From Limisphaerales bacterium (GTDB taxonomy: Bacteria > Verrucomicrobiota > Verrucomicrobiia > Limisphaerales > SXTU01): 62,197 bases of DNA. The translations under genes and the position numbers were made by a program. The notes under the pieces are model-generated. The model saw only the letters and a program-made list of their open reading frames with translations. It made no database searches and was not told the origin of the DNA. Of this stretch, positions 1-62,197 are shown in pieces. The stretch's first letter is position 1. Each line of letters begins with the position of its first letter. Where the stretch lies: the NCBI GenBank assembly GCA_009773355.1, contig WRPG01000039.1:1-62197 (forward strand). The letters are read 5' to 3'.

Positions 1-560
1 TGCTGGTGCTGGCCGCGGCGTGCGTGGCGATTGGCGTTGCGCCGGTGCTTTTCTGGCCGGCGGTCCTGCGCGCGGTGGGCGCGTGGCGGCCCGCGTGGGT
101 GAGCTTGGAAACGCCGCCGCCGCTGGTCGCGCTGGGCCTCTTCCAACTGGCGCTGGCGCTGCTGGCGACGCTCGCGGCCGTGTGGTTGTGGCAGCGCGTG
201 CGCGGTCGCGGCCTGTCCTCCGGCTTGACGTGGGATTGCGGCTATGCGACGCCAACACCCCGGATGCAATACACGGCCGGCTCCTTCGCGGGCATCATCA
301 CCGAATGGTTCGCGTGGATTCTGCGACCAGAGCGGCACGAGCATCGCCCGCAAGTGGTGTTGCCGGCGTCCGCTAGTTTCACCCAGCACACTCCCGAAAC
401 CGTGCTCGAACAACTCGTCGAGCCGGTGAGCGGCGTGGTGCTGCGCGTCTCCGCGACGGCGCGCCGGCTCCAGCACGGGCGCGTGCAATCCTACCTTTGG
501 TATTTGCTGATCGGGCTGGCCGCGCTGGCGGGCTTGGTTCTGTTTGGAGGCGGGCAATGA
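1..560 (+). CDS. HyfB-like antiporter subunit, C-terminal part (cut by window start)
   Basis: The reading frame is open from the first base and ends at TGA 558-560, so only the last ~185 residues of a larger gene are here. The fragment matches the C-terminus of the next HyfB-like protein (1515-3464) closely: both contain a conserved LTWDCGYA segment, a RMQYT motif, PETVLE, and a final ARRLQHGR followed by a membrane helix and a short Gly-rich tail. It is therefore a second, tandem copy of a proton-translocating antiporter-like subunit (Proton_antipo_M family) of a hydrogenase-4/complex I-related membrane complex. The N-terminal antiporter core is outside the window. Paralogy is seen directly; ion pumping is inferred from the family. 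Confidence 0.85.
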   Translation, partial: LVLAAACVAIGVAPVLFWPAVLRAVGAWRPAWVSLETPPPLVALGLFQLALALLATLAAVWLWQRVRGRGLSSGLTWDCGYATPTPRMQYTAGSFAGIITEWFAWILRPERHEHRPQVVLPASASFTQHTPETVLEQLVEPVSGVVLRVSATARRLQHGRVQSYLWYLLIGLAALAGLVLFGGGQ

Positions 561-604
561 AGCCTGTTCAGAGCGCAATTTGGGATTGGGACACGGTAAC
601 GCGC

Positions 605-745
605 TTCTCCTCCCTCTCCCTTCATCGGATGAGGGGAGAGGGTCGGGGTGAGGGGTCATGTGCGTCGGCGTTGGCGGCCGCACCCCTCATCCGGCCTTCG
701 GCCACCTTCTCCCCTCCTCCGAGGAAGGGAGAAGGCACGCATCGT
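605..745. repeat. Intergenic palindromic repeat cluster
   Basis: The 250-bp gap between the HyfB-like fragment and the HTH-EIIA gene holds several hairpins of pyrimidine/purine-rich text. Arms at 612-625 and 629-642 match at 13 of 14 positions. Arms at 705-713 and 727-735 match perfectly. A GGGGTGAGGGGT stretch near 645 is answered by ACCCCTCATC near 681. It looks like a dispersed bacterial palindromic repeat; no gene was seen in it. Confidence 0.6.
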
Positions 746-810
746 GCAGCTCGGCGGGCAATTCACCGGCCGGCATTCGGGATCAGCATCGGGCAGTTTT
801 TTTCGCCGCC

Positions 811-1518
811 ATGTATCTGAACCTCATTCAAATCGCGGAGTCGTTCGGCGTCTCGGAGGCCGTGGTCGAAGGCTGGATTCGCAACGAGGGTCTGCCGCAC
901 ACGCCCGACCGGGGCCGGCTCCTGTTTGATCGCGCCCAAGTCGCGGAATGGGCGGCCAAGCGCGGCCTCGCGGCGCAGGCGGGCTTTCTCGCGCCGCAGG
1001 CGTCCGCGCTCGGAACCAGCCTGCGGCTCGGGCCGTTGCTGCGGGCTGGGGGCATCTGGCGCGACGTGCCGGCGGCGGAACTGCCGGCGACGTTCGAGCG
1101 CATCGTGACCGCCCTGCCCGGCGCGACCGCGCCCGTCCGTCAAATGCTCGGTCAGCGTTTGCGCACTCCCGGTGGCGTGACGATGGCCCCGGTCGGCGGC
1201 GGTCTCGCCCTGCCACATCCCAGCACGCGCATCACGCTGGGCCGCGACGCGGGCACGGTGGCCTTGCTGCTCCTGCGCGACGCGCTGACTTTGGCCGAGG
1301 GCGCTCCCGATGGCGTGCCCATCACCCGGCTGTGTTTCTTCATCGCCCCTTCGCCGCGGGCGCATCTGGACTTGCTCGCGCGCCTTAGCCGGGGGCTTGG
1401 TCGCGGGGCGTTGCGCGAACTCGTGCTCAAGGGTGCGCCCGACGGGGAAATCTTCTCAGCGGTGGATGCGTTGGATGCCGCGCTGGCAAGCGTGCCGAAA
1501 CCGGAGGTGAAGGCGTGA
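811..1518 (+). CDS. HTH domain fused to a PTS EIIA (PtsN-like) domain
   Basis: A 235-residue protein. Residues 1-50 form an excisionase/MerR-like helix-turn-helix (NLIQIAESFGVSEAVVEGWI, then a GRLLFDRAQVAEWA wing). Residues ~75-225 resemble the EIIA domain of the PtsN/fructose type, with the phosphorylatable His in GGGLALPHPSTR (His136). EIIA-Ntr proteins accept phosphate from NPr and act as regulators, not transporters. I chose ATG 811 because upstream codons in the same frame run through the palindromic repeat and look non-coding; no clear Shine-Dalgarno is present. The stop overlaps the start of the next HyfB-like gene (1515), so it is part of the membrane-complex operon. Role inferred: a phosphorylation-responsive regulator or accessory of the complex. 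Confidence 0.75.
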   Translation: MYLNLIQIAESFGVSEAVVEGWIRNEGLPHTPDRGRLLFDRAQVAEWAAKRGLAAQAGFLAPQASALGTSLRLGPLLRAGGIWRDVPAAELPATFERIVTALPGATAPVRQMLGQRLRTPGGVTMAPVGGGLALPHPSTRITLGRDAGTVALLLLRDALTLAEGAPDGVPITRLCFFIAPSPRAHLDLLARLSRGLGRGALRELVLKGAPDGEIFSAVDALDAALASVPKPEVKA

Positions 1519-3464
1519 TGTCCGGGCCGCTCCTGCTGCTCGCGTTCGTCGCCTTGGTGACGGCCATCCTCGTGGGCGTGCGGTCGTCGCGCTGGTGGCT
1601 GGCTCTGACTGTGACCGGCGCGGTCGCGGGGTTAATTGCGTCGCTGACGGTGCTGCTCGGCGCGACAGATTGGGAATGGCGGAGCGAACTTACACTCGGC
1701 GGCGAGCTCATTCACCTGCGGCTCGATGGCGTGAGCGCGCTGTTCCTCGCGCTGCTGTCCGTCGTGGGTGGAACTGGCGGGGTGTATGCCCGTGAGTATT
1801 GGTCGGAGCAGCATTACCCGGCCTCCGCGCCGCGCGGACGCGCGTGGTGGAGCGCGCTGGTGTTGTGCATGGGGCTGGTGCTCGTGTCGTCGAACGGCCT
1901 GCACTTCCTCATCGGCTGGGAACTTTTCACCGTCTGCGCCTACTTCCTCATCACGCTGGACCGGCGACGCCGCGAGGTGCGCGCGGCGGGCTGGTTGTAT
2001 CTGGCGGCGTCGCACGCGGGCACCGTGTGTCTCTTCGCGTTCTTCAGCACGCTCGCGGCACGCACCGGAAGCTGGGAACTCGGCCCGATGCGCGAGCAGG
2101 CCGGGCTGGCTCCGTTGTTCTGGCTCGCGCTCACCGGCTTCGGTGTGAAGGCCGGCGTCTTCCCGCTCCATGTCTGGCTGCCGTCCGCGCACGCGAGCGC
2201 TCCGAGCCACGTCTCCGCCATCCTCTCGGGCGTGGCGATCAAGATGGGCCTCTACGGAATCGTGCGGTTCAGCGGCTGGCTGCCGGTGCCGGCGGCGGCG
2301 GGCTGGGTGGTCATCGGGTTGGGTGCGACGAGCGCGCTGCTAGGCATCGCCTTCGCCCTCGCACAAAACGACTTCAAGCGGCTGCTGGCCTATTGCTCGG
2401 TGGAAAACGTCGGCGTCATCCTGATTGGCGTCGGCGCTGCGCTGCTCGCGGAGGCAAACGGGGACGCCCCATGGGGCCGCCTCGCGCTCGCGGGAGCGCT
2501 GCTGCATGTGTGGAATCACGGCGCGTTCAAGGCGCTCTTGTTCTTCAGCGCCGGCGCGGTGCTGCACGCCACGGGCACGCGCGAGATGAGCAAGCTGGGC
2601 GGCCTGTGGCGCACGATGCCGTGGACGGCCGGGCTGTTCGCGCTCGGGGCGGTCGCCGTCTCGGGGCTGCCGCCGCTGAACGGCTTCGTGAGCGAATGGC
2701 TGGTCTATCTCGGGTTGTTCGATGCCGTGACGGGCCGGGGGCCAGCGGCGTGGGCCGCGATGCCAGCGGCGATCATGCTGGCGATGACCGGCGCGCTCGC
2801 GATGGCCAGCTTCGCGAAAGCGGGGGCGATGATTTTCCTAGGCGCACCGCGCACGAAACCGGCGGCGCACGCGCACGAATGCGGCCCGGGCATGCGCGGG
2901 CCGATGCTGGTGCTCGCTGGACTGTGTGTGCTGATTGGTTTGTCGCCGGTGTTGTTCTGGCCGGCGGTGGCGCGCGCGGTGGCAAGCTGGCGTCCGGCGT
3001 GGGCGGCGGCGGAAGCGCCCGCGCCGCTGGCGATGCTGGGCTCGGTTCACGTCGTGCTGGCCGTCCTGATGGTCGCGGCGGCGGTCTGGCTATGGCGGAA
3101 GGCGCACGCGAACAGTGTGCGTCGTGGCCTGACGTGGGACTGCGGCTACGCGAGGCCGACCGTGCGGATGCAATACACCAGCGCGTCCTTCGCGGGGATT
3201 GCCACCGGCTGGTTCCGCTGGCTGCTGCAACCGGAGCGAACCCTGCGGCGACCGCGCGGGCTGTTCCCGACGGAGGCCATCCGGCTTGAGCGCGTGCCGG
3301 AAACCGTCTTGGAGAAGCTCCTCGGGCCGGTCAGCGTGGCCGTGATGCAGGTGTCCGCCGCCGCGCGCCGGCTGCAACACGGCCGGCTGCAAAGCTACGT
3401 CGTCTATGTGGTGGCCGGGCTGATGGCCTTGGGAGTTCTGGTCCTGCTGGGAGGCGCGCCATGA
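1515..3464 (+). CDS. hyfB: HyfB-like proton-translocating antiporter subunit
   Basis: A 649-residue polytopic membrane protein of the Proton_antipo_M family (NuoL/NuoM/MrpA/HyfB). The central antiporter core (residues ~110-420) shows the expected features: GWELFTVCAYFLI with a conserved membrane Glu, the GVKAGVFPLHVWLPSAHASA segment with its Lys and His, NDFKRLLAYCSVENVG, and LPPLNGFVSEWLVY. The C-terminal ~180 residues repeat those of the truncated gene at 1-560, so two HyfB-type subunits lie in tandem. Start ATG 1515 overlaps the TGA of the HTH-EIIA gene, and its own stop overlaps the next ATG at 3461, which indicates translational coupling. Expected role: ion translocation coupled to the peripheral redox module. 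Confidence 0.9.
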   Translation: MMSGPLLLLAFVALVTAILVGVRSSRWWLALTVTGAVAGLIASLTVLLGATDWEWRSELTLGGELIHLRLDGVSALFLALLSVVGGTGGVYAREYWSEQHYPASAPRGRAWWSALVLCMGLVLVSSNGLHFLIGWELFTVCAYFLITLDRRRREVRAAGWLYLAASHAGTVCLFAFFSTLAARTGSWELGPMREQAGLAPLFWLALTGFGVKAGVFPLHVWLPSAHASAPSHVSAILSGVAIKMGLYGIVRFSGWLPVPAAAGWVVIGLGATSALLGIAFALAQNDFKRLLAYCSVENVGVILIGVGAALLAEANGDAPWGRLALAGALLHVWNHGAFKALLFFSAGAVLHATGTREMSKLGGLWRTMPWTAGLFALGAVAVSGLPPLNGFVSEWLVYLGLFDAVTGRGPAAWAAMPAAIMLAMTGALAMASFAKAGAMIFLGAPRTKPAAHAHECGPGMRGPMLVLAGLCVLIGLSPVLFWPAVARAVASWRPAWAAAEAPAPLAMLGSVHVVLAVLMVAAAVWLWRKAHANSVRRGLTWDCGYARPTVRMQYTSASFAGIATGWFRWLLQPERTLRRPRGLFPTEAIRLERVPETVLEKLLGPVSVAVMQVSAAARRLQHGRLQSYVVYVVAGLMALGVLVLLGGAP

Positions 3465-4369
3465 TGCTGATGCTCGATCTCATACTGCGGCTCGTGCTGT
3501 GGCTGCTGCTGGCACCGCTGCTGCCGGGCGTCATCAACCGCGTGAAGGCCTGGGTGGCGGGCCGGCGCGGGCCGCCGGTGCTGCAACTCTACTACGACCT
3601 CGCGCGGTTGTGGCAGAAGGGCGTGGTGATGAGCACGCTGGCGTCGCCGGGATTCGTGGCCGGACCGGCGGTGGCGTGGGTGGCGCTGACGGGCGCGGCG
3701 CTGCTGATGCCGCTAGGTCCCGCCGGGGCGGCGTTCAGCTTCCGGGGCGATGTGCTGATGCTGATTTATCTGCTGGCACTGGCGCGGTTCTGCACGGCTT
3801 GGGCGGCGATGGAAACCGGTTCGGCGTTTGAAGGCATGGGCGCGGCGCGCGAGGTTAGCTACGCCGTTCTCGCGGAGGCGGCCATCATCACGGCGGTGCT
3901 GTCATTGAGCGTGCAGACCGGGAGCGTTTCACTGGTCTCGATGCTTGCGCCCTCGGCGGGAGCCGGCGCGGTGCTGCTGGCGGCGGGCCTGTTCACCGTG
4001 CTGCTGGCGGAAAATTGCCGCGTGCCGTTCGACGATCCCAACACGCACCTGGAGCTGACGATGATTCACGAAGTCATGGTGCTTGACCACAGCGGGCCGC
4101 CGCTCGCCGTGATTCTACACGGCGCATCCATGAAGCTGCTGCTGTTCGCCGTGCTGCTGGTCCAGGCGGTGCTGCCGATGGGCGACATGTCGCCGCTCGC
4201 CGCAACCGGCGCGCTGGCCGGCGGCGTCCTGGCGGTGATGATCGGCGTGGGGTTGATTGAATCGCTGCTCGCACGGCTGGCGTTCCGGCGCGTGCCGCTG
4301 CTGCTCACCACGGCGTTTCTCCTGTGTCTGTTTGCGCTGCTGGTGGCGTGGAAAGGCAACCGCGTATGA
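3461..4369 (+). CDS. hyfC: HyfC/NuoH-like membrane subunit
   Basis: A 302-residue membrane protein of the respiratory complex I subunit 1 family (NuoH, HycD, HyfC). Family signatures are visible: LPGVINRVKAWVAGRRGP near the N-terminus, a loop with YYDLARLWQK, ETGSAFEGMGAAREV, and the conserved acidic stretch ENCRVPFDDPNTHLELTMIH. This subunit joins the membrane arm to the hydrophilic module and lines the quinone-like or proton-entry cavity in complex I relatives. The gene starts with ATGA overlapping the hyfB stop and its end overlaps the hyfE start at 4366. Length is usual for the family. Confidence 0.92.
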   Translation: MMLMLDLILRLVLWLLLAPLLPGVINRVKAWVAGRRGPPVLQLYYDLARLWQKGVVMSTLASPGFVAGPAVAWVALTGAALLMPLGPAGAAFSFRGDVLMLIYLLALARFCTAWAAMETGSAFEGMGAAREVSYAVLAEAAIITAVLSLSVQTGSVSLVSMLAPSAGAGAVLLAAGLFTVLLAENCRVPFDDPNTHLELTMIHEVMVLDHSGPPLAVILHGASMKLLLFAVLLVQAVLPMGDMSPLAATGALAGGVLAVMIGVGLIESLLARLAFRRVPLLLTTAFLLCLFALLVAWKGNRV

Positions 4370-5010
4370 ATGAAACGCTGAACCTGCTGATCGGCCTGGC
4401 GATGGGGCTGAACCTGCTCGCGCTGGGCAGCAGCCGGCTGCCATCGCTCATCCAGGCCATGTCCTTTCAGGGGATGTTGCTGGGCCTGATGCCGCTGATC
4501 ATGGAACACGAGCATCTCGACTGGCGGCTGGGGCTGATCGCGCTGGCCACCATCGCCGGCAAGGGCGTGGTGATTCCCACCCTGCTGCGGCGGGCGATGC
4601 GCGCGGCAAACATTGACCGGGAAATCGAGCCGTTCATCGGCTTCGTGCCGTCGCTGCTGCTCGGGGCCGCCGGCACGATTGCGGCGGTGGCGCTGTCGCA
4701 GGCGCTGCCGCTGCTGCCCGAGCACGCCGGGTTGCTGCTGGTGCCGGGCGCGATTGCGTCGGTGCTGACCGGCTTCGTCCTGCTGATCGGGCGGGCCGAG
4801 GCGATTTCCCAGGTCTGCGGCTATCTGATTTTGGAAAACGGCATCTACCTCTTCGGCTTGCTGCTCATCCGTTCAACCCCGCTGGTGGTGGAGTCGGGCA
4901 TTCTGCTGGATGTCACCGTGGGCGTGTTCGTCATCGGCATCATCGTGGACCGCATCCAGCGCGCCTTCGACTCGCTCGACACGCGGAAACTCACTGCGCT
5001 CCGGGAATGA
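4366..5010 (+). CDS. hyfE: HyfE-like membrane subunit
   Basis: A 214-residue protein with about six or seven membrane helices, matching the hydrogenase-4 HyfE family, which is a NuoK-like subunit with extra helices. The first ~75 residues (NETLNLLIGLAMGLNLLALG) begin the membrane part; a C-terminal LILENGIYLFGLLL helix contains the family Glu. It ends in a short charged tail. I chose ATG 4366 over an upstream in-frame ATG (4324) because it overlaps the hyfC stop by four bases, like its neighbours, and gives the usual N-terminus. Confidence 0.87.
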   Translation: MNETLNLLIGLAMGLNLLALGSSRLPSLIQAMSFQGMLLGLMPLIMEHEHLDWRLGLIALATIAGKGVVIPTLLRRAMRAANIDREIEPFIGFVPSLLLGAAGTIAAVALSQALPLLPEHAGLLLVPGAIASVLTGFVLLIGRAEAISQVCGYLILENGIYLFGLLLIRSTPLVVESGILLDVTVGVFVIGIIVDRIQRAFDSLDTRKLTALRE

Positions 5011-6455
5011 ACGCCCTCCTCCTCGTCATCATTCCGCTCGTGGGGGCGGGCGTCGCGGCCCTCTGGCCGAACAACCGCACGCGGCCTTGGCTGCTGCCAA
5101 TCGTCGGCCTTGCGCACGTCGTGCTGACCGGCTGGATGTTTCTGGACCCGCCCGAAGTGGCCTCGAACGCCTGGCTGGCCTTTGACCCGCTGGCGCGGGC
5201 GGTGCTGCCGGCGGTGTCGTTGCTGTTCCTCGTCTGCGCCGCTTACGGCGTGACCTATCTGCAAATCCGGTCCGAGCGGCCCAACCGTGTGTTCGTCGCG
5301 CTGCTGCTGGCGGTGCTGGGCTTGTTGAGCGCCGGGCATCAGGCGCGACATCTGGGGTTGCTGTGGATCGCGACCGAGGGAGTCACGCTTGCGGCTGTGC
5401 CGCTGCTGCACTTCAACGCCACGCCGCGCGCCTATGAGGCGACTTGGAAATACCTGCTCGTCGGCGGCACGGGCATCGCGCTGTCGCTGCTCGGTTCGTT
5501 CTGCCTCGGCTACGCGTCGCTGCACGGCGGCGGTGGCGGCGACTTGACGTTCGTCGCCTTGATGTCGCAGGGAGCCGGCCTCTCCCGCCCGTGGGTGCTG
5601 ACCGCGTGGGTGCTGCTGCTGGTCGGCTACGGCACGAAGATGGGCCTCGCGCCGATGCACACCTGGAAGCCCGACGCCTACGGCGAAGCACCCGGCATCG
5701 TGGGCGCGATTTTGGCGGGCGGCGTTACAACGGTGGCATTCACCGCGATCCTGCGTATCCGCGCCGTCATCGCCGCCGCCGGGGAAGGCCCCATCGCCGA
5801 CCGCACGCTGCTGGCCATCGGATTGTTCTCGATGCTGGTGGCGGCGTTGTTTCTGCTGGGCACTCGCGACTTCAAGCGGATGCTCGCGTATTCCAGCGTG
5901 GAGCACATGGGCATCCTGAGCGTCGGCGCGGCGCTGGGCGGTCCGGGCCTGGCGGCGGCGCTGTTCCATGTGTGGACCAATGGACTTACGAAGGGGACGC
6001 TCTTCCTGAGCGCGGGCAACATTCGCCGCGCCGCCGGCTCGCCCTCGATGGACCAGGTGCGCGGCATGGCGGTGCTTACACCACGCTCGGCGGCGATTTT
6101 CGTCACCGGGATGTTCGCCGTCACCGCGCTGCCGCCCTTCGGCCCGTTCTTCAGCGAACTGCAACTCGTGCGCGCCGCGCTTGCCGGCGGGCACGGCACC
6201 GCCTCGGCCGTGTTTCTCGGCTGCCTGCTGCTGGCCTTCTTCGGCCTGACGCGCGTGGTCTTCGGCATCGTGGACGGACGCCCGCGCACGGCGGCGCGGG
6301 CGAACGGCAAGCGCTTTGTCGAAACGGCCGGCGTCATCGCGCCGCCGCTGGTGCTGCTCGGCATGTCCCTCTGGCTTGGACTCTGCACGCCGGAGATTTT
6401 GCGCGAGGCCTGGGCGGCGGCCGTCGCCCAGCTTTTCCCGACTTCAACGCCATGA
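5007..6455 (+). CDS. hyfF: HyfF-like antiporter subunit
   Basis: A 482-residue polytopic protein of the Proton_antipo_M family, closest in layout to hydrogenase-4 subunit F. Visible signatures: IATEGVTLAAVPLLHF with the membrane Glu, TKMGLAPMHTWKPDAYGEAP with conserved Lys and His, RDFKRMLAYSSVEHMGIL, and LPPFGPFFSELQL. It is shorter than the HyfB-type protein and lacks its C-terminal extension. ATG 5007 overlaps the hyfE TGA, and its end overlaps the next start at 6452. Together with two HyfB copies, the complex would have at least three antiporter-like subunits. Confidence 0.9.
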   Translation: MNALLLVIIPLVGAGVAALWPNNRTRPWLLPIVGLAHVVLTGWMFLDPPEVASNAWLAFDPLARAVLPAVSLLFLVCAAYGVTYLQIRSERPNRVFVALLLAVLGLLSAGHQARHLGLLWIATEGVTLAAVPLLHFNATPRAYEATWKYLLVGGTGIALSLLGSFCLGYASLHGGGGGDLTFVALMSQGAGLSRPWVLTAWVLLLVGYGTKMGLAPMHTWKPDAYGEAPGIVGAILAGGVTTVAFTAILRIRAVIAAAGEGPIADRTLLAIGLFSMLVAALFLLGTRDFKRMLAYSSVEHMGILSVGAALGGPGLAAALFHVWTNGLTKGTLFLSAGNIRRAAGSPSMDQVRGMAVLTPRSAAIFVTGMFAVTALPPFGPFFSELQLVRAALAGGHGTASAVFLGCLLLAFFGLTRVVFGIVDGRPRTAARANGKRFVETAGVIAPPLVLLGMSLWLGLCTPEILREAWAAAVAQLFPTSTP

Positions 6456-7933
6456 GCGCCTCCACCCCCTTCGCCCTGCTGGCTAACGCCACGAGCATCC
6501 CGTGGGCAGAAGTGCCGGCGTGGCCGGTGGCGGAATTGGTGCGCGCCACCGCGGAGGAGTTGAATCGTGGCGGACGGCTGTGCGCGTGGTTCGGCGTGCC
6601 GGAAGGCGAGGCCACCTGCCTCGTCGCCGTGCTGGCTTTCGACGCCGACAACACGCTCGCGGTCGGACGCAGTCTGCCGTTCACGGGAAACTATCCCGCG
6701 CTCACGGCCACGCATTCACAGGCGCACCTGTTCGAGCGCGAGGTCTGGGAGCAACACGGCCTCACGCCCGAGGGCCATCCGTGGCTCAAGCCCGTGCGAC
6801 GAACGAACGGCGACGCGCCGGCCAACGGCGAGTTCTTCCGCGTGGACGGGCGCGAGGTTCACGAGGTCGCCGTCGGCCCCGTCCACGCCGGCGTCATCGA
6901 GCCGGGCCACTTCCGTTTCCAGTGTGCGGGCGAGGAAGTCCTGCATTTGGAAATTGCGCTGGGCTACCAGCATCGCGGCGCGGAAACGGCGCTGGCCGGC
7001 GGCCCGCATCGCGCGACGATGAGCCAGATGGAAACGGTGGCGGGCGACACGACCGTCGCGCACGCCACTGCGCACGCGACGATTATGGAAGCCCTCGCCG
7101 GAACCGAGGCTCCGCTGCGTGCGCAATGGCTGCGGGCCATCGCGCTCGAACTCGAACGGCTGGCCAACCACACCGGCGACATGGGCGCGCTGGCCGGCGA
7201 CGTGGCGTTTCTGCCCACGCAATCGGCGTGCGGCAAACTCCGTGGCGATTACTTGAACCTCACCGCGCTGCTCTGCGGCAACCGGTTCGGTCGCGGCCTT
7301 GTGCGCCCTGGCGGTTGTCGGCACGACCTTGAACCCGCCCGCGCCGTGCAGATGCTTGAACGGCTTGCCCCCGCCCTCGCCGACACCGAGCAGGCCGTCG
7401 CATGGTTCTGGGATGCCGCGTCGGTTCGCGCGCGTTTCGAGAACGTCGGCACGGTCTTCGCCGCACAGGCCGCCGAGATTGGACTGGTCGGTCCGGCGGC
7501 GCGCGCCTGCGGCCTGGTGCGCGACGTGCGTTACGATCATCCGGCTGGGTGGCATCGCTTCGCGCAGGCACCGGTCGCCGTGTGGCCCGGCGGGGACGTG
7601 TTCGCCCGCGCCCGCGTGCGTTCGCTGGAAATCCAGCGGTCAGGAGACTTCTTGCGCGAGCAGCTCGCCACGCCGCCAGAGGGCGAACTGCACGGCGAAC
7701 TTCCGCCGCCTTCGCCTGACATGCTCGCCGTGACACTCGTCGAAGGCTGGCGCGGCGAGGTCTGTCATGTGGCGTTGACCGATGCCGCCGGGCGCTTCCG
7801 CCGCTACAAGCTCGTTGACCCCTCGTTCCACAACTGGACCGGCCTCGCGCTCGCGCTGCGCGGCACGGCCATCTCGGATTTTCCGATCTGCAACAAGAGC
7901 TTCAACCTCTCCTACTGCGGCTTCGACCTGTGA
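6452..7933 (+). CDS. HyfG/NuoCD-like large subunit lacking Ni-Fe ligands
   Basis: A 493-residue soluble protein. Residues ~20-115 correspond to the NuoC/30-kDa part and residues ~130-493 to the NuoD/hydrogenase large-subunit part (VGPVHAGVIEPGHFRF, LGYQHRGAE, ELERLANHTGDMGALAGDV). In true group 4 hydrogenases the first metal motif reads like ERVCGICGFAH. Here the same place reads ETVAGDTTVAH (about residues 194-204), with no cysteine. The C-terminal motif DPCxxC is replaced by NLSYCGFDL. The protein cannot bind a standard Ni-Fe centre, so the complex is Ehr-like (energy-converting hydrogenase related), with an unknown electron acceptor. ATG 6452 was chosen because it overlaps the hyfF stop; a much longer open frame upstream is antisense-like noise. 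Confidence 0.9.
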   Translation: MSASTPFALLANATSIPWAEVPAWPVAELVRATAEELNRGGRLCAWFGVPEGEATCLVAVLAFDADNTLAVGRSLPFTGNYPALTATHSQAHLFEREVWEQHGLTPEGHPWLKPVRRTNGDAPANGEFFRVDGREVHEVAVGPVHAGVIEPGHFRFQCAGEEVLHLEIALGYQHRGAETALAGGPHRATMSQMETVAGDTTVAHATAHATIMEALAGTEAPLRAQWLRAIALELERLANHTGDMGALAGDVAFLPTQSACGKLRGDYLNLTALLCGNRFGRGLVRPGGCRHDLEPARAVQMLERLAPALADTEQAVAWFWDAASVRARFENVGTVFAAQAAEIGLVGPAARACGLVRDVRYDHPAGWHRFAQAPVAVWPGGDVFARARVRSLEIQRSGDFLREQLATPPEGELHGELPPPSPDMLAVTLVEGWRGEVCHVALTDAAGRFRRYKLVDPSFHNWTGLALALRGTAISDFPICNKSFNLSYCGFDL

Positions 7934-7948
7934 CGCCGATCTCTCGCC

Positions 7949-8734
7949 ATGTTCGTCCTTGATACCATCGCCCATCGCCTGAAGCGCGGCTGCGAGACGA
8001 TGGCCTATCCCGCCGGCCCGGCTCCCGCGCTGCCGGACCGCCACGGTGGCGCGCTCAAGGTTGAGGCCAGCAAATGCGCCGATGGTTGCAACGTGTGTGT
8101 GCCAGTCTGTCCGACGCAGGCCATCACGCGCCCGGAGGGAAAGCCGGTGGCGCTCGATTTGGGTCGCTGCATTTTCTGCGCGGCATGCGTCGAGGCATGT
8201 CCGACGAAGGCCATAACGCAGACCGGCGATCACCGCATGGCAGTTCGCCGCCGCGAAGACCTCGTCCTTGGCCAGGCCGGCGAGGAGCAAGTGCGGCTTG
8301 CCGCCGCCCTCGATGAGAAACTGCGGAAACTCTTTGGCCGGTCGCTGCGCCTGCGGCAGGTGAGTGCCGGCGGCTGCAACGCCTGCGAAGCGGACGTCAA
8401 CGTGCTCGGCACCATCGGCTGGGACTTGAGCCGCTTCGGCATCCAGTTCGTCGCCTCGCCACGTCACGCGGACGGGTTGCTCATCACCGGTCCAGTCAGT
8501 AAGGGCATGGAACTGGCATTGAAGAAAACCTACGATGCCGTGCCGCCGCCGAAAATCGTCATCGCCGTGGGCGCGTGCGCCATTGCCGGCGGGCCGTTCG
8601 TGGGCCACGCGCAGGTCCGCGATGGCGCGGCTGCCATCGTGCCTGTGGACCTCTTCATCCCCGGCTGTCCGCCGCATCCGCTCACGATTCTCGACGGCCT
8701 CTTGCGCGTGCTGGGCCGGTTGGAAAAAGGCTGA
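7949..8734 (+). CDS. hyfI: Ferredoxin domain fused to HyfI/NuoB-like subunit
   Basis: A 261-residue protein joining two subunits that are separate in E. coli hydrogenase-4. Residues ~36-92 form a two-cluster ferredoxin (HyfH-like) with cysteines at 43, 47, 50, 54 and 74, 77, 80, 84. Residues ~130-261 are NuoB/HyfI-like, with cluster ligands Cys143 and Cys146 (GGCNACEADV), Cys210 (VGACAIAGGPF) and Cys240 (PGCPPHP). It would carry electrons from an unknown donor through three 4Fe-4S clusters to the large subunit. It is the last gene of the operon, 15 bp after the large subunit, and converges on the acetyltransferase-like gene. Confidence 0.92.
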   Translation: MFVLDTIAHRLKRGCETMAYPAGPAPALPDRHGGALKVEASKCADGCNVCVPVCPTQAITRPEGKPVALDLGRCIFCAACVEACPTKAITQTGDHRMAVRRREDLVLGQAGEEQVRLAAALDEKLRKLFGRSLRLRQVSAGGCNACEADVNVLGTIGWDLSRFGIQFVASPRHADGLLITGPVSKGMELALKKTYDAVPPPKIVIAVGACAIAGGPFVGHAQVRDGAAAIVPVDLFIPGCPPHPLTILDGLLRVLGRLEKG

Positions 8735-8767
8735 AGCCCAAATGGCGGAGCGACTGCCCGCTGACAA

Positions 8768-9424
8768 TCAGAAGCGTCGCCGTTGGTAGCGGTCCGTTGG
8801 TGATTGATTCTGCCGGTTCCGGTAGCGCAAGAGGTAGCGCGCACAGATCGCCAGCACGATGATGAAGACCACGCTGGCGACATAGGCGAGCATCCGCAGC
8901 GTGCGCGCCTGCCGCAGCATCTTCTCCGTGTCCGCGCGCAGGTGCTGCTTGAGCATCGCCTCCTCCTGCTCCGGCGTCATGTCCGCGAACGGGTCGTCGC
9001 GCACCTTGAGCGTGTAGAGTGGCCCGGCGTCCGTTTCGCCGAAGGCGGCGGGGAACTTGGCGAGTTGCTCCCCGTCTGGCGGGTCGAAGCCCAGCCCGCG
9101 CCAGAACTGCGACGACTCGCGCGTCCACATCCGGGCCAGCGCATAGTTGCGGCCCACGTTGCGGAGCCGCTCCCAAAGCAGGGGCCGGAGTGTGTCCGCC
9201 AGCGCGAAATCCGCAAAGATCTCGCTGTGCAGCAAGCCTTGTTGCTGATGGCGCTGCATCCCGATGCCGGCGACCACCCGGCCCGCCTCGTCGCAGACGA
9301 CCTGGAACTCCGTCAGCCGCTTCTCCAGCGCGAGGGCGTCGAGCCGCTCGGCCTCCCAAAGCGGGCGCAGTGCCGGGAGGTCGTCCAGTGTCGCCCGGCG
9401 GGCTTGGAACTGCGGGGCCGTCAT
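8768..9424 (-). CDS. GNAT-like protein with C-terminal membrane helix
   Basis: A 218-residue protein. Residues 5-115 have the look of a GNAT N-acetyltransferase: RRATLDDLPALRPLWEAERL, then strands around EFQVVCDEAGRVVAGIG, a helix LRPLLWERLRNVGRNYAL and FWRGLGFDPP near the end. The acetyl-CoA loop is not clearly conserved, so activity is uncertain. After a charged helical linker (MTPEQEEAMLKQHLRADTEK) a single hydrophobic helix, about residues 182-200, is followed by an Arg-rich tail. That predicts a tail-anchored protein facing the cytoplasm. It stands alone between the complex operon and the tuf block. The substrate is unknown. Confidence 0.65.
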   Translation of the reverse strand: MTAPQFQARRATLDDLPALRPLWEAERLDALALEKRLTEFQVVCDEAGRVVAGIGMQRHQQQGLLHSEIFADFALADTLRPLLWERLRNVGRNYALARMWTRESSQFWRGLGFDPPDGEQLAKFPAAFGETDAGPLYTLKVRDDPFADMTPEQEEAMLKQHLRADTEKMLRQARTLRMLAYVASVVFIIVLAICARYLLRYRNRQNQSPTDRYQRRRF

Positions 9425-9549
9425 GCGCCGGGAGCGTAAGGAGTGGTCACGGCTGCGTAAAGGCTTGGCCGGGAGCCAGCCGACGACTCACAATTGGCCG
9501 GTGTCGGTCGTCGGAGGCAAGGCGGGGTCAAGAAAGTCCAGAAAAAATG

Positions 9550-9577
9550 TTGACTCTTTCTTGCTGCGGCATAGTTT
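9550..9577 (+). promoter_or_regulatory. Putative promoter of the tRNA-Thr-tuf block
   Basis: TTGACT at 9550-9555 and TAGTTT at 9572-9577 are spaced by 16 bp. This lies ~135 bp upstream of tRNA-Thr, in the only sizeable gap before the translation block. Other promoters proposed in this window also have TAG-type -10 boxes. Confidence 0.45.
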
Positions 9578-9598
9578 GTGCGCCCGGTTCACAAAGAG

Positions 9599-9679
9599 CC
9601 GTCAGAAGTTTTTAGAACACATCGGCCCGGTTGCGACAGCAGGGCAAACAGGGCCGATGGGTTTTTTTTCCCCTGACGG
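9599..9679 (+). terminator. Structured leader with terminator-like hairpin before tRNA-Thr
   Basis: An inner hairpin pairs CATCGGCCC (9620-9628) with GGGCCGATG (9651-9659) and is followed by eight T residues (9662-9669), the form of an intrinsic terminator. An outer pair, CCGTCAG (9599-9605) with CTGACGG (9673-9679), encloses the whole hairpin and T-run. It lies between the putative promoter and tRNA-Thr/tuf, so it may be an attenuator or may end a short RNA. No open reading frame of note is upstream. Confidence 0.55.
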
Positions 9680-9712
9680 GGCTGGGTGGCCAACGGGTGA
9701 AACAAAAATTTC

Positions 9713-9788
<76 letters not shown>

Positions 9789-9861
9789 GAATCAGTAGTT
9801 TAGGCCGGTCGGCAACGGTCGGACGCAGCAGCAGAGTCAACCACTAACTAGAACATCGCAA

Positions 9862-11058
<1,197 letters not shown>

Positions 11059-11073
11059 TTCACACACTTAACC

Positions 11074-11104
11074 GGGGCGTGAGGGGTGAAAACCTCGCGC
11101 CCCC
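11074..11104 (+). terminator. Hairpin after tuf
   Basis: GGGGCG-T-GAGG (11074-11084) pairs with CCTC-GCGCCCC (11094-11104). The following sequence is only moderately T-rich (CTTTCGTCTCTCT), so it may be a partial terminator or a processing site between tuf and tRNA-Trp. Confidence 0.45.
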
Positions 11105-11139
11105 TTTCGTCTCTCTGAACAAAGGCACTCAATGGCGAT

Positions 11140-11215
11140 ACGGCGTTAGCTCAATTGGTAGAGTAGCGGTCTCCAAAACCGTTGGTTGGGGGTTCGAGTC
11201 CCTCACGCCGTGCCA
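11140..11215 (+). tRNA. tRNA-Trp(CCA)
   Basis: Acceptor ACGGCGT pairs with ACGCCGT. D-arm TAGCTCAATTGGTAGAG. Anticodon loop CTCCAAA gives anticodon CCA. T-loop TTCGAGT, discriminator G and encoded CCA at 11213-11215. Placement of tRNA-Trp between tuf and secE is common in bacteria. Confidence 0.95.
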
Positions 11216-11228
11216 GTGCCCGGCCCCC

Positions 11229-11319
11229 GGAGGGGTGGCAGAGTGGTCTATCGCGGCGGTCTTGAAAACCGCTTTGGGCTAAACACCCAACGGGGGTTCG
11301 AATCCCTCCCCCTCCGCCA
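11229..11319 (+). tRNA. tRNA-Ser(TGA)
   Basis: Acceptor GGAGGGG pairs with CCCCTCC. Anticodon loop CTTGAAA gives anticodon TGA. A long variable arm (TTTGGGCTAAACACCCAAC) marks it as a class II tRNA, and T-loop and CCA end (11317-11319) are present. It is 13 bp after tRNA-Trp. Confidence 0.93.
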
Positions 11320-11348
11320 AATCGGATGACGCAGTAACGAACGAATTT

Positions 11349-11606
11349 GTGAGCACGTTGCAAATGATTCTGCTGGGTGTGGCCGTCGCCGTGTTCTTCT
11401 GGGCATGGCAGAAGGGCCACCTGCTCCGGCTGGGCAATTACGTGGACGAGACGAAGGTCGAGCTGCGCAAATGCACCTGGCCCACGCGCGAGGAGCTGAA
11501 AGGCTCGACCGTCGTGGTCATCGTCAGCACCGGCATCGTGGCGATCTTCACGGTCGGCGTGGATTTCTTCATCAGCCAGTTGGTGATCATGCTGAACAAA
11601 TTTTAA
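11349..11606 (+). CDS. secE: Preprotein translocase subunit SecE
   Basis: An 85-residue protein with a short N-terminal helix and one main C-terminal membrane helix (about residues 55-78). The conserved amphipathic segment KVELRKCTWPTREELKGST marks SecE, which clamps SecY in the translocon. The most upstream start is GTG 11349; the first in-frame ATG is at 11364 and would cut five residues. The order tuf, tRNA-Trp, secE, nusG, rplK is widespread, which supports the call. rpmG, often found before secE, is not here. Confidence 0.95.
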   Translation: MSTLQMILLGVAVAVFFWAWQKGHLLRLGNYVDETKVELRKCTWPTREELKGSTVVVIVSTGIVAIFTVGVDFFISQLVIMLNKF

Positions 11607-11619
11607 GGACACCCACGCC

Positions 11620-12168
11620 ATGCAAAGCCAGTGGTTCGCCATTCACACGTTGTCCGGCCAGGAGCTGAAGGTCCGCGACAACATCGAGAAGCGCATCAAG
11701 ACCGAGGAGATGCAGGACTACATCAAGGAAGTCCTCGTCCCCATGGAGAAGGTCGTCGAGGTCCGCAACCAGAAGAAGACCGTCACGAACCGCAAGCTGC
11801 ACCCCGGCTACGTCTATATTGACATGGTGCTGCTGGACGAGAACCGCCGCCTGCTGGACCGGCCCTGGTATTTCATCCGCGAGACGACCGGCATCATCGG
11901 CTTCGTCGGCGGCGAGCGCCCCGTGCCCGTGGCCCGCGAGGAAATCGAGGTCATCAAGGAGCAGGTCTCGCAGTCCGAGGACACCGAGAAGCCGAAGGTC
12001 AACTTCGAGGTCGGCGAGACCATCAAGATCAACGACGGCCCGTTCCTGAACTTCAGCGGCGTGATCGAGGAGATTGACCCGGCGCGCGGCAAGCTGAAGG
12101 TCACCGTCAACATTTTCGGACGCAACACGCCCGTCGAACTCGAATACTGGCAGGTCGAAAAGGCGTAG
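11620..12168 (+). CDS. nusG: Transcription antitermination factor NusG
   Basis: A 182-residue protein with the NGN domain at the N-terminus (QWFAIHTLSGQELKVRDNIE, then VLVPMEKV and HPGYVYIDM) and a C-terminal KOW domain (about residues 128-180, VGETIKINDGPFLNFSGVIE). NusG binds RNA polymerase, lowers pausing and links it to Rho or to the ribosome. It follows secE by 13 bp, as expected. Length and motifs are normal. Confidence 0.97.
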   Translation: MQSQWFAIHTLSGQELKVRDNIEKRIKTEEMQDYIKEVLVPMEKVVEVRNQKKTVTNRKLHPGYVYIDMVLLDENRRLLDRPWYFIRETTGIIGFVGGERPVPVAREEIEVIKEQVSQSEDTEKPKVNFEVGETIKINDGPFLNFSGVIEEIDPARGKLKVTVNIFGRNTPVELEYWQVEKA

Positions 12169-12213
12169 CCCGCGTCACTCCAGCGACAGCAACGACAGCA
12201 TTTTCATCCCCTT

Positions 12214-12639
12214 ATGGCAAAGAAAGTAACCGGATCCATCAAGCTCGCCATTGCCGCCGGCCAGGCGAACCCCGCCCCGCCCGTCGGCCCCGCGCTCGGC
12301 CAGCACGGCGTGAACATCATGGCGTTCTGCAAGGAATTCAACGCGGCCACCAAGGACCAGGCCGGCCTCGTGATTCCCGTCATCATCACCGTCTATCAGG
12401 ACAAGTCCTTCACCTGCGTCTACAAGTCGCCGCCCGCGTCCATCCTGCTCAAGAAGGCCGCCGGCGTCGCCTCCGGCTCCAAGACACCGAACAAGGACAA
12501 GGTCGGCAAGGTCACGCGCAAGCAGATCCTCGACATCGTGAAGATGAAGCAGAAGGACCTGAACGTGAACAGCGAGGACGCCGCCGTGCGCCTCATCTCC
12601 GGCACCGCGCGGAGCATGGGAATTGAAGTCGTCGGTTAA
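12214..12639 (+). CDS. rplK: Ribosomal protein L11
   Basis: A 141-residue protein, the normal L11 length. The N-terminal domain ([36 protein letters not shown]) and the C-terminal rRNA-binding domain ([15 protein letters not shown], ending RSMGIEV) are typical. It belongs to the GTPase-associated centre of the 50S subunit. ATG 12214 lies 45 bp after nusG and 50 bp before rplA in the usual order. Confidence 0.98.
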
Positions 12640-12689
12640 ACCAAAACGCGGGAGGGCGCTCTGCGTCCGCATGCACCGCACCAAACAAA

Positions 12690-13391
12690 ATGCCCAGCAA
12701 ACGCCACAACAAGAACGCGAAGTTGGTCGAAGGCCAGAAGGCTCTCCCCCTCAAGGAGGCCGTCCAGCTTCTCGCCAAGTTCGAGAAAGCCAAGTTCAAC
12801 GAGACCATTGACCTCGCCTTCCGCCTCGGGGTGGACCCGAAGCAGAGCGACCAGATGGTCCGCGGCACCGTCCCGTTGCCCCACGGCTCCGGCAAGGTCG
12901 TCCGCGTGCTCGTGTTCGCCAAGCCCGGCCCCACCGCTGACGCCGCCCGCGCGGCCGGCGCGGAGTTCGTCGGCTTCGAGGACATGATCACCAAGTGCAC
13001 CTCCGGCTGGGTGGACTTCGATGTTGCCGTCGCCACGCCCGAGGCGATGGTCGAAGTCCGCAAGCTTGGCAAGGTGCTCGGCCCGCGCGGCCTCATGCCC
13101 AACCCGAAGACCGGCACCGTGACCGAGGACACCGCCAAGGCCGTCAGGGAAGTGAAGGCGGGCCGCGTCGAGTTCAAGGTGGACAAGGCCGGCAACATCC
13201 ACGTCCCCGTCGGCAAGGCCGCGTTCAAGCCCGAGGAAATCGAGGAGAACGCCCGCTCCGTCATTGAGGCTGTCTCCAAGGCGCGTCCCGCCAGCGTGAA
13301 GGGTGTCTTCATGCTCTCCTGCACCATCTCGGCCACCATGAGTCCGGGCGTCCGCGTGGACACCCGCGAGTTCGTCGCCTCCGCCGCCTAA
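12690..13391 (+). CDS. rplA: Ribosomal protein L1
   Basis: A 233-residue protein of normal L1 length. Family motifs include FNETIDLAFRLGVDPKQSDQ, RGTVPLPHGSG and LGPRGLMPNPKTGTVT. L1 forms the L1 stalk of the 50S subunit and in many bacteria represses its own operon by binding the mRNA leader. Only 20 bp separate it from rplJ, so the classic L10 leader site is absent from that gap. Confidence 0.98.
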   Translation: MPSKRHNKNAKLVEGQKALPLKEAVQLLAKFEKAKFNETIDLAFRLGVDPKQSDQMVRGTVPLPHGSGKVVRVLVFAKPGPTADAARAAGAEFVGFEDMITKCTSGWVDFDVAVATPEAMVEVRKLGKVLGPRGLMPNPKTGTVTEDTAKAVREVKAGRVEFKVDKAGNIHVPVGKAAFKPEEIEENARSVIEAVSKARPASVKGVFMLSCTISATMSPGVRVDTREFVASAA

Positions 13392-13411
13392 CCTCCAACA
13401 CGACACTTACC

Positions 13412-13924
13412 ATGCGCGCCGAAAAGAAATTCATCACCACCGAATACGTCGCCCGGCTCAACGCCTCGCCGTTTTTCATCGTCGTGGACTACACGGGCCT
13501 GACCGTGACGCATTTCAACGAACTGCGCAGCCGCCTCCGCAAGGGCGGGGCCGAGGCGCACGTCGTGAAGAACAGCATCTTCCGCATCGCCGCCAAGGAA
13601 GCCGGCCTCGCCGACCTCTCGGGCACGCTCGCGGGCCAGCTCGCCGTCATCACCGGCCAGAAGGACGTCTCCGCCGCCGCGAAGACGCTCAAGAACTTCG
13701 CCGCCGAGTTCGAGAAGCCGAAGCTCAAGTTCGGCCATCTCGGCAACAAGCGCCTCGAAAGCGCCGACCTGCTCGCGCTCGCCGACCTGCCCTCGCTGGA
13801 AGTCCTGCGTGGCAAGCTCCTCGGCGTGCTGCAAGCCCCGGCTCAGAAGCTCGCGGCCATCATCAACACGCCCGGCTCGCAGCTCGCGCGGGTCATCAAG
13901 GCCAAAGCCGACAAGGGCGCATAA
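13412..13924 (+). CDS. rplJ: Ribosomal protein L10
   Basis: A 170-residue protein with the L10 N-terminal domain (ARLNASPFFIVVDYTGLT, FNELRSRLRKGGAEAHVVKN) and the C-terminal helix that carries L7/L12 dimers (APAQKLAAIINTPGSQLARV). It anchors the stalk. rplL follows after 125 bp with a strong hairpin in the gap. Length is normal. Confidence 0.97.
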   Translation: MRAEKKFITTEYVARLNASPFFIVVDYTGLTVTHFNELRSRLRKGGAEAHVVKNSIFRIAAKEAGLADLSGTLAGQLAVITGQKDVSAAAKTLKNFAAEFEKPKLKFGHLGNKRLESADLLALADLPSLEVLRGKLLGVLQAPAQKLAAIINTPGSQLARVIKAKADKGA

Positions 13925-13930
13925 CCATTT

Positions 13931-13952
13931 CCGCCGGCCCGTTGGCCGGCGG
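13931..13952 (+). promoter_or_regulatory. Hairpin between rplJ and rplL
   Basis: CCGCCGGCC (13931-13939) and GGCCGGCGG (13944-13952) pair perfectly over nine bases with loop CGTT. No T-run follows, so it is unlikely to be a terminator. It may be an mRNA stability or processing element for L7/L12, which is needed in extra copies. Confidence 0.5.
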
Positions 13953-14049
13953 GGAAACAAACAAGAAACAAACAGAGTGAATCGTCGGCCAGCGGCTGCT
14001 GGCTCAAATCTCCGGGGCTCCGGGGGCGACGAGACTAAAGAAAGGTAAC

Positions 14050-14433
14050 ATGGCAGACATCGCAAAGTTGGTTGATGAGTTGAGCGCGCTGACCGTTCTG
14101 GAAGCCGCCGACCTCGTGAAACAGTTGGAAGGCAAGTGGGGCGTGACCGCCGCCGCTCCGGTGGCCGTGGCCGCCGCTGGTGGTGGAGGCGCTGCTGCTG
14201 CCGCTCCCGCCGAGGTCAAGGACACCTTCGACGTGATTCTCAAGGAAGCCGGCGCCAACAAGATTGGCGCGATCAAGGCCGTCCGCGAGGTCAAGGCCGG
14301 ACTGGGTCTCGCTGAGGCCAAGGCGCTCGTCGAGGGCGCTCCGAAGCCCGTGCTCGAAGGCGTCAACAAGGCCGAGGCCGAGGCCGCCAAGAAGAAGCTC
14401 GAGGACGCCGGCGCGAAGGTCGAACTCAAGTAA
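14050..14433 (+). CDS. rplL: Ribosomal protein L7/L12
   Basis: A 127-residue acidic protein. The N-terminal dimerisation domain ([20 protein letters not shown]) is joined by an Ala/Gly/Pro-rich hinge (about residues 36-57) to the C-terminal factor-binding domain ([35 protein letters not shown]). It recruits translation GTPases to the ribosome. It is followed by a 195-bp gap with three hairpins before rpoB. Confidence 0.98.
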
Positions 14434-14446
14434 GTATTGTCATTCC

Positions 14447-14611
14447 GGCGGGCGGGCCGCCGCCCGCCCTTCCTCCTGCGGGAGGGATGAATGGCGCAGA
14501 TGCCCGATTTTGTTGCAGCAATAGATTTTGAAGTTTTTGGCGGACTTCCGGGGCGACCCGGAAGGCTGCCTATTGTCGTCTCGTAATGAAAATGCCCGGC
14601 CAGTGCCGGGC
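14447..14611 (+). promoter_or_regulatory. Three hairpins in the rplL-rpoB gap
   Basis: Hairpin 1 pairs 14447-14455 with 14460-14468 over nine G/C bases. Hairpin 2 pairs CTTCCGGG (14545-14552) with CCCGGAAG (14557-14564) around a GCGA tetraloop. Hairpin 3 pairs GCCCGGC (14594-14600) with GCCGGGC (14605-14611), ending 17 bp before the rpoB start. In other bacteria this gap holds an attenuator or RNase site that lowers rpoBC expression relative to the ribosomal genes; that role is inferred here. Confidence 0.55.
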
Positions 14612-14628
14612 CAGATCGAAAGAACACC

Positions 14629-18537
<3,909 letters not shown>

Positions 18538-18567
18538 TTCAACGTAACAGCCAACGCACTAAACCTT

Positions 18568-22701
<4,134 letters not shown>

Positions 22702-22733
22702 GACGAAATGTTCCCGTCAACCCAAAAAACAGA

Positions 22734-22761
22734 TTGCCACGCCCACCGCATTTGCTAACAA
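22734..22761 (+). promoter_or_regulatory. Possible promoter of the rpsL-rpsG-fusA group
   Basis: TTGCCA (22734-22739) and TAACAA (22756-22761) are spaced by 16 bp in the 115-bp gap between rpoC and rpsL. The match is moderate, and the str genes could equally be read through from rpoC. Confidence 0.3.
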
Positions 22762-22816
22762 TCCGCGCTCCTTTCCCCAAAGCGGGGCCGGGGCGCAAAA
22801 CTGAAGGCTGACAAGC

Positions 22817-23206
22817 ATGCCGACCATCAATCAACTCGTCCGCAAGGGCCGCACCAAGATCCGTTACAAGTCCAAGTCCCCGGCGCTCGAAGGCGCGTCC
22901 TTCCGCCGCGGGGTTTGCGTGCAGGTCATGACCCGCACGCCCAAGAAGCCGAACTCCGCGCTCCGCAAGGTCGCGAAGGTCCGGCTCACCAACGGCTACG
23001 AAATCATCGCCTACATCCCGGACGAGGGCCACAATCTCCAGGAGCACTCCATCGTGCTTGTGCGGGGGGGCCGCGTGAAGGATCTCCCCGGCGTGCGCTA
23101 CCACATCGTGCGCGGCACGTTCGACGCCGCCGGCGTTGAGAAGCGCCGCGTCAGCCGCTCCAAATACGGCGTCAAACGCCCGAAGGCCGCCAAGAAAGCC
23201 GCGTAA
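22817..23206 (+). CDS. rpsL: Ribosomal protein S12
   Basis: A 129-residue protein of the 30S decoding centre. Signatures: [30 protein letters not shown] (the streptomycin-related [10 protein letters not shown] loop) and [17 protein letters not shown]. Two extra residues and a Lys-rich C-terminal tail are within normal range. It begins the str group, followed by rpsG after 21 bp. Confidence 0.99.
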
Positions 23207-23227
23207 TTTCAACCCAGAAAGCCCGCC

Positions 23228-23701
23228 ATGTCTCGTCGCCGCCAAGCCAACAAACGCCAGATCATCCCCGACGGCCGCTTCACCAGCGTCCTCGTCGGCC
23301 GCCTCATCAACACCGTCATGCAGGGCGGCAAGAAGAGCGTCGCCCAGCGCATCGTCTACGGTGCCTTCACCTCGCTTGCCGAGAAGGTGCCCGATGCCAG
23401 CCCGGTGGACATCCTCCAGCGCGCGGTGGACAACGCCAAGCCGCGCCTCGAGGTGAAGCCCCGCCGCGTCGGTGGCGCCACCTACCAGATTCCGCTGGAA
23501 GTCCCGGCTGACCGCCAGGCCTCCTTGGCGGTGCGCTGGATCGTCAACTTCGCCGACGCCCGCAAGGGCCTGCCCATGAGCCAGGCGCTGGCCGCCGAGA
23601 TCATGGATGCCTACCAGGGGCAGGGCAACGCGATCCGCAAGCGTGACGAAGTGCACAAGACCGCGCAGGCGAACAAGGCCTTCGCGCACTTCCGCTGGTA
23701 G
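23228..23701 (+). CDS. rpsG: Ribosomal protein S7
   Basis: A 157-residue protein that organises the head of the 30S subunit. Family features: MQGGKKSVAQRIVYGAF, VKPRRVGGATYQIPLEV and the C-terminal NAIRKRDEVHKTAQANKAFAHFRW. It is followed by an intrinsic terminator and then fusA, so fusA may have its own start signals as well as read-through. Confidence 0.99.
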   Translation: MSRRRQANKRQIIPDGRFTSVLVGRLINTVMQGGKKSVAQRIVYGAFTSLAEKVPDASPVDILQRAVDNAKPRLEVKPRRVGGATYQIPLEVPADRQASLAVRWIVNFADARKGLPMSQALAAEIMDAYQGQGNAIRKRDEVHKTAQANKAFAHFRW

Positions 23702-23718
23702 TCGGAACAAAGTTTTTG

Positions 23719-23757
23719 ACGCCCCGAAGGCGCACCACGCATCGGGGCGTTTTTTTT
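23719..23757 (+). terminator. Intrinsic terminator after rpsG
   Basis: ACGCCCCGA (23719-23727) pairs with TCGGGGCGT (23742-23750), followed directly by a run of T to 23757. It ends 26 bp before the fusA start, so it may partly separate rpsL-rpsG from fusA. Confidence 0.85.
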
Positions 23758-23783
23758 GACCAAGACGCAATCCTGAACCGCAC

Positions 23784-26006
23784 ATGAGCACCCTCGCTGA
23801 AAACAAGGCCGTCAACTCGCCGAACCGGCAATACACGCTGGAACGCACGCGCAACATCGGCATCGCCGCGCACATTGACGCCGGCAAGACGACCACCACC
23901 GAGCGCATCCTTTTCTACACCGGCCTGATCCACAAGATCGGCGACGTGGATGACGGCAACACCGTCACCGACTGGATGGAGCAGGAGCGCGAGCGCGGCA
24001 TCACCATCACCTCCGCCGCCGTCACCTGCTTCTGGACGCAGAAGACGATCAAGCCGGGCGAGGACCAGATCTACAAGGCATTCAACAACGTCCCGCACCG
24101 CATCAACATCATTGACACCCCCGGCCACGTGGACTTCACCGCCGAGGTCGAGCGCTCCATGCGCGTGCTGGACGGCGCGGTGGCCGTGTTCTGCGGCGTC
24201 GCCGGCGTGCAACCGCAGTCGGAGACGGTCTGGCGGCAGGCGACGAAATACAAGGTTCCGCGCATCGCGTTTGTGAACAAGATGGACCGGATCGGCGCGA
24301 ATTTTGAAAACGCGCTGAACGACATGCGCACCAAGCTGCGCGCCTACGCGTTCCCGATCTTCCTGCCCCTTGGGGCCGGCCCGACTGAGGCCGAAGGCAA
24401 GACCGTGGTGGGCGGCTTCGAGGGTGTGATTGACGTGGTCAATCAGAAGGCCATCAACTGGGGGCCGACCGAGGCCAACGAAGGCCTGAACTACGACGTC
24501 ACGGAAATTCCCGCCGAGCATCAGGCCCGCGCCAAGGCCGCCCTCGCGGAACTGATTGACGCTGTCTCCAACAAGGACGACGAGATTGCGAACCTGGTGC
24601 TCGAGGAGAAGCCGATCGCCCCCGCCGTCCTCAAGGCCGCCATCCGCCGGCTCACCTGCAAGATCGAGATCATCCCCGTCCTCTGTGGCTCCGCGTTCAA
24701 GAAGAAAGGCGTGCAGGTGCTGGTGGATGCCGTCGTGGATTATCTCCCCTCGCCGCTGGACATTCCCCCCGCGCAAGGCCACGAGCCGGGCACGGACAAC
24801 CCGGTGGCCGTGCCGACCGACGACAACCAGAAGTTCTGCTCGCTCGCGTTCAAGCTGTGGACCGACCCCTACGCGGGCAAGCTGGTGTTCTTCCGCGTCT
24901 ATTCCGGCCAGCTCAAGAAGGGTGACACCATCTACAACCCCCGCACCCGCCGGCGCGAGCGCGTCAGCCGACTGATGGTCATTCAGGGCAGCGAGCGCAA
25001 GGACATTGACGAGGTCTATGCCGGCGACATCGCGGCACTGGTCGGCCTGCGGAACATCACGACGGGCGACACGATCTGCAACGAGGACTTTGACGTGGCG
25101 CTGGAGCCGCCGACCTTCCCCGAGCCGGTCATCAGCATGGCCGTCGAGCCGAAGACCAAGGCCGACCGCGACAAGATGTCCGAGGGCCTCCAACGCCTGG
25201 CCGAGGAAGACCCGACCTTCCACTGCTTCACGAACGAGGAGACCGGCCAGCGCATCATCGCGGGCATGGGCGAACTGCATTTGGAGATCATCATTGATCG
25301 CCTCAAGCGCGAGTTCAAAGTCGAGGCCAACTCCGGCGCGCCGCAGATCGCCTACCGCGAGACCATCACCAAGGCCGCCGAGGGCGAGGGCAAGTTCATC
25401 CGCCAGTCTGGTGGTCGCGGTCAATACGGCCACGCTTGCATCACGCTCGAGCCGAACGAAAAGGGCAAGGGCGTCGAGATCGAGAACAAGATCGTCGGCG
25501 GCACCATCCCGAAGGAATACGTCCCGGCCGTCATCAGCGGCATCGAGGAGGCCTGCCGCTCCGGCGTGTATGCCGGCTACCAGGTCATTGACGTGAAGAT
25601 CGCCGTGGTGGACGGCTCCTTCCACGAGGTGGACTCCAACGAGCTGGCGTTCAAGATGGCCGGCATCTTCGCGCTCAAGGACGCCTTCAAGTCGGCTGCG
25701 CCGATCATCTTGGAGCCGATCATGAAGGTCGAAGTCACGACCCCCGACGAGTATCAGGGCGACCTCCTGGGCGACATCAACCGCCGCCGCGGCATCATCC
25801 ACGCCGTGGACGCCAAGGCCGGCCAGACCGTCCTCAACGCGCATGTGCCGCTGGCCGAGATGTTCGGCTACGCCACCGCCATCCGCTCCCTCTCGAAGGG
25901 TCGCGCGAGCTACTCGATGGAGCCGCATACCTTCGAGCAGGTGCCGCAGCAGATCGCGCTGCAAATCCTCGAGACCTCGGCGAAGAAGCCCGCCGCGCGC
26001 TCGTAA
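23784..26006 (+). CDS. fusA: Elongation factor G
   Basis: A 740-residue translocation GTPase, slightly longer than the usual ~700. G1 is AHIDAGKTTTTER, switch I contains RGITIT, G3 is DTPGHVDFT and G4 is NKMDR. Domains II to V follow, with GQRIIAGMGELHLEI and the C-terminal GRASYSMEPHTFEQVP. The extra length comes from an N-terminal extension of about ten residues and small loop insertions. An intrinsic terminator follows. No tuf copy follows, unlike the classic str operon. Confidence 0.98.
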   Translation: MSTLAENKAVNSPNRQYTLERTRNIGIAAHIDAGKTTTTERILFYTGLIHKIGDVDDGNTVTDWMEQERERGITITSAAVTCFWTQKTIKPGEDQIYKAFNNVPHRINIIDTPGHVDFTAEVERSMRVLDGAVAVFCGVAGVQPQSETVWRQATKYKVPRIAFVNKMDRIGANFENALNDMRTKLRAYAFPIFLPLGAGPTEAEGKTVVGGFEGVIDVVNQKAINWGPTEANEGLNYDVTEIPAEHQARAKAALAELIDAVSNKDDEIANLVLEEKPIAPAVLKAAIRRLTCKIEIIPVLCGSAFKKKGVQVLVDAVVDYLPSPLDIPPAQGHEPGTDNPVAVPTDDNQKFCSLAFKLWTDPYAGKLVFFRVYSGQLKKGDTIYNPRTRRRERVSRLMVIQGSERKDIDEVYAGDIAALVGLRNITTGDTICNEDFDVALEPPTFPEPVISMAVEPKTKADRDKMSEGLQRLAEEDPTFHCFTNEETGQRIIAGMGELHLEIIIDRLKREFKVEANSGAPQIAYRETITKAAEGEGKFIRQSGGRGQYGHACITLEPNEKGKGVEIENKIVGGTIPKEYVPAVISGIEEACRSGVYAGYQVIDVKIAVVDGSFHEVDSNELAFKMAGIFALKDAFKSAAPIILEPIMKVEVTTPDEYQGDLLGDINRRRGIIHAVDAKAGQTVLNAHVPLAEMFGYATAIRSLSKGRASYSMEPHTFEQVPQQIALQILETSAKKPAARS

Positions 26007-26024
26007 GCGAACTCCGTTTCAACC

Positions 26025-26058
26025 AAGCCCGCCGCCCGCAAGGCCGGCGGGCTTTTTT
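26025..26058 (+). terminator. Intrinsic terminator after fusA
   Basis: AAGCCCGCCG (26025-26034) pairs with CGGCGGGCTT (26045-26054), followed by a T-run to 26058. It closes the translation/transcription block. Confidence 0.88.
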
Positions 26059-26223
26059 GGGTGCCAGCCGGCGGGGCGGCCCGGGCTGAATCTCGACAGG
26101 GCAGTTCCATCCTGTTACTAGCATCGCCGCTGTCATGATTTACTCAGTTCTTCAGGCGAGTGCCGCACGGCCACTTTCACCAGCGGGTGAGACTGGCCCG
26201 GCCGCCAGTCCAGTTGTCTGCCA

Positions 26224-26475
26224 ATGAAACCTGCTCGCGTCCGTCTCTTCATCAAACCCTATTGCCCGTGGTGCTCGAAGGCCCAGGACTGGCTCGACGC
26301 GCGCGGCGTGGACTACGAGGTGCTCAACGTCATGGCTGACGACCAGGCTTATGACGAGATGGAGCGTCTCTCCCGCCAGACCCTCGCCCCGACCATCGAG
26401 GTGGACGGCCAGGTGCTCGGCGACTTCGGCCCGCCGGAGATTGAGAAGTGGTGGAAGAAGAATGGATGGGAGTGA
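26224..26475 (+). CDS. Glutaredoxin-like protein
   Basis: An 83-residue thioredoxin-fold protein. The dithiol active site is CPWC (KPYCPWCSKAQDWLDARGV), and the cis-Pro loop (APTIEVDGQVLGDFGPPEIE) resembles the glutathione-binding segment of glutaredoxins. It would reduce disulphides or glutathione mixed disulphides. Its end overlaps the lipA start region, so the two are probably co-transcribed. A Trp/Lys-rich tail ends the protein. Exact substrates are unknown. Confidence 0.88.
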   Translation: MKPARVRLFIKPYCPWCSKAQDWLDARGVDYEVLNVMADDQAYDEMERLSRQTLAPTIEVDGQVLGDFGPPEIEKWWKKNGWE

Positions 26476-27374
26476 TTGCGCCGATGGAAACCCTGCTTGC
26501 CCCGCCCAAGCCCGCCGCCCGCCCGCGTCTGCCCGCGTGGCTCCGCCTCTCGCTGCCTACCAGCAGCGCGTTCACGAAGACGCGCGAACTGCTCAACGAC
26601 CTGCGGCTCCACACCGTCTGCGAAAGCGCGAAGTGCCCGAACCATTGGGAGTGCTGGAGCAAGGGCACGGCGACCTTCATGATTGCCGGGGACCGCTGCA
26701 CACGCGCGTGCGGCTTCTGCGCCGTCGCCACGATGAAGCCGCTGGCGCTCGAAGCTGACGAGCCGCAGCGCGTGGCCGAGGCCACGAAGCGCATGGGCCT
26801 CAAGCATGTCGTCATCACCGCCGTGGCGCGCGACGACCTCGCGGACGGTGGCGCGGAGCACTTCCGGCAGACCATCGAGGCCACGCGCGCGGCGAATCCC
26901 GGCATCGTCATCGAGGTGCTGGTGCCGGACTTCCTCGACAAGGACGAGTGCATTGAGACCGTCCTCGCCGCCCGCCCGGAGATTTACAACCACAACCTCG
27001 AAACCGTCCGTCGCCTCACCCCGTCGGTGCGGCATCGCGCGACTTACGACCGCTCACTCTCCGTGCTGGCGAAGGTGAAGGCGCGCCGCCCAGATGTCTT
27101 CACCAAGTCCGGGATCATGCTCGGCCTGGGCGAGACGGAGGCGGAAGTGCTGACGGCGATGGAAGACTTGCGCCGCGCGGACTGCGACATCCTCACGCTG
27201 GGCCAATACCTCCAGCCGACGTTGAAACATCTGCCCGTTGTGGAGTTCGTCCACCCGGCCAAGTTCGCGGAGTTGGGTGAGCGCGCGGAGGCGCTGGGCT
27301 TTGTCCATGTCGCCAGCGGGCCGATGGTGCGCAGCAGCTACCATGCTGAGGAGTTTGCACCGACCGCGTGGTAA
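26466..27374 (+). CDS. lipA: Lipoyl synthase
   Basis: A radical SAM enzyme of ~302 residues that inserts two sulphurs into octanoyl groups on lipoyl domains. The auxiliary cluster motif is CESAKCPNHWEC, the radical SAM motif is CTRACGFC, and the C-terminal Ser ligand motif RSSYHAEE is present. Start choice is uncertain: ATG 26466 has an AAGAAG about seven bases upstream and overlaps the glutaredoxin stop; ATG 26484 and 26448 are alternatives. Overlap suggests coupling with the glutaredoxin-like gene. Confidence 0.97.
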   Translation: MGVIAPMETLLAPPKPAARPRLPAWLRLSLPTSSAFTKTRELLNDLRLHTVCESAKCPNHWECWSKGTATFMIAGDRCTRACGFCAVATMKPLALEADEPQRVAEATKRMGLKHVVITAVARDDLADGGAEHFRQTIEATRAANPGIVIEVLVPDFLDKDECIETVLAARPEIYNHNLETVRRLTPSVRHRATYDRSLSVLAKVKARRPDVFTKSGIMLGLGETEAEVLTAMEDLRRADCDILTLGQYLQPTLKHLPVVEFVHPAKFAELGERAEALGFVHVASGPMVRSSYHAEEFAPTAW

Positions 27375-27424
27375 GAATCCGCTCCTTGTCAGGAGAGATC
27401 CGCCCCGTGCTGGCGGATTGAAGG

Positions 27425-27453
27425 TTGAAACTGCCGGAGGGCTTCCCTAGCCT
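27425..27453 (+). promoter_or_regulatory. Putative promoter of the liv genes
   Basis: TTGAAA (27425-27430) and TAGCCT (27448-27453) are spaced by 17 bp, 44 bp before the start of the binding-protein gene. The -10 is of the TAG type seen at other starts in the window. Confidence 0.45.
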
Positions 27454-27497
27454 CGCGCATATGCCGGTCTGCGGGCCGGCAAACTCAAATTTTCACG

Positions 27498-28685
27498 ATG
27501 AAAGCTCAATTCACGCGCCGTCATGCCCTCGCGGCCCTGGCTGTTTCCACCGGTTCCTTCCTCACCGCCTGCAAGAAGCCCGAGGAAGCGGGCAAGGGTG
27601 GCGACGGGGGCAAGGCCGCCAGCGGTGACGTCATCAAGGTCGGCGAGTTCGCCTCCCTCACGGGCAAAGAAGCCACCTTCGGTCAGTCGTCGCACAAGGG
27701 CACCTTGCTCGCCATTGAGGAGCTGAACGCCGCCGGCGGTGTGTTGGGCAAGAAGCTCGAACTCATCACCGAGGACACGCAGTCCAAGCAGGGTGAATCC
27801 GCCAGCGTCGTGCGCAAGCTCGTCTCGCGCGACAAGTGCATCGCGATCCTGGGCGAGGTCGCGTCCGGCCGCTCGCTCGAAGCCGCGCCCATCTGCCAGA
27901 ACGCCAAGGTGCCGATGATTTCGCCCAGCTCGACGAACCCGAAGGTCACGGAGGTCGGCGACTTCGTCTTCCGCGTCTGCTTCATTGATCCCTTCCAGGG
28001 CACTGTGATGGCGCTCTTCGCCAAGAACACGCTCAGGGCCAAGAACGTCGCCGTGCTGACCGACGCCGCCGCGCCTTACAGCGTCGGCCTCGCGACCTTC
28101 TTCAAGGAGAAGTTCGTCGCCGACGGCGGGAAGATTGCCGTCGAGCAGAAGTTCAGCAGCGGCGACAAGGACTTCAAGGCCCAGCTCACCGCCATCAAGG
28201 CATCGAACCCCGAGGCCATCTTCGCGCCGTGCTACTACACGGAGGCCGGCCTCATCGCCCAACAGGCGCGCCAACTCGGCATCAACCTTCCCATCTTCGG
28301 CGGCGACGGCTGGGAAGCGCCGGAGCTGGTCACCATCGGCGGCAAGGCGATGGACGGCACTTTCTACTCCACGCACTACTCGCCCGAGGACAAGGCCGAG
28401 ATGGTCCAGACCTTCGTGAAGAAGTTCAAAGCCCGCTGGAACGGCGAAGTGCCCGACGCGATGGCCGCGCTGGGCTACGATTCCGCGCTCGTCCTCGCCG
28501 ACGCCATCAAGCGCGCCGGCGGCACCGACGGCCAGAAGTTGCGCGACGCTCTCGCCGCCACGAAGGACTTCGTCGGCGTCACCGGCAAGACCACGCTCGA
28601 CGCCAAGCGCAACGCCACCAAGCCCGCCGTCATCATCGAGGTGAAGGACGGGAAGTTCGTCTACAAGGAGACAGTCAACCCCTGA
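27498..28685 (+). CDS. Branched-chain amino-acid ABC transporter, substrate-binding lipoprotein
   Basis: A 395-residue periplasmic-binding protein of the Peripla_BP_6/LivJ family. The N-terminus (RRHALAALAVSTGSF) is a signal peptide ending in a lipobox (LTAC, Cys24), with a possible twin-arginine flavour. The mature part carries typical LivJ features: VGEFASLTGKEATFGQSSHK, EDTQSKQGESASVVRKLVS, VISPSST-like MISPSSTNPKVT. Substrates could be Leu/Ile/Val or another small acid, since the family is broad. It is the first of three genes with LivH and LivM. No ATPase genes are near. Confidence 0.9.
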   Translation: MKAQFTRRHALAALAVSTGSFLTACKKPEEAGKGGDGGKAASGDVIKVGEFASLTGKEATFGQSSHKGTLLAIEELNAAGGVLGKKLELITEDTQSKQGESASVVRKLVSRDKCIAILGEVASGRSLEAAPICQNAKVPMISPSSTNPKVTEVGDFVFRVCFIDPFQGTVMALFAKNTLRAKNVAVLTDAAAPYSVGLATFFKEKFVADGGKIAVEQKFSSGDKDFKAQLTAIKASNPEAIFAPCYYTEAGLIAQQARQLGINLPIFGGDGWEAPELVTIGGKAMDGTFYSTHYSPEDKAEMVQTFVKKFKARWNGEVPDAMAALGYDSALVLADAIKRAGGTDGQKLRDALAATKDFVGVTGKTTLDAKRNATKPAVIIEVKDGKFVYKETVNP

Positions 28686-28715
28686 CCGCTCGCCGGCAGG
28701 GCTGCTGCCGCCTCG

Positions 28716-29606
28716 ATGACCGAATTTGCCCAGCAACTCATCAACGGCCTCTCGCTCGGCGCGATCTACGCGCTTATCGCGCTGGGCTACACGATGGTTT
28801 ACGGGGTGCTGCGCTTCATCAACTTCGCGCACAGTGACGTGTTCATGGTCGGGGCGTTCGCCGGGTTCTATATCGGGCGCGGGATGCCAAAGGAGTCGTT
28901 TGCCACAGGCTTCCTCGCACTCGCAGGCGCGATGGCAGTTTGCGCGCTGCTTGGTGTGACGATTGAACGGCTCGCCTACCGGCCGCTGCGGAATCGCTCC
29001 AAACTCACCGTCCTCATCACAGCCATCGGCGTGTCGCTGCTCTTGGAAAACCTCGGCCAGTTCATCTTCGGCGCGGCGCCAAAGGCTTTCCCCACGCTCT
29101 TCCCTGTCCACACGTTCAAGCTCGCCGGTCTCGTCATCGGCTCGAACCAGCTCGTCGTCCTCGTTGTCGCGCTCGCGCTGCTGGGCGCGCTGCAATACAT
29201 CGTGCTTCGGACCAAGATCGGCACGGCGATGCGCGCCGTGTCCTTCAACCCGCAGGCCGCCTCGCTGGTGGGCATCAACAACGACCACATCATCTCGTTC
29301 ACCTTTGCGCTCGGCTCGGCCCTGGCGGCGGCGGGCGGCATCCTCTACTCACTGAACTACCAGGCCATTGACCCGCTCATGGGCGTGCTGCCGGGGCTGA
29401 AGGCCTTCGTCGCGGCGGTGCTCGGCGGCATCGGCAACATCCCCGGTGCCGCGCTCGGCGGCCTGCTGCTGGGCGTGGTCGAGACCTTCGTCAACGGCAG
29501 CCGCTTCAGCACCTTCACCGACGCGATTGCCTTCGCCATCCTGATCGCCATCCTGCTCTTCCGCCCGGCGGGCCTGCTCGGCAAAATGCAGGTGGAAAAA
29601 GTGTGA
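28716..29606 (+). CDS. livH: Branched-chain amino-acid ABC permease LivH
   Basis: A 296-residue membrane permease (BPD_transp_2 family). The N-terminus FAQQLINGLSLGAIYALIAL and the AVSFNPQAASLVGINNDHII segment (EAA-like loop that contacts the ATPase) are typical; GGIGNIPGAALGGLLLGVVE near the C-terminus is also a family mark. It follows the binding-protein gene by 30 bp. A palindromic repeat separates it from livM. Confidence 0.92.
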   Translation: MTEFAQQLINGLSLGAIYALIALGYTMVYGVLRFINFAHSDVFMVGAFAGFYIGRGMPKESFATGFLALAGAMAVCALLGVTIERLAYRPLRNRSKLTVLITAIGVSLLLENLGQFIFGAAPKAFPTLFPVHTFKLAGLVIGSNQLVVLVVALALLGALQYIVLRTKIGTAMRAVSFNPQAASLVGINNDHIISFTFALGSALAAAGGILYSLNYQAIDPLMGVLPGLKAFVAAVLGGIGNIPGAALGGLLLGVVETFVNGSRFSTFTDAIAFAILIAILLFRPAGLLGKMQVEKV

Positions 29607-29765
29607 AAGCTCCAAGCTCCAAGCTCCAAATCTCAAAGAAGCTCCAAGCTCCAAATCCCAATGGCGTTTGGTTGACCAGCGTGCTTCGTTGGAATCGCGA
29701 TTTCTATGGAGCTTGGAATTTGGAGCTTCTTTGGAGCTTGGAATTTGGGATTTGGAGCTTTCCCC
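29607..29765. repeat. Palindromic repeat between livH and livM
   Basis: The gap is built of AAGCTCCAAGCTCCAAAT units on the left (29607-29660) and their reverse complement on the right (29715-29763, TTGGAGCTT, GGAATTTGGGATTTGGAGC). The arms are nearly complementary over about 45 bp, with ~55 bp between them. It is an AT-richer island in a GC-rich operon and matches no gene. Confidence 0.8.
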
Positions 29766-29769
29766 GCGC

Positions 29770-30777
29770 ATGATCCCCCGCTCCCAAATCGTCCTCGTCT
29801 CCGCCCTCGCCGTGGCTGGCCTGCTCGCAGTCCTCCAGCCGCGATTGGATGACTATTTCGCCCTCATCATCTCAAACATCGGCATCAACGTCATCCTCGC
29901 CGTCAGCCTGAACCTCATCAATGGCTACACCGGGCAGTTCTCGCTTGGGCACGCGGGTTTCATGGCGGTGGGCGCTTACTCGGCGGCGGCCATCACGATG
30001 TTCGGCGCGCCGAAGTTCGCCCCCGCCCTGACGCAGGGCGCAGGCGTCCATGTGCTCTTCCCGCTCGCACTGGTCGGTGGCGGACTCGCGGCGGCGCTGG
30101 CCGGCGTGCTCGTGGGCGCTCCGTCGCTGCGGCTTAAGGGCGATTACCTCGCCATCGTCACGCTCGGCTTCGGTGAAATCATCCGCGTGATTTTCCGCAA
30201 CGTGGACTCCGTCGGCGGCGCGCTCGGCCTCAACGGCATTCCCGCCTACACCAACCTCTTCTGGGTCTATGCCTTCGCCGCGCTGACGGTCTATGTCGTC
30301 GGCAGCCTGGTGAACTCGACCTACGGCCGCGGCTTCCTCGCCGTCCATGACGACGAGATCGCTGCCGAGGCGATGGGCATCAACACCACGCGCTACAAGA
30401 TCACGGCGTTCGTCGTCGGCGCGTTCTTCGCGGGCGTTGCTGGCGGACTTTACGGCCACTCCATCCTCACCATCGCGCCGACGGGCTTCGACTTCATGCG
30501 GTCCATCGAGATCGTGGTGATGGTCATCCTCGGCGGCATGGGCAACACCACGGGCGTCATCATCGCCGCCGTGCTGCTGACCCTGCTGCCGGAGGTGTTG
30601 CGAATGGTCTCCGGCGTGCGGGTGGAGCTGCCCTTTGCCGCGCCGTTCAACAACCTCAAGTGGATCGCCGACACGCGGATGATCATCTACTCCCTGCTGG
30701 TCATCGTGCTGATGCTGGCAAGACCGCAGGGCCTCTTCAACTGGACCAACCGCGGCGCGACGAAGCCGAAGATTTGA
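29770..30777 (+). CDS. livM: Branched-chain amino-acid ABC permease LivM
   Basis: A 335-residue permease of the BPD_transp_2 family with the LivM pattern: NLINGYTGQFSLGHAGFMAV, SLRLKGDYLAIVTLGFGEII and VHDDEIAAEAMGINTTRYKI (loop that meets the ATPase), then GGMGNTTG. I chose ATG 29770; a longer in-frame start (29668) would translate the palindromic repeat. The usual livG and livF ATPase genes are not downstream, where only a repeat-rich gap follows. ATPases must be encoded elsewhere if the system works. Confidence 0.9.
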   Translation: MIPRSQIVLVSALAVAGLLAVLQPRLDDYFALIISNIGINVILAVSLNLINGYTGQFSLGHAGFMAVGAYSAAAITMFGAPKFAPALTQGAGVHVLFPLALVGGGLAAALAGVLVGAPSLRLKGDYLAIVTLGFGEIIRVIFRNVDSVGGALGLNGIPAYTNLFWVYAFAALTVYVVGSLVNSTYGRGFLAVHDDEIAAEAMGINTTRYKITAFVVGAFFAGVAGGLYGHSILTIAPTGFDFMRSIEIVVMVILGGMGNTTGVIIAAVLLTLLPEVLRMVSGVRVELPFAAPFNNLKWIADTRMIIYSLLVIVLMLARPQGLFNWTNRGATKPKI

Positions 30778-30792
30778 AACGCCACGCGCGTT

Positions 30793-31026
30793 TCATTCTG
30801 GCCGGACCGGATTGGGCTCCCGCATCGGAGCGGCAGGCAGGAGAACAGCCCCCTTGATGAGCCGGCAAAACCCCTTTTTGGTGGCCTGCTGCACTTTGCC
30901 CTCCTTGCCAGCCTGACCCGCCGAGGCCTTGTATTCCACCGCCAGCCGCTCCAGCCGCGTGATGCGGAGGAATTGGTCGCCCAGCCTCCAGACTTGGCCT
31001 TGTTGCAGTTTGAGTGGTTTTGCCAT
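30793..31026 (-). CDS. Small protein of unknown function
   Basis: A 77-residue frame from ATG 31026. The first 57 residues look protein-like: KLQQGQVWRLGDQFLRITRL, then a Lys-rich EGKVQQATKKGFCRLIK. The tail (AAPMREPNPVRP) is Pro-rich. It is the only coding-like part of the 690-bp gap between livM and the first glycosyltransferase, and lies tail-to-tail with livM. The longer frame to 31617 runs through repeats and antisense of the next gene and was not accepted. I do not recognise the family with certainty. Confidence 0.45.
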   Translation of the reverse strand: MAKPLKLQQGQVWRLGDQFLRITRLERLAVEYKASAGQAGKEGKVQQATKKGFCRLIKGAVLLPAAPMREPNPVRPE

Positions 31027-31149
31027 GAGCGCAGTTGTGCCGGCAATATGGCCGGCGCAGGCCGATGGTTGAGTTGCCTGCGGCCACCCCATCATGAGTT
31101 TCGTCCACGGACGTGCAATGGTAATCCCGAATCCCGAGGGGCCGCGGAT

Positions 31150-31290
31150 GTCTCGCAACGCAGTATTACAGCCTGCCCTGTCCGCCGGCTTGCAGCCGGC
31201 TGGTGAGGCTTCATCGAGTGCCGGAGGAAACGATTGCGGCGTCTGCGGGTTGAAAGCTCCTGAGACGGCAGGCTGAAATGCGAGACCGTC
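31150..31290 (-). repeat. Dispersed repeat, copy 1 (read on minus strand)
   Basis: On the minus strand this stretch reads CTTTCAACCCGC, then GAAGCCTCACCAGCCGGCTG and CAGGCTG-TAATACTGCG. The order and spacing match 36265-36400 on the plus strand, where CTTTCAACCCGCCGCCGC leads to CTCAGGCTGCAATCCCTCGG. The two copies flank the tandem glycosyltransferases in opposite orientation. The rest of the gap 31027-31468 holds nothing else I can support. Confidence 0.5.
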
Positions 31291-31468
31291 ACACAGCTTT
31301 GACTCTGGAGAGCGGGCCGGGGCCAGGTTGTGAACGGCGGACCAGCGCGGGAACACATGGCTGACGTAATCCACGCCAGGAGCGGCATCATGCGTTGTGG
31401 GCAGGCGTTTGACACGCTGACGCTGAATCCATAGCCTGAGCGCGTCGCACCCGGATGCCACCACCGGC

Positions 31469-33769
31469 ATGAGCCTGCCCCAAAAACCAGCCACTCGTCT
31501 CTCCGGCTCAGAGCCAGCGTTGGCGGACGGCCATGTGCTCGTGACGAAACTGTCGGTGGCGCTCGTTCTGGTAACCCTGGGGATTTTCCTGCCGGTGGTG
31601 AACCTGAACTGGGTCAACTACGACGACGACGTGTTTGTCACCAACAACCCGATGGTGGCACCCGGCTTCACATGGGCGGGGGTGAAGTGGGCGTTCACCG
31701 CGGCGGACATTGATTATTGGCGGCCCTTGAGCTGGTTGTCGCACATGCTGGACATCGAGCTGTTTGGGGTGGCGGCCGGGCTGCATCACTTGGTGAACCT
31801 TCTCATCCATGTCGCTGCCGCCGTCCTGTGTCTGCTGGCGTTCCATCGGATGACGGGAGAAGTGTGGCCCAGCGCCCTCGTGGCCGCGCTGTTTGCCTGG
31901 CATCCTCTTCACGTTGAATCGGTGGCGTGGATCGCGGAGCGCAAGGACGTGCTGTGCGGTTTTTTCTGGCACTTCACCCTCTGGGCCTACGCCCGCCATG
32001 TTGAGCGGCCCGGGGCGCGGCGCTACGCGCTGGTGTGCGCTGGATTCCTGCTGGGGCTGATGTCCAAGCCGATGATGGTCACGCTGCCGTGCGTGCTCCT
32101 GTTGCTGGACCATTGGCCGCTGCGCCGGCTGGAAGCGATCCACGAGGGCACTCCGCCGGGTCGGGGGCCAGACTGGCTGGGCGGACTGGGCCGTCTGGCT
32201 TGGGAAAAGGCCCCGCTGTTTGCCGGGAGTCTGGTGCTGGCCGGGGCTACCGTGCTGTCGCAGCACCGGGTGGGGACGATGAGCGGCCTGGCGGGCATCC
32301 CGCTGGCGGAGCGCGCCGCCAACGCGCTGGCGGGCTACGGCACCTATCTCGGCCAGACCTTTCTGCCGATGAACCTGTGTGTCCTCTATCCGCTGCCTGC
32401 GGAGGGGGTGGCCACCTGGCAATGGCTGGGGAGCGGGGCGATCATCGCGCTGCTGCTCGCCGCCGGGCTGCGGTGGGCAACGGCGCATCCTTTCGTGCTG
32501 GTGGGCTGGCTGTGGTTTCTTGGCGTGCTGGTGCCGGTGAGCGGCCTGGTGCAGGTGGGGGAGCAGGCGCACGCGGACCGCTACACCTATCTGCCGCTGA
32601 CGGGAGTGTTTCTCATGATCGCCTGGGCGGGCTGGCGCTGGGCGCGAGGTTGCAGGGTCAGGCTGCGTGTGGCTGGCTGGCTGGCTGTCGGCGTGCTGCT
32701 GGCCTGCGCCGTGGTGACGCGCCAGCAACTCCGGCATTGGGAACATGCGGGCGCCCTGTTCCAGCGGGCGCTGGCCGTGACGACGGGCAACACGACCGCG
32801 ATGAACAACTACGCCTCAGACCTGATGGCCGTGGGACGCTTGGACGAGGCCGTTGCTCACTTAAACGAGGCCATACGAGTGCATCCGCACCAACAGCAGC
32901 CCCAGTTCAATCTTGGCCATATTTACGCCGCCCAGGGCAACCCTGAGCAGGCGTTGAACGTCATGACGCATGCTTTCGCTCTGGATCCCACCAGCACCAC
33001 AGCGGAGGAGCAACTCGCCGGCCTTATGGGGAGTCTGGCCGCGAACCCCGCGGACGAGTTGAAGCGCCGGATAGTGGCCCGTGCCCACTCGGCCCGAGGT
33101 GACTATGTCAGTGCCGCCAGCCAACTGGCGGAAGTGTTGCGACACAAGCCGGACGATGTGCCGGCACGCATCGAATTCGCCGCGTATGTGGCTTCGAGCG
33201 GGCGAATCGACGAGGCCATTGTGAACATGAACGAACTGGTGCAGACCCATCCGGCCGACGCCATGGTGCGGCGGAGGCTGGGCGCACTCCTGTCACGCGC
33301 CGGAAGGCTGGGCGAGGCGGCCAATCACCTGCGCGCCGCACTCGCCTCCGAACCGGCCAACTTGGAGAATCACCTGGCGCTTGCCAACGTGCTGACTAGG
33401 ATCGGGCGCATCCAAGAAGCCCGTCAGTTGCTCGAAGCGGCGTTGGACTCCAACCCGCGCTTTCCTCCCGCGCAGTGGCAACTGGCCTGGCTGTTGGCGA
33501 CGCGGGCGGAGTGCCGCAACGGATCAGAGGCGCTACGATTGGCAAACCGGGCGATGGAGTCATCCTCGGTAAAGACCGCCGATCAACTGGACACCCTTGC
33601 CGCCGCACACGCTGCTGCGGGAGAATTCGAACGCGCCAGTGTCATCATGACGCAAGTGCTCAGGGTAAAGCCGCCGACAGATCCCGCCCAGCGGCTAGCC
33701 ATGCAGGAGAGGCTCAGGCTCTACCGCATCCGCCAAGTCTACACCGAGCCGGACGCCGGAACCCAGTGA
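31469..33769 (+). CDS. TMTC-like glycosyltransferase with TPR repeats, copy 1
   Basis: A 766-residue protein. Residues ~25-415 form a polytopic GT-C-type membrane domain. It has the first-loop motif NYDDDVFVTNNP (acidic residues 52-54), DIDYWRPLSWLSH, HPLHVESVAWIAERKD (145-160) and GEQAHADRYTYLPL. Residues ~430-750 are TPR repeats (for example AMNNYASDLMAVGRLDEAVA). This resembles eukaryotic TMTC O-mannosyltransferases and their bacterial relatives, which use a lipid-linked sugar and glycosylate or modify secreted proteins. The donor and acceptor are unknown. A paralogue follows 179 bp downstream in the same direction. Confidence 0.85.
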   Translation: MSLPQKPATRLSGSEPALADGHVLVTKLSVALVLVTLGIFLPVVNLNWVNYDDDVFVTNNPMVAPGFTWAGVKWAFTAADIDYWRPLSWLSHMLDIELFGVAAGLHHLVNLLIHVAAAVLCLLAFHRMTGEVWPSALVAALFAWHPLHVESVAWIAERKDVLCGFFWHFTLWAYARHVERPGARRYALVCAGFLLGLMSKPMMVTLPCVLLLLDHWPLRRLEAIHEGTPPGRGPDWLGGLGRLAWEKAPLFAGSLVLAGATVLSQHRVGTMSGLAGIPLAERAANALAGYGTYLGQTFLPMNLCVLYPLPAEGVATWQWLGSGAIIALLLAAGLRWATAHPFVLVGWLWFLGVLVPVSGLVQVGEQAHADRYTYLPLTGVFLMIAWAGWRWARGCRVRLRVAGWLAVGVLLACAVVTRQQLRHWEHAGALFQRALAVTTGNTTAMNNYASDLMAVGRLDEAVAHLNEAIRVHPHQQQPQFNLGHIYAAQGNPEQALNVMTHAFALDPTSTTAEEQLAGLMGSLAANPADELKRRIVARAHSARGDYVSAASQLAEVLRHKPDDVPARIEFAAYVASSGRIDEAIVNMNELVQTHPADAMVRRRLGALLSRAGRLGEAANHLRAALASEPANLENHLALANVLTRIGRIQEARQLLEAALDSNPRFPPAQWQLAWLLATRAECRNGSEALRLANRAMESSSVKTADQLDTLAAAHAAAGEFERASVIMTQVLRVKPPTDPAQRLAMQERLRLYRIRQVYTEPDAGTQ

Positions 33770-33948
33770 CCCATCCTCTCAACCAACGGTCTCGCGCGGA
33801 TGCTTGCTCGCGCGTGCTCCAATCACTCCACACCCCGGCGTGCAATCAGGCGGCCGGCCGATGAGCTCACCCACGATCAAGCTATGAAACTCGGGACGCC
33901 TGTCATTTTGACACAACGGCCCGCTTTGGATACGCTTCGCGCAACCCT

Positions 33949-36237
33949 ATGCCGAGGGCGGAAGCCCGTTTAGCCCATATGAGATTCTCCCTTGAGATCC
34001 GGCCCGCGCTTCCACCAACCAGTCTTGCTCCCGAGGAGGGAGCGCGGGCGGCGAAGGCTGCCGCCGTGCTGGCGTTGCTGACATTCATCATTTTTCTCCC
34101 GGTCGTGGAGTTCGGTTGGGTTAACTACGACGATGACGTGTTTGTCACGAACAATGAACACGTTGCGCCGGGGTTGAAATGGGCCGGGATCAAGTGGGCC
34201 TTTACCTCGGCAGACATTGACTACTGGCGGCCGTTGAGCTGGCTGTCCCATATGCTGGACGTGGAACTCTATGGCAGCGTCGCGGGCGGGCACCACCTGT
34301 CGAATCTGTTGATCCATTGCGCCGGGGCGGCCATGGCCCTGTTCGCGTTGCACCGGCTGACGAGGCAGTTCTGGCCCAGTTGTCTGGTGGCCGCCTTGTT
34401 CGCCATCCATCCCTTGCATGTGGAGTCGGTCGCCTGGATCGCCGAGCGCAAGGATGTCCTTTGCGGGTTCTTCTTTTGGGCGGCGCTTTGGTGTTACGCC
34501 GCGTATGTCTCCGCACCCAGCACCGTCGCTTATCTCCGGGTGTTCCTGGCCTTCCTGCTGGGGATCATGTCCAAACCCATGATCGTGACCCTGCCGTGCC
34601 TGCTGCTGCTGCTGGACTACTGGCCGCTGCGCCGGATCAGTTTTGAAGGGCGGGACTGGCGGGGGATTCTTCGGGACGCCTGGCCGCTGGTCCGGGAGAA
34701 GCTACCGCTGTTCGCCTTGGTGGCGGTGCTGACTTTCTCCACCGTGTATTCCCAGCATCGCGTGGGGGCGATGGCGGATCTAACGGGTCTTCCACTGCCG
34801 TTCCGGCTTCAGAACGCGCTCACCGCCTACGTCACCTACCTCACGCAGATGTTCCTGCCGGTCAATCTCTGCATCCTCTACCCAATGGACTATCAGTTGT
34901 CCGTGTCGCGTTGGGGAGTCGCGTTGCTGCCCCTGCTGTTGATCACCGGCTTGTGCCTTTGGCGTGCCCGTCGGCAGCCCTGGCTCATCGTGGGGTGGCT
35001 CTGGTTCCTCGGCGTCTTGGTGCCGGTAATCGGGTTGGTGCAGGTCGGCGAGCAGGCACACGCGGATCGCTACACCTACCTGCCACTCAACGGGCTGTTC
35101 CTGATGCTGGTCTGGAGCGTCGCTGCCTGGATCGCGGCGGACGCGCGCCGAAAACGCGGGGCGAGCCTCCTGATGGTCGTGGTGCTGCTGGCTTGCGCCG
35201 GCATCACGCGGACACAACTGAGCCATTGGCAGGATGGCCTGGCCGCCTTCGGCCAGGCGCTGGCGGTGACCCGGAACAACGCCACCGCCCTCAACAACTA
35301 CGGCAACGCCCTGCGCAGCCGGGGGCAGACGCGCGCAGCCATCCCTTATTTCGCGGATTCCGCGCGCATCAAGCAATCTCAGAACGCGCTGTTGAATTTG
35401 GGTTTCTCCCACTTGGAACTGGGGGAGGATCTGGTTGGCATGGCTTACCTCCGCCGTGCCTTCGCGCTGGACCCCTACGGTGCCAACGCGAAGGATGCCT
35501 ACGCCATCACCGCGCGCGATGGGCTGGCCTCGCAGGATCCCATCTACGCCAAAGTGCTGGCCGTGGCCCAGGCAGTCCGGGGACGTTATGACGAGTCCGT
35601 CAAACATCTGGAACGCGCCGCGCAGCTCGCCCCCCGGGACGCCGGGATACTCCTTGATCAAGCAGCCTATCTGGCCATGGCCCGCCGTGAGGTGGAGGCC
35701 ATAGAAGTCCTCAAGCGGGCCCTGGAACTGGCCCCGGGAAACCTTGCCGCCCAAGCCAATCTCGCCGCGCTCCTCGCCAAGCAGGGCAATCTGGCGGCCG
35801 CCCTCAAATTGAACGAGCGGACGCTGGCTGCCGACCCCAACAACTACCGGACCCGTCACAATTATGCCCTCCTGCTCGCCCGTTCCGGGCGCGTGGCCGA
35901 AGCGCGCGCGGAATTCGAGCGAGTGCTGACAACCGATGCCAGTTTCTGGCCCACCCTCCAGCAACTCGCCTGGCTGCTGGCCACCCGGCCGGCAGTTCGC
36001 GATCCCGCCGCCGCGCTCAAGCATGCCGGGCGGGCGGCCACGCTGGTGGGGCCAAGGTCTCCCTCCATGCTGGATGTGCTGGCCGCAGCCGAGGCGGCCA
36101 ACGGCAACTTCGAGTTGGCTGTCACTTTGGCCACCCGCGCGCTGGCATTGATGCCCCCCGGCAAGGACGCCGAGTTGAGGACCGCGATCGAAACCCGGCT
36201 GGCTGGCTACCGGCTCAAACGGATGCATGATGAGTAA
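33949..36237 (+). CDS. TMTC-like glycosyltransferase with TPR repeats, copy 2
   Basis: A 762-residue paralogue of the preceding gene. The membrane half shares NYDDDVFVTNNE, IDYWRPLSWLSHMLDVELYG, HPLHVESVAWIAERKDVLCG and VQVGEQAHADRYTYLPLNG; the C-terminal ~330 residues are TPR repeats with different sequence (ATALNNYGNALRSRGQTRAA). The membrane domain is better conserved than the TPR part, as expected if the TPRs choose the acceptor. ATG 33949 is used; ATG 33979 is also possible. The 179-bp gap before it holds no gene or clear terminator. Confidence 0.85.
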   Translation: MPRAEARLAHMRFSLEIRPALPPTSLAPEEGARAAKAAAVLALLTFIIFLPVVEFGWVNYDDDVFVTNNEHVAPGLKWAGIKWAFTSADIDYWRPLSWLSHMLDVELYGSVAGGHHLSNLLIHCAGAAMALFALHRLTRQFWPSCLVAALFAIHPLHVESVAWIAERKDVLCGFFFWAALWCYAAYVSAPSTVAYLRVFLAFLLGIMSKPMIVTLPCLLLLLDYWPLRRISFEGRDWRGILRDAWPLVREKLPLFALVAVLTFSTVYSQHRVGAMADLTGLPLPFRLQNALTAYVTYLTQMFLPVNLCILYPMDYQLSVSRWGVALLPLLLITGLCLWRARRQPWLIVGWLWFLGVLVPVIGLVQVGEQAHADRYTYLPLNGLFLMLVWSVAAWIAADARRKRGASLLMVVVLLACAGITRTQLSHWQDGLAAFGQALAVTRNNATALNNYGNALRSRGQTRAAIPYFADSARIKQSQNALLNLGFSHLELGEDLVGMAYLRRAFALDPYGANAKDAYAITARDGLASQDPIYAKVLAVAQAVRGRYDESVKHLERAAQLAPRDAGILLDQAAYLAMARREVEAIEVLKRALELAPGNLAAQANLAALLAKQGNLAAALKLNERTLAADPNNYRTRHNYALLLARSGRVAEARAEFERVLTTDASFWPTLQQLAWLLATRPAVRDPAAALKHAGRAATLVGPRSPSMLDVLAAAEAANGNFELAVTLATRALALMPPGKDAELRTAIETRLAGYRLKRMHDE

Positions 36238-36264
36238 GCCCGATCTTCGAAGTTGTCCGATGGG

Positions 36265-36400
36265 CCGCAAGGCAGCGCAGGCTTGCCGCCCGCTGTTTCG
36301 TGGGCTTTCAACCCGCCGCCGCCACGCCCTTTGCTGAACCCCGCCGCCTGCCGCGTGGCTTTGCCGACTCAGGCTGCAATCCCTCGGAGCAAGCTGGCCC
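36265..36400 (+). repeat. Dispersed repeat, copy 2
   Basis: Degenerate repeat matching the minus-strand copy at 31150-31290: CTTTCAACCCGCCGCCGCC, then a ~50-bp divergent part, then CTCAGGCTGCAATCCCTCGG. It lies just after the second glycosyltransferase, so the pair is bracketed by inverted copies. Confidence 0.5.
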
Positions 36401-36435
36401 AAGGCAGACCATTCCCGGGCAAGAACAAGCCTCGA

Positions 36436-36470
36436 CAAAAAAAGAGGCGCTCCCGAAGGAGCGCCTCTTT
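36436..36470 (-). terminator. Intrinsic terminator after the pseudopilin gene
   Basis: AAAGAGGCGCTCC (36441-36453) pairs with GGAGCGCCTCTTT (36458-36470) over 13 bp with a four-base loop. On the minus strand it is followed by a run of T, so it ends the pseudopilin transcript; on the plus strand the T-run is short. Confidence 0.9.
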
Positions 36471-36490
36471 GAAACGGACTGCCCAAGCTC

Positions 36491-37360
36491 TTAGAAGCCA
36501 GGGAACACGAACGTCAGAGAACCGCCGACGCCGGCCGCCGCCTGCCGAACCTGGGTCTCCAGACCGCTGGTCGTGACCTGCTGCACGCTGCCGTCAGACA
36601 GGCAGAAGTTGCCAGCCGTGTCATGCTGCGCATAGGCGGCAGCGGCAGCGGCAGTCCCGGTGACGGCGACCACCCATGAGGAGCGCAGGTTGGTGGGCGT
36701 GGCGATGGTATAAGCCCACGCGTTGGCCACCGCCCCTTGGGCGTTCGCTGCGTTGGCACCGAGTCCGGTGTTCGTGGACCGGTTGTTAAAATTGCGATCC
36801 CCGGTGAGGATTGCGTTGGGCTGCGTCTCGTCGCCGTTCAGGCCGACTGCATACGAGGTCGCCGCATCCTTGCCCACATTCGCTGGCGGATTTGCCGTCA
36901 TGGCCCCGGTATTCGGGTTGCCATTGGCGACGTTGTCGTAACCGCTGATGGCGACCGTGCCGAAGTCCGACTTCATGTTGTTGAGCTTGCGGCGGTCGCC
37001 CGGGCACGTGAGGATCTTGGCGGAACCCAGCTCGTTGGACATGACCAGCATATGCGCCCAAACGCGGGAGTTGACGGTAGCGAGGCTCGGGTAGTTGCCC
37101 GCCGCGACGCGCGAGGTGGGAATGACCGACGTGTTCCACGAGACGCGATAGGGGAAGCGGTCATCATTGTCGTTGGCGAACACCTTGAAGGCGAGGCCGA
37201 CCTGTTTGAGGTTGTTGGCGCACTTGATGCGGGCGGCCTTGGCCTTGGCCTTGGCGAGGGCGGGCAGGAGCATGCCGGCGAGGATGGCGATGATGGCGAT
37301 CACGACGAGCAGCTCGATGAGCGTGAAGGCCCCGGTTTTTTTGCTGCGTAGGCTTTTCAT
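36491..37360 (-). CDS. Type II secretion pseudopilin-like protein
   Basis: A 289-residue protein with a short basic leader ([11 protein letters not shown]) and the type IV prepilin helix [20 protein letters not shown]. The Glu at +5 is present; the residue before the cleavage point is Ala where Gly is usual. The rest is a large globular domain (H-X9-DG fold likely: [10 protein letters not shown] near the C-terminus), as in the many orphan PulG-like proteins of Verrucomicrobia and Planctomycetes. I chose ATG 37360, preceded by AGAAAGAA, over the in-frame ATG 37486. It is single, with its own terminator; other secretion genes are not near. Confidence 0.85.
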
Positions 37361-37723
37361 TTTTTTGTTCTTTCTGTTTTTGGTCCCGTCGGATGTCCCA
37401 GAGAACCGCTCTCCGAGTGTGCCAACGTAGGTCTGGCACGGAAACTTAGCAGTGGTGGTGCCAACCAGTCGCTGGTGGTCAGACATTTTATAAGTTCAAT
37501 CCGAACGGTGACATAACCAGCTTGAAATTAACCAGTTGTGCCGGTCCTTGGGCCGGGTTTTGGTTCTGCATTTCTGAGTGTTGGACCGGAGAGGCAGCGG
37601 TCGAGGCGTTGACCGGCTTGGAGAAGGATAATTTTCACGCGAGATGCGTGCAAATGACGCAGGTTGCCTCTCCGTGAAGCGGCGGCAGCGGGCTGTGGCC
37701 ATCCGGCCCGGTGGAAGGCGCGT

Positions 37724-39001
37724 TCAGAGATCCTTGCGCCGGTAGCCACGCAGCTTGAGCGGGACAGTGGAGGGATAGCTGGCGACCAGGGCGTTCATCT
37801 TGGTGAAAATCCACGGCTGACCCAAGTGGATGCCGTGCTTGGTGAGCACCACATCGTCCGCCACAAATACGGCGGCGTGCAGCGGCATTCCATCCGGCTT
37901 GGTCAGGAGCAGCACATCGCCCAGCAGGTAATCCTCCTCCACGGGATAAAAATCCTCCGCCAGCCCGCGCCGCATGTGGCCGATGTCTTGGAACCGGTCA
38001 TCTGGCCGCTCGTTCGCGAAGAAGTTCATGCTCGTCCAGAACGCATTGGGGAGGGGACTGCCATCCGGCGGGGAGGGATGCGGGTAAGTGTAAATTCGCG
38101 ACCGGATCACCCGGGGCAGCAGGTGGACGATGTCCATGGTGACGCCGTCGCTCACCAGCGCCAGCGATTGCAGCAGCGGACGAATGTCCTTCAGGCGGCC
38201 ACCGCGGCCCCAGTATTGGGTCAATTGCCCGACATCGGTGGCGGGCGTGACCCGCAGGCGGGGCATCAGGCTGGCCTGGCGGGAGGTTGTCTTGAGCAGC
38301 CGCCGCCGTTCTGCGGGCGACTCGGTGTGGCGCAGCAGCACCGGCCAGTCTGAAAGGCACCAGGCGTCCCCGCGCCGATACAGCAGGCTCTTCGTCAGCG
38401 CAATGGTGGTGACGGACAACCCGCTCTTGTAAAACCAGTCATTCAGGCCGTCGCGCTGGAAGGAGAGCGGCATCTCCTGAAGCGGGTTCCCGCCGCACTC
38501 GGCCAGCGCCGTGTAAATGCGCTCGCGGGTGGCGCGGTTGATGCCCAGCAGCATTTCCGGCGGCGGCGACAAGGCAAACCCGTTGGTGACGGGCCGCCAG
38601 TTCCGTTGATCCAGCAGCCATTCACGCTCCTGCGGCGAAACATCCGCCGCGTTGAACAACTCCGCGAGGCCGGACACCGAGTAATTGCGGAAGGTCCAGG
38701 CCGGGAGGTCGGCGTTGGCCGGCGGGATGGACAAAAACTCATCGGGCGTCTCCAGCAGGATCGGGATGTATTCCAGTTCTCCCCACGGGCCGGGATTGCC
38801 CTTGAGGTGACGGGGCGGGGTCGCGTCCGCGTGTCCCGCCGGAACCGGTGGCTGGCGGCTGCGGAATGCAAGCCCAAGGCCCGCCAGCACCAGCGTCGCC
38901 AACCCCAGGGCCGCGACCAGACGCAGCGCGGCCACTGGAAGCCCTTTGGGCGGGAGCGCGGACTGGGATGGGGGGGCGGGCGGCATGGTCTGATTTCCCA
39001 T
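37724..39001 (-). CDS. Membrane-anchored protein of unknown function, paralogue B
   Basis: A 425-residue protein with a single N-terminal membrane helix (about residues 23-45, RLVAALGLATLVLAGLGLAF) and an extracytoplasmic domain. It shares long stretches with the upstream gene: GNPGPWGELEYIPI, FFANE, YWGRGGRLKDIRPLL and GDVLLLTKPDG followed by HAAVFVADDVVLTKHG. The C-terminal 120 residues resemble an NlpC/P60-type hydrolase in layout, but the residue in the place of the catalytic Cys is Ala (NAFWTSMNFF), so this copy may be inactive. Start ATG 39001 shares its first base with the TGA of the upstream gene, so the pair is translationally coupled. Function is not known. Confidence 0.7.
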   Translation of the reverse strand: MGNQTMPPAPPSQSALPPKGLPVAALRLVAALGLATLVLAGLGLAFRSRQPPVPAGHADATPPRHLKGNPGPWGELEYIPILLETPDEFLSIPPANADLPAWTFRNYSVSGLAELFNAADVSPQEREWLLDQRNWRPVTNGFALSPPPEMLLGINRATRERIYTALAECGGNPLQEMPLSFQRDGLNDWFYKSGLSVTTIALTKSLLYRRGDAWCLSDWPVLLRHTESPAERRRLLKTTSRQASLMPRLRVTPATDVGQLTQYWGRGGRLKDIRPLLQSLALVSDGVTMDIVHLLPRVIRSRIYTYPHPSPPDGSPLPNAFWTSMNFFANERPDDRFQDIGHMRRGLAEDFYPVEEDYLLGDVLLLTKPDGMPLHAAVFVADDVVLTKHGIHLGQPWIFTKMNALVASYPSTVPLKLRGYRRKDL

Positions 39002-40452
39002 CACGGGATGCGGGCGGATCTGGTCCGGGCGGGGCCGGCTGTAAACACATCCGCCCACGCGTTGGGCGGGAACCGAGCCGGGTTCGAGCCGCGCCAGCTC
39101 TCCAACTGCGTGTGGTATTCCCGCACGGCATCCGTGTCGCCCGTCGGCGGGCACCGGCCCAGCCCATGCGCCAAGTCCTTGCGCCGGTAAGCGGCAAAGC
39201 TCAGGGCGCTGCTGGACGGGTAGCGAACGAGGAGGTCATCGAGCCGGGACAACATCCAGGGTTGGGTGTGGTAGGCTCCATTCTTGGTCAGGACCAGGTC
39301 AGCCGCGAGGTAGGAGGCGGCGTGGACAGGGGTGCCATCGGCTTTGCTCCACAACAGCACGTCCCCCAGCAGCAAGTCCCCCGGCACTTGAACGTAGTCC
39401 TTTGCCAGGGTGAGCCGCAGGTCCGCCGCGTCAGCATGACGGTCCTCCGGTGGCCCGTTGGCGAAGAAGTTCAGGCTGGTCCAGAAGCAGTTGCGGCGGC
39501 GGGCCAGCGTCGGGTCGGTGGGGAAGGGATACGTGTAGATTCGCTCCCGCACGAACCGGGGCAGCAAATGCGCGAGATCCACGGTGGCCCCGCCCTCGAC
39601 CAAGGCCACGGACTCCAGCAGGGCACGGATGTCCTTGGCGCGGCCGCCGCGCCCCCAGTATTCAACCAGCCCCTCCACGTCGGCGTTTTCGCGGATGCGC
39701 AGATGTGCGAGGAGCGTGGTCTGGCTGGTGGCCGCTTTGAGCAATTGACGGCGCTCCTCCCGCGAGGGCACCTGCCGCAGCAGCAACGGCCAGTCGGCCA
39801 GGCACCAGGCGCTGCCACGCTGGTAGAGCAGGCTGCGCGTCAGGGTGATGGTGGGGGCTGACAAGCCTCCCTTGGAAAACCAGTCTTCCAAGCCGTCGCG
39901 TGACCGTGACAGCGGAAATTCCTGGAGCAGATTCCCCCCCAGGTTGGCCAGCGCGTTGTAGATCAGCGCGCGGCTGGCGGGATCCAGCGTGAAAATCACC
40001 TCGGGCGGGGGCGCGATTACCACCCCGTCGGCGGACACCTGCCAATGGCGTTCGTCCATGAGCCACTCCCGGGCGGCGGCGGGCGGGTCTGCCCTCACCA
40101 GAAGATCATGCACTTGCCCGGCCGAGTATTTTCCAAAGCGCCAGACCGGTTCGATGTTGGCCTCGCGGGCGACGGAGAGGAACTCGTCGGGCGTCGCGAT
40201 CACGATGGGGACATACTCCAGCTCGCCCCACGGGCCGGGGCTGCCCTTGGTCTGGTGGGTGGGCCTTTGCGGCTTGCCGCCGCCGGGCTGCGACACCTGC
40301 CGTCCTGAACTCCGGAACCACAGGCAACCGACGATCACCAACGCCGCCAGCGTAAAGCCAAGCGTCAGGCGCAACCCTGTGGCAAAGCTGCGCCCGGCGG
40401 GAGACGCTCCGCTGTCCGCCGCGCTGTCTGCCTGAGATCCGCTTTCCATCAT
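39001..40452 (-). CDS. Membrane-anchored protein of unknown function, paralogue A
   Basis: A 483-residue protein with one membrane helix (about residues 28-46, GLRLTLGFTLAALVIVGC) and a large domain outside the membrane. It is a tandem paralogue of 37724-39001 and about 55 residues longer at the C-terminus. The C-terminal domain has RNCFWTSLNFFANG, then GDVLLWSKADG and HAASYLAADLVLTKNG. This Cys...His order recalls NlpC/P60 peptidases or amidases; that is my inference from spacing only. An ATG at 40449 is also possible. The 237-bp gap downstream (37487-37723) shows no gene. Confidence 0.7.
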   Translation of the reverse strand: MMESGSQADSAADSGASPAGRSFATGLRLTLGFTLAALVIVGCLWFRSSGRQVSQPGGGKPQRPTHQTKGSPGPWGELEYVPIVIATPDEFLSVAREANIEPVWRFGKYSAGQVHDLLVRADPPAAAREWLMDERHWQVSADGVVIAPPPEVIFTLDPASRALIYNALANLGGNLLQEFPLSRSRDGLEDWFSKGGLSAPTITLTRSLLYQRGSAWCLADWPLLLRQVPSREERRQLLKAATSQTTLLAHLRIRENADVEGLVEYWGRGGRAKDIRALLESVALVEGGATVDLAHLLPRFVRERIYTYPFPTDPTLARRRNCFWTSLNFFANGPPEDRHADAADLRLTLAKDYVQVPGDLLLGDVLLWSKADGTPVHAASYLAADLVLTKNGAYHTQPWMLSRLDDLLVRYPSSSALSFAAYRRKDLAHGLGRCPPTGDTDAVREYHTQLESWRGSNPARFPPNAWADVFTAGPARTRSARIP

Positions 40453-40646
40453 TTGTTTTCGGAAGTCGCCGCCTGTCCGCGCTCCACCAGCACCAAAGTG
40501 TGTCCCCCGGCATTCGTCCCCTCATCAACATCGCCGCCAGTTGCACGTTTGTTGACGGCGACCCTGGCTCTGAGACGGAAGGTGCCAGAGCTGCCGTTAC
40601 AAGCAGCGCCGATGCCACCAAGGATTTCCGCCCAATGTTCGCCCAC
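40449..40646 (-). CDS. Possible small ORF upstream of paralogue A
   Basis: A 65-residue frame whose TGA overlaps the ATG of paralogue A (TGATG), the same coupling used between A and B. Its sequence (GGHTLVLVERGQAATSENK at the end) matches no family I know. A second frame over the same bases (from 40717) has a signal-like helix, so a frameshifted or false ORF is possible. It fills most of the 260-bp gap to the DUF1501 gene. Confidence 0.25.
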   Translation of the reverse strand: MGEHWAEILGGIGAACNGSSGTFRLRARVAVNKRATGGDVDEGTNAGGHTLVLVERGQAATSENK

Positions 40647-40713
40647 CGTCCGGCGCGCGCGGGCAAAGTCTGCTCAAACGTCGGCGCGACGCGCAGGAAA
40701 TGCGCGTCCGCGC

Positions 40714-42144
40714 TCATGCCAAGATTGCTTTGACCACGTCCCCATGCACGTCCGTCAGTCGGCGGTCCAGCCCGCTGTGCCGCACGGTCAGGCGCTCGTG
40801 GTCAATGCCCATGAGGTGCAGAATCGTCGCGTGCAGGTCGTAGCACCAGGTCTTCCCCTCCGCTGCCTTGTAGCCCCACTCGTCGCTCTGGCCGACGGAT
40901 ACGCCGGGCTTGATGCCCGCGCCAGCCAGCCACGTCACGAACGTCCCGCCATTGTGGTCGCGGCCCACGCTGCCCTGCGCAAAGGGCGTGCGGCCAAACT
41001 CCGTCGTCCACACGACGAGCGTGTCCGCCAGCAGGCCGCGCGACTTCAAGTCCCGCAGCAGCGTGGCGATGGGCTGGTCCACGCTCGCGGCCATCGGCGG
41101 CAGCTCGTTCGGGATGTTGCCGTGGTTGTCCCAATTGTTCACCGCGCCCTGCGGCCCGCTCCACACCTGCACGAAGCGCGTCCCGCGCTCGATGAGCCGC
41201 CGCGCCAGCAGACAGCGCCGCCCGAAGTCCTCCGTCACTTTGTTGTCGAGGCCGTAAGCCTTCCGCGTCGCTTCGGTCTCCTTCGCCAAATCAAATGCTT
41301 CCGGCGCGCTCAACTGCATCTTCGCCGCCAGTTCGTAGCTCGCGATGCGTGCGTCGAGCCGCGAGTCAGCGGGATTCGCCTTCGCGTGCGCACGGTTCAA
41401 TTTGTCCAGCAGCGCCAGCCCGTCGCGGTCCGCGTCGCGCGAGGCGAACTTGAACTTCTCCCGCGCGAACAAGTCCGGCACCAGCTCCGGCGCACCCGCG
41501 TTGAGGATGGTTCCCTGATGCACCGCCGGCAGAAACCCCGCGCTGAACGTGCCGTTCTGGTTGTAAGGCAGCCCGCGCGCGTCCGGCAGCACCACGAAGG
41601 TCGGCAGGTTGTCCGTGAGCCGGCCCAGCCCGTAGCTCACCCACGCGCCGAGGCACGGGAAGCCCGGCAGGAGCTGGCCGCTGTTCATCATGTAGGTGCC
41701 CGGCCCGTGGACGTTCGTCTTGCTCGTCATCGCCATTAGGAAGGCGAGTTCGTCCACCAGCTTCGCCTGCTCGGGGAACACGCTGCTCACCCAGCGGCCC
41801 GATTGCCCGTGCTGCCGGAACTCGAACGGGCTTTTCATCATCGTGCCCGGCATGGCGGTGAAGCCTTCGGGCTTCTCCGTCGGCCCGAGCTTCTGGCCGT
41901 GCAGCTTCGCGAGCGCGGGCTTGTAGTCGTAAGTGTCCATCTGGCTCACGCCGCCGGTCATGAAGAGCTGAATGACGCGCTTCACCTTCGCCGGATGGTG
42001 CAACCCGCCGTTGAACTCCGCCTTCGGCTGAAACGCGCCTTCGCCGAACGCCTCGCGCGCGAACAAGTCCGCCATCGCCAAGCCGCCAAGCCCGCCGCCG
42101 ATGCGCCAGAGGAAATCGCGGCGACCGAGCGGAGCGCCGAGCAT
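40714..42144 (-). CDS. DUF1501 family protein with twin-arginine signal
   Basis: A 476-residue protein of the DUF1501 family (sulphatase/alkaline phosphatase-like fold). A twin-arginine signal is at the N-terminus (GRRDFLWRIGGGLGGLAMAD). Family features: FMTGGVSQMDTYDYKP, MAMTSKTNVHGPGTYMMNSG, WDNHGNIPNELPPM, TTEFGRTPFAQGSVGRDHN and the C-terminal HATILHLMGIDHERLT. DUF1501 genes almost always follow a PSCyt1-DUF1549-DUF1553 gene, as here; the pair is often tied to polysaccharide or sulphated-sugar use, but the reaction is unproven. ATG 42144 lies inside a palindromic repeat. Longer starts would read into the upstream gene. Confidence 0.9.
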   Translation of the reverse strand: MLGAPLGRRDFLWRIGGGLGGLAMADLFAREAFGEGAFQPKAEFNGGLHHPAKVKRVIQLFMTGGVSQMDTYDYKPALAKLHGQKLGPTEKPEGFTAMPGTMMKSPFEFRQHGQSGRWVSSVFPEQAKLVDELAFLMAMTSKTNVHGPGTYMMNSGQLLPGFPCLGAWVSYGLGRLTDNLPTFVVLPDARGLPYNQNGTFSAGFLPAVHQGTILNAGAPELVPDLFAREKFKFASRDADRDGLALLDKLNRAHAKANPADSRLDARIASYELAAKMQLSAPEAFDLAKETEATRKAYGLDNKVTEDFGRRCLLARRLIERGTRFVQVWSGPQGAVNNWDNHGNIPNELPPMAASVDQPIATLLRDLKSRGLLADTLVVWTTEFGRTPFAQGSVGRDHNGGTFVTWLAGAGIKPGVSVGQSDEWGYKAAEGKTWCYDLHATILHLMGIDHERLTVRHSGLDRRLTDVHGDVVKAILA

Positions 42145-42197
42145 TGCTCGGCTTGGAGCCAGCGTGCAATCGGGCCGAGCGATGCTCGGCGCTCCGC
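42129..42197. repeat. Palindrome at the DUF1501 gene start
   Basis: GGAGCGCCGAGCAT plus TGCTCGGC (42129-42150) faces GCCGAGCGATGCTCGGCGC (42173-42191) and CTCC to 42197; arms are nearly complementary over ~22 bp. It fills the gap between the two genes and covers the proposed start codon and first five codons of the DUF1501 gene. Confidence 0.75.
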
Positions 42198-42199
42198 GC

Positions 42200-45100
42200 T
42201 CAGTTGATGAACAAGAATTCATTGCTGTTGAACAAAACCCGGCCCAGCGCCGGCAGCCCATGTTGCTCCGCGTAGGCCGACATGGCGCGCACTTCGCCGG
42301 CCGTCGCCGCGCGTTGATACGCGAGTCTCACCGCTGCGCGCACGCGCGACGGCGTGTCCGCGCCGAGCTTCTCCACCCGTGCCGCGAAGTGCTCGCTGTG
42401 GCGCAGGACGAAGTCGTTGTTGAAGAGCGTGAGCGCCTGCAACGCCGACGCCGAGAATGGCCGCGTGGGCTGGAGCAGCGCCGCGTCCGGGAAGTCCAGC
42501 GCCTCCATGAACGGGTCCGCGATGCCGCGCCACACGACGCGGTAGATGCTGCGCCGCCCCGCGCCCGGCGCGTCCCAGTCGAACGGCGTGTAGTCCACCT
42601 TCGGCGTGGCCTGCGGGCCTTTGCTCAACTTGAAGTGCTGCGTCCCCGGCCCGCCGAACGTGCGGTCCAGCCGCCCCGAGACGGCGAGCACGGCGTCGCG
42701 GAACGACTCGGCGTCGAGCCGCGAACGGTTCATGCGCCAGAGGAGGCGGTTGTCCGGGTCCACCAAAGCCCCCGTAGGAGACGACGTGAGGAGTCTCTGA
42801 TTTTCCTTCTGCATTCCGCGTCCCGCACTCCGAGTTGAAGTGAGACTCCTCACGTCGTCTCCTACGGAGGATTGGCGGTAGGCCGCGCTTGTCACGATGA
42901 GCCGGTGCAGATGCTTCAGCGAACCGCCGCTGTCGCGCAGCTCGCACGCGAGCCAGTCGAGCAACTCCGGGTGCGACGGCACGCCGCCCATCTTGCCGAA
43001 GTCGCTCGGCGTGTCACAGAGGCCACGCCCAAAGTGAAAGTGCCACACGCGGTTCGCCACGCTGCGCCAGGTGAGCGGGTTGCGCGGGTCGGCCAGCCAG
43101 TCCGCGAGCGCCACACGACGCTCCGCCTCACGCTTCGGGTCCGATGACGCAAAGCGCGCCGGCAACTCGGCGATGGCCGAGAGCGCACCCGGCTCGGCGA
43201 GTTTGCCGGGCTTGTCAATGTCCCCGCGCTTTAGCACATGGAGGGGCTTTGGCTCCATGCCGAACTTCACGGCGAAGACCGATGCGGGCGCAGTCAGCTT
43301 CGCGAGTTCGCCCTGCGCGTGCTGCCGGAGGGCGTGCGACGCGATGGCCAGCCGTTGCTCCGGCGTGCGCTGGTCGCGTGGCAGCCTCAAACCCGCCGCC
43401 ACCAGTGGAGGCACGACTTCGGCGTTTGCATTCGGCGAGTCCGTTGCCGAGAGCCGGAAGCGCCCGATGAGATGCCCGCCGCCATGAAGCTGCTTGAGCG
43501 CGACCACGAGCTTCGTGCCTGCCGCCAGCTTGACCGGCGACTCGAACTCAAACACGGCCAGATGCGACTCGCCGACTCGCGGGTAAATGCCCCACGCCGT
43601 CTTCTCGTTGCCATCGAGTGCGTGCTGAATCGTCCAGCCCTCTTGATTGAAGTCAGCGGTGGCGCGCTTGATTTTCAACTTCGTGGCGTTGGTTGAACCA
43701 GCCGCGAGCAGCCGCACCTCAAACTCGCTCAAGTGCAGGTTCCCGTTGTCCTGCCGGCCTGGCCCCTTCTTCGGCAGCGCGTCGCTGGCGAGCACTTCCA
43801 GCCGCAGCGCGGTGACGGTCGCAAACGTCGTCATGGCTGTGACCGTGTAAGTGTCCTTCTCCGGTCGTGTGCCGCTGGCAGACACGGAGCCGTCGGCCTC
43901 CGCCTTGAGTGTGGAGCCATCGGAGGAGCGGAGGCTTTCGAGCGCGAGCAGTTGCCATTCGGTCACAGCCTTTCCCTGAGTTTGCTCCCAACGCGCGACG
44001 ACCGGCTCGTGCTCCGGCGTGTGCAGCACAGCGGCGTTCTTCGCGTCCGCAGCGGCGAGCAGACTTTGCCAGTGCCGTCGCTGCTGTCCGGTGGCTGGCG
44101 ACTCGTCGAATGGCACGTCCGCCTTGGTGATGCCGGCAAAGACCGCTTGCAGCGCGTAATAATCCTCTTGCGAAATCGGGTCGAACTTGTGCGCGTGGCA
44201 GCGGGCGCAGTTCGCCGTGGTGCTGGCGAAGGCGGACATGGTCTGCGTCACGAGATCGTCGCGGTCGAGGTAATCGAAGGTGCGCGGCGCGGTGCCCTGC
44301 GTGCTGGTGTCGAGCGGGCCCGCACCGAGGAAACCGAGCGCGGTGGTGAGTTGCGGCTCCAGCGGATAGAAGACATCCGCCGCGAGCTGCTCGCGGATGA
44401 AGCGCTGCCAGGGCACGTCGCGATTGAAGGCGCTGATGACATAGTCGCGGTAGCGCCAGGCGTTCGTGCGGAAGATGTCGTGCTCGAAGCCGTGCGTGTC
44501 GGCGAAGTGGATGGTGTCGAGCCAGTGCCGCGCCCAGCGCTCGCCGTGGTGGGGAGAGGCGAGCAACCGATCCACGAGCGTGTCTAGTGCCCGATTCCCA
44601 CTTTCCCGCTTTCCCGCTTTCTCACCCGCCTTCGGAGCCGGCGAGAAAGTGGGAGAGCGGGAAAGTGAGACTTCGCGCTCGAACGACTCGACCTCCTCCG
44701 GCGACGGCGGCAGGCCGATGAGGTCGAAGTGCAGCCGGCGGATGAGCGTGCGCGCGTCGGCCTCGGGCGAGGGCGGCAGGTGCTTTTCGCGGAGCTTGGC
44801 GGAGATGAAGGCGTCAATCGGATTAGCCTGAAACGGAGTGCTGGAGTGCTGGAGTGCTGGAGTGGTGGGTTTCGAGCCGACTCGCTTCCGGTCATCACTC
44901 CAATACTCCATCGCTCCATCACTCCGCCCGCCCGGCAAGACCGGTCGCACCAGCGGCTTGAGCGACCACCAGTCCGTCCCGATGCGCCCGATCGCCTCCT
45001 TCGGCGGCTGGACCTGTTTCACCCATTCGACCAGCAGGGCGATTTCAGCTTCCGACAGCTTCGCCTTCCCCTGCGGCATCCGTAGCTCCGCGCTGTCGTG

Positions 45101-45379
45101 GCGCACGGCCTTGATGAGCAGGCTCTTCTCCGGCTCGCCGGGCACGATGGCCGGGCCGGACTGGCCGCCGGTGAGGAGGGCGTTGAGCGAGTCGAGCACG
45201 AGGTCGGCCCGGCTCTTTTTCGCCGCGTGGCTGTGGCACTCGTGGCAATGCTTCGCCAGCAGGGGCAGCACGCGGTCCTTGAACATCGCCTCCGACTCCG
45301 CCGCCCCTGAGCGGGCACAGAGCAGCGCGAGCACGGCCAGCACGGAGCCGAGTCGGGCGAGATGCAGCGGTGAAGTCAC
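42200..45379 (-). CDS. PSCyt1-DUF1549-DUF1553 protein with three palindromic inserts
   Basis: A ~1059-residue secreted protein. A signal peptide (LARLGSVLAVLALLCARSGA) precedes a planctomycete-type cytochrome c domain (PSCyt1) with the heme motif CHECH, then DUF1549 (FIREQLAADVFYPLEPQL, CARCHAHKFDPISQEDYYAL), a central sugar-binding-like region and DUF1553 at the C-terminus (FGRGLCDTPSDFGKMGG, NRLLWRMNRSRLDAESFRDA). I prefer GTG 45379, which puts the signal peptide at the N-terminus; ATG 45466 would add 29 odd residues and run into the rpsT promoter. Three palindromic elements interrupt the gene in frame (42772-42867, 44599-44667, 44835-44925). It is probably co-transcribed with the DUF1501 gene. 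Confidence 0.88.
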   Translation of the reverse strand: MTSPLHLARLGSVLAVLALLCARSGAAESEAMFKDRVLPLLAKHCHECHSHAAKKSRADLVLDSLNALLTGGQSGPAIVPGEPEKSLLIKAVRHDSAELRMPQGKAKLSEAEIALLVEWVKQVQPPKEAIGRIGTDWWSLKPLVRPVLPGGRSDGAMEYWSDDRKRVGSKPTTPALQHSSTPFQANPIDAFISAKLREKHLPPSPEADARTLIRRLHFDLIGLPPSPEEVESFEREVSLSRSPTFSPAPKAGEKAGKRESGNRALDTLVDRLLASPHHGERWARHWLDTIHFADTHGFEHDIFRTNAWRYRDYVISAFNRDVPWQRFIREQLAADVFYPLEPQLTTALGFLGAGPLDTSTQGTAPRTFDYLDRDDLVTQTMSAFASTTANCARCHAHKFDPISQEDYYALQAVFAGITKADVPFDESPATGQQRRHWQSLLAAADAKNAAVLHTPEHEPVVARWEQTQGKAVTEWQLLALESLRSSDGSTLKAEADGSVSASGTRPEKDTYTVTAMTTFATVTALRLEVLASDALPKKGPGRQDNGNLHLSEFEVRLLAAGSTNATKLKIKRATADFNQEGWTIQHALDGNEKTAWGIYPRVGESHLAVFEFESPVKLAAGTKLVVALKQLHGGGHLIGRFRLSATDSPNANAEVVPPLVAAGLRLPRDQRTPEQRLAIASHALRQHAQGELAKLTAPASVFAVKFGMEPKPLHVLKRGDIDKPGKLAEPGALSAIAELPARFASSDPKREAERRVALADWLADPRNPLTWRSVANRVWHFHFGRGLCDTPSDFGKMGGVPSHPELLDWLACELRDSGGSLKHLHRLIVTSAAYRQSSVGDDVRSLTSTRSAGRGMQKENQRLLTSSPTGALVDPDNRLLWRMNRSRLDAESFRDAVLAVSGRLDRTFGGPGTQHFKLSKGPQATPKVDYTPFDWDAPGAGRRSIYRVVWRGIADPFMEALDFPDAALLQPTRPFSASALQALTLFNNDFVLRHSEHFAARVEKLGADTPSRVRAAVRLAYQRAATAGEVRAMSAYAEQHGLPALGRVLFNSNEFLFIN
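42772..42867. repeat. In-frame palindromic element 1 in the DUF1553 gene
   Basis: Arms 42772-42797 and 42842-42867 are perfect reverse complements over 26 bp around a 44-bp centre (key words CCGTAGGAGACGACGTG and its complement). The total is 96 bp, or 32 codons, so the frame is kept. It adds residues such as DDVRSLTSTRS and SSPTGALV between normal DUF1553 segments. Confidence 0.92.
44599..44667. repeat. In-frame palindromic element 2 in the DUF1553 gene
   Basis: Arms 44599-44623 and 44643-44667 match at 23 of 25 positions (CACTTTCCCGCTTTCCCGCT and its near complement). It codes for a Ser/Lys/Glu-rich stretch (SLSRSPTFSPAPKAGEKAGK) just after EVESFEREV, at a loop in the DUF1549 part. Confidence 0.88.
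44835..44925. repeat. In-frame palindromic element 3 in the DUF1553 gene
   Basis: Arms 44835-44867 and 44893-44925 (GGAGTGCTGGAGTGCTGG and its near complement) match at ~27 of 33 positions. The encoded insert reads AMEYWSDDRKRVGSK and TTPALQHSSTPFQAN, between the PSCyt1 domain and the DUF1549 start NPIDAFISAKL. Confidence 0.88.
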
Positions 45380-45448
45380 AGGTGGACGTGCTGATTCAAC
45401 GAAACCAGACGGCCCCCCGCCAAGGCAATTCACCGGCGGAACAAGCCG

Positions 45449-45476
45449 TTGACAACGCGTGGCCATTCGCTAGGGT
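45449..45476 (+). promoter_or_regulatory. Putative rpsT promoter
   Basis: TTGACA (45449-45454) and TAGGGT (45471-45476) with 16-bp spacing, 27 bp before the rpsT start. The consensus -35 and the position make it one of the better promoter candidates in the window. Confidence 0.6.
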
Positions 45477-45502
45477 GCGCGCCTCTTAAACGAGAAAACA
45501 CT

Positions 45503-45775
45503 ATGCCGAACACCAAGTCAGCCGCCCGCCGCATGCGCAACAGCGCGCGCAAGCAAGCCCGCAACAACGTCGTCCGCACCCAGCTCAAGACGGCGGTGAA
45601 GAAGTTCCGCGCGGCGGTCGCCACCAAGCAGGACAACTCCCCCGCCGCGCTCCGCGCCGCCATCTCCACGCTCGACAAGGCCGTGAAGAAGGGCGTCATC
45701 AAGCGCGGCACCGCCGACCGCAAGAAGTCCCGCCTGGCCATCGCGCTCAACAAGGCGACGGCGGCGAAGAAGTAA
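45503..45775 (+). CDS. rpsT: Ribosomal protein S20
   Basis: A 90-residue basic protein with the S20 pattern: PNTKSAARRMRNSARKQARN at the start, LKTAVKKFR, and HKNTAARKKSRL-like GTADRKKSRLAIALNKA at the end. It binds 16S rRNA at the base of the 30S body. ATG 45503 gives the normal N-terminus; an upstream ATG (45449) lies in the promoter. It is divergent from the DUF1553 gene and followed by a hairpin. Confidence 0.97.
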   Translation: MPNTKSAARRMRNSARKQARNNVVRTQLKTAVKKFRAAVATKQDNSPAALRAAISTLDKAVKKGVIKRGTADRKKSRLAIALNKATAAKK

Positions 45776-45796
45776 CCAGCCTCCCTTTCCGCGAGC

Positions 45797-45831
45797 AGGC
45801 GTCCCGGCTTCGGGACGCCTGTCGTGCTTTT
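45797..45831 (+). terminator. Hairpin after rpsT
   Basis: AGGCGTCCCG (45797-45806) pairs perfectly with CGGGACGCCT (45811-45820), loop GCTT, followed eight bases later by TTTT. It probably ends the rpsT transcript, just before the next gene. Confidence 0.65.
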
Positions 45832-45836
45832 GGGCC

Positions 45837-46700
45837 ATGTTCACCTGCCTCGTCTGCCGCAGCCTGTGCGTCGAAGCGACGCAGCTCGAAGCGGTCGAGC
45901 TGGCCCATCGGCACGGGTTCGACTCGGTCGAGGCGCGGGCGGATGAGCTGGCGCGGCTGTCCGAGGGGGAGTTGCAGCGGCTGCTCGATGACCTGCGGGC
46001 GAAGGGGCTGCGCTTCGGGCTGGCCGGGATGCCGATTGAGCTGCGGCGGGACGCGCAGCGCTTTGCCGACGGGTTGCGGCAACTGCCCCAGCTCGCGCAA
46101 GTCCTGCAACGCTGCGGCGTGACGCGGCTTGGCTTGTCCATCGTTCCTTTTCACGACGAGCTGCCTTACGCGGAGAACTTCCGCCAGCACGTTGACCGCC
46201 TCGGTGCCGTGGCGCGCGTGCTGGGCGACCACGGCATCCGCCTCGGGCTGGAATACTGCGCCACGCCCACGCTGCGACGCGGGAAGCCGCATGAGTTCAT
46301 CCACTCGCTGCCGCCATTGCGCGAACTCATCGCCGCCATCGGGGTGCCCAATCTCGGCCTGGTGCTGGACTCGTGGCACTGGTGGATGAGCGGCAGCCCG
46401 GCGACGGAGCTGGCCTCGCTGCGAAAGGACGAAATCGTGAGCGTGGACTTGAACGATGCGCCGGCGGGCGTCTCGCAAGCGGAGTTGCGCGACCGCCAGC
46501 GGGAGCTGCCCGGAGTGACCGGGGTGATTGACCTCGCGCGGTTTCTCGGCGCGCTGCGGCGGCTGAGCTACGCCGGCCCGGTGCGGGCGGAGCCGTTTGA
46601 GTTCAGCGGCTGGCGGGAGGATCGGGAGTCAATTTGTCGGAAAGCACGCACCGCCCTTGCCCGCGCGCTTGAGGCCGGCAGTGCGCGGGTCATTGATTGA
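45837..46700 (+). CDS. Sugar phosphate isomerase/epimerase-like TIM-barrel protein
   Basis: A 287-residue protein of the AP_endonuc_2/xylose isomerase-like barrel family. Likely metal ligands are the Glu in LGLEYCATPT, the Asp and His in VLDSWHWWMSG, the Asp in VSVDLNDAP and the Glu in RAEPFEFSGW. Such proteins isomerise or epimerise sugars, inositols or related acids. The substrate cannot be told from sequence. No RBS is obvious; ATG 45837 follows the rpsT hairpin closely. Its 3' end overlaps the lipoprotein gene on the other strand by 11 bp. Confidence 0.82.
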   Translation: MFTCLVCRSLCVEATQLEAVELAHRHGFDSVEARADELARLSEGELQRLLDDLRAKGLRFGLAGMPIELRRDAQRFADGLRQLPQLAQVLQRCGVTRLGLSIVPFHDELPYAENFRQHVDRLGAVARVLGDHGIRLGLEYCATPTLRRGKPHEFIHSLPPLRELIAAIGVPNLGLVLDSWHWWMSGSPATELASLRKDEIVSVDLNDAPAGVSQAELRDRQRELPGVTGVIDLARFLGALRRLSYAGPVRAEPFEFSGWREDRESICRKARTALARALEAGSARVID

Positions 46701-47040
46701 CCAGCAATACTTCCAGGCTTTTGGCGTCAATCGCGTATTTCCTGCCGGGCGGCGGCGGAGGCACGGCGGGAACCAGCTTGGCGGCCGCCAGTTCGTTGAT
46801 GTCATGGGGCATCCGCCCCTTCATTTCCAGAAAGGAGTGCAGGGCGTTGTTCAACTGCGTTGCCAGCGCAGCGGGTGCGGGTGCGGCGGCTCCGGAAGGC
46901 CGCGTGCCAGCGGGCAGGACAATCGGGGATGGACCGGATGGCTCCACCACCGGCGCAGCGTCCGGGGTGGATTTCTTGCGGCAACCGCCGGACACGGCGA
47001 GCAGCAGCAGCACCAGCGGCAGCGAGAGGCGAAGTGACAT
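46690..47040 (-). CDS. Small lipoprotein of unknown function
   Basis: A 116-residue protein with a signal peptide and lipobox (SLPLVLLLLAVSGGC, Cys at about 20), then a Pro/Ala-rich linker and a short conserved-looking domain (NNALHSFLEMKGRMPHDINE, LPPPPPGRKYAID). ATG 47040 is preferred to the in-frame 47187, which lies inside the pseudopilin gene. It follows the pseudopilin gene by 22 bp. The LNNAL...FLEMKGRMP...DINEL part is reminiscent of the C-terminal segment of some pseudopilins. Confidence 0.7.
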   Translation of the reverse strand: MSLRLSLPLVLLLLAVSGGCRKKSTPDAAPVVEPSGPSPIVLPAGTRPSGAAAPAPAALATQLNNALHSFLEMKGRMPHDINELAAAKLVPAVPPPPPGRKYAIDAKSLEVLLVNQ

Positions 47041-47062
47041 GGGGAGGGATGACCGGAATGAC

Positions 47063-47881
47063 TCAGAACAAATCCCACTTCCAACGCGGGTCGTATTGGC
47101 CGTTCTGATAGCCTCGGGCGGCCCCACCACCGGGGGCGACGCCGGGAAAGTATTGGATGCCCAAGGTGCCCACGGCGATAGACTCATAATGCAGGTCGGC
47201 CATGATCATGTTCCCGCGTTTGCCGTGCCGGTTGAAGGGCCGCATGGGGGTGGAACCGTTGAAGCAGCAGGTGTTCTCCGGCGTGCGGAAGAGGACATTA
47301 TCCCAAGGCGAGGCGCTGGCGACGGTGGGGCTGGCCACCCAGTCGTCGGGCGGTGCGGTGCGGTTGGCCACCTGGGCGATGTCAGAGAACATCACGGTGT
47401 CGCTGGGTGCGGCGACGTTGGCCTCGCGCACTCGCGGGTCAAAGCCGCCGCGGGGCGCATCGAGAAACCGGCCGATGGTCGGATAGTTGATGCCTATGCC
47501 CCACTTCCACACGGCGTTCTGAATGGTGGACTTTTGAATGGACGGACACTCAAAGCCCTTTTCCGACTGCATCATCGGCTTTAGCTTGTCCGGCCAGATG
47601 GTGTAGCCGTTTGCGTTTGGGAGCATGGCACCGGGCGGGGTGGCTGCAGTTTGGGCGGCGAGTTGCACGTAGATGCCGTCGTTGTCATCCGAGTAGAGCC
47701 GCGAGGACAGGCCGATCTGCCGCTCGTTGTTCATGCAGGCGGTGGCCCGGCCCTTCTCCTTGGCTTTGGAGAGGGCCGGCAGCAGCATCCCCGCCAAGAT
47801 TGCGATGATGGCGATGACCACGAGGAGTTCGATGAGGGTGAACGCCGACTTGCAGGCGCGGCGGGCAGGGTTCGTTTTCAT
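47063..47881 (-). CDS. Type II secretion pseudopilin-like protein
   Basis: A 272-residue protein. A short basic leader ([13 protein letters not shown]) precedes the prepilin helix [20 protein letters not shown] with Glu at +5; Ala stands at -1. The globular part ends in the H-X9-DG pattern found in planctomycete/verrucomicrobial pseudopilins ([17 protein letters not shown]). ATG 47881 is chosen because it begins the leader; the in-frame 47947 adds 22 unlikely residues. A lipoprotein gene follows. Confidence 0.85.
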
Positions 47882-48003
47882 GGCTGGGTCAGAGGCCAGA
47901 TGGAGGTTTGATTGTGCGGACATTATCCGGCCCGCCGGCTTGGTCAACCGGCATTTTGTAAATCTCCTGTAAATGCCCCGTTGCTCCGCCCTAACCTGCC
48001 GCC

Positions 48004-48807
48004 ATGTCGCCGCCCGCTGACTATCACATGCACACGCCGCTCTGCCGCCATGCGAGCGGCGAGCCGGTGGAATATGCCGCGCGCGCGGTGGCGGCGGGGC
48101 TGACGGAGATCGGCTTCAGCGACCACTCCCCGATGCGCCGCGACGACTTCGACAACTGGCGCATGTTCGCCAGCCAGCTCGACGAATACGTGGAGAAGGT
48201 CCGCCGCGCCCAGCGCGAGTTCCCGCAGCTCACCATCAAGCTCGCCCTCGAAGTGGACTACCTGCCGGGCCACGAGGAGTGGATTCGCGAGCTGGCCGCG
48301 CGGCACCCGTGGGATTATTTCATCGGCTCCGTCCACTACGTCTCGGACGCGTGGGACGTGGACAACCCGGAGAAGCTCTCGCAGTGGAGGACGCGCGACG
48401 CCTTCGAGGTGTGGTCGGTCTATTTCGAGCGGCTGACGATGGCGGCGGCGAGCGGGTTGTTTGAGATCATCGGCCACGCGGACCTGCCCAAGAAGTTCAA
48501 GTATTACCCCGACCGCGACTGCACCCGCCTCTTCGACACCTTCCTGCGCGCGGCCAAGGCCAGCGGCACGGCCATCGAACTGAACACCGCCGGGCTGCGG
48601 AAGGACTGCAAGGAAATCTACCCCAGCCGCTTCTTCCTCCAGCGCGCCTATCAGATCGGTGTCCCCATCACCTTCGGCTCCGACGCGCACGCGCCCGGCG
48701 ACGTCGGTGCGGACTGGGACAAGGCCCTGCAACTCGCCGCCTCCGTCGGCTACACGCACTGGTGCCGCTTCACGCAGCGGAAGTGTGAGGTCGTCGGTCT
48801 CGCCTGA
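48004..48807 (+). CDS. hisK: Histidinol-phosphatase, PHP type
   Basis: A 267-residue PHP-superfamily phosphatase. Metal-binding motifs: [16 protein letters not shown] at the N-terminus, GFSDHSPM, the Glu in [35 protein letters not shown] and the C-terminal [12 protein letters not shown]. The HisJ/HisK type removes phosphate from L-histidinol phosphate in histidine synthesis. Other his genes are not near. Length is normal. Confidence 0.92.
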
Positions 48808-48816
48808 GCCGGCGGC

Positions 48817-49218
48817 TCACGGTGGAGCAAGGAAGGGCACCGGCTCCCGCCCGCGCCGCCGATAGACTTGGAAGTCCTGCCGGTCAATCGTCAGCACCAG
48901 CGAGTCCCGCCAGACCTCGGTCATCCGCACCAGACAGGCGTCGGCCAAGCCCATGTCGCGGTCGCTGAACTGCCGGAGCAGCCGGAGAATCTCGCTGGCG
49001 TGGTCCGAGGCGCTGAACTCCACCACGAGGTCGCCGGCCTCCACCAGTTCCAACACCGGCGCGGCATCACCCAGCAGATGCGTGGCCTCCGTCAGCACCG
49101 GCTCGCAGGTGAAAAGCGGCCAGCGCAGGCACCGCAGCGTGTCGGTCGCCCAAGCATGGTGCGGGTCGCGACGATTGAGCAGGGCGACCAGCGGACCGGT
49201 GTCGAGGAAATGCTTCAC
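48817..49218 (-). CDS. PIN-domain toxin, VapC-like
   Basis: A 133-residue PIN-domain protein, normally a magnesium-dependent RNase. The acidic residues are in FLDTGPLVALL (Asp6), the Glu in VLTEATHLLG, RDMGLADACLVRM and LTIDRQDF. It overlaps the preceding antitoxin gene by four bases (ATGA at 49215-49218), the usual VapBC arrangement, and stands tail-to-tail with hisK. The target RNA is unknown. Confidence 0.88.
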   Translation of the reverse strand: MKHFLDTGPLVALLNRRDPHHAWATDTLRCLRWPLFTCEPVLTEATHLLGDAAPVLELVEAGDLVVEFSASDHASEILRLLRQFSDRDMGLADACLVRMTEVWRDSLVLTIDRQDFQVYRRRGREPVPFLAPP

Positions 49219-49445
49219 CGGCGCATCGCCTTGCGGACCTCGCTGTTGGTGGCGGAACGCGTCGGGCCGGCCACGCTGCCGCAGAGCCGGGCGGCGGTGG
49301 GCGGCAGCCCCTCGGAGTCACCGGCCAGCACCCGGTCCACCCCGGAGTGGATGACCTGCGTCTGCGTGAGGCCGGTTTTCTTCTGGTAAGCACGCAGAGC
49401 GGCGGCGCGCTGCGCCCCGAGGCGAACGGTGAGGACTTCGTTCAT
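49215..49445 (-). CDS. Ribbon-helix-helix-like antitoxin
   Basis: A 76-residue protein. The first 45 residues look like a ribbon-helix-helix DNA-binding domain (VLTVRLGAQRAAALRAYQKK, TQTQVIHSGVDRVL); the basic tail would bind the toxin. It precedes the PIN-domain gene and overlaps it by four bases, so it is the likely antitoxin and autorepressor. Confidence 0.8.
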   Translation of the reverse strand: MNEVLTVRLGAQRAAALRAYQKKTGLTQTQVIHSGVDRVLAGDSEGLPPTAARLCGSVAGPTRSATNSEVRKAMRR

Positions 49446-49527
49446 GGGGAGTGTGTAACACGGAGGAACAATTCTTGCAACACAGCGATTGCCAGTGCCA
49501 GCGCGAAGCGCAGGCTGAAACCAGCGA

Positions 49528-50307
49528 CTACTTGCTGATGCCCCGTCCGCTCGCCTTCACGAAGGCGACGAGGTGCTGGATTTCCGACAGCGCCGGCACT
49601 TCCTTCTCGATCTTCGCCAGGGCATTCGAGACGGTCATCCCGTCGCGGAAGAGGATTTTGTGCGCCTTCTTCAGCGCGGCCTGCGCCTCCTCGGACACGC
49701 CGTTGCGCTCCAGCCCGACCTTGTTCAGCGCCTTGGTCTCGGCGGGGTTGCCGTCGGCCAGCATGAAGGGCGGCACGTCCTGCACGACCTTGGCGCAGCC
49801 GCCGATGATGGCCATGCGCCCGATGCGGCAGAACTGGTGCACCGCCGCCAGCCCGCCGATGACGGCGTGATCCTCCACGAGGACGTGCCCCGCCAGCGTG
49901 CCGACGTTGGACATGACGATGTGGCTGCCCAGACGGCAGTCATGCGCGATGTGCGTGTAGGCGAGGAAGTGGTTGTGCGAGCCGATGACCGTGGCGTCGC
50001 CATCGCTCGTGGCGCTATGGACGGTGGAGTGCTCGCGGAAGACATTTTGATCGCCGATGACCGTGCGCGTGACGCCGCCCTTCCACTTCAAGTCCTGCGT
50101 CTTGAGGCCGATGGCGGCGAAGGGAAACAGCTCGTTGCCCGCGCCGAGCGTGGTGTGCCCGTCCACGACGACGTGCGAATGCAGCCTGCAGTTCGGCCCC
50201 AGCGAGACGTGCTCGCCAAGGACGCAGAACGGCCCGATGTGGCAGTTGGAGCCGATCTGGGCGGCGGGGTGAACCACGGCTGATGGATGTATGTTTCCGG
50301 TGTTCAT
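49528..50307 (-). CDS. lpxA: UDP-N-acetylglucosamine acyltransferase
   Basis: A 259-residue left-handed beta-helix protein, the first enzyme of lipid A synthesis. Hexapeptide repeats run from IHPSAVVHPAAQIGSNCHIG to about residue 190; the catalytic His region is HFLAYTHIAHDC and the C-terminal helical part starts after GNPAETKALNKVGLERNGVS. ATG 50307 overlaps the end of lpxC-fabZ by four bases, so translation is coupled. Presence implies a Gram-negative outer membrane. Confidence 0.96.
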   Translation of the reverse strand: MNTGNIHPSAVVHPAAQIGSNCHIGPFCVLGEHVSLGPNCRLHSHVVVDGHTTLGAGNELFPFAAIGLKTQDLKWKGGVTRTVIGDQNVFREHSTVHSATSDGDATVIGSHNHFLAYTHIAHDCRLGSHIVMSNVGTLAGHVLVEDHAVIGGLAAVHQFCRIGRMAIIGGCAKVVQDVPPFMLADGNPAETKALNKVGLERNGVSEEAQAALKKAHKILFRDGMTVSNALAKIEKEVPALSEIQHLVAFVKASGRGISK

Positions 50308-51674
50308 TCCTTGTCCATGAGCATGAAGGTCACGTTGGCCTCGCTGACCACCTCGCCGTTGACGCTGCACTCGCCGCGCGCCTTGCCGATCTTGCCGCGC
50401 ATCTTGGTCATGGTGACATCTATCACCAGCACGTCGCCGGGGCGGACGGGCCGGCGCCACTTCACTTCCTCCGCCGACATGAAATAGGCCAGCTTCCCGG
50501 CGTTCTCCGCCTGCCGCATCATCAGGATGCCGGCGACCTGCGCCATCGCTTCGAGTTGCAGCACGCCGGGCAGGATGGGATGGCCGGGGAAATGTCCCTG
50601 AAACACTGGCTCGCCCATCGTCACGTTCTTCTGCGCCACCACGCGGTTGCCCTCGATCTTCGTGACGAGGTCCACCATGAGGAACGGCGGGCGGTGCGGC
50701 AGGATTTTCATCACCTGCATCACGTCCAGCGTCGCGCCGTCGCGCACCGGGTTGTCGTCGTCGGACTTCGCGGGCGGCGGCGAGAAGGTCTGCACGGCCT
50801 TCTCCGGCTTGCGCATCTGCGCGGTGATCTGCCGGGTCAGCTCGCAGTTGCCGGTGTGGCTCGGGCGGATGGCAACGATGTGCCCGAGGAAGGGCCGGCC
50901 CAGCAGCGAGAGGTCGCCGAGGATGTCGAGCATCTTGTGCCGCACGAACTCGTCCTCGTAGCGCAGCGGCTCCGTCGTGAGCACCGCGTCGTCGCGGATG
51001 ACGACGGCGTTCTCCAGGCTGCCGCCCTTGATGAGGCCGTGCTTGTAGAGCTGCTCCAGTTCCTCGAAGAAGCAGAACGTCCGCGCGTGCGCCAGCTCCT
51101 TGGGCCAGGTCTCCGGCGTGACTTCGAGGCTGAAAAACTGCGTGAAGCGCCCGCCACCGCCCGAGCTGGTGCAGGAGATTTTCAACCGGTCGTGCGGGAA
51201 CACCTGCATCATCGTCTCGCCCACCTGGAGTTGCAGCGGCTCGGTGATGCGATACGGCGCGCGCGCCTCGGTCTGCGGCACGAGGCCGGCCTTCTCAATC
51301 ATCCGCACGTATTCGCGCGAGCTGCCGTCGGCGATGGGCGGCTCGCTGGCGTCCAGCTCGACAATGGCGTTGTCCACGCCCGCGCCGCTCAGTGCCGCGA
51401 GCACATGCTCGACCGTGTGAATCTTGACGTTGCCCTTGCCCAGCGTGGTGGAGCGGTTGGTGTCAATGACGTGCTCCACGCGCGCCTCGATCTCGGGCGT
51501 GCCATCAAGGTCCACGCGGCGAAAGCGGATGCCGGAGCCGGGCGGTGCCGGCAGAAACGTCATGTTGACCCGGCTGCCGCTGTGAAGGCCAATGCCGGAA
51601 AAGGAGACGGCTTCCCGTAGCGTCTGCTGCTGTGACACGCGCGGACAGTAGGCATAAGCAGTTGACCGAGGCAA
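50304..51674 (-). CDS. lpxC: Bifunctional LpxC-FabZ
   Basis: A ~456-residue fusion. The N-terminal two thirds (residues ~15-300) are LpxC, the zinc deacetylase of lipid A synthesis, with HTVEHVLAALSG, FVRHKMLDILGD and a C-terminal His region (PSHTGNCELT). The C-terminal third (~310-456) is FabZ, the hydroxyacyl-ACP dehydratase, with LPHRPPFLMVD and GHFPGHPILPGVLQLEAMAQ. This fusion is known in several phyla, Bacteroidetes and Verrucomicrobia among them. GTG 51638 gives a more usual N-terminus (SQQQTLREAVSFSGIGLHSG), so the true start may be there. Confidence 0.96.
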   Translation of the reverse strand: MPRSTAYAYCPRVSQQQTLREAVSFSGIGLHSGSRVNMTFLPAPPGSGIRFRRVDLDGTPEIEARVEHVIDTNRSTTLGKGNVKIHTVEHVLAALSGAGVDNAIVELDASEPPIADGSSREYVRMIEKAGLVPQTEARAPYRITEPLQLQVGETMMQVFPHDRLKISCTSSGGGGRFTQFFSLEVTPETWPKELAHARTFCFFEELEQLYKHGLIKGGSLENAVVIRDDAVLTTEPLRYEDEFVRHKMLDILGDLSLLGRPFLGHIVAIRPSHTGNCELTRQITAQMRKPEKAVQTFSPPPAKSDDDNPVRDGATLDVMQVMKILPHRPPFLMVDLVTKIEGNRVVAQKNVTMGEPVFQGHFPGHPILPGVLQLEAMAQVAGILMMRQAENAGKLAYFMSAEEVKWRRPVRPGDVLVIDVTMTKMRGKIGKARGECSVNGEVVSEANVTFMLMDKE

Positions 51675-51824
51675 GCGGGGAGGTCACGCCCGGCGGCTTC
51701 GCGGTGGAGAAATTCCCCTTCGGCGAAGTGGTGCGGCTGGTGGGCTGAATGCCGCTGGGCCAGCGTTGCCAGGCCACCGGGCCGGCCGGCCGCCAAATCG
51801 GACGCACGCACGGCGGCGGCGCGC

Positions 51825-51853
51825 TTGATTGGCCCCCTGCCGGCTGCTAGCGT
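51825..51853 (+). promoter_or_regulatory. Putative ileS promoter
   Basis: TTGATT (51825-51830) and TAGCGT (51848-51853) with 17-bp spacing, 20 bp before ATG 51874. The leader is too short for a T-box, and none was seen. Confidence 0.5.
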
Positions 51854-51873
51854 CCCCGCTCTTTGAGCAGCTC

Positions 51874-54800
51874 ATGGACTACAAGAACACGCTGAATCTG
51901 CCGCGCACGGACTTCGCCATGAAGGCCGACCTCGTCGCGCGCGAACCGCAACGCCTCGCCCGCTGGGAGGCCGACCAGATTTACGCGCAGATTCGCGCCG
52001 CCCGAGCGGGCAAGCCCAAGTTCGTCCTCCACGATGGCCCGCCCTTCGCCAACGGCGATGTCCACGTCGGCACCGCGCTCAACAAGGTGCTCAAGGACAT
52101 CATCGTCAAATACAAGTCGCTCCGTGGCTTCGACGCTCCCTACATCCCCGGCTGGGACTGCCACGGCCTGCCCATCGAGTTCAAGGTCACGCAGGACTTA
52201 CAGAAACGTCTGCTTAGAGAAGATCCTCAGCGCATCTCCGTGTCCGACTTTGTAAAACACCAACAAGGCGAAATGCCTGAAGATGTGAAAGCGCTGGTCT
52301 TGGCCGAGCTCGCTAGACGAGCTGGGGAAGGTGGCCTCGGTCTTTTGCAGTTCATCAGTCCTGCCACTATCCGTAGGGAATCTGAGTTCTACGCCCGCAA
52401 ATACATTGACCTCCAGCGCACCCAGTTCAAACGCCTCGGCGTCTTTGGCGACTGGGCCAATCCCTACCTCACGCTCAACAAGGAATACGAGGCCGACGAA
52501 CTGCGCCTCTTCGCCGACCTCGTCGCGCAGGGCTTCGTCTATCGTGGCAAGAAGCCGGTGTATTGGAGCATCCCCTGCCGCACCGCGCTCGCCGAGGCCG
52601 AGGTGGAATACGCCGACCACGTCAGCCAGTCCGTCTTCGTGAAGTTCAAGCTCGCCGGCGAGCCGAACACCTTCCTCCTCATCTGGACCACGACGCCCTG
52701 GACACTCCCCGCGAACCTTGCCGTGGCCTTCAACCCGTCGCTCTTCTACTCGCGCATCTTCGCGGACGGGAATGTCTATCTCGTCTGCAACTCGCTCCTC
52801 GAAACCGTCTCGCAGAAGTGCGGTTGGGCGGGCGGCTACCAAATCGAGCGCACTGTCTCCGCTGACGAACTCGCCACGCTCACCTACGAGCACCCGTTCT
52901 GCGCGCGCACAGGCCGGCTCTTCCCCGCCGACTTCGTCACCGCCGACACGGGCACCGGCTTCGTCCATATCGCGCCCGGCCACGGCGCGGACGACTACAA
53001 TCTCGGCCGCAGCCAGGGCCTGCCAATCTACTCGCCCGTGGACGACGCCGGTTGTCTCGCCCACACCGCCGACCTGCCGACGGACCAGCAGATGCCCGCC
53101 GAGATGCTCGGCAAGTCCATCCTCGAAAAGCACGGCCGCAGCGACGCCAACGACGCCGTGCTCCACGAACTGCGCGTGCGCAACGCCCTCGCGCACCAGG
53201 AAAACTACCACCACAGCTACCCGCATTGCTGGCGCAGCAAGACCCCCATCATCTTCCGCGCGATGGACCAGTGGTTTGTGAAGATTGACCATGTGGTAGG
53301 GACGCGCTGCCGCGCGTCCGCCGAAGCTCCATCTAGTCAGAATGACGAGGCCGCGCAGCAACGCGGCCCTACCGGGACAAGCGCCACTGAGAGCACTAGC
53401 TTGGAAGCCATCGCCAAGCACCTCGGCTCCGAAGTTGTGAGTGGTTTGGCCCAACTTCCAATTTCTGCCGAAGCCTTGCGTTCCCTGAGCGCCACTGACG
53501 CTTGGAAATACCGCTGCCTCCCGCTCCGCCTCGACGGCGAACAACTCACCGTCGCCCTCGTTGACCCGCTGAACCCGGCTGCGGTTGACGAGTTGGAATT
53601 CACCACACACCGGAAAGTTAAAGTGGTGGTGGCGCAGCCGGATGAAGTCATCGCCGCGTTGGAGAAGCATTATTCAGAAGGCAGGCAGGATGCCTGCCCT
53701 ACTTTCCGCCAGCGCGCCCTCGCCGAGATTGACCGCGTGAACTGGATTCCCGACTGGGGCAAGAACCGCATCGAAGGCGCGGTGAAATCCCGCCCAGACT
53801 GGTGCATCTCGCGCCAGCGCAGTTGGGGCGTGCCCATCCCGGCCTTCTACGACGCCCAGGGCGAACCCATCCTCGACGCCGCCATCGTGCGCAAGGCCGC
53901 CGACCTCTTCGAGCAGCACGGCAGCAACGTGTGGTTCGAGAAAACCGCCGCCGAACTCTGGGCGCTCTGCCGTCCCGCCGACTGGACCGGTCGCGAAGCC
54001 ACCGCCAAGTCCAGCGACACGCTCGACGTGTGGATTGACTCCGGCAGCTCCAGCCGCGCCGTCCTCATGCGGCGGGAAGAACTGCAGCACCGGAGCGCCG
54101 GTGTCCAACCGGCGTCTGATGCGGGCGCTGAACCAAACGCAGGTTGGACACCTGCGCTCCCCTGGCAAGCCGACGTCTACCTCGAAGGCTCCGACCAGCA
54201 TCGCGGCTGGTTTCAATCCTCCTTGCTCCTCTCCCTCGCCGGCAACGGGGCCGCGCCGTTCAAGACCGTGCTCACCCACGGCTTCATGGTGGACGAGGAC
54301 CGCGAGAAGATTTCCAAGAGCAAGCAGGGCCAGGGCGCATACACCAAGCCCCAGACCGCCGACCGTTACGTGAACGAATACGGCGCGGACGTGCTGCGCC
54401 TGTGGGTCGCCAGCCAGGACTACCGCAACGACATCGTCGTGAGCGAGGAACGCCTCAAGAAGGTCAGCGAAACCTACCGCGGCATCCGCAACACCCTCCG
54501 CTACCAGCTCTCGAACCTCTACGACTTCGACCCCGCCCGGCACACCGTGCCCGACGCCCAGCTCACCGGCCTCGACCGCTGGGTGCTCGGCGAATTCGCG
54601 AAGCTGGAGGCGGCCGTCGCGGCGGCCTACGACGCCTACGAGTTCCACGTCGTCTATCAGAAACTCAGCCAGTTCGCCGCCGTCGAGCTGAGTTCCATAT
54701 ACCACGACGTGGTGAAGGACCGCCTCTACACCGACCCCGCGAACTCCGCGCGCCGCCGCAGCACGCAGACCGCGCTGCACCGCATGGTCACGCGCCTCTG

Positions 54801-55275
54801 CCAGATGCTCGCCCCCATCCTCGTCTTCACCGCCGACGAAGCCTGGGAATTCATCCCCGGCAAACCCGCGCCCAGCGTGCATCTGAGCGAGTGGGAGCCA
54901 AAGGCGTTTGAGGAACAGGCAACGTGGAACGAAGTCCACTTCAAGCTGCGCGAAATGGCCTTGGCCGAATTAGAAAAGTCCCGCCAAGCCAAGCTCATCG
55001 GGAAGTCTCTCGAAGCGAAACTGGTTTGGACCGTGGACAAGCAATCCGAGAAGGGCACGCGCGAACGCCTCGATGTTTGGCGTGAGTTGTTCAATGTCTC
55101 AGAAGTCGAGGTGGATGTTGCCAATCCTACCGAGAAGGCATCCTTCGTCGTGAAAAAAGCCGACGGAGCCAAGTGCGAACGCTGTTGGCATTGGGAATTC
55201 GCCGTCGGAACCAACGCCGAGCACCCCACCCTCTGCCCCCGCTGCGTCGAGGCCGTGAGGGACTTCAAGGCGTGA
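51874..55275 (+). CDS. ileS: Isoleucyl-tRNA synthetase with inserted GspE/MshE-like domain
   Basis: A 1133-residue class I synthetase, ~200 residues longer than usual. The HIGH-type motif is HVGT (64-67, in GPPFANGDVHVGTALNKVLK), the KMSKS-type motif is KISKS (~811), the editing domain is in the middle, and a C-terminal zinc finger is present (CERCWHWEF, CPRC). Insertions: residues ~107-167 (low GC), ~475-500 (palindrome), ~504-601 (domain like the N-terminal domain of GspE/MshE ATPases), ~603-609 (palindrome) and ~740-763 (palindrome). The main block lies between QWFVKID and FRQRALAEIDRVNWIPDWG, which adjoin in normal enzymes. The frame stays open and the catalytic motifs are intact, so the enzyme is probably made and active. 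ATG 51874 was chosen over 51829, which lies in the promoter. Confidence 0.95.
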   Translation: MDYKNTLNLPRTDFAMKADLVAREPQRLARWEADQIYAQIRAARAGKPKFVLHDGPPFANGDVHVGTALNKVLKDIIVKYKSLRGFDAPYIPGWDCHGLPIEFKVTQDLQKRLLREDPQRISVSDFVKHQQGEMPEDVKALVLAELARRAGEGGLGLLQFISPATIRRESEFYARKYIDLQRTQFKRLGVFGDWANPYLTLNKEYEADELRLFADLVAQGFVYRGKKPVYWSIPCRTALAEAEVEYADHVSQSVFVKFKLAGEPNTFLLIWTTTPWTLPANLAVAFNPSLFYSRIFADGNVYLVCNSLLETVSQKCGWAGGYQIERTVSADELATLTYEHPFCARTGRLFPADFVTADTGTGFVHIAPGHGADDYNLGRSQGLPIYSPVDDAGCLAHTADLPTDQQMPAEMLGKSILEKHGRSDANDAVLHELRVRNALAHQENYHHSYPHCWRSKTPIIFRAMDQWFVKIDHVVGTRCRASAEAPSSQNDEAAQQRGPTGTSATESTSLEAIAKHLGSEVVSGLAQLPISAEALRSLSATDAWKYRCLPLRLDGEQLTVALVDPLNPAAVDELEFTTHRKVKVVVAQPDEVIAALEKHYSEGRQDACPTFRQRALAEIDRVNWIPDWGKNRIEGAVKSRPDWCISRQRSWGVPIPAFYDAQGEPILDAAIVRKAADLFEQHGSNVWFEKTAAELWALCRPADWTGREATAKSSDTLDVWIDSGSSSRAVLMRREELQHRSAGVQPASDAGAEPNAGWTPALPWQADVYLEGSDQHRGWFQSSLLLSLAGNGAAPFKTVLTHGFMVDEDREKISKSKQGQGAYTKPQTADRYVNEYGADVLRLWVASQDYRNDIVVSEERLKKVSETYRGIRNTLRYQLSNLYDFDPARHTVPDAQLTGLDRWVLGEFAKLEAAVAAAYDAYEFHVVYQKLSQFAAVELSSIYHDVVKDRLYTDPANSARRRSTQTALHRMVTRLCQMLAPILVFTADEAWEFIPGKPAPSVHLSEWEPKAFEEQATWNEVHFKLREMALAELEKSRQAKLIGKSLEAKLVWTVDKQSEKGTRERLDVWRELFNVSEVEVDVANPTEKASFVVKKADGAKCERCWHWEFAVGTNAEHPTLCPRCVEAVRDFKA
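52196..52375 (+). other. Extra AT-richer segment near the front of ileS
   Basis: Residues ~107-167 (KRLLREDPQRISVSDFVKHQ, EMPEDVKALVLAELARRAGE) stand where other synthetases have ~20 residues. The segment is visibly lower in GC and uses codons unlike its flanks (AGA, TTA, GTA). It may be an independent insertion or a divergent native helix pair. Confidence 0.5.
53295..53373. repeat. In-frame palindrome A in ileS
   Basis: Arms 53295-53319 and 53349-53373 match at 21 of 25 positions (GGTAGGGACGCGCTGCCG and its near complement). The insert reads VVGTRCRASAEAPSSQNDEA and QQRGPTGTSAT, just before the GspE/MshE-like domain. Confidence 0.88.
53384..53675 (+). other. GspE/MshE N-terminal-like domain inside ileS
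   Basis: Encodes ~97 residues: LEAIAKHLGSEVVSGLAQLP, ISAEALRSLSATDAWKYRCL, PLRLDGEQLTVALVDPLNPA, AVDELEFTTHRKVKVVVAQP and DEVIAALEKHY. This is the pattern of the N-terminal domain of type II secretion/type IV pilus ATPases (Pfam T2SSE_N). In MshE and relatives this domain (MshEN) binds cyclic di-GMP. Family match is by eye but covers the whole domain. Binding of a nucleotide is inference. Confidence 0.8.
53680..53698. repeat. Short palindrome B in ileS
   Basis: GGCAGGCA (53680-53687) and TGCCTGCC (53691-53698) pair perfectly. It closes the inserted domain at its downstream side and encodes EGRQDACPTF. Confidence 0.7.
54092..54160. repeat. In-frame palindrome C in ileS
   Basis: Arms GGAGCGCCGGTGTCCAACC (54092-54110) and GGTTGGACACCTGCGCTCC (54142-54160) match at 18 of 19 positions. 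It adds QHRSAGVQPASDAGAEPNAG and WTPAL between SSSRAVLMRREEL and the conserved YLEGSDQHRGW. Confidence 0.9.
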
Positions 55276-55279
55276 GGCC

Positions 55280-55618
55280 ATGAAGCTGCCCAACGCCGAC
55301 TTGGCCGTGGTGCCGGAGCACAAGCTCACGCACTACCTGCTCAACCCGATGCATCCCGACAACGGTGGCAAGGCGGAGTTTTTCACCAGCCTGGGATTCC
55401 GTGTCAGCGAGTGGGAGGTCTTGGCGGCGGCCTTGCGGGAGCTGGCCAGGACTTCTCCGGTGAGCCAGCAAGCGGAGTCGCCGCACGGTCGGAAGTATGT
55501 TACGGTCGGGCGGATTGAATCACCGGGCGGAAAGCCGGCCTTGGTGCAAGTGATTTGGATTGTGGACACGGGAACGGATGTGCCCAGACTGGTCACAGCC
55601 TATCCTCATCAGGAATGA
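55280..55618 (+). CDS. DUF6883-like protein
   Basis: A 112-residue protein. It fits the pattern I know as DUF6883: KLPNADLAVVPEHKLTHYLL, NPMHPDNGGKAEFF, GFRVSEWEVLAAALRELA and a C-terminal VIWIVDTGTDVPRLVTAYP. Such genes are often next to a DUF4926 gene, as here, and are suspected toxin-antitoxin partners; no activity is known to me. ATG 55280 lies five bases after the ileS stop, and the partner starts seven bases after its stop. Confidence 0.78.
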   Translation: MKLPNADLAVVPEHKLTHYLLNPMHPDNGGKAEFFTSLGFRVSEWEVLAAALRELARTSPVSQQAESPHGRKYVTVGRIESPGGKPALVQVIWIVDTGTDVPRLVTAYPHQE

Positions 55619-55624
55619 GCGCGT

Positions 55625-55855
55625 ATGATTAACGAACTCGACCGCGTGGTGTTGAAGTCCGCCGTGCCCACCAAAGGCCTGGAGGCGGGCGATGTCGGGA
55701 CGGTGGTCCATGTCTATCGGGACGGCCTCGCCTACGAGGTGGAGTTCACCACGCTGGAAGGCAAGACGGCCGCAGTGGTGACGGTGGAGGCTGCGCAGGT
55801 CCGCCCGGTCAAGAAGCGGGAGATCACGCACGCGCGGGAATTGCAAGCAGCCTGA
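55625..55855 (+). CDS. DUF4926-like protein
   Basis: A 76-residue protein with a small beta-barrel-like pattern: INELDRVVLKSAVPTKGLEA, GDVGTVVHVYRDGLAYEVEF, then VVTVEAAQVRPV. It fits DUF4926. It is paired with the DUF6883-like gene upstream, and its stop abuts the first protease remnant. A toxin-antitoxin role is inferred from pairing only. Confidence 0.8.
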   Translation: MINELDRVVLKSAVPTKGLEAGDVGTVVHVYRDGLAYEVEFTTLEGKTAAVVTVEAAQVRPVKKREITHARELQAA

Positions 55856-55856
55856 G

Positions 55857-56191
55857 CGCCTCCACCGCGCTGGCCAAAGGGGAGATTGCCAGCCTCGCCG
55901 GGGCGCAGGATGACGCGCGGCTTTTCCAAATCAGCGCGCCCCTCCAGCCCGGCAACTCCGGCGGCGCGCTGGTGGACGAGCGGAGGCTGTCAAGCGAATG
56001 GGGACAAACGAATGTTTCGCCCTTGGATTCGCTTGTCCCCATTCGCTTGTCATCGCCCCCATCTCCTGAGTTTCCTCGCATCCGTCCCCGAAGTCGCCGC
56101 CAAGCTGAAGGACGCCCACACGAAGGACCGCAAGTTCGAGGACGTGGTGAAGTCCGTGGAGCAGGCCACCGTGCTGGTGCTGGTGTATTGA
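55857..56191 (+). pseudogene. Trypsin-like protease 3' remnant, copy 1
   Basis: The first part reads ASTALAKGEIASLAGAQDDA then FQISAPLQPGNSGGALVDER, the active-site Ser motif (GNSGG) of an S1C trypsin-like protease. After the Ser motif a palindrome (arms 55991-56007 and 56033-56049, perfect over 17 bp) replaces part of the gene and shifts the frame. The end resumes in another frame as SVPEVAAKLKDAHTKDRKFE then VVKSVEQATVLVLVY and a stop at 56191. The His and Asp parts are missing, so it is a remnant. Confidence 0.85.
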
Positions 56192-56192
56192 T

Positions 56193-56945
56193 TCAGCGTC
56201 CGCCTGCCAGTTTCCTCCGCCATTCCGTCAGCCGGCCTGGGCGGAGGCGAGCCACCCTTGGCTCGGCACAGGCGTTGATTTCCACTTGGGGCAACGCGGT
56301 GCCCCAGTCGAGGTCGAGCTTCCGCATCGCCTGCCGGCCCCGCCGCGACTCGGCGAGCTTCAAGACCCGTTCGACCGCACCGAGCCATCCACGCACGGGC
56401 AGTTCGCCCGCCGTGACGCCGCGCAGCGTCTCGCGCAGGAAGGCGCGCGTGCAAAGCATCAGGATGCGGAGGTGCTCCACGTCCCGACGGGAGTCCTGCG
56501 GCACAGTGAGAGCTAGGTCGGTCTTGCAGGCCAGCAAGGAGATGGGGTCCAGCACACGGATGGCGGTGCCATCGCGTTCAGCCGTGACCGACCAGGCCGC
56601 CAGTTTCCCCGGCGGCACGCCCGGCACGGACCGGACCACCTCGATGTTTGTGGAAATGTCGCCGATCCGGAATGGCACCGTGCCGGCCAGGGCGGTCATC
56701 GCCACCCGAGGCGGCAGCCGTGCGTGGAGGCCCAATTGATCGGCGATGCGCCGGGCGTCGTCGCAGCCACCGCAGAAATCAATGTCCTCGCTCGTGAAGG
56801 GAAGCCAGTCGGCCAGCGCCGGCTCGTGCGGCAGGTAGGTTTCGGCCCAGAAATTCACGGCCTGCCCGCCGATGAGCACGTAGGGCAGCCCGCTGGGATT
56901 GCGGACGCGAAAGACAGCGGCAAACTGGCTCAACGAGTGGCGCAT
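56193..56945 (-). CDS. Nucleotidyltransferase-fold protein, possible toxin
   Basis: A 250-residue protein. Near the N-terminus it has a minimal nucleotidyltransferase pattern: VLIGGQAVNFWAE then TSEDIDFCG (acidic pair EDID). The rest (VLDPISLLACKTDLALTVPQ, DVEHLRILM) resembles proteins of the AbiEii/DUF1814-like group. These often act as toxins that transfer nucleotides to tRNA, with a partner encoded next to them. The 60-residue gene at 56965-57147 lies just upstream on the same strand and is the candidate partner. Family level is fairly sure; role is inferred. Confidence 0.7.
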   Translation of the reverse strand: MRHSLSQFAAVFRVRNPSGLPYVLIGGQAVNFWAETYLPHEPALADWLPFTSEDIDFCGGCDDARRIADQLGLHARLPPRVAMTALAGTVPFRIGDISTNIEVVRSVPGVPPGKLAAWSVTAERDGTAIRVLDPISLLACKTDLALTVPQDSRRDVEHLRILMLCTRAFLRETLRGVTAGELPVRGWLGAVERVLKLAESRRGRQAMRKLDLDWGTALPQVEINACAEPRVARLRPGRLTEWRRKLAGGR

Positions 56946-56964
56946 GAGCGGGGGCCGGGGCGGC

Positions 56965-57147
56965 TCAACTCATGGCCTTGAGAACAGCGGCGAGATTCGT
57001 CATGCGCCAGCCGGGGCCATCGCCAACCAGCGACGCGCGGCGTTGCTCCACCAGCGCGGCGCGCTGGCTCCGGCCCGCCCGGCGGAGCGCGGCCATGCGC
57101 TGGCGGGCTTCCTCGCGTTTGATCGCGGCAATGGACTGGCGTTTCAC
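56965..57147 (-). CDS. Small basic protein, possible antitoxin
   Basis: A 60-residue protein that is mostly helical and very Arg-rich (AIKREEARQRMAALRRAGRS, ending WRMTNLAAVLKAMS). It starts the minus-strand pair with the nucleotidyltransferase-like gene, 19 bp apart. I do not recognise a family; partner role is inferred from position. Confidence 0.5.
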   Translation of the reverse strand: MKRQSIAAIKREEARQRMAALRRAGRSQRAALVEQRRASLVGDGPGWRMTNLAAVLKAMS

Positions 57148-57203
57148 AGTGGCACTCTACTGCTTTGCCTCGCGGGGTAAAGCGCTGAGAATCGTTGCGT
57201 CAA

Positions 57204-57518
57204 GAGCCGGCCAAAGGGGAGATTGCCAGCTTCGCCGGGGGCGCAGGATGACGCGCGGGGCAAATCTAAATCAGCACGCCCCTCCAGCCCGGCAACTCCG
57301 GCGGCGCGCTGGTGGACGAGCGGGGCAACGTCATCGGCGTGGTGGTGGCCAAGCTGAGTCTTGGGTGGCACCCGCGAGACGCGGGTGCCACCCAGAGCTT
57401 CCTCGAATCCGTCCCCGAAGTCGCCGCCAAGCTGAAGGAAGCCCACACGAAGGACCGCAAGTTCGAGGACGTGGTGAAGTCCGTGGAGCAGGCCACCGTG
57501 CTCGTGCTGGTGTATTGA
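57204..57518 (+). pseudogene. Trypsin-like protease 3' remnant, copy 2
   Basis: Begins with the same bases as copy 1 (GGCCAAAGGGGAGATTGCC), with small indels. From 57312 an open frame reads VDERGNVIGVVVAKLSLGWH, then a palindrome-derived PRDAGATQ, then SFLESVPEVAAKLKEAHTKD and VVKSVEQATVLVLVY. The palindrome has perfect 14-bp arms (57363-57376, 57380-57393) with an AGA loop. The GNSGG motif precedes this frame but lies out of frame with its own start. The copy is therefore also a remnant. Confidence 0.83.
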
Positions 57519-57533
57519 GGCGGAGAGTTTCCT

Positions 57534-57594
57534 CAAACGAATGAGGGCAAACGAATGAAGGCGTTCGTTCCATTCGCTTATCCCCATTCGTTTG
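57534..57594. repeat. Palindrome of the CAAACGAATG family
   Basis: Arms 57534-57557 and 57571-57594 match at 20 of 24 positions. Related palindromes lie inside protease remnants 1 and 3, so three copies sit within ~2 kb. Confidence 0.75.
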
Positions 57595-57648
57595 ACAGCG
57601 CGTTGCCTTGCCTGCGTGTCCAAGCCGTGCCACTCTCGGGACAGCGTT

Positions 57649-57855
57649 ATGACCAGAGACCAAGTGCAAACTGCCATGAACGAGGGCATCCCGTTTATGA
57701 TCAAGATGGCCGATGGCGAGAAGTATGAGGTCACCGACCGCTACCGCGTGGCCTTGGGCCGCACCACGGTCATCGTCGTCGGGGCGGATGACATGCCGCA
57801 TATCCTGCCGCTGTTGACGATGACTGGCATCAGTTACCTGAAGTCGAAGAAGTAA
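57649..57855 (+). CDS. Small protein of unknown function
   Basis: A 68-residue protein: TRDQVQTAMNEGIPFMIKMA, DGEKYEVTDRYRVALGRTTV, IVVGADDMPHILPLLTMTGI. It has the look of a compact beta-rich fold and normal codon use. ATG 57649 is preferred over ATG 57592, which lies in a palindrome. It sits between protease remnants 2 and 3. I cannot name a function. Confidence 0.65.
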   Translation: MTRDQVQTAMNEGIPFMIKMADGEKYEVTDRYRVALGRTTVIVVGADDMPHILPLLTMTGISYLKSKK

Positions 57856-57861
57856 ACGGCC

Positions 57862-58097
57862 GCCTCGCCGGGGCGCAGGCTGACGCGCGGCATTTCCCAA
57901 TCAGTGCGCCCTTCCAGCCCGGCAACTCCGGCGGCGCGCTGGTGGACGAGCGGAGGCTGTCAGGCGAATGGGGACAAACGAATGCTTCGCTCCTGGATTC
58001 GCCTGTCCCCATTCGTTTGTCATCGGCCCCCCTGAAGCTCACTCGCGTCCGCTCCCGAGGTTGCCGCCAAGCTGAGGGACGCCCCCGAATTGTGATT
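57862..58097 (+). pseudogene. Trypsin-like protease 3' remnant, copy 3
   Basis: The same protease text returns: CTCGCCGGGGCGCAGG, then the GNSGGALVDER codons near 57920-57953, then a palindrome of the same family as copy 1 (CGAATGGGGACA at 57965-57976, TGTCCCCATTCG at 58004-58015), then a decayed VPEVAAKLRDAP-like end to 58097. It is shorter than copies 1 and 2 and has no usable frame. Confidence 0.78.
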
Positions 58098-58120
58098 CCG
58101 TCGGGCCGGTGGCCCGGCCG

Positions 58121-59578
<1,458 letters not shown>

Positions 59579-59647
59579 GCGGACGAAAGCGTAGAGAGCG
59601 GCGACGGCAGCGGCAAGGGGTTTGGCGGCGGGAGCGGGCGGTGGCCA

Positions 59648-59735
59648 GCACTCAGTAATCGGTGTTCAACAGCCAGCGTTCAGCAAGGCGCGGGTCGCCG
59701 CTCACTAAACACTGAAGGCTGATTGCTGAAGACGC
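59648..59735. repeat. Palindromic repeat between regulator and esterase genes
   Basis: GTGTTCAACAGCCAGCGTTCAGCAA (in part, 59663-59687) is mirrored by CACTGAAGGCTGATTGCTGAAG (59709-59730) on the other strand. The arms are imperfect. No gene is in the 163-bp gap. Confidence 0.5.
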
Positions 59736-59741
59736 TTCCGA

Positions 59742-61943
59742 CTACTGTGCCAGCAGCCACTTCGCGGCGGCGGCGCGGTCGGCCTTCGCGGCGGCGGTCA
59801 AGGCGTTGCCAGCGTTCGCCACGGCATAGACTTTGGCCGCCAGCGCGGGCGCGGTCTCGCCGCCGACCCAGAGCTTGCCGGGCGCGTTGAGCGCGAGCAG
59901 GCCGGGCACGTCGCCGTATTTCGCGCCGCCGGGGAGGAAGTTCACGTCGCGGTAGTCGGTCAGCTTGCCGAAGCGGAAGCCCGCCGTTTCCACCGCCGCG
60001 CGGTCAATCGCCCCGCGCGCCACCGCGCGCGCCGCCGCCACGATTGGCCCCGTGCCGCCGAAGCCCGCCACGTCCACGCTCTTCGGCGCGGGATGGTTCG
60101 GGTTGCTCTCGTAGCTGCGGAGATACTTCACCAGCGTCAGCACGTCGTGCGCGCGTTGGGCGAACAGCGCGTGGTTGTAGCCGTAGGTGTAGCCGGCGAA
60201 CTCGCGCGGGTTGGCGACGACGCGGTTTTGCTTCACCGGCTGGCCGTCCTTGGTGAACTCGCCCTGGAAGAGCAGGTCCGCGCCGAGCACGGTCGCGCCG
60301 GAGTCCACGAGCGACTTCACCTCGGGCTTCACGGAGCCGTCGGCGTTGAAGAGCGCGGCCTTGCCGGAATCGTCGAGCCACACCACGGCGCGGCCATTCC
60401 ATTTCTTCGGGTAAAGCCATGCCACGGGCAGTTCCTCACCGTGCGTCTCGTTGCGGAGCAGGCCGGTCATCTCGACGAAGTTTCCCCGGTCGGCCTTGTT
60501 CTTCAGTTCCCATGCGACCTTGCCCGCGTTGGCGAAGGTGCGGCCCAACACCGCCTCAACGCCATTGCCCGCAAGCTGGCGGAAGGAATCCACCGACGCC
60601 GCGCTGGCCTGCAACTGCTTCTCCGCGTCGTCACGCCACCAGCGCAGCAGCTTGCGCTCGAACTCGATGTCGTCGGCCTTCGGCGCGGGATGGCTGCTGT
60701 CCCAGACGGTGAGCTGATCGCGGGTCAGGCGCTGGTAGTCGCGTTCCACAACGGGAGCCTTGAAGCCGAGTTTGAAGTGCTGGTTGACCCAGGTGTAGAA
60801 GCCCGAGCGCGCCACGGCGTTGTAGTTGTGCTGGAAGTGCTCGCCGCGGTGGAGCATCACGTTGTTCGGCGCGCCGAGCGTCTTGTAGTGCGCCACCAGC
60901 TCCGGGAAGCCTTTCGTCACCATCTCGCGCGTCCAGTCGTTCGCCGTGGTCATGCCCTGGGGACGCGGCGCAGCCAGCGCGGCGAACTCGATGTTGCCGG
61001 TGTTCACGCGCAGCAGGCTGGCGTTCTCGCAGGTGCAGCCGCCTTGCATCGCGGTGCTGACCATCACGGCGGGGAACGACAGCGTGATGCGCGGGTCAAC
61101 GCCGGCCAAAATCATCGTCTGCGTGCCGCCGCCGCTCGCGCCGGTGACGGCGATGCGCGCGGGGTCCACTTCCGGCAGGCCGAGCACGAAGTCCAGCGAG
61201 CGGATGGCGTTGAGCGTCTGCAGGCCCATGATGCTCTGCAAGTTCGCCTCGGCCTGCGCGCTGTAGAGCTCCCAGTTCTCCGTCTTCGCCATGTCGGGGC
61301 GCTGCTTGGCGAAGCGATGCACCGTGAGCGCGGAGAGCTGGACGGCGTCCGAGTCGCTCATCATGTCCCACTGCCAGACCACGCAGCCCATGCGCGCGAG
61401 CTGCACGCACATAGACTGGAAGATGCTGCGGCCGCCCTCCTCGAAGCGCTCGGCCCCGATGGAGATTTCCTTGCGCACGGCGTCCTCGGTGCCTTCGGAC
61501 AGCCGCGCATCCTTCCAGTGCCCGTGCGCGAAGAGGACGGCGGGCACCTTGCCGGTCTTGCCCTTGGGCCGGTAGAGATTGCCCGTGACGAAAAAGCCCG
61601 GCGCACTCTCGAAATAGACTTTCTCGACCGTGTATTCCCCCTTGTCCGTCTTGCCGTGGATGACCGCGTTGAGCGGCGTCTTGGTAGGCATGGGCCAGAG
61701 GCCGAGGGCGACCTTCATCTGGCGCTGCACGAACGCGGCGCGCTCGGGCCAGGCCTCCTTCGACTTCGGCGGCGTGAAGGGGAAGTAGCCGTTCAAGTCT
61801 TTTGGCGGCGCGAGGCGTGCGTCATTGGGCAACTGCCCGGCGGGCAACGCGCGCGGCGCGGCAGCGGCGAAGTGGGTGGCGGTGAAAACAACGGCCAGTG
61901 CGACGGCAACGTGGGAACGCATGGAGTGACGGACGGCTTTCAT
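59742..61943 (-). CDS. Large secreted alpha/beta-hydrolase (esterase-like)
   Basis: A 733-residue protein with a signal peptide (RSHVAVALAVVFTATHFAAA). Residues ~100-400 form an alpha/beta-hydrolase resembling acetylxylan esterase/ABhydrolase_7: VPAVLFAHGHWKD (oxyanion region), IAVTGASGGGTQTMI with the nucleophile Ser in GASGG, and a His in MLHRGEHFQHN. The C-terminal ~300 residues hold a second alpha/beta-like domain (VAWLYPKKWNGRAVVWLDDS, VDVAGFGGTGPIVA), where the nucleophile place reads GFGGTG, so it is probably inactive. It likely deacetylates or hydrolyses plant or algal polysaccharide esters. ATG 61922 is also possible. Confidence 0.83.
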   Translation of the reverse strand: MKAVRHSMRSHVAVALAVVFTATHFAAAAPRALPAGQLPNDARLAPPKDLNGYFPFTPPKSKEAWPERAAFVQRQMKVALGLWPMPTKTPLNAVIHGKTDKGEYTVEKVYFESAPGFFVTGNLYRPKGKTGKVPAVLFAHGHWKDARLSEGTEDAVRKEISIGAERFEEGGRSIFQSMCVQLARMGCVVWQWDMMSDSDAVQLSALTVHRFAKQRPDMAKTENWELYSAQAEANLQSIMGLQTLNAIRSLDFVLGLPEVDPARIAVTGASGGGTQTMILAGVDPRITLSFPAVMVSTAMQGGCTCENASLLRVNTGNIEFAALAAPRPQGMTTANDWTREMVTKGFPELVAHYKTLGAPNNVMLHRGEHFQHNYNAVARSGFYTWVNQHFKLGFKAPVVERDYQRLTRDQLTVWDSSHPAPKADDIEFERKLLRWWRDDAEKQLQASAASVDSFRQLAGNGVEAVLGRTFANAGKVAWELKNKADRGNFVEMTGLLRNETHGEELPVAWLYPKKWNGRAVVWLDDSGKAALFNADGSVKPEVKSLVDSGATVLGADLLFQGEFTKDGQPVKQNRVVANPREFAGYTYGYNHALFAQRAHDVLTLVKYLRSYESNPNHPAPKSVDVAGFGGTGPIVAAARAVARGAIDRAAVETAGFRFGKLTDYRDVNFLPGGAKYGDVPGLLALNAPGKLWVGGETAPALAAKVYAVANAGNALTAAAKADRAAAAKWLLAQ

Positions 61944-61991
61944 GGCGGCATATTGAAGCAGCGCAACGCGGCGCGCGAACAAAAACAGAGC

Positions 61992-62100
61992 GCGTCTTGG
62001 ACTGCGCCGGCAGAGCGCAGCGGCGACGGCGCTTTGGCTTCCTGCGGAGCGGAGGTTGAAAGCGGTGCGCCGATCCGTTTGCCACCACAGGCCAAGACGC
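61992..62100. repeat. Repeat-like element upstream of the esterase gene
   Basis: GCGTCTTGG (61992-62000) and CCAAGACGC (62092-62100) bracket a 91-bp GC-rich centre with internal short palindromes. It lies where the esterase promoter should be and matches no gene. Confidence 0.5.
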
Positions 62101-62122
62101 AGGGCTGACGCATCAAAATAGT

Positions 62123-62197
62123 TCAGGTCGCTTTGAGCAGGCGGAGGAGGTAGTCGGGCTTGAGGGCAGCGTTGAGTTGTTTGCCCTTGGCCCCGCG
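62123..62197 (-). CDS. C-terminal end of an unknown protein (cut by window end)
   Basis: On the minus strand the frame is open from the window edge to TGA 62125-62123 and reads RGAKGKQLNAALKPDYLLRL then LKAT. Only 24 residues are visible. The regular helical pattern and upstream position relative to the esterase gene on the same strand suggest a real gene end, but the family cannot be told. Confidence 0.4.
   Translation of the reverse strand, partial: RGAKGKQLNAALKPDYLLRLLKAT

Follow-up and report, generated by a model that had tools for sequence, protein, structure and literature searches.

A protein in which a winged helix-turn-helix (HTH) domain is joined to an EIIA domain of the phosphotransferase system (PTS) is encoded, in a Limisphaerales bacterium, inside the operon of a complex-I-like membrane complex of the Ehr type, and relatives of this HTH-EIIA gene stand beside Ehr genes in other Verrucomicrobiota genomes. 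The reading that we prefer, with about even confidence, is that the protein descends from an autoregulator and serves the Ehr complex as a dedicated PTS output, and that in its own branch of the family (the window clade) it acts mainly on the complex itself. The window is the whole stretch of DNA that was analysed, 62,197 nucleotides long (contig WRPG01000039.1), with the following features:

3 to 560, plus strand: hyfB1, C-terminal 185 amino acids, gene cut by the contig start (NCBIfam PRK06521 hydrogenase 4 subunit B, E 5.7e-19)
595 to 750, no strand assigned: dispersed repeat between hyfB1 and the HTH-EIIA gene (36 own-genome matches, itself included)
811 to 1518, plus strand: HTH-EIIA gene, open reading frame of 235 amino acids
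814 to 963, plus strand: winged HTH, HTH_17 (Pfam), residues 2-51; Gly21 replaces the base-reading Arg, with Glu at 20
1018 to 1479, plus strand: EIIA-Ntr-like domain, residues about 70-223 (Z 13.2 to 4gqx, 143 residues aligned)
1216 to 1218, plus strand: codon of H136, predicted phospho-histidine in GGGLALPHPS (invariant, 47/47)
1363 to 1365, plus strand: codon of H185, second EIIA histidine in PRAHLDLL (invariant, 47/47)
1518 to 3464, plus strand: hyfB2, antiporter-like membrane subunit (PF00361 E 7e-49, PRK06521 E 4e-152); a GTG start at 1515 is also possible
3461 to 4369, plus strand: hyfC / NuoH-like subunit (PF00146 E 4e-25)
4366 to 5010, plus strand: hyfE-like subunit (PRK11492 E 5e-21)
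5007 to 6455, plus strand: hyfF, antiporter-like subunit (PF00361 E 8e-47)
6452 to 7933, plus strand: hyfG-like large subunit (NuoCD-like), without NiFe-ligand CxxC motifs (PF00346/PF00329)
7949 to 8734, plus strand: hyfI-like subunit, ferredoxin domain fused to a NuoB-like domain (PF01058 E 2e-25, Fer4)

The first-pass annotation had described this gene as a DNA-binding domain joined to a PtsN-like EIIA domain and translationally coupled to a HyfB-like gene, and both points are borne out. The window protein matches the Pfam domain HTH_17 with E 2.4e-6 (28.1 bits, above the cut-off of 27), and PTS_EIIA_2 (PF00359) is matched at residues 129-214 with E 5e-4 (20.5 bits, short of the curated cut-off, which is 27); two HTH-EIIA proteins of the sister clade score 80-86 with the latter model. 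The NCBIfam PtsN model gave no match to the window protein, and Pfam gave no PRD domain in it. The protein was modelled with AlphaFold from a 47-row alignment (mean pLDDT 90.7), and the best fold match of its C-terminal two thirds is EIIA-Ntr 4gqx (Z 13.2, rmsd 3.0, 143 residues), the rows of the fold comparison mainly spanning residues 67-235. EIIA-like cytoplasmic domains of SLC4 bicarbonate exchangers are also among the fold matches, a likeness to be read as analogy only. Both EIIA histidines, H136 and H185, are kept in all 47 aligned HTH-EIIA relatives. As for the coupling, the stop codon overlaps the start of hyfB2 (GTGATG, 1515-1520), and an [AG]TGA overlap is found at the 3' junction in 20 of the 21 members of the window clade; in L002 and L011, which have no hyfB2, this overlap precedes hyfC.

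A single operon of the window encodes the Hyf-like subunits of both kinds, membrane and hydrophilic (hyfB, C, E, F, G and I). In its large subunit, which was aligned with HycE of FHL and with MBH as references, VAGDTT stands in place of the VCGICG of HycE (7z0s) and the C-terminal motif differs too; HypD was not matched in the own genome (95% complete). A group 4 [NiFe] hydrogenase is ruled out by the absence of the CxxC motifs and of HypD, and since the large subunit lacks the NiFe-ligand cysteines, the complex is of the Ehr type (complex-I/Hyf-like) in the sense of the available text of PMC6349859 and PMC6688271. An invariant C-x8-C (C480 and C489; 'CNKSFNLSYC') was seen in 19 of 19 rows of Ehr large subunits, near the position of the second hydrogenase CxxC, and is possibly a cofactor or structural site. 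Two observations concern the gene surroundings: behind the operon (window 9862-13924), an acetyltransferase-like open reading frame on the minus strand is followed by tuf, secE, nusG and ribosomal protein genes, as judged by eye, and in L130 (G099:C1:3160000-3174000) a window-type operon harbours, between its hyfF and hyfG, another, distinct Ehr operon (hyfB-C-E-F-G-I).

The reverse complement of contig C25 (G000:C25:1-58) ends in an exact 58-base overlap with window 1-58, so that C25 is placed directly upstream of the window; in this orientation it carries, in order, a gene for an EIIA protein of 175 amino acids, a SulP transporter gene and the rest of hyfB1. The order in the own genome is very probably EIIA, SulP, hyfB1, HTH-EIIA, hyfB2 and hyfC-E-F-G-I. 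Elsewhere, SulP lies upstream of hyfB1 in L010, L012 and L084, and the HTH-EIIA gene comes immediately after SulP in L098, as it does in 6 of the 20 window-type loci sampled from the window's own order (L160, L162, L165, L169, L170, L171); a small EIIA gene immediately precedes hyfB1 in L013. Upstream of SulP in L010, on the opposite strand (L010:1957-4735), two genes resemble by eye the subunits of a 2-oxoacid:ferredoxin oxidoreductase, a possible electron source for the Ehr complex.

The HTH-EIIA proteins are of two types. The window clade is monophyletic within the family (21 of 21 members, support 1.0) and its stem is long, at 1.8 substitutions per site (FastTree); the sister type, here called EIIA', is 21-29% identical to the window protein. 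EIIA' genes head Ehr operons, and where both types share one operon (L006, L011 and L063) the EIIA' gene comes first and the window type lies deeper. Seven EIIA' loci stand alone, the stretch fetched around them containing no hyf gene, so that linkage to Ehr is not obligatory in the wider family. In two genomes with two Ehr operons each (L045:16865 and L080:5641), one HTH-EIIA protein was seen to have Asn for the recognition Arg, to lack the upstream repeat described below and to branch beside the window clade.

The position of the gene beside Ehr/HyfB genes is conserved in other genomes. In the genome-contig set, all 13 relatives lie inside an Ehr operon, with hyfB1 before the gene in 12 and hyfB2 after it in 11. 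When the HTH-EIIA profile was run against 288 Verrucomicrobiota genomes, 177 were matched at E 1e-8, many of these matches being general EIIA proteins; a flanking hyf gene was found in 26 of 30 fetched HTH-EIIA loci, and in 25 of those 26 it is hyfB. Seen from the complex, the best 32 Ehr large subunits by score have an HTH-EIIA gene within 16 kb in 28 cases, always upstream and on the same strand, as opposed to 3 of the next 6, 2 of the following 34 and 1 of the last 24; the top class is not an independent sample, since both ranking profiles were made from linked loci and thus favour linked matches. For this count, coordinates were copied by hand and the HTH-EIIA list was taken down to 91 bits, and among the four unlinked top large subunits at least one (G101) resembles a contig break. 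In a second sample, from the window's own order, 27 of 29 HTH-EIIA loci adjoin hyf genes. Operons with two hyfB genes make up 23 of 42 with HTH-EIIA versus none of 16 without it, as counted from hand-made lists in which some stretches end at contig ends. In 20 loci that surround Ehr operons lacking a linked match, a search at E 1e-3 detected no EIIA at all; the same model detected EIIA in 6 of 6 control loci. A chance neighbour is ruled out by these counts (13/13, 28/32 of the top large subunits and 27/29 in the order sample).

The distribution of HTH-EIIA is nevertheless patchy, because five genomes of the window's genus (G313, G364, G392, G413 and G432) gave no match, and from these perhaps the whole operon is missing as well. 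No HTH-EIIA relative was found in a search of viral contigs, and among 271 records from a plasmid search with a sister protein none covered 80% of the query, the matches listed being general EIIA proteins. No fusion of HTH-EIIA to HyfB was seen, and no paper on HTH-EIIA proteins in Ehr operons was found in the open-licence PMC literature.

With regard to a phosphoryl donor, the own genome encodes one HPr, adjoining HprK, one EI and, besides the single HTH-EIIA protein, two further EIIA proteins, with no match for EIIC. The EI has 597 amino acids and scores 610.6 bits with the PtsI model PRK11177 versus 420.9 bits with model PRK11061, and no GAF domain was matched in it. The first-pass annotation had linked the complex to the nitrogen-type PTS and pointed to ptsP and ptsO genes; of this, the presence of EI and HPr and the absence of EIIC stand, but the EI is of the PtsI type without GAF, not of the PtsP type, and HprK is present, so that the genome is best described as having a regulatory PTS but no textbook PTS-Ntr. 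All 35 genomes examined have EI and HPr, the 10 without an HTH-EIIA match included, so that the presence of these proteins is not diagnostic and only makes phosphorylation possible. In such a relay, H136 of the EIIA domain would accept a phosphoryl group from EI via HPr, and the phosphorylation state would report the PEP/pyruvate balance.

An expectation-maximisation motif search in the 220 bp upstream of 21 operon-head EIIA' genes returned TGTCCtcAAATGTCaA with a score of 123 (shuffles: mean 52, max 58), and the seven stand-alone EIIA' genes give the same upstream motif (score 56 vs a shuffle max of 37.5). The motif is a direct repeat with a 10-bp period, TGTC-N6-TGTC, which is present upstream of 15 of 22 operon heads and 4 of 7 stand-alone genes, versus 36 of 4677 background tiles (0.8%); other TGTC spacings show no peak, except two periods. 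The exact repeat is missing in the remaining 7 of the 22 operon heads, and among EIIA' genes outside the discovery set it occurs in 3 of 8 and 4 of 7. Two of the 16 Ehr operons that have no EIIA, L113 and L114, carry it as well, perhaps by chance or for regulation at a distance. Action of the repeat in trans is ruled against by the Ehr operons L121 and L123, which lack it and whose HTH-EIIA lies elsewhere in the genome. In L175, L176 and L178 a TTGACA box precedes the repeat, which itself is placed 49-51 bases ahead of the start codon, an arrangement that would suit a repressor. In 35 genomes a longer pattern, TGTCCNNAAATGTC, was matched 23 times, in 8 cases shortly before an EIIA' gene. The other 15 matches are not beside an HTH-EIIA gene and are about as many as a reversed-pattern control gives (13), so that no case is made for a wider regulon. 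On this sequence evidence, TGTC-N6-TGTC is probably the operator of the sister-type HTH-EIIA proteins.

The window clade differs in this respect. The repeat was found upstream of none of 17 window-clade operons and none of 21 HTH-EIIA genes of the clade, and in none of 19 held-out members. In BldC, bases are read by Arg30 and Lys26, and binding is abolished in R30A (available text of PMC5859096); these residues were equated by eye with HTH-EIIA positions 21 and 17, which are Arg and Lys in most EIIA' proteins. Arg21 is present in 30 of 37 proteins of the sister set versus 1 of 21 in the window clade and 0 of 19 in its held-out members from the order sample; within the sister type, the repeat accompanies 21 of 30 genes with Arg21 versus 1 of 7 without it (Fisher 0.011, a rough guide since the rows are related). 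At position 21 the window clade has G in 12, D in 7 and R in 1 of 21 (Gly21 in the window protein), position 17 is K in 9 of 21, and Glu20 is invariant in the first set (21 of 21) and kept by 15 of 19 in the order sample. The HTH carries a net charge of -1 to -4 in 21 of 21 members, versus medians of +1 and +3 in two sister sets. The window branch thus seems, to judge from its residues, to have given up DNA reading of the sister type. Regulation of the operon, one of two roles that the first-pass annotation had offered, is well supported for the sister clade by its conserved upstream repeat but not for the window clade, where the repeat and the base-reading residue are lost; for the window protein the candidates are then the other role, phosphorylation-dependent binding to the complex, and a changed DNA specificity.

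The ancestral form would be a one-component transcription factor, still encoded by the first gene of many Ehr operons, whose BldC-like winged HTH would bind TGTC-N6-TGTC at its own promoter and which would set expression of the Ehr operon by EIIA phosphorylation. In the window clade the protein is encoded inside the operon beside one or two hyfB genes, its HTH being without the base-reading residues and the operator, and since these are lost it would now act mainly on the complex. Phosphorylation of the EIIA domain would here switch binding to a membrane subunit. As the most constant neighbour, HyfB is the nearest candidate for this subunit; in L002 and L011, hyfC follows the HTH-EIIA gene, but hyfB1 precedes it. 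Dephosphorylated PtsN is known to control K+ transport proteins, which is a precedent for the action proposed for the window protein.

The strongest rival, which we consider rather unlikely, is that the window protein has remained a sequence-specific transcription factor of its operon but recognises another operator through an altered recognition helix. No segment is better conserved in the window clade than the HTH (mean pairwise column identity 0.77 vs 0.70 for the EIIA core), which therefore still has some role. W22, R24 and R36, all invariant, could contact DNA, and R41 is invariant too; this makes altered DNA specificity a serious rival for a protein embedded in its operon and descended from apparent DNA-binders. 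Against this, the equivalents of the base contacts of BldC are variable (positions 17 and 21, as given above), Glu20 lies on the recognition helix in 21 of 21 and the HTH is net-negative in as many, and upstream motifs of width 16 from expectation maximisation are weak (55.3 vs a shuffle max of 48.8; 54.6 vs 51.2). That the EIIA domain has left phosphotransfer and become a structural scaffold, or that the gene is a bystander of operon inheritance, would agree with the EIIA match below the Pfam cut-off and with the long stem branch of the clade, but is improbable given that both histidines are kept in 47 of 47 and that linkage persists across many families of the phylum. Most improbable is action only via a sister HTH-EIIA protein, with which the window protein would form mixed oligomers on the repeat, either as an antagonist or as a partner that does not itself bind; three operons do hold both types, but the window's own genome has a single HTH-EIIA, and no partner was found there.

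Several known systems are close to the window protein and its complex. The window protein is like EIIA-Ntr (PtsN) in its EIIA fold with phospho-His and second His, in a regulatory, non-sugar-transporting setting and a genome without EIIC, but unlike it in having an N-terminal winged HTH, in lying in an Ehr operon and in the PtsI-type EI. PRD-containing PTS regulators of the LicR, MtlR and BglG type are HTH or RNA-binding proteins controlled by PTS phosphorylation, some with EIIA, whose targets are sugar operons, whereas the window protein has no PRD and belongs to an ion-pump operon. Small winged HTH proteins of the BldC/MerR-like and excisionase types also have the HTH_17 domain. A weak match to the BldC family model (E 1.5e-5) was obtained for the sister clade, which resembles BldC in keeping the base-reading Arg and in short direct repeats upstream (9-bp in BldC, in the available text of PMC5859096), while HTH-EIIA differs in carrying an EIIA domain and in the 10-bp period of its repeat, and the window clade in having lost the Arg. 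Ehr complexes such as ehrABCDLS of Methylacidiphilum have a Hyf-like gene set and a large subunit without Ni/Fe ligands (PMC6688271, PMC6349859, in the parts available); unlike these, the window operon adds a second HyfB and one or two EIIA genes, with SulP in several genomes, and no PTS protein is mentioned for Ehr complexes in the available parts of the two papers.

A conserved PTS protein inside the operon, a predicted operator and a SulP neighbour are concrete handles on the role of Ehr. They bear on the signal to which the cell would respond in making or using the complex, namely PEP/pyruvate status, and on the possible cargo, which may be an anion (bicarbonate or sulfate, for example) moved along with H+ or Na+. 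In addition, the family forms a natural series of winged HTH domains that retain fold and conservation and lose their DNA-reading residues and their site. More tentatively, a PTS-controlled transcription factor may have been captured within the operon formerly under its control and turned into a phosphorylation-switched accessory of a complex-I-like pump coupled to SulP, with PEP status gating the complex; if this is true, glycolytic PEP status would directly gate a respiratory-type complex.
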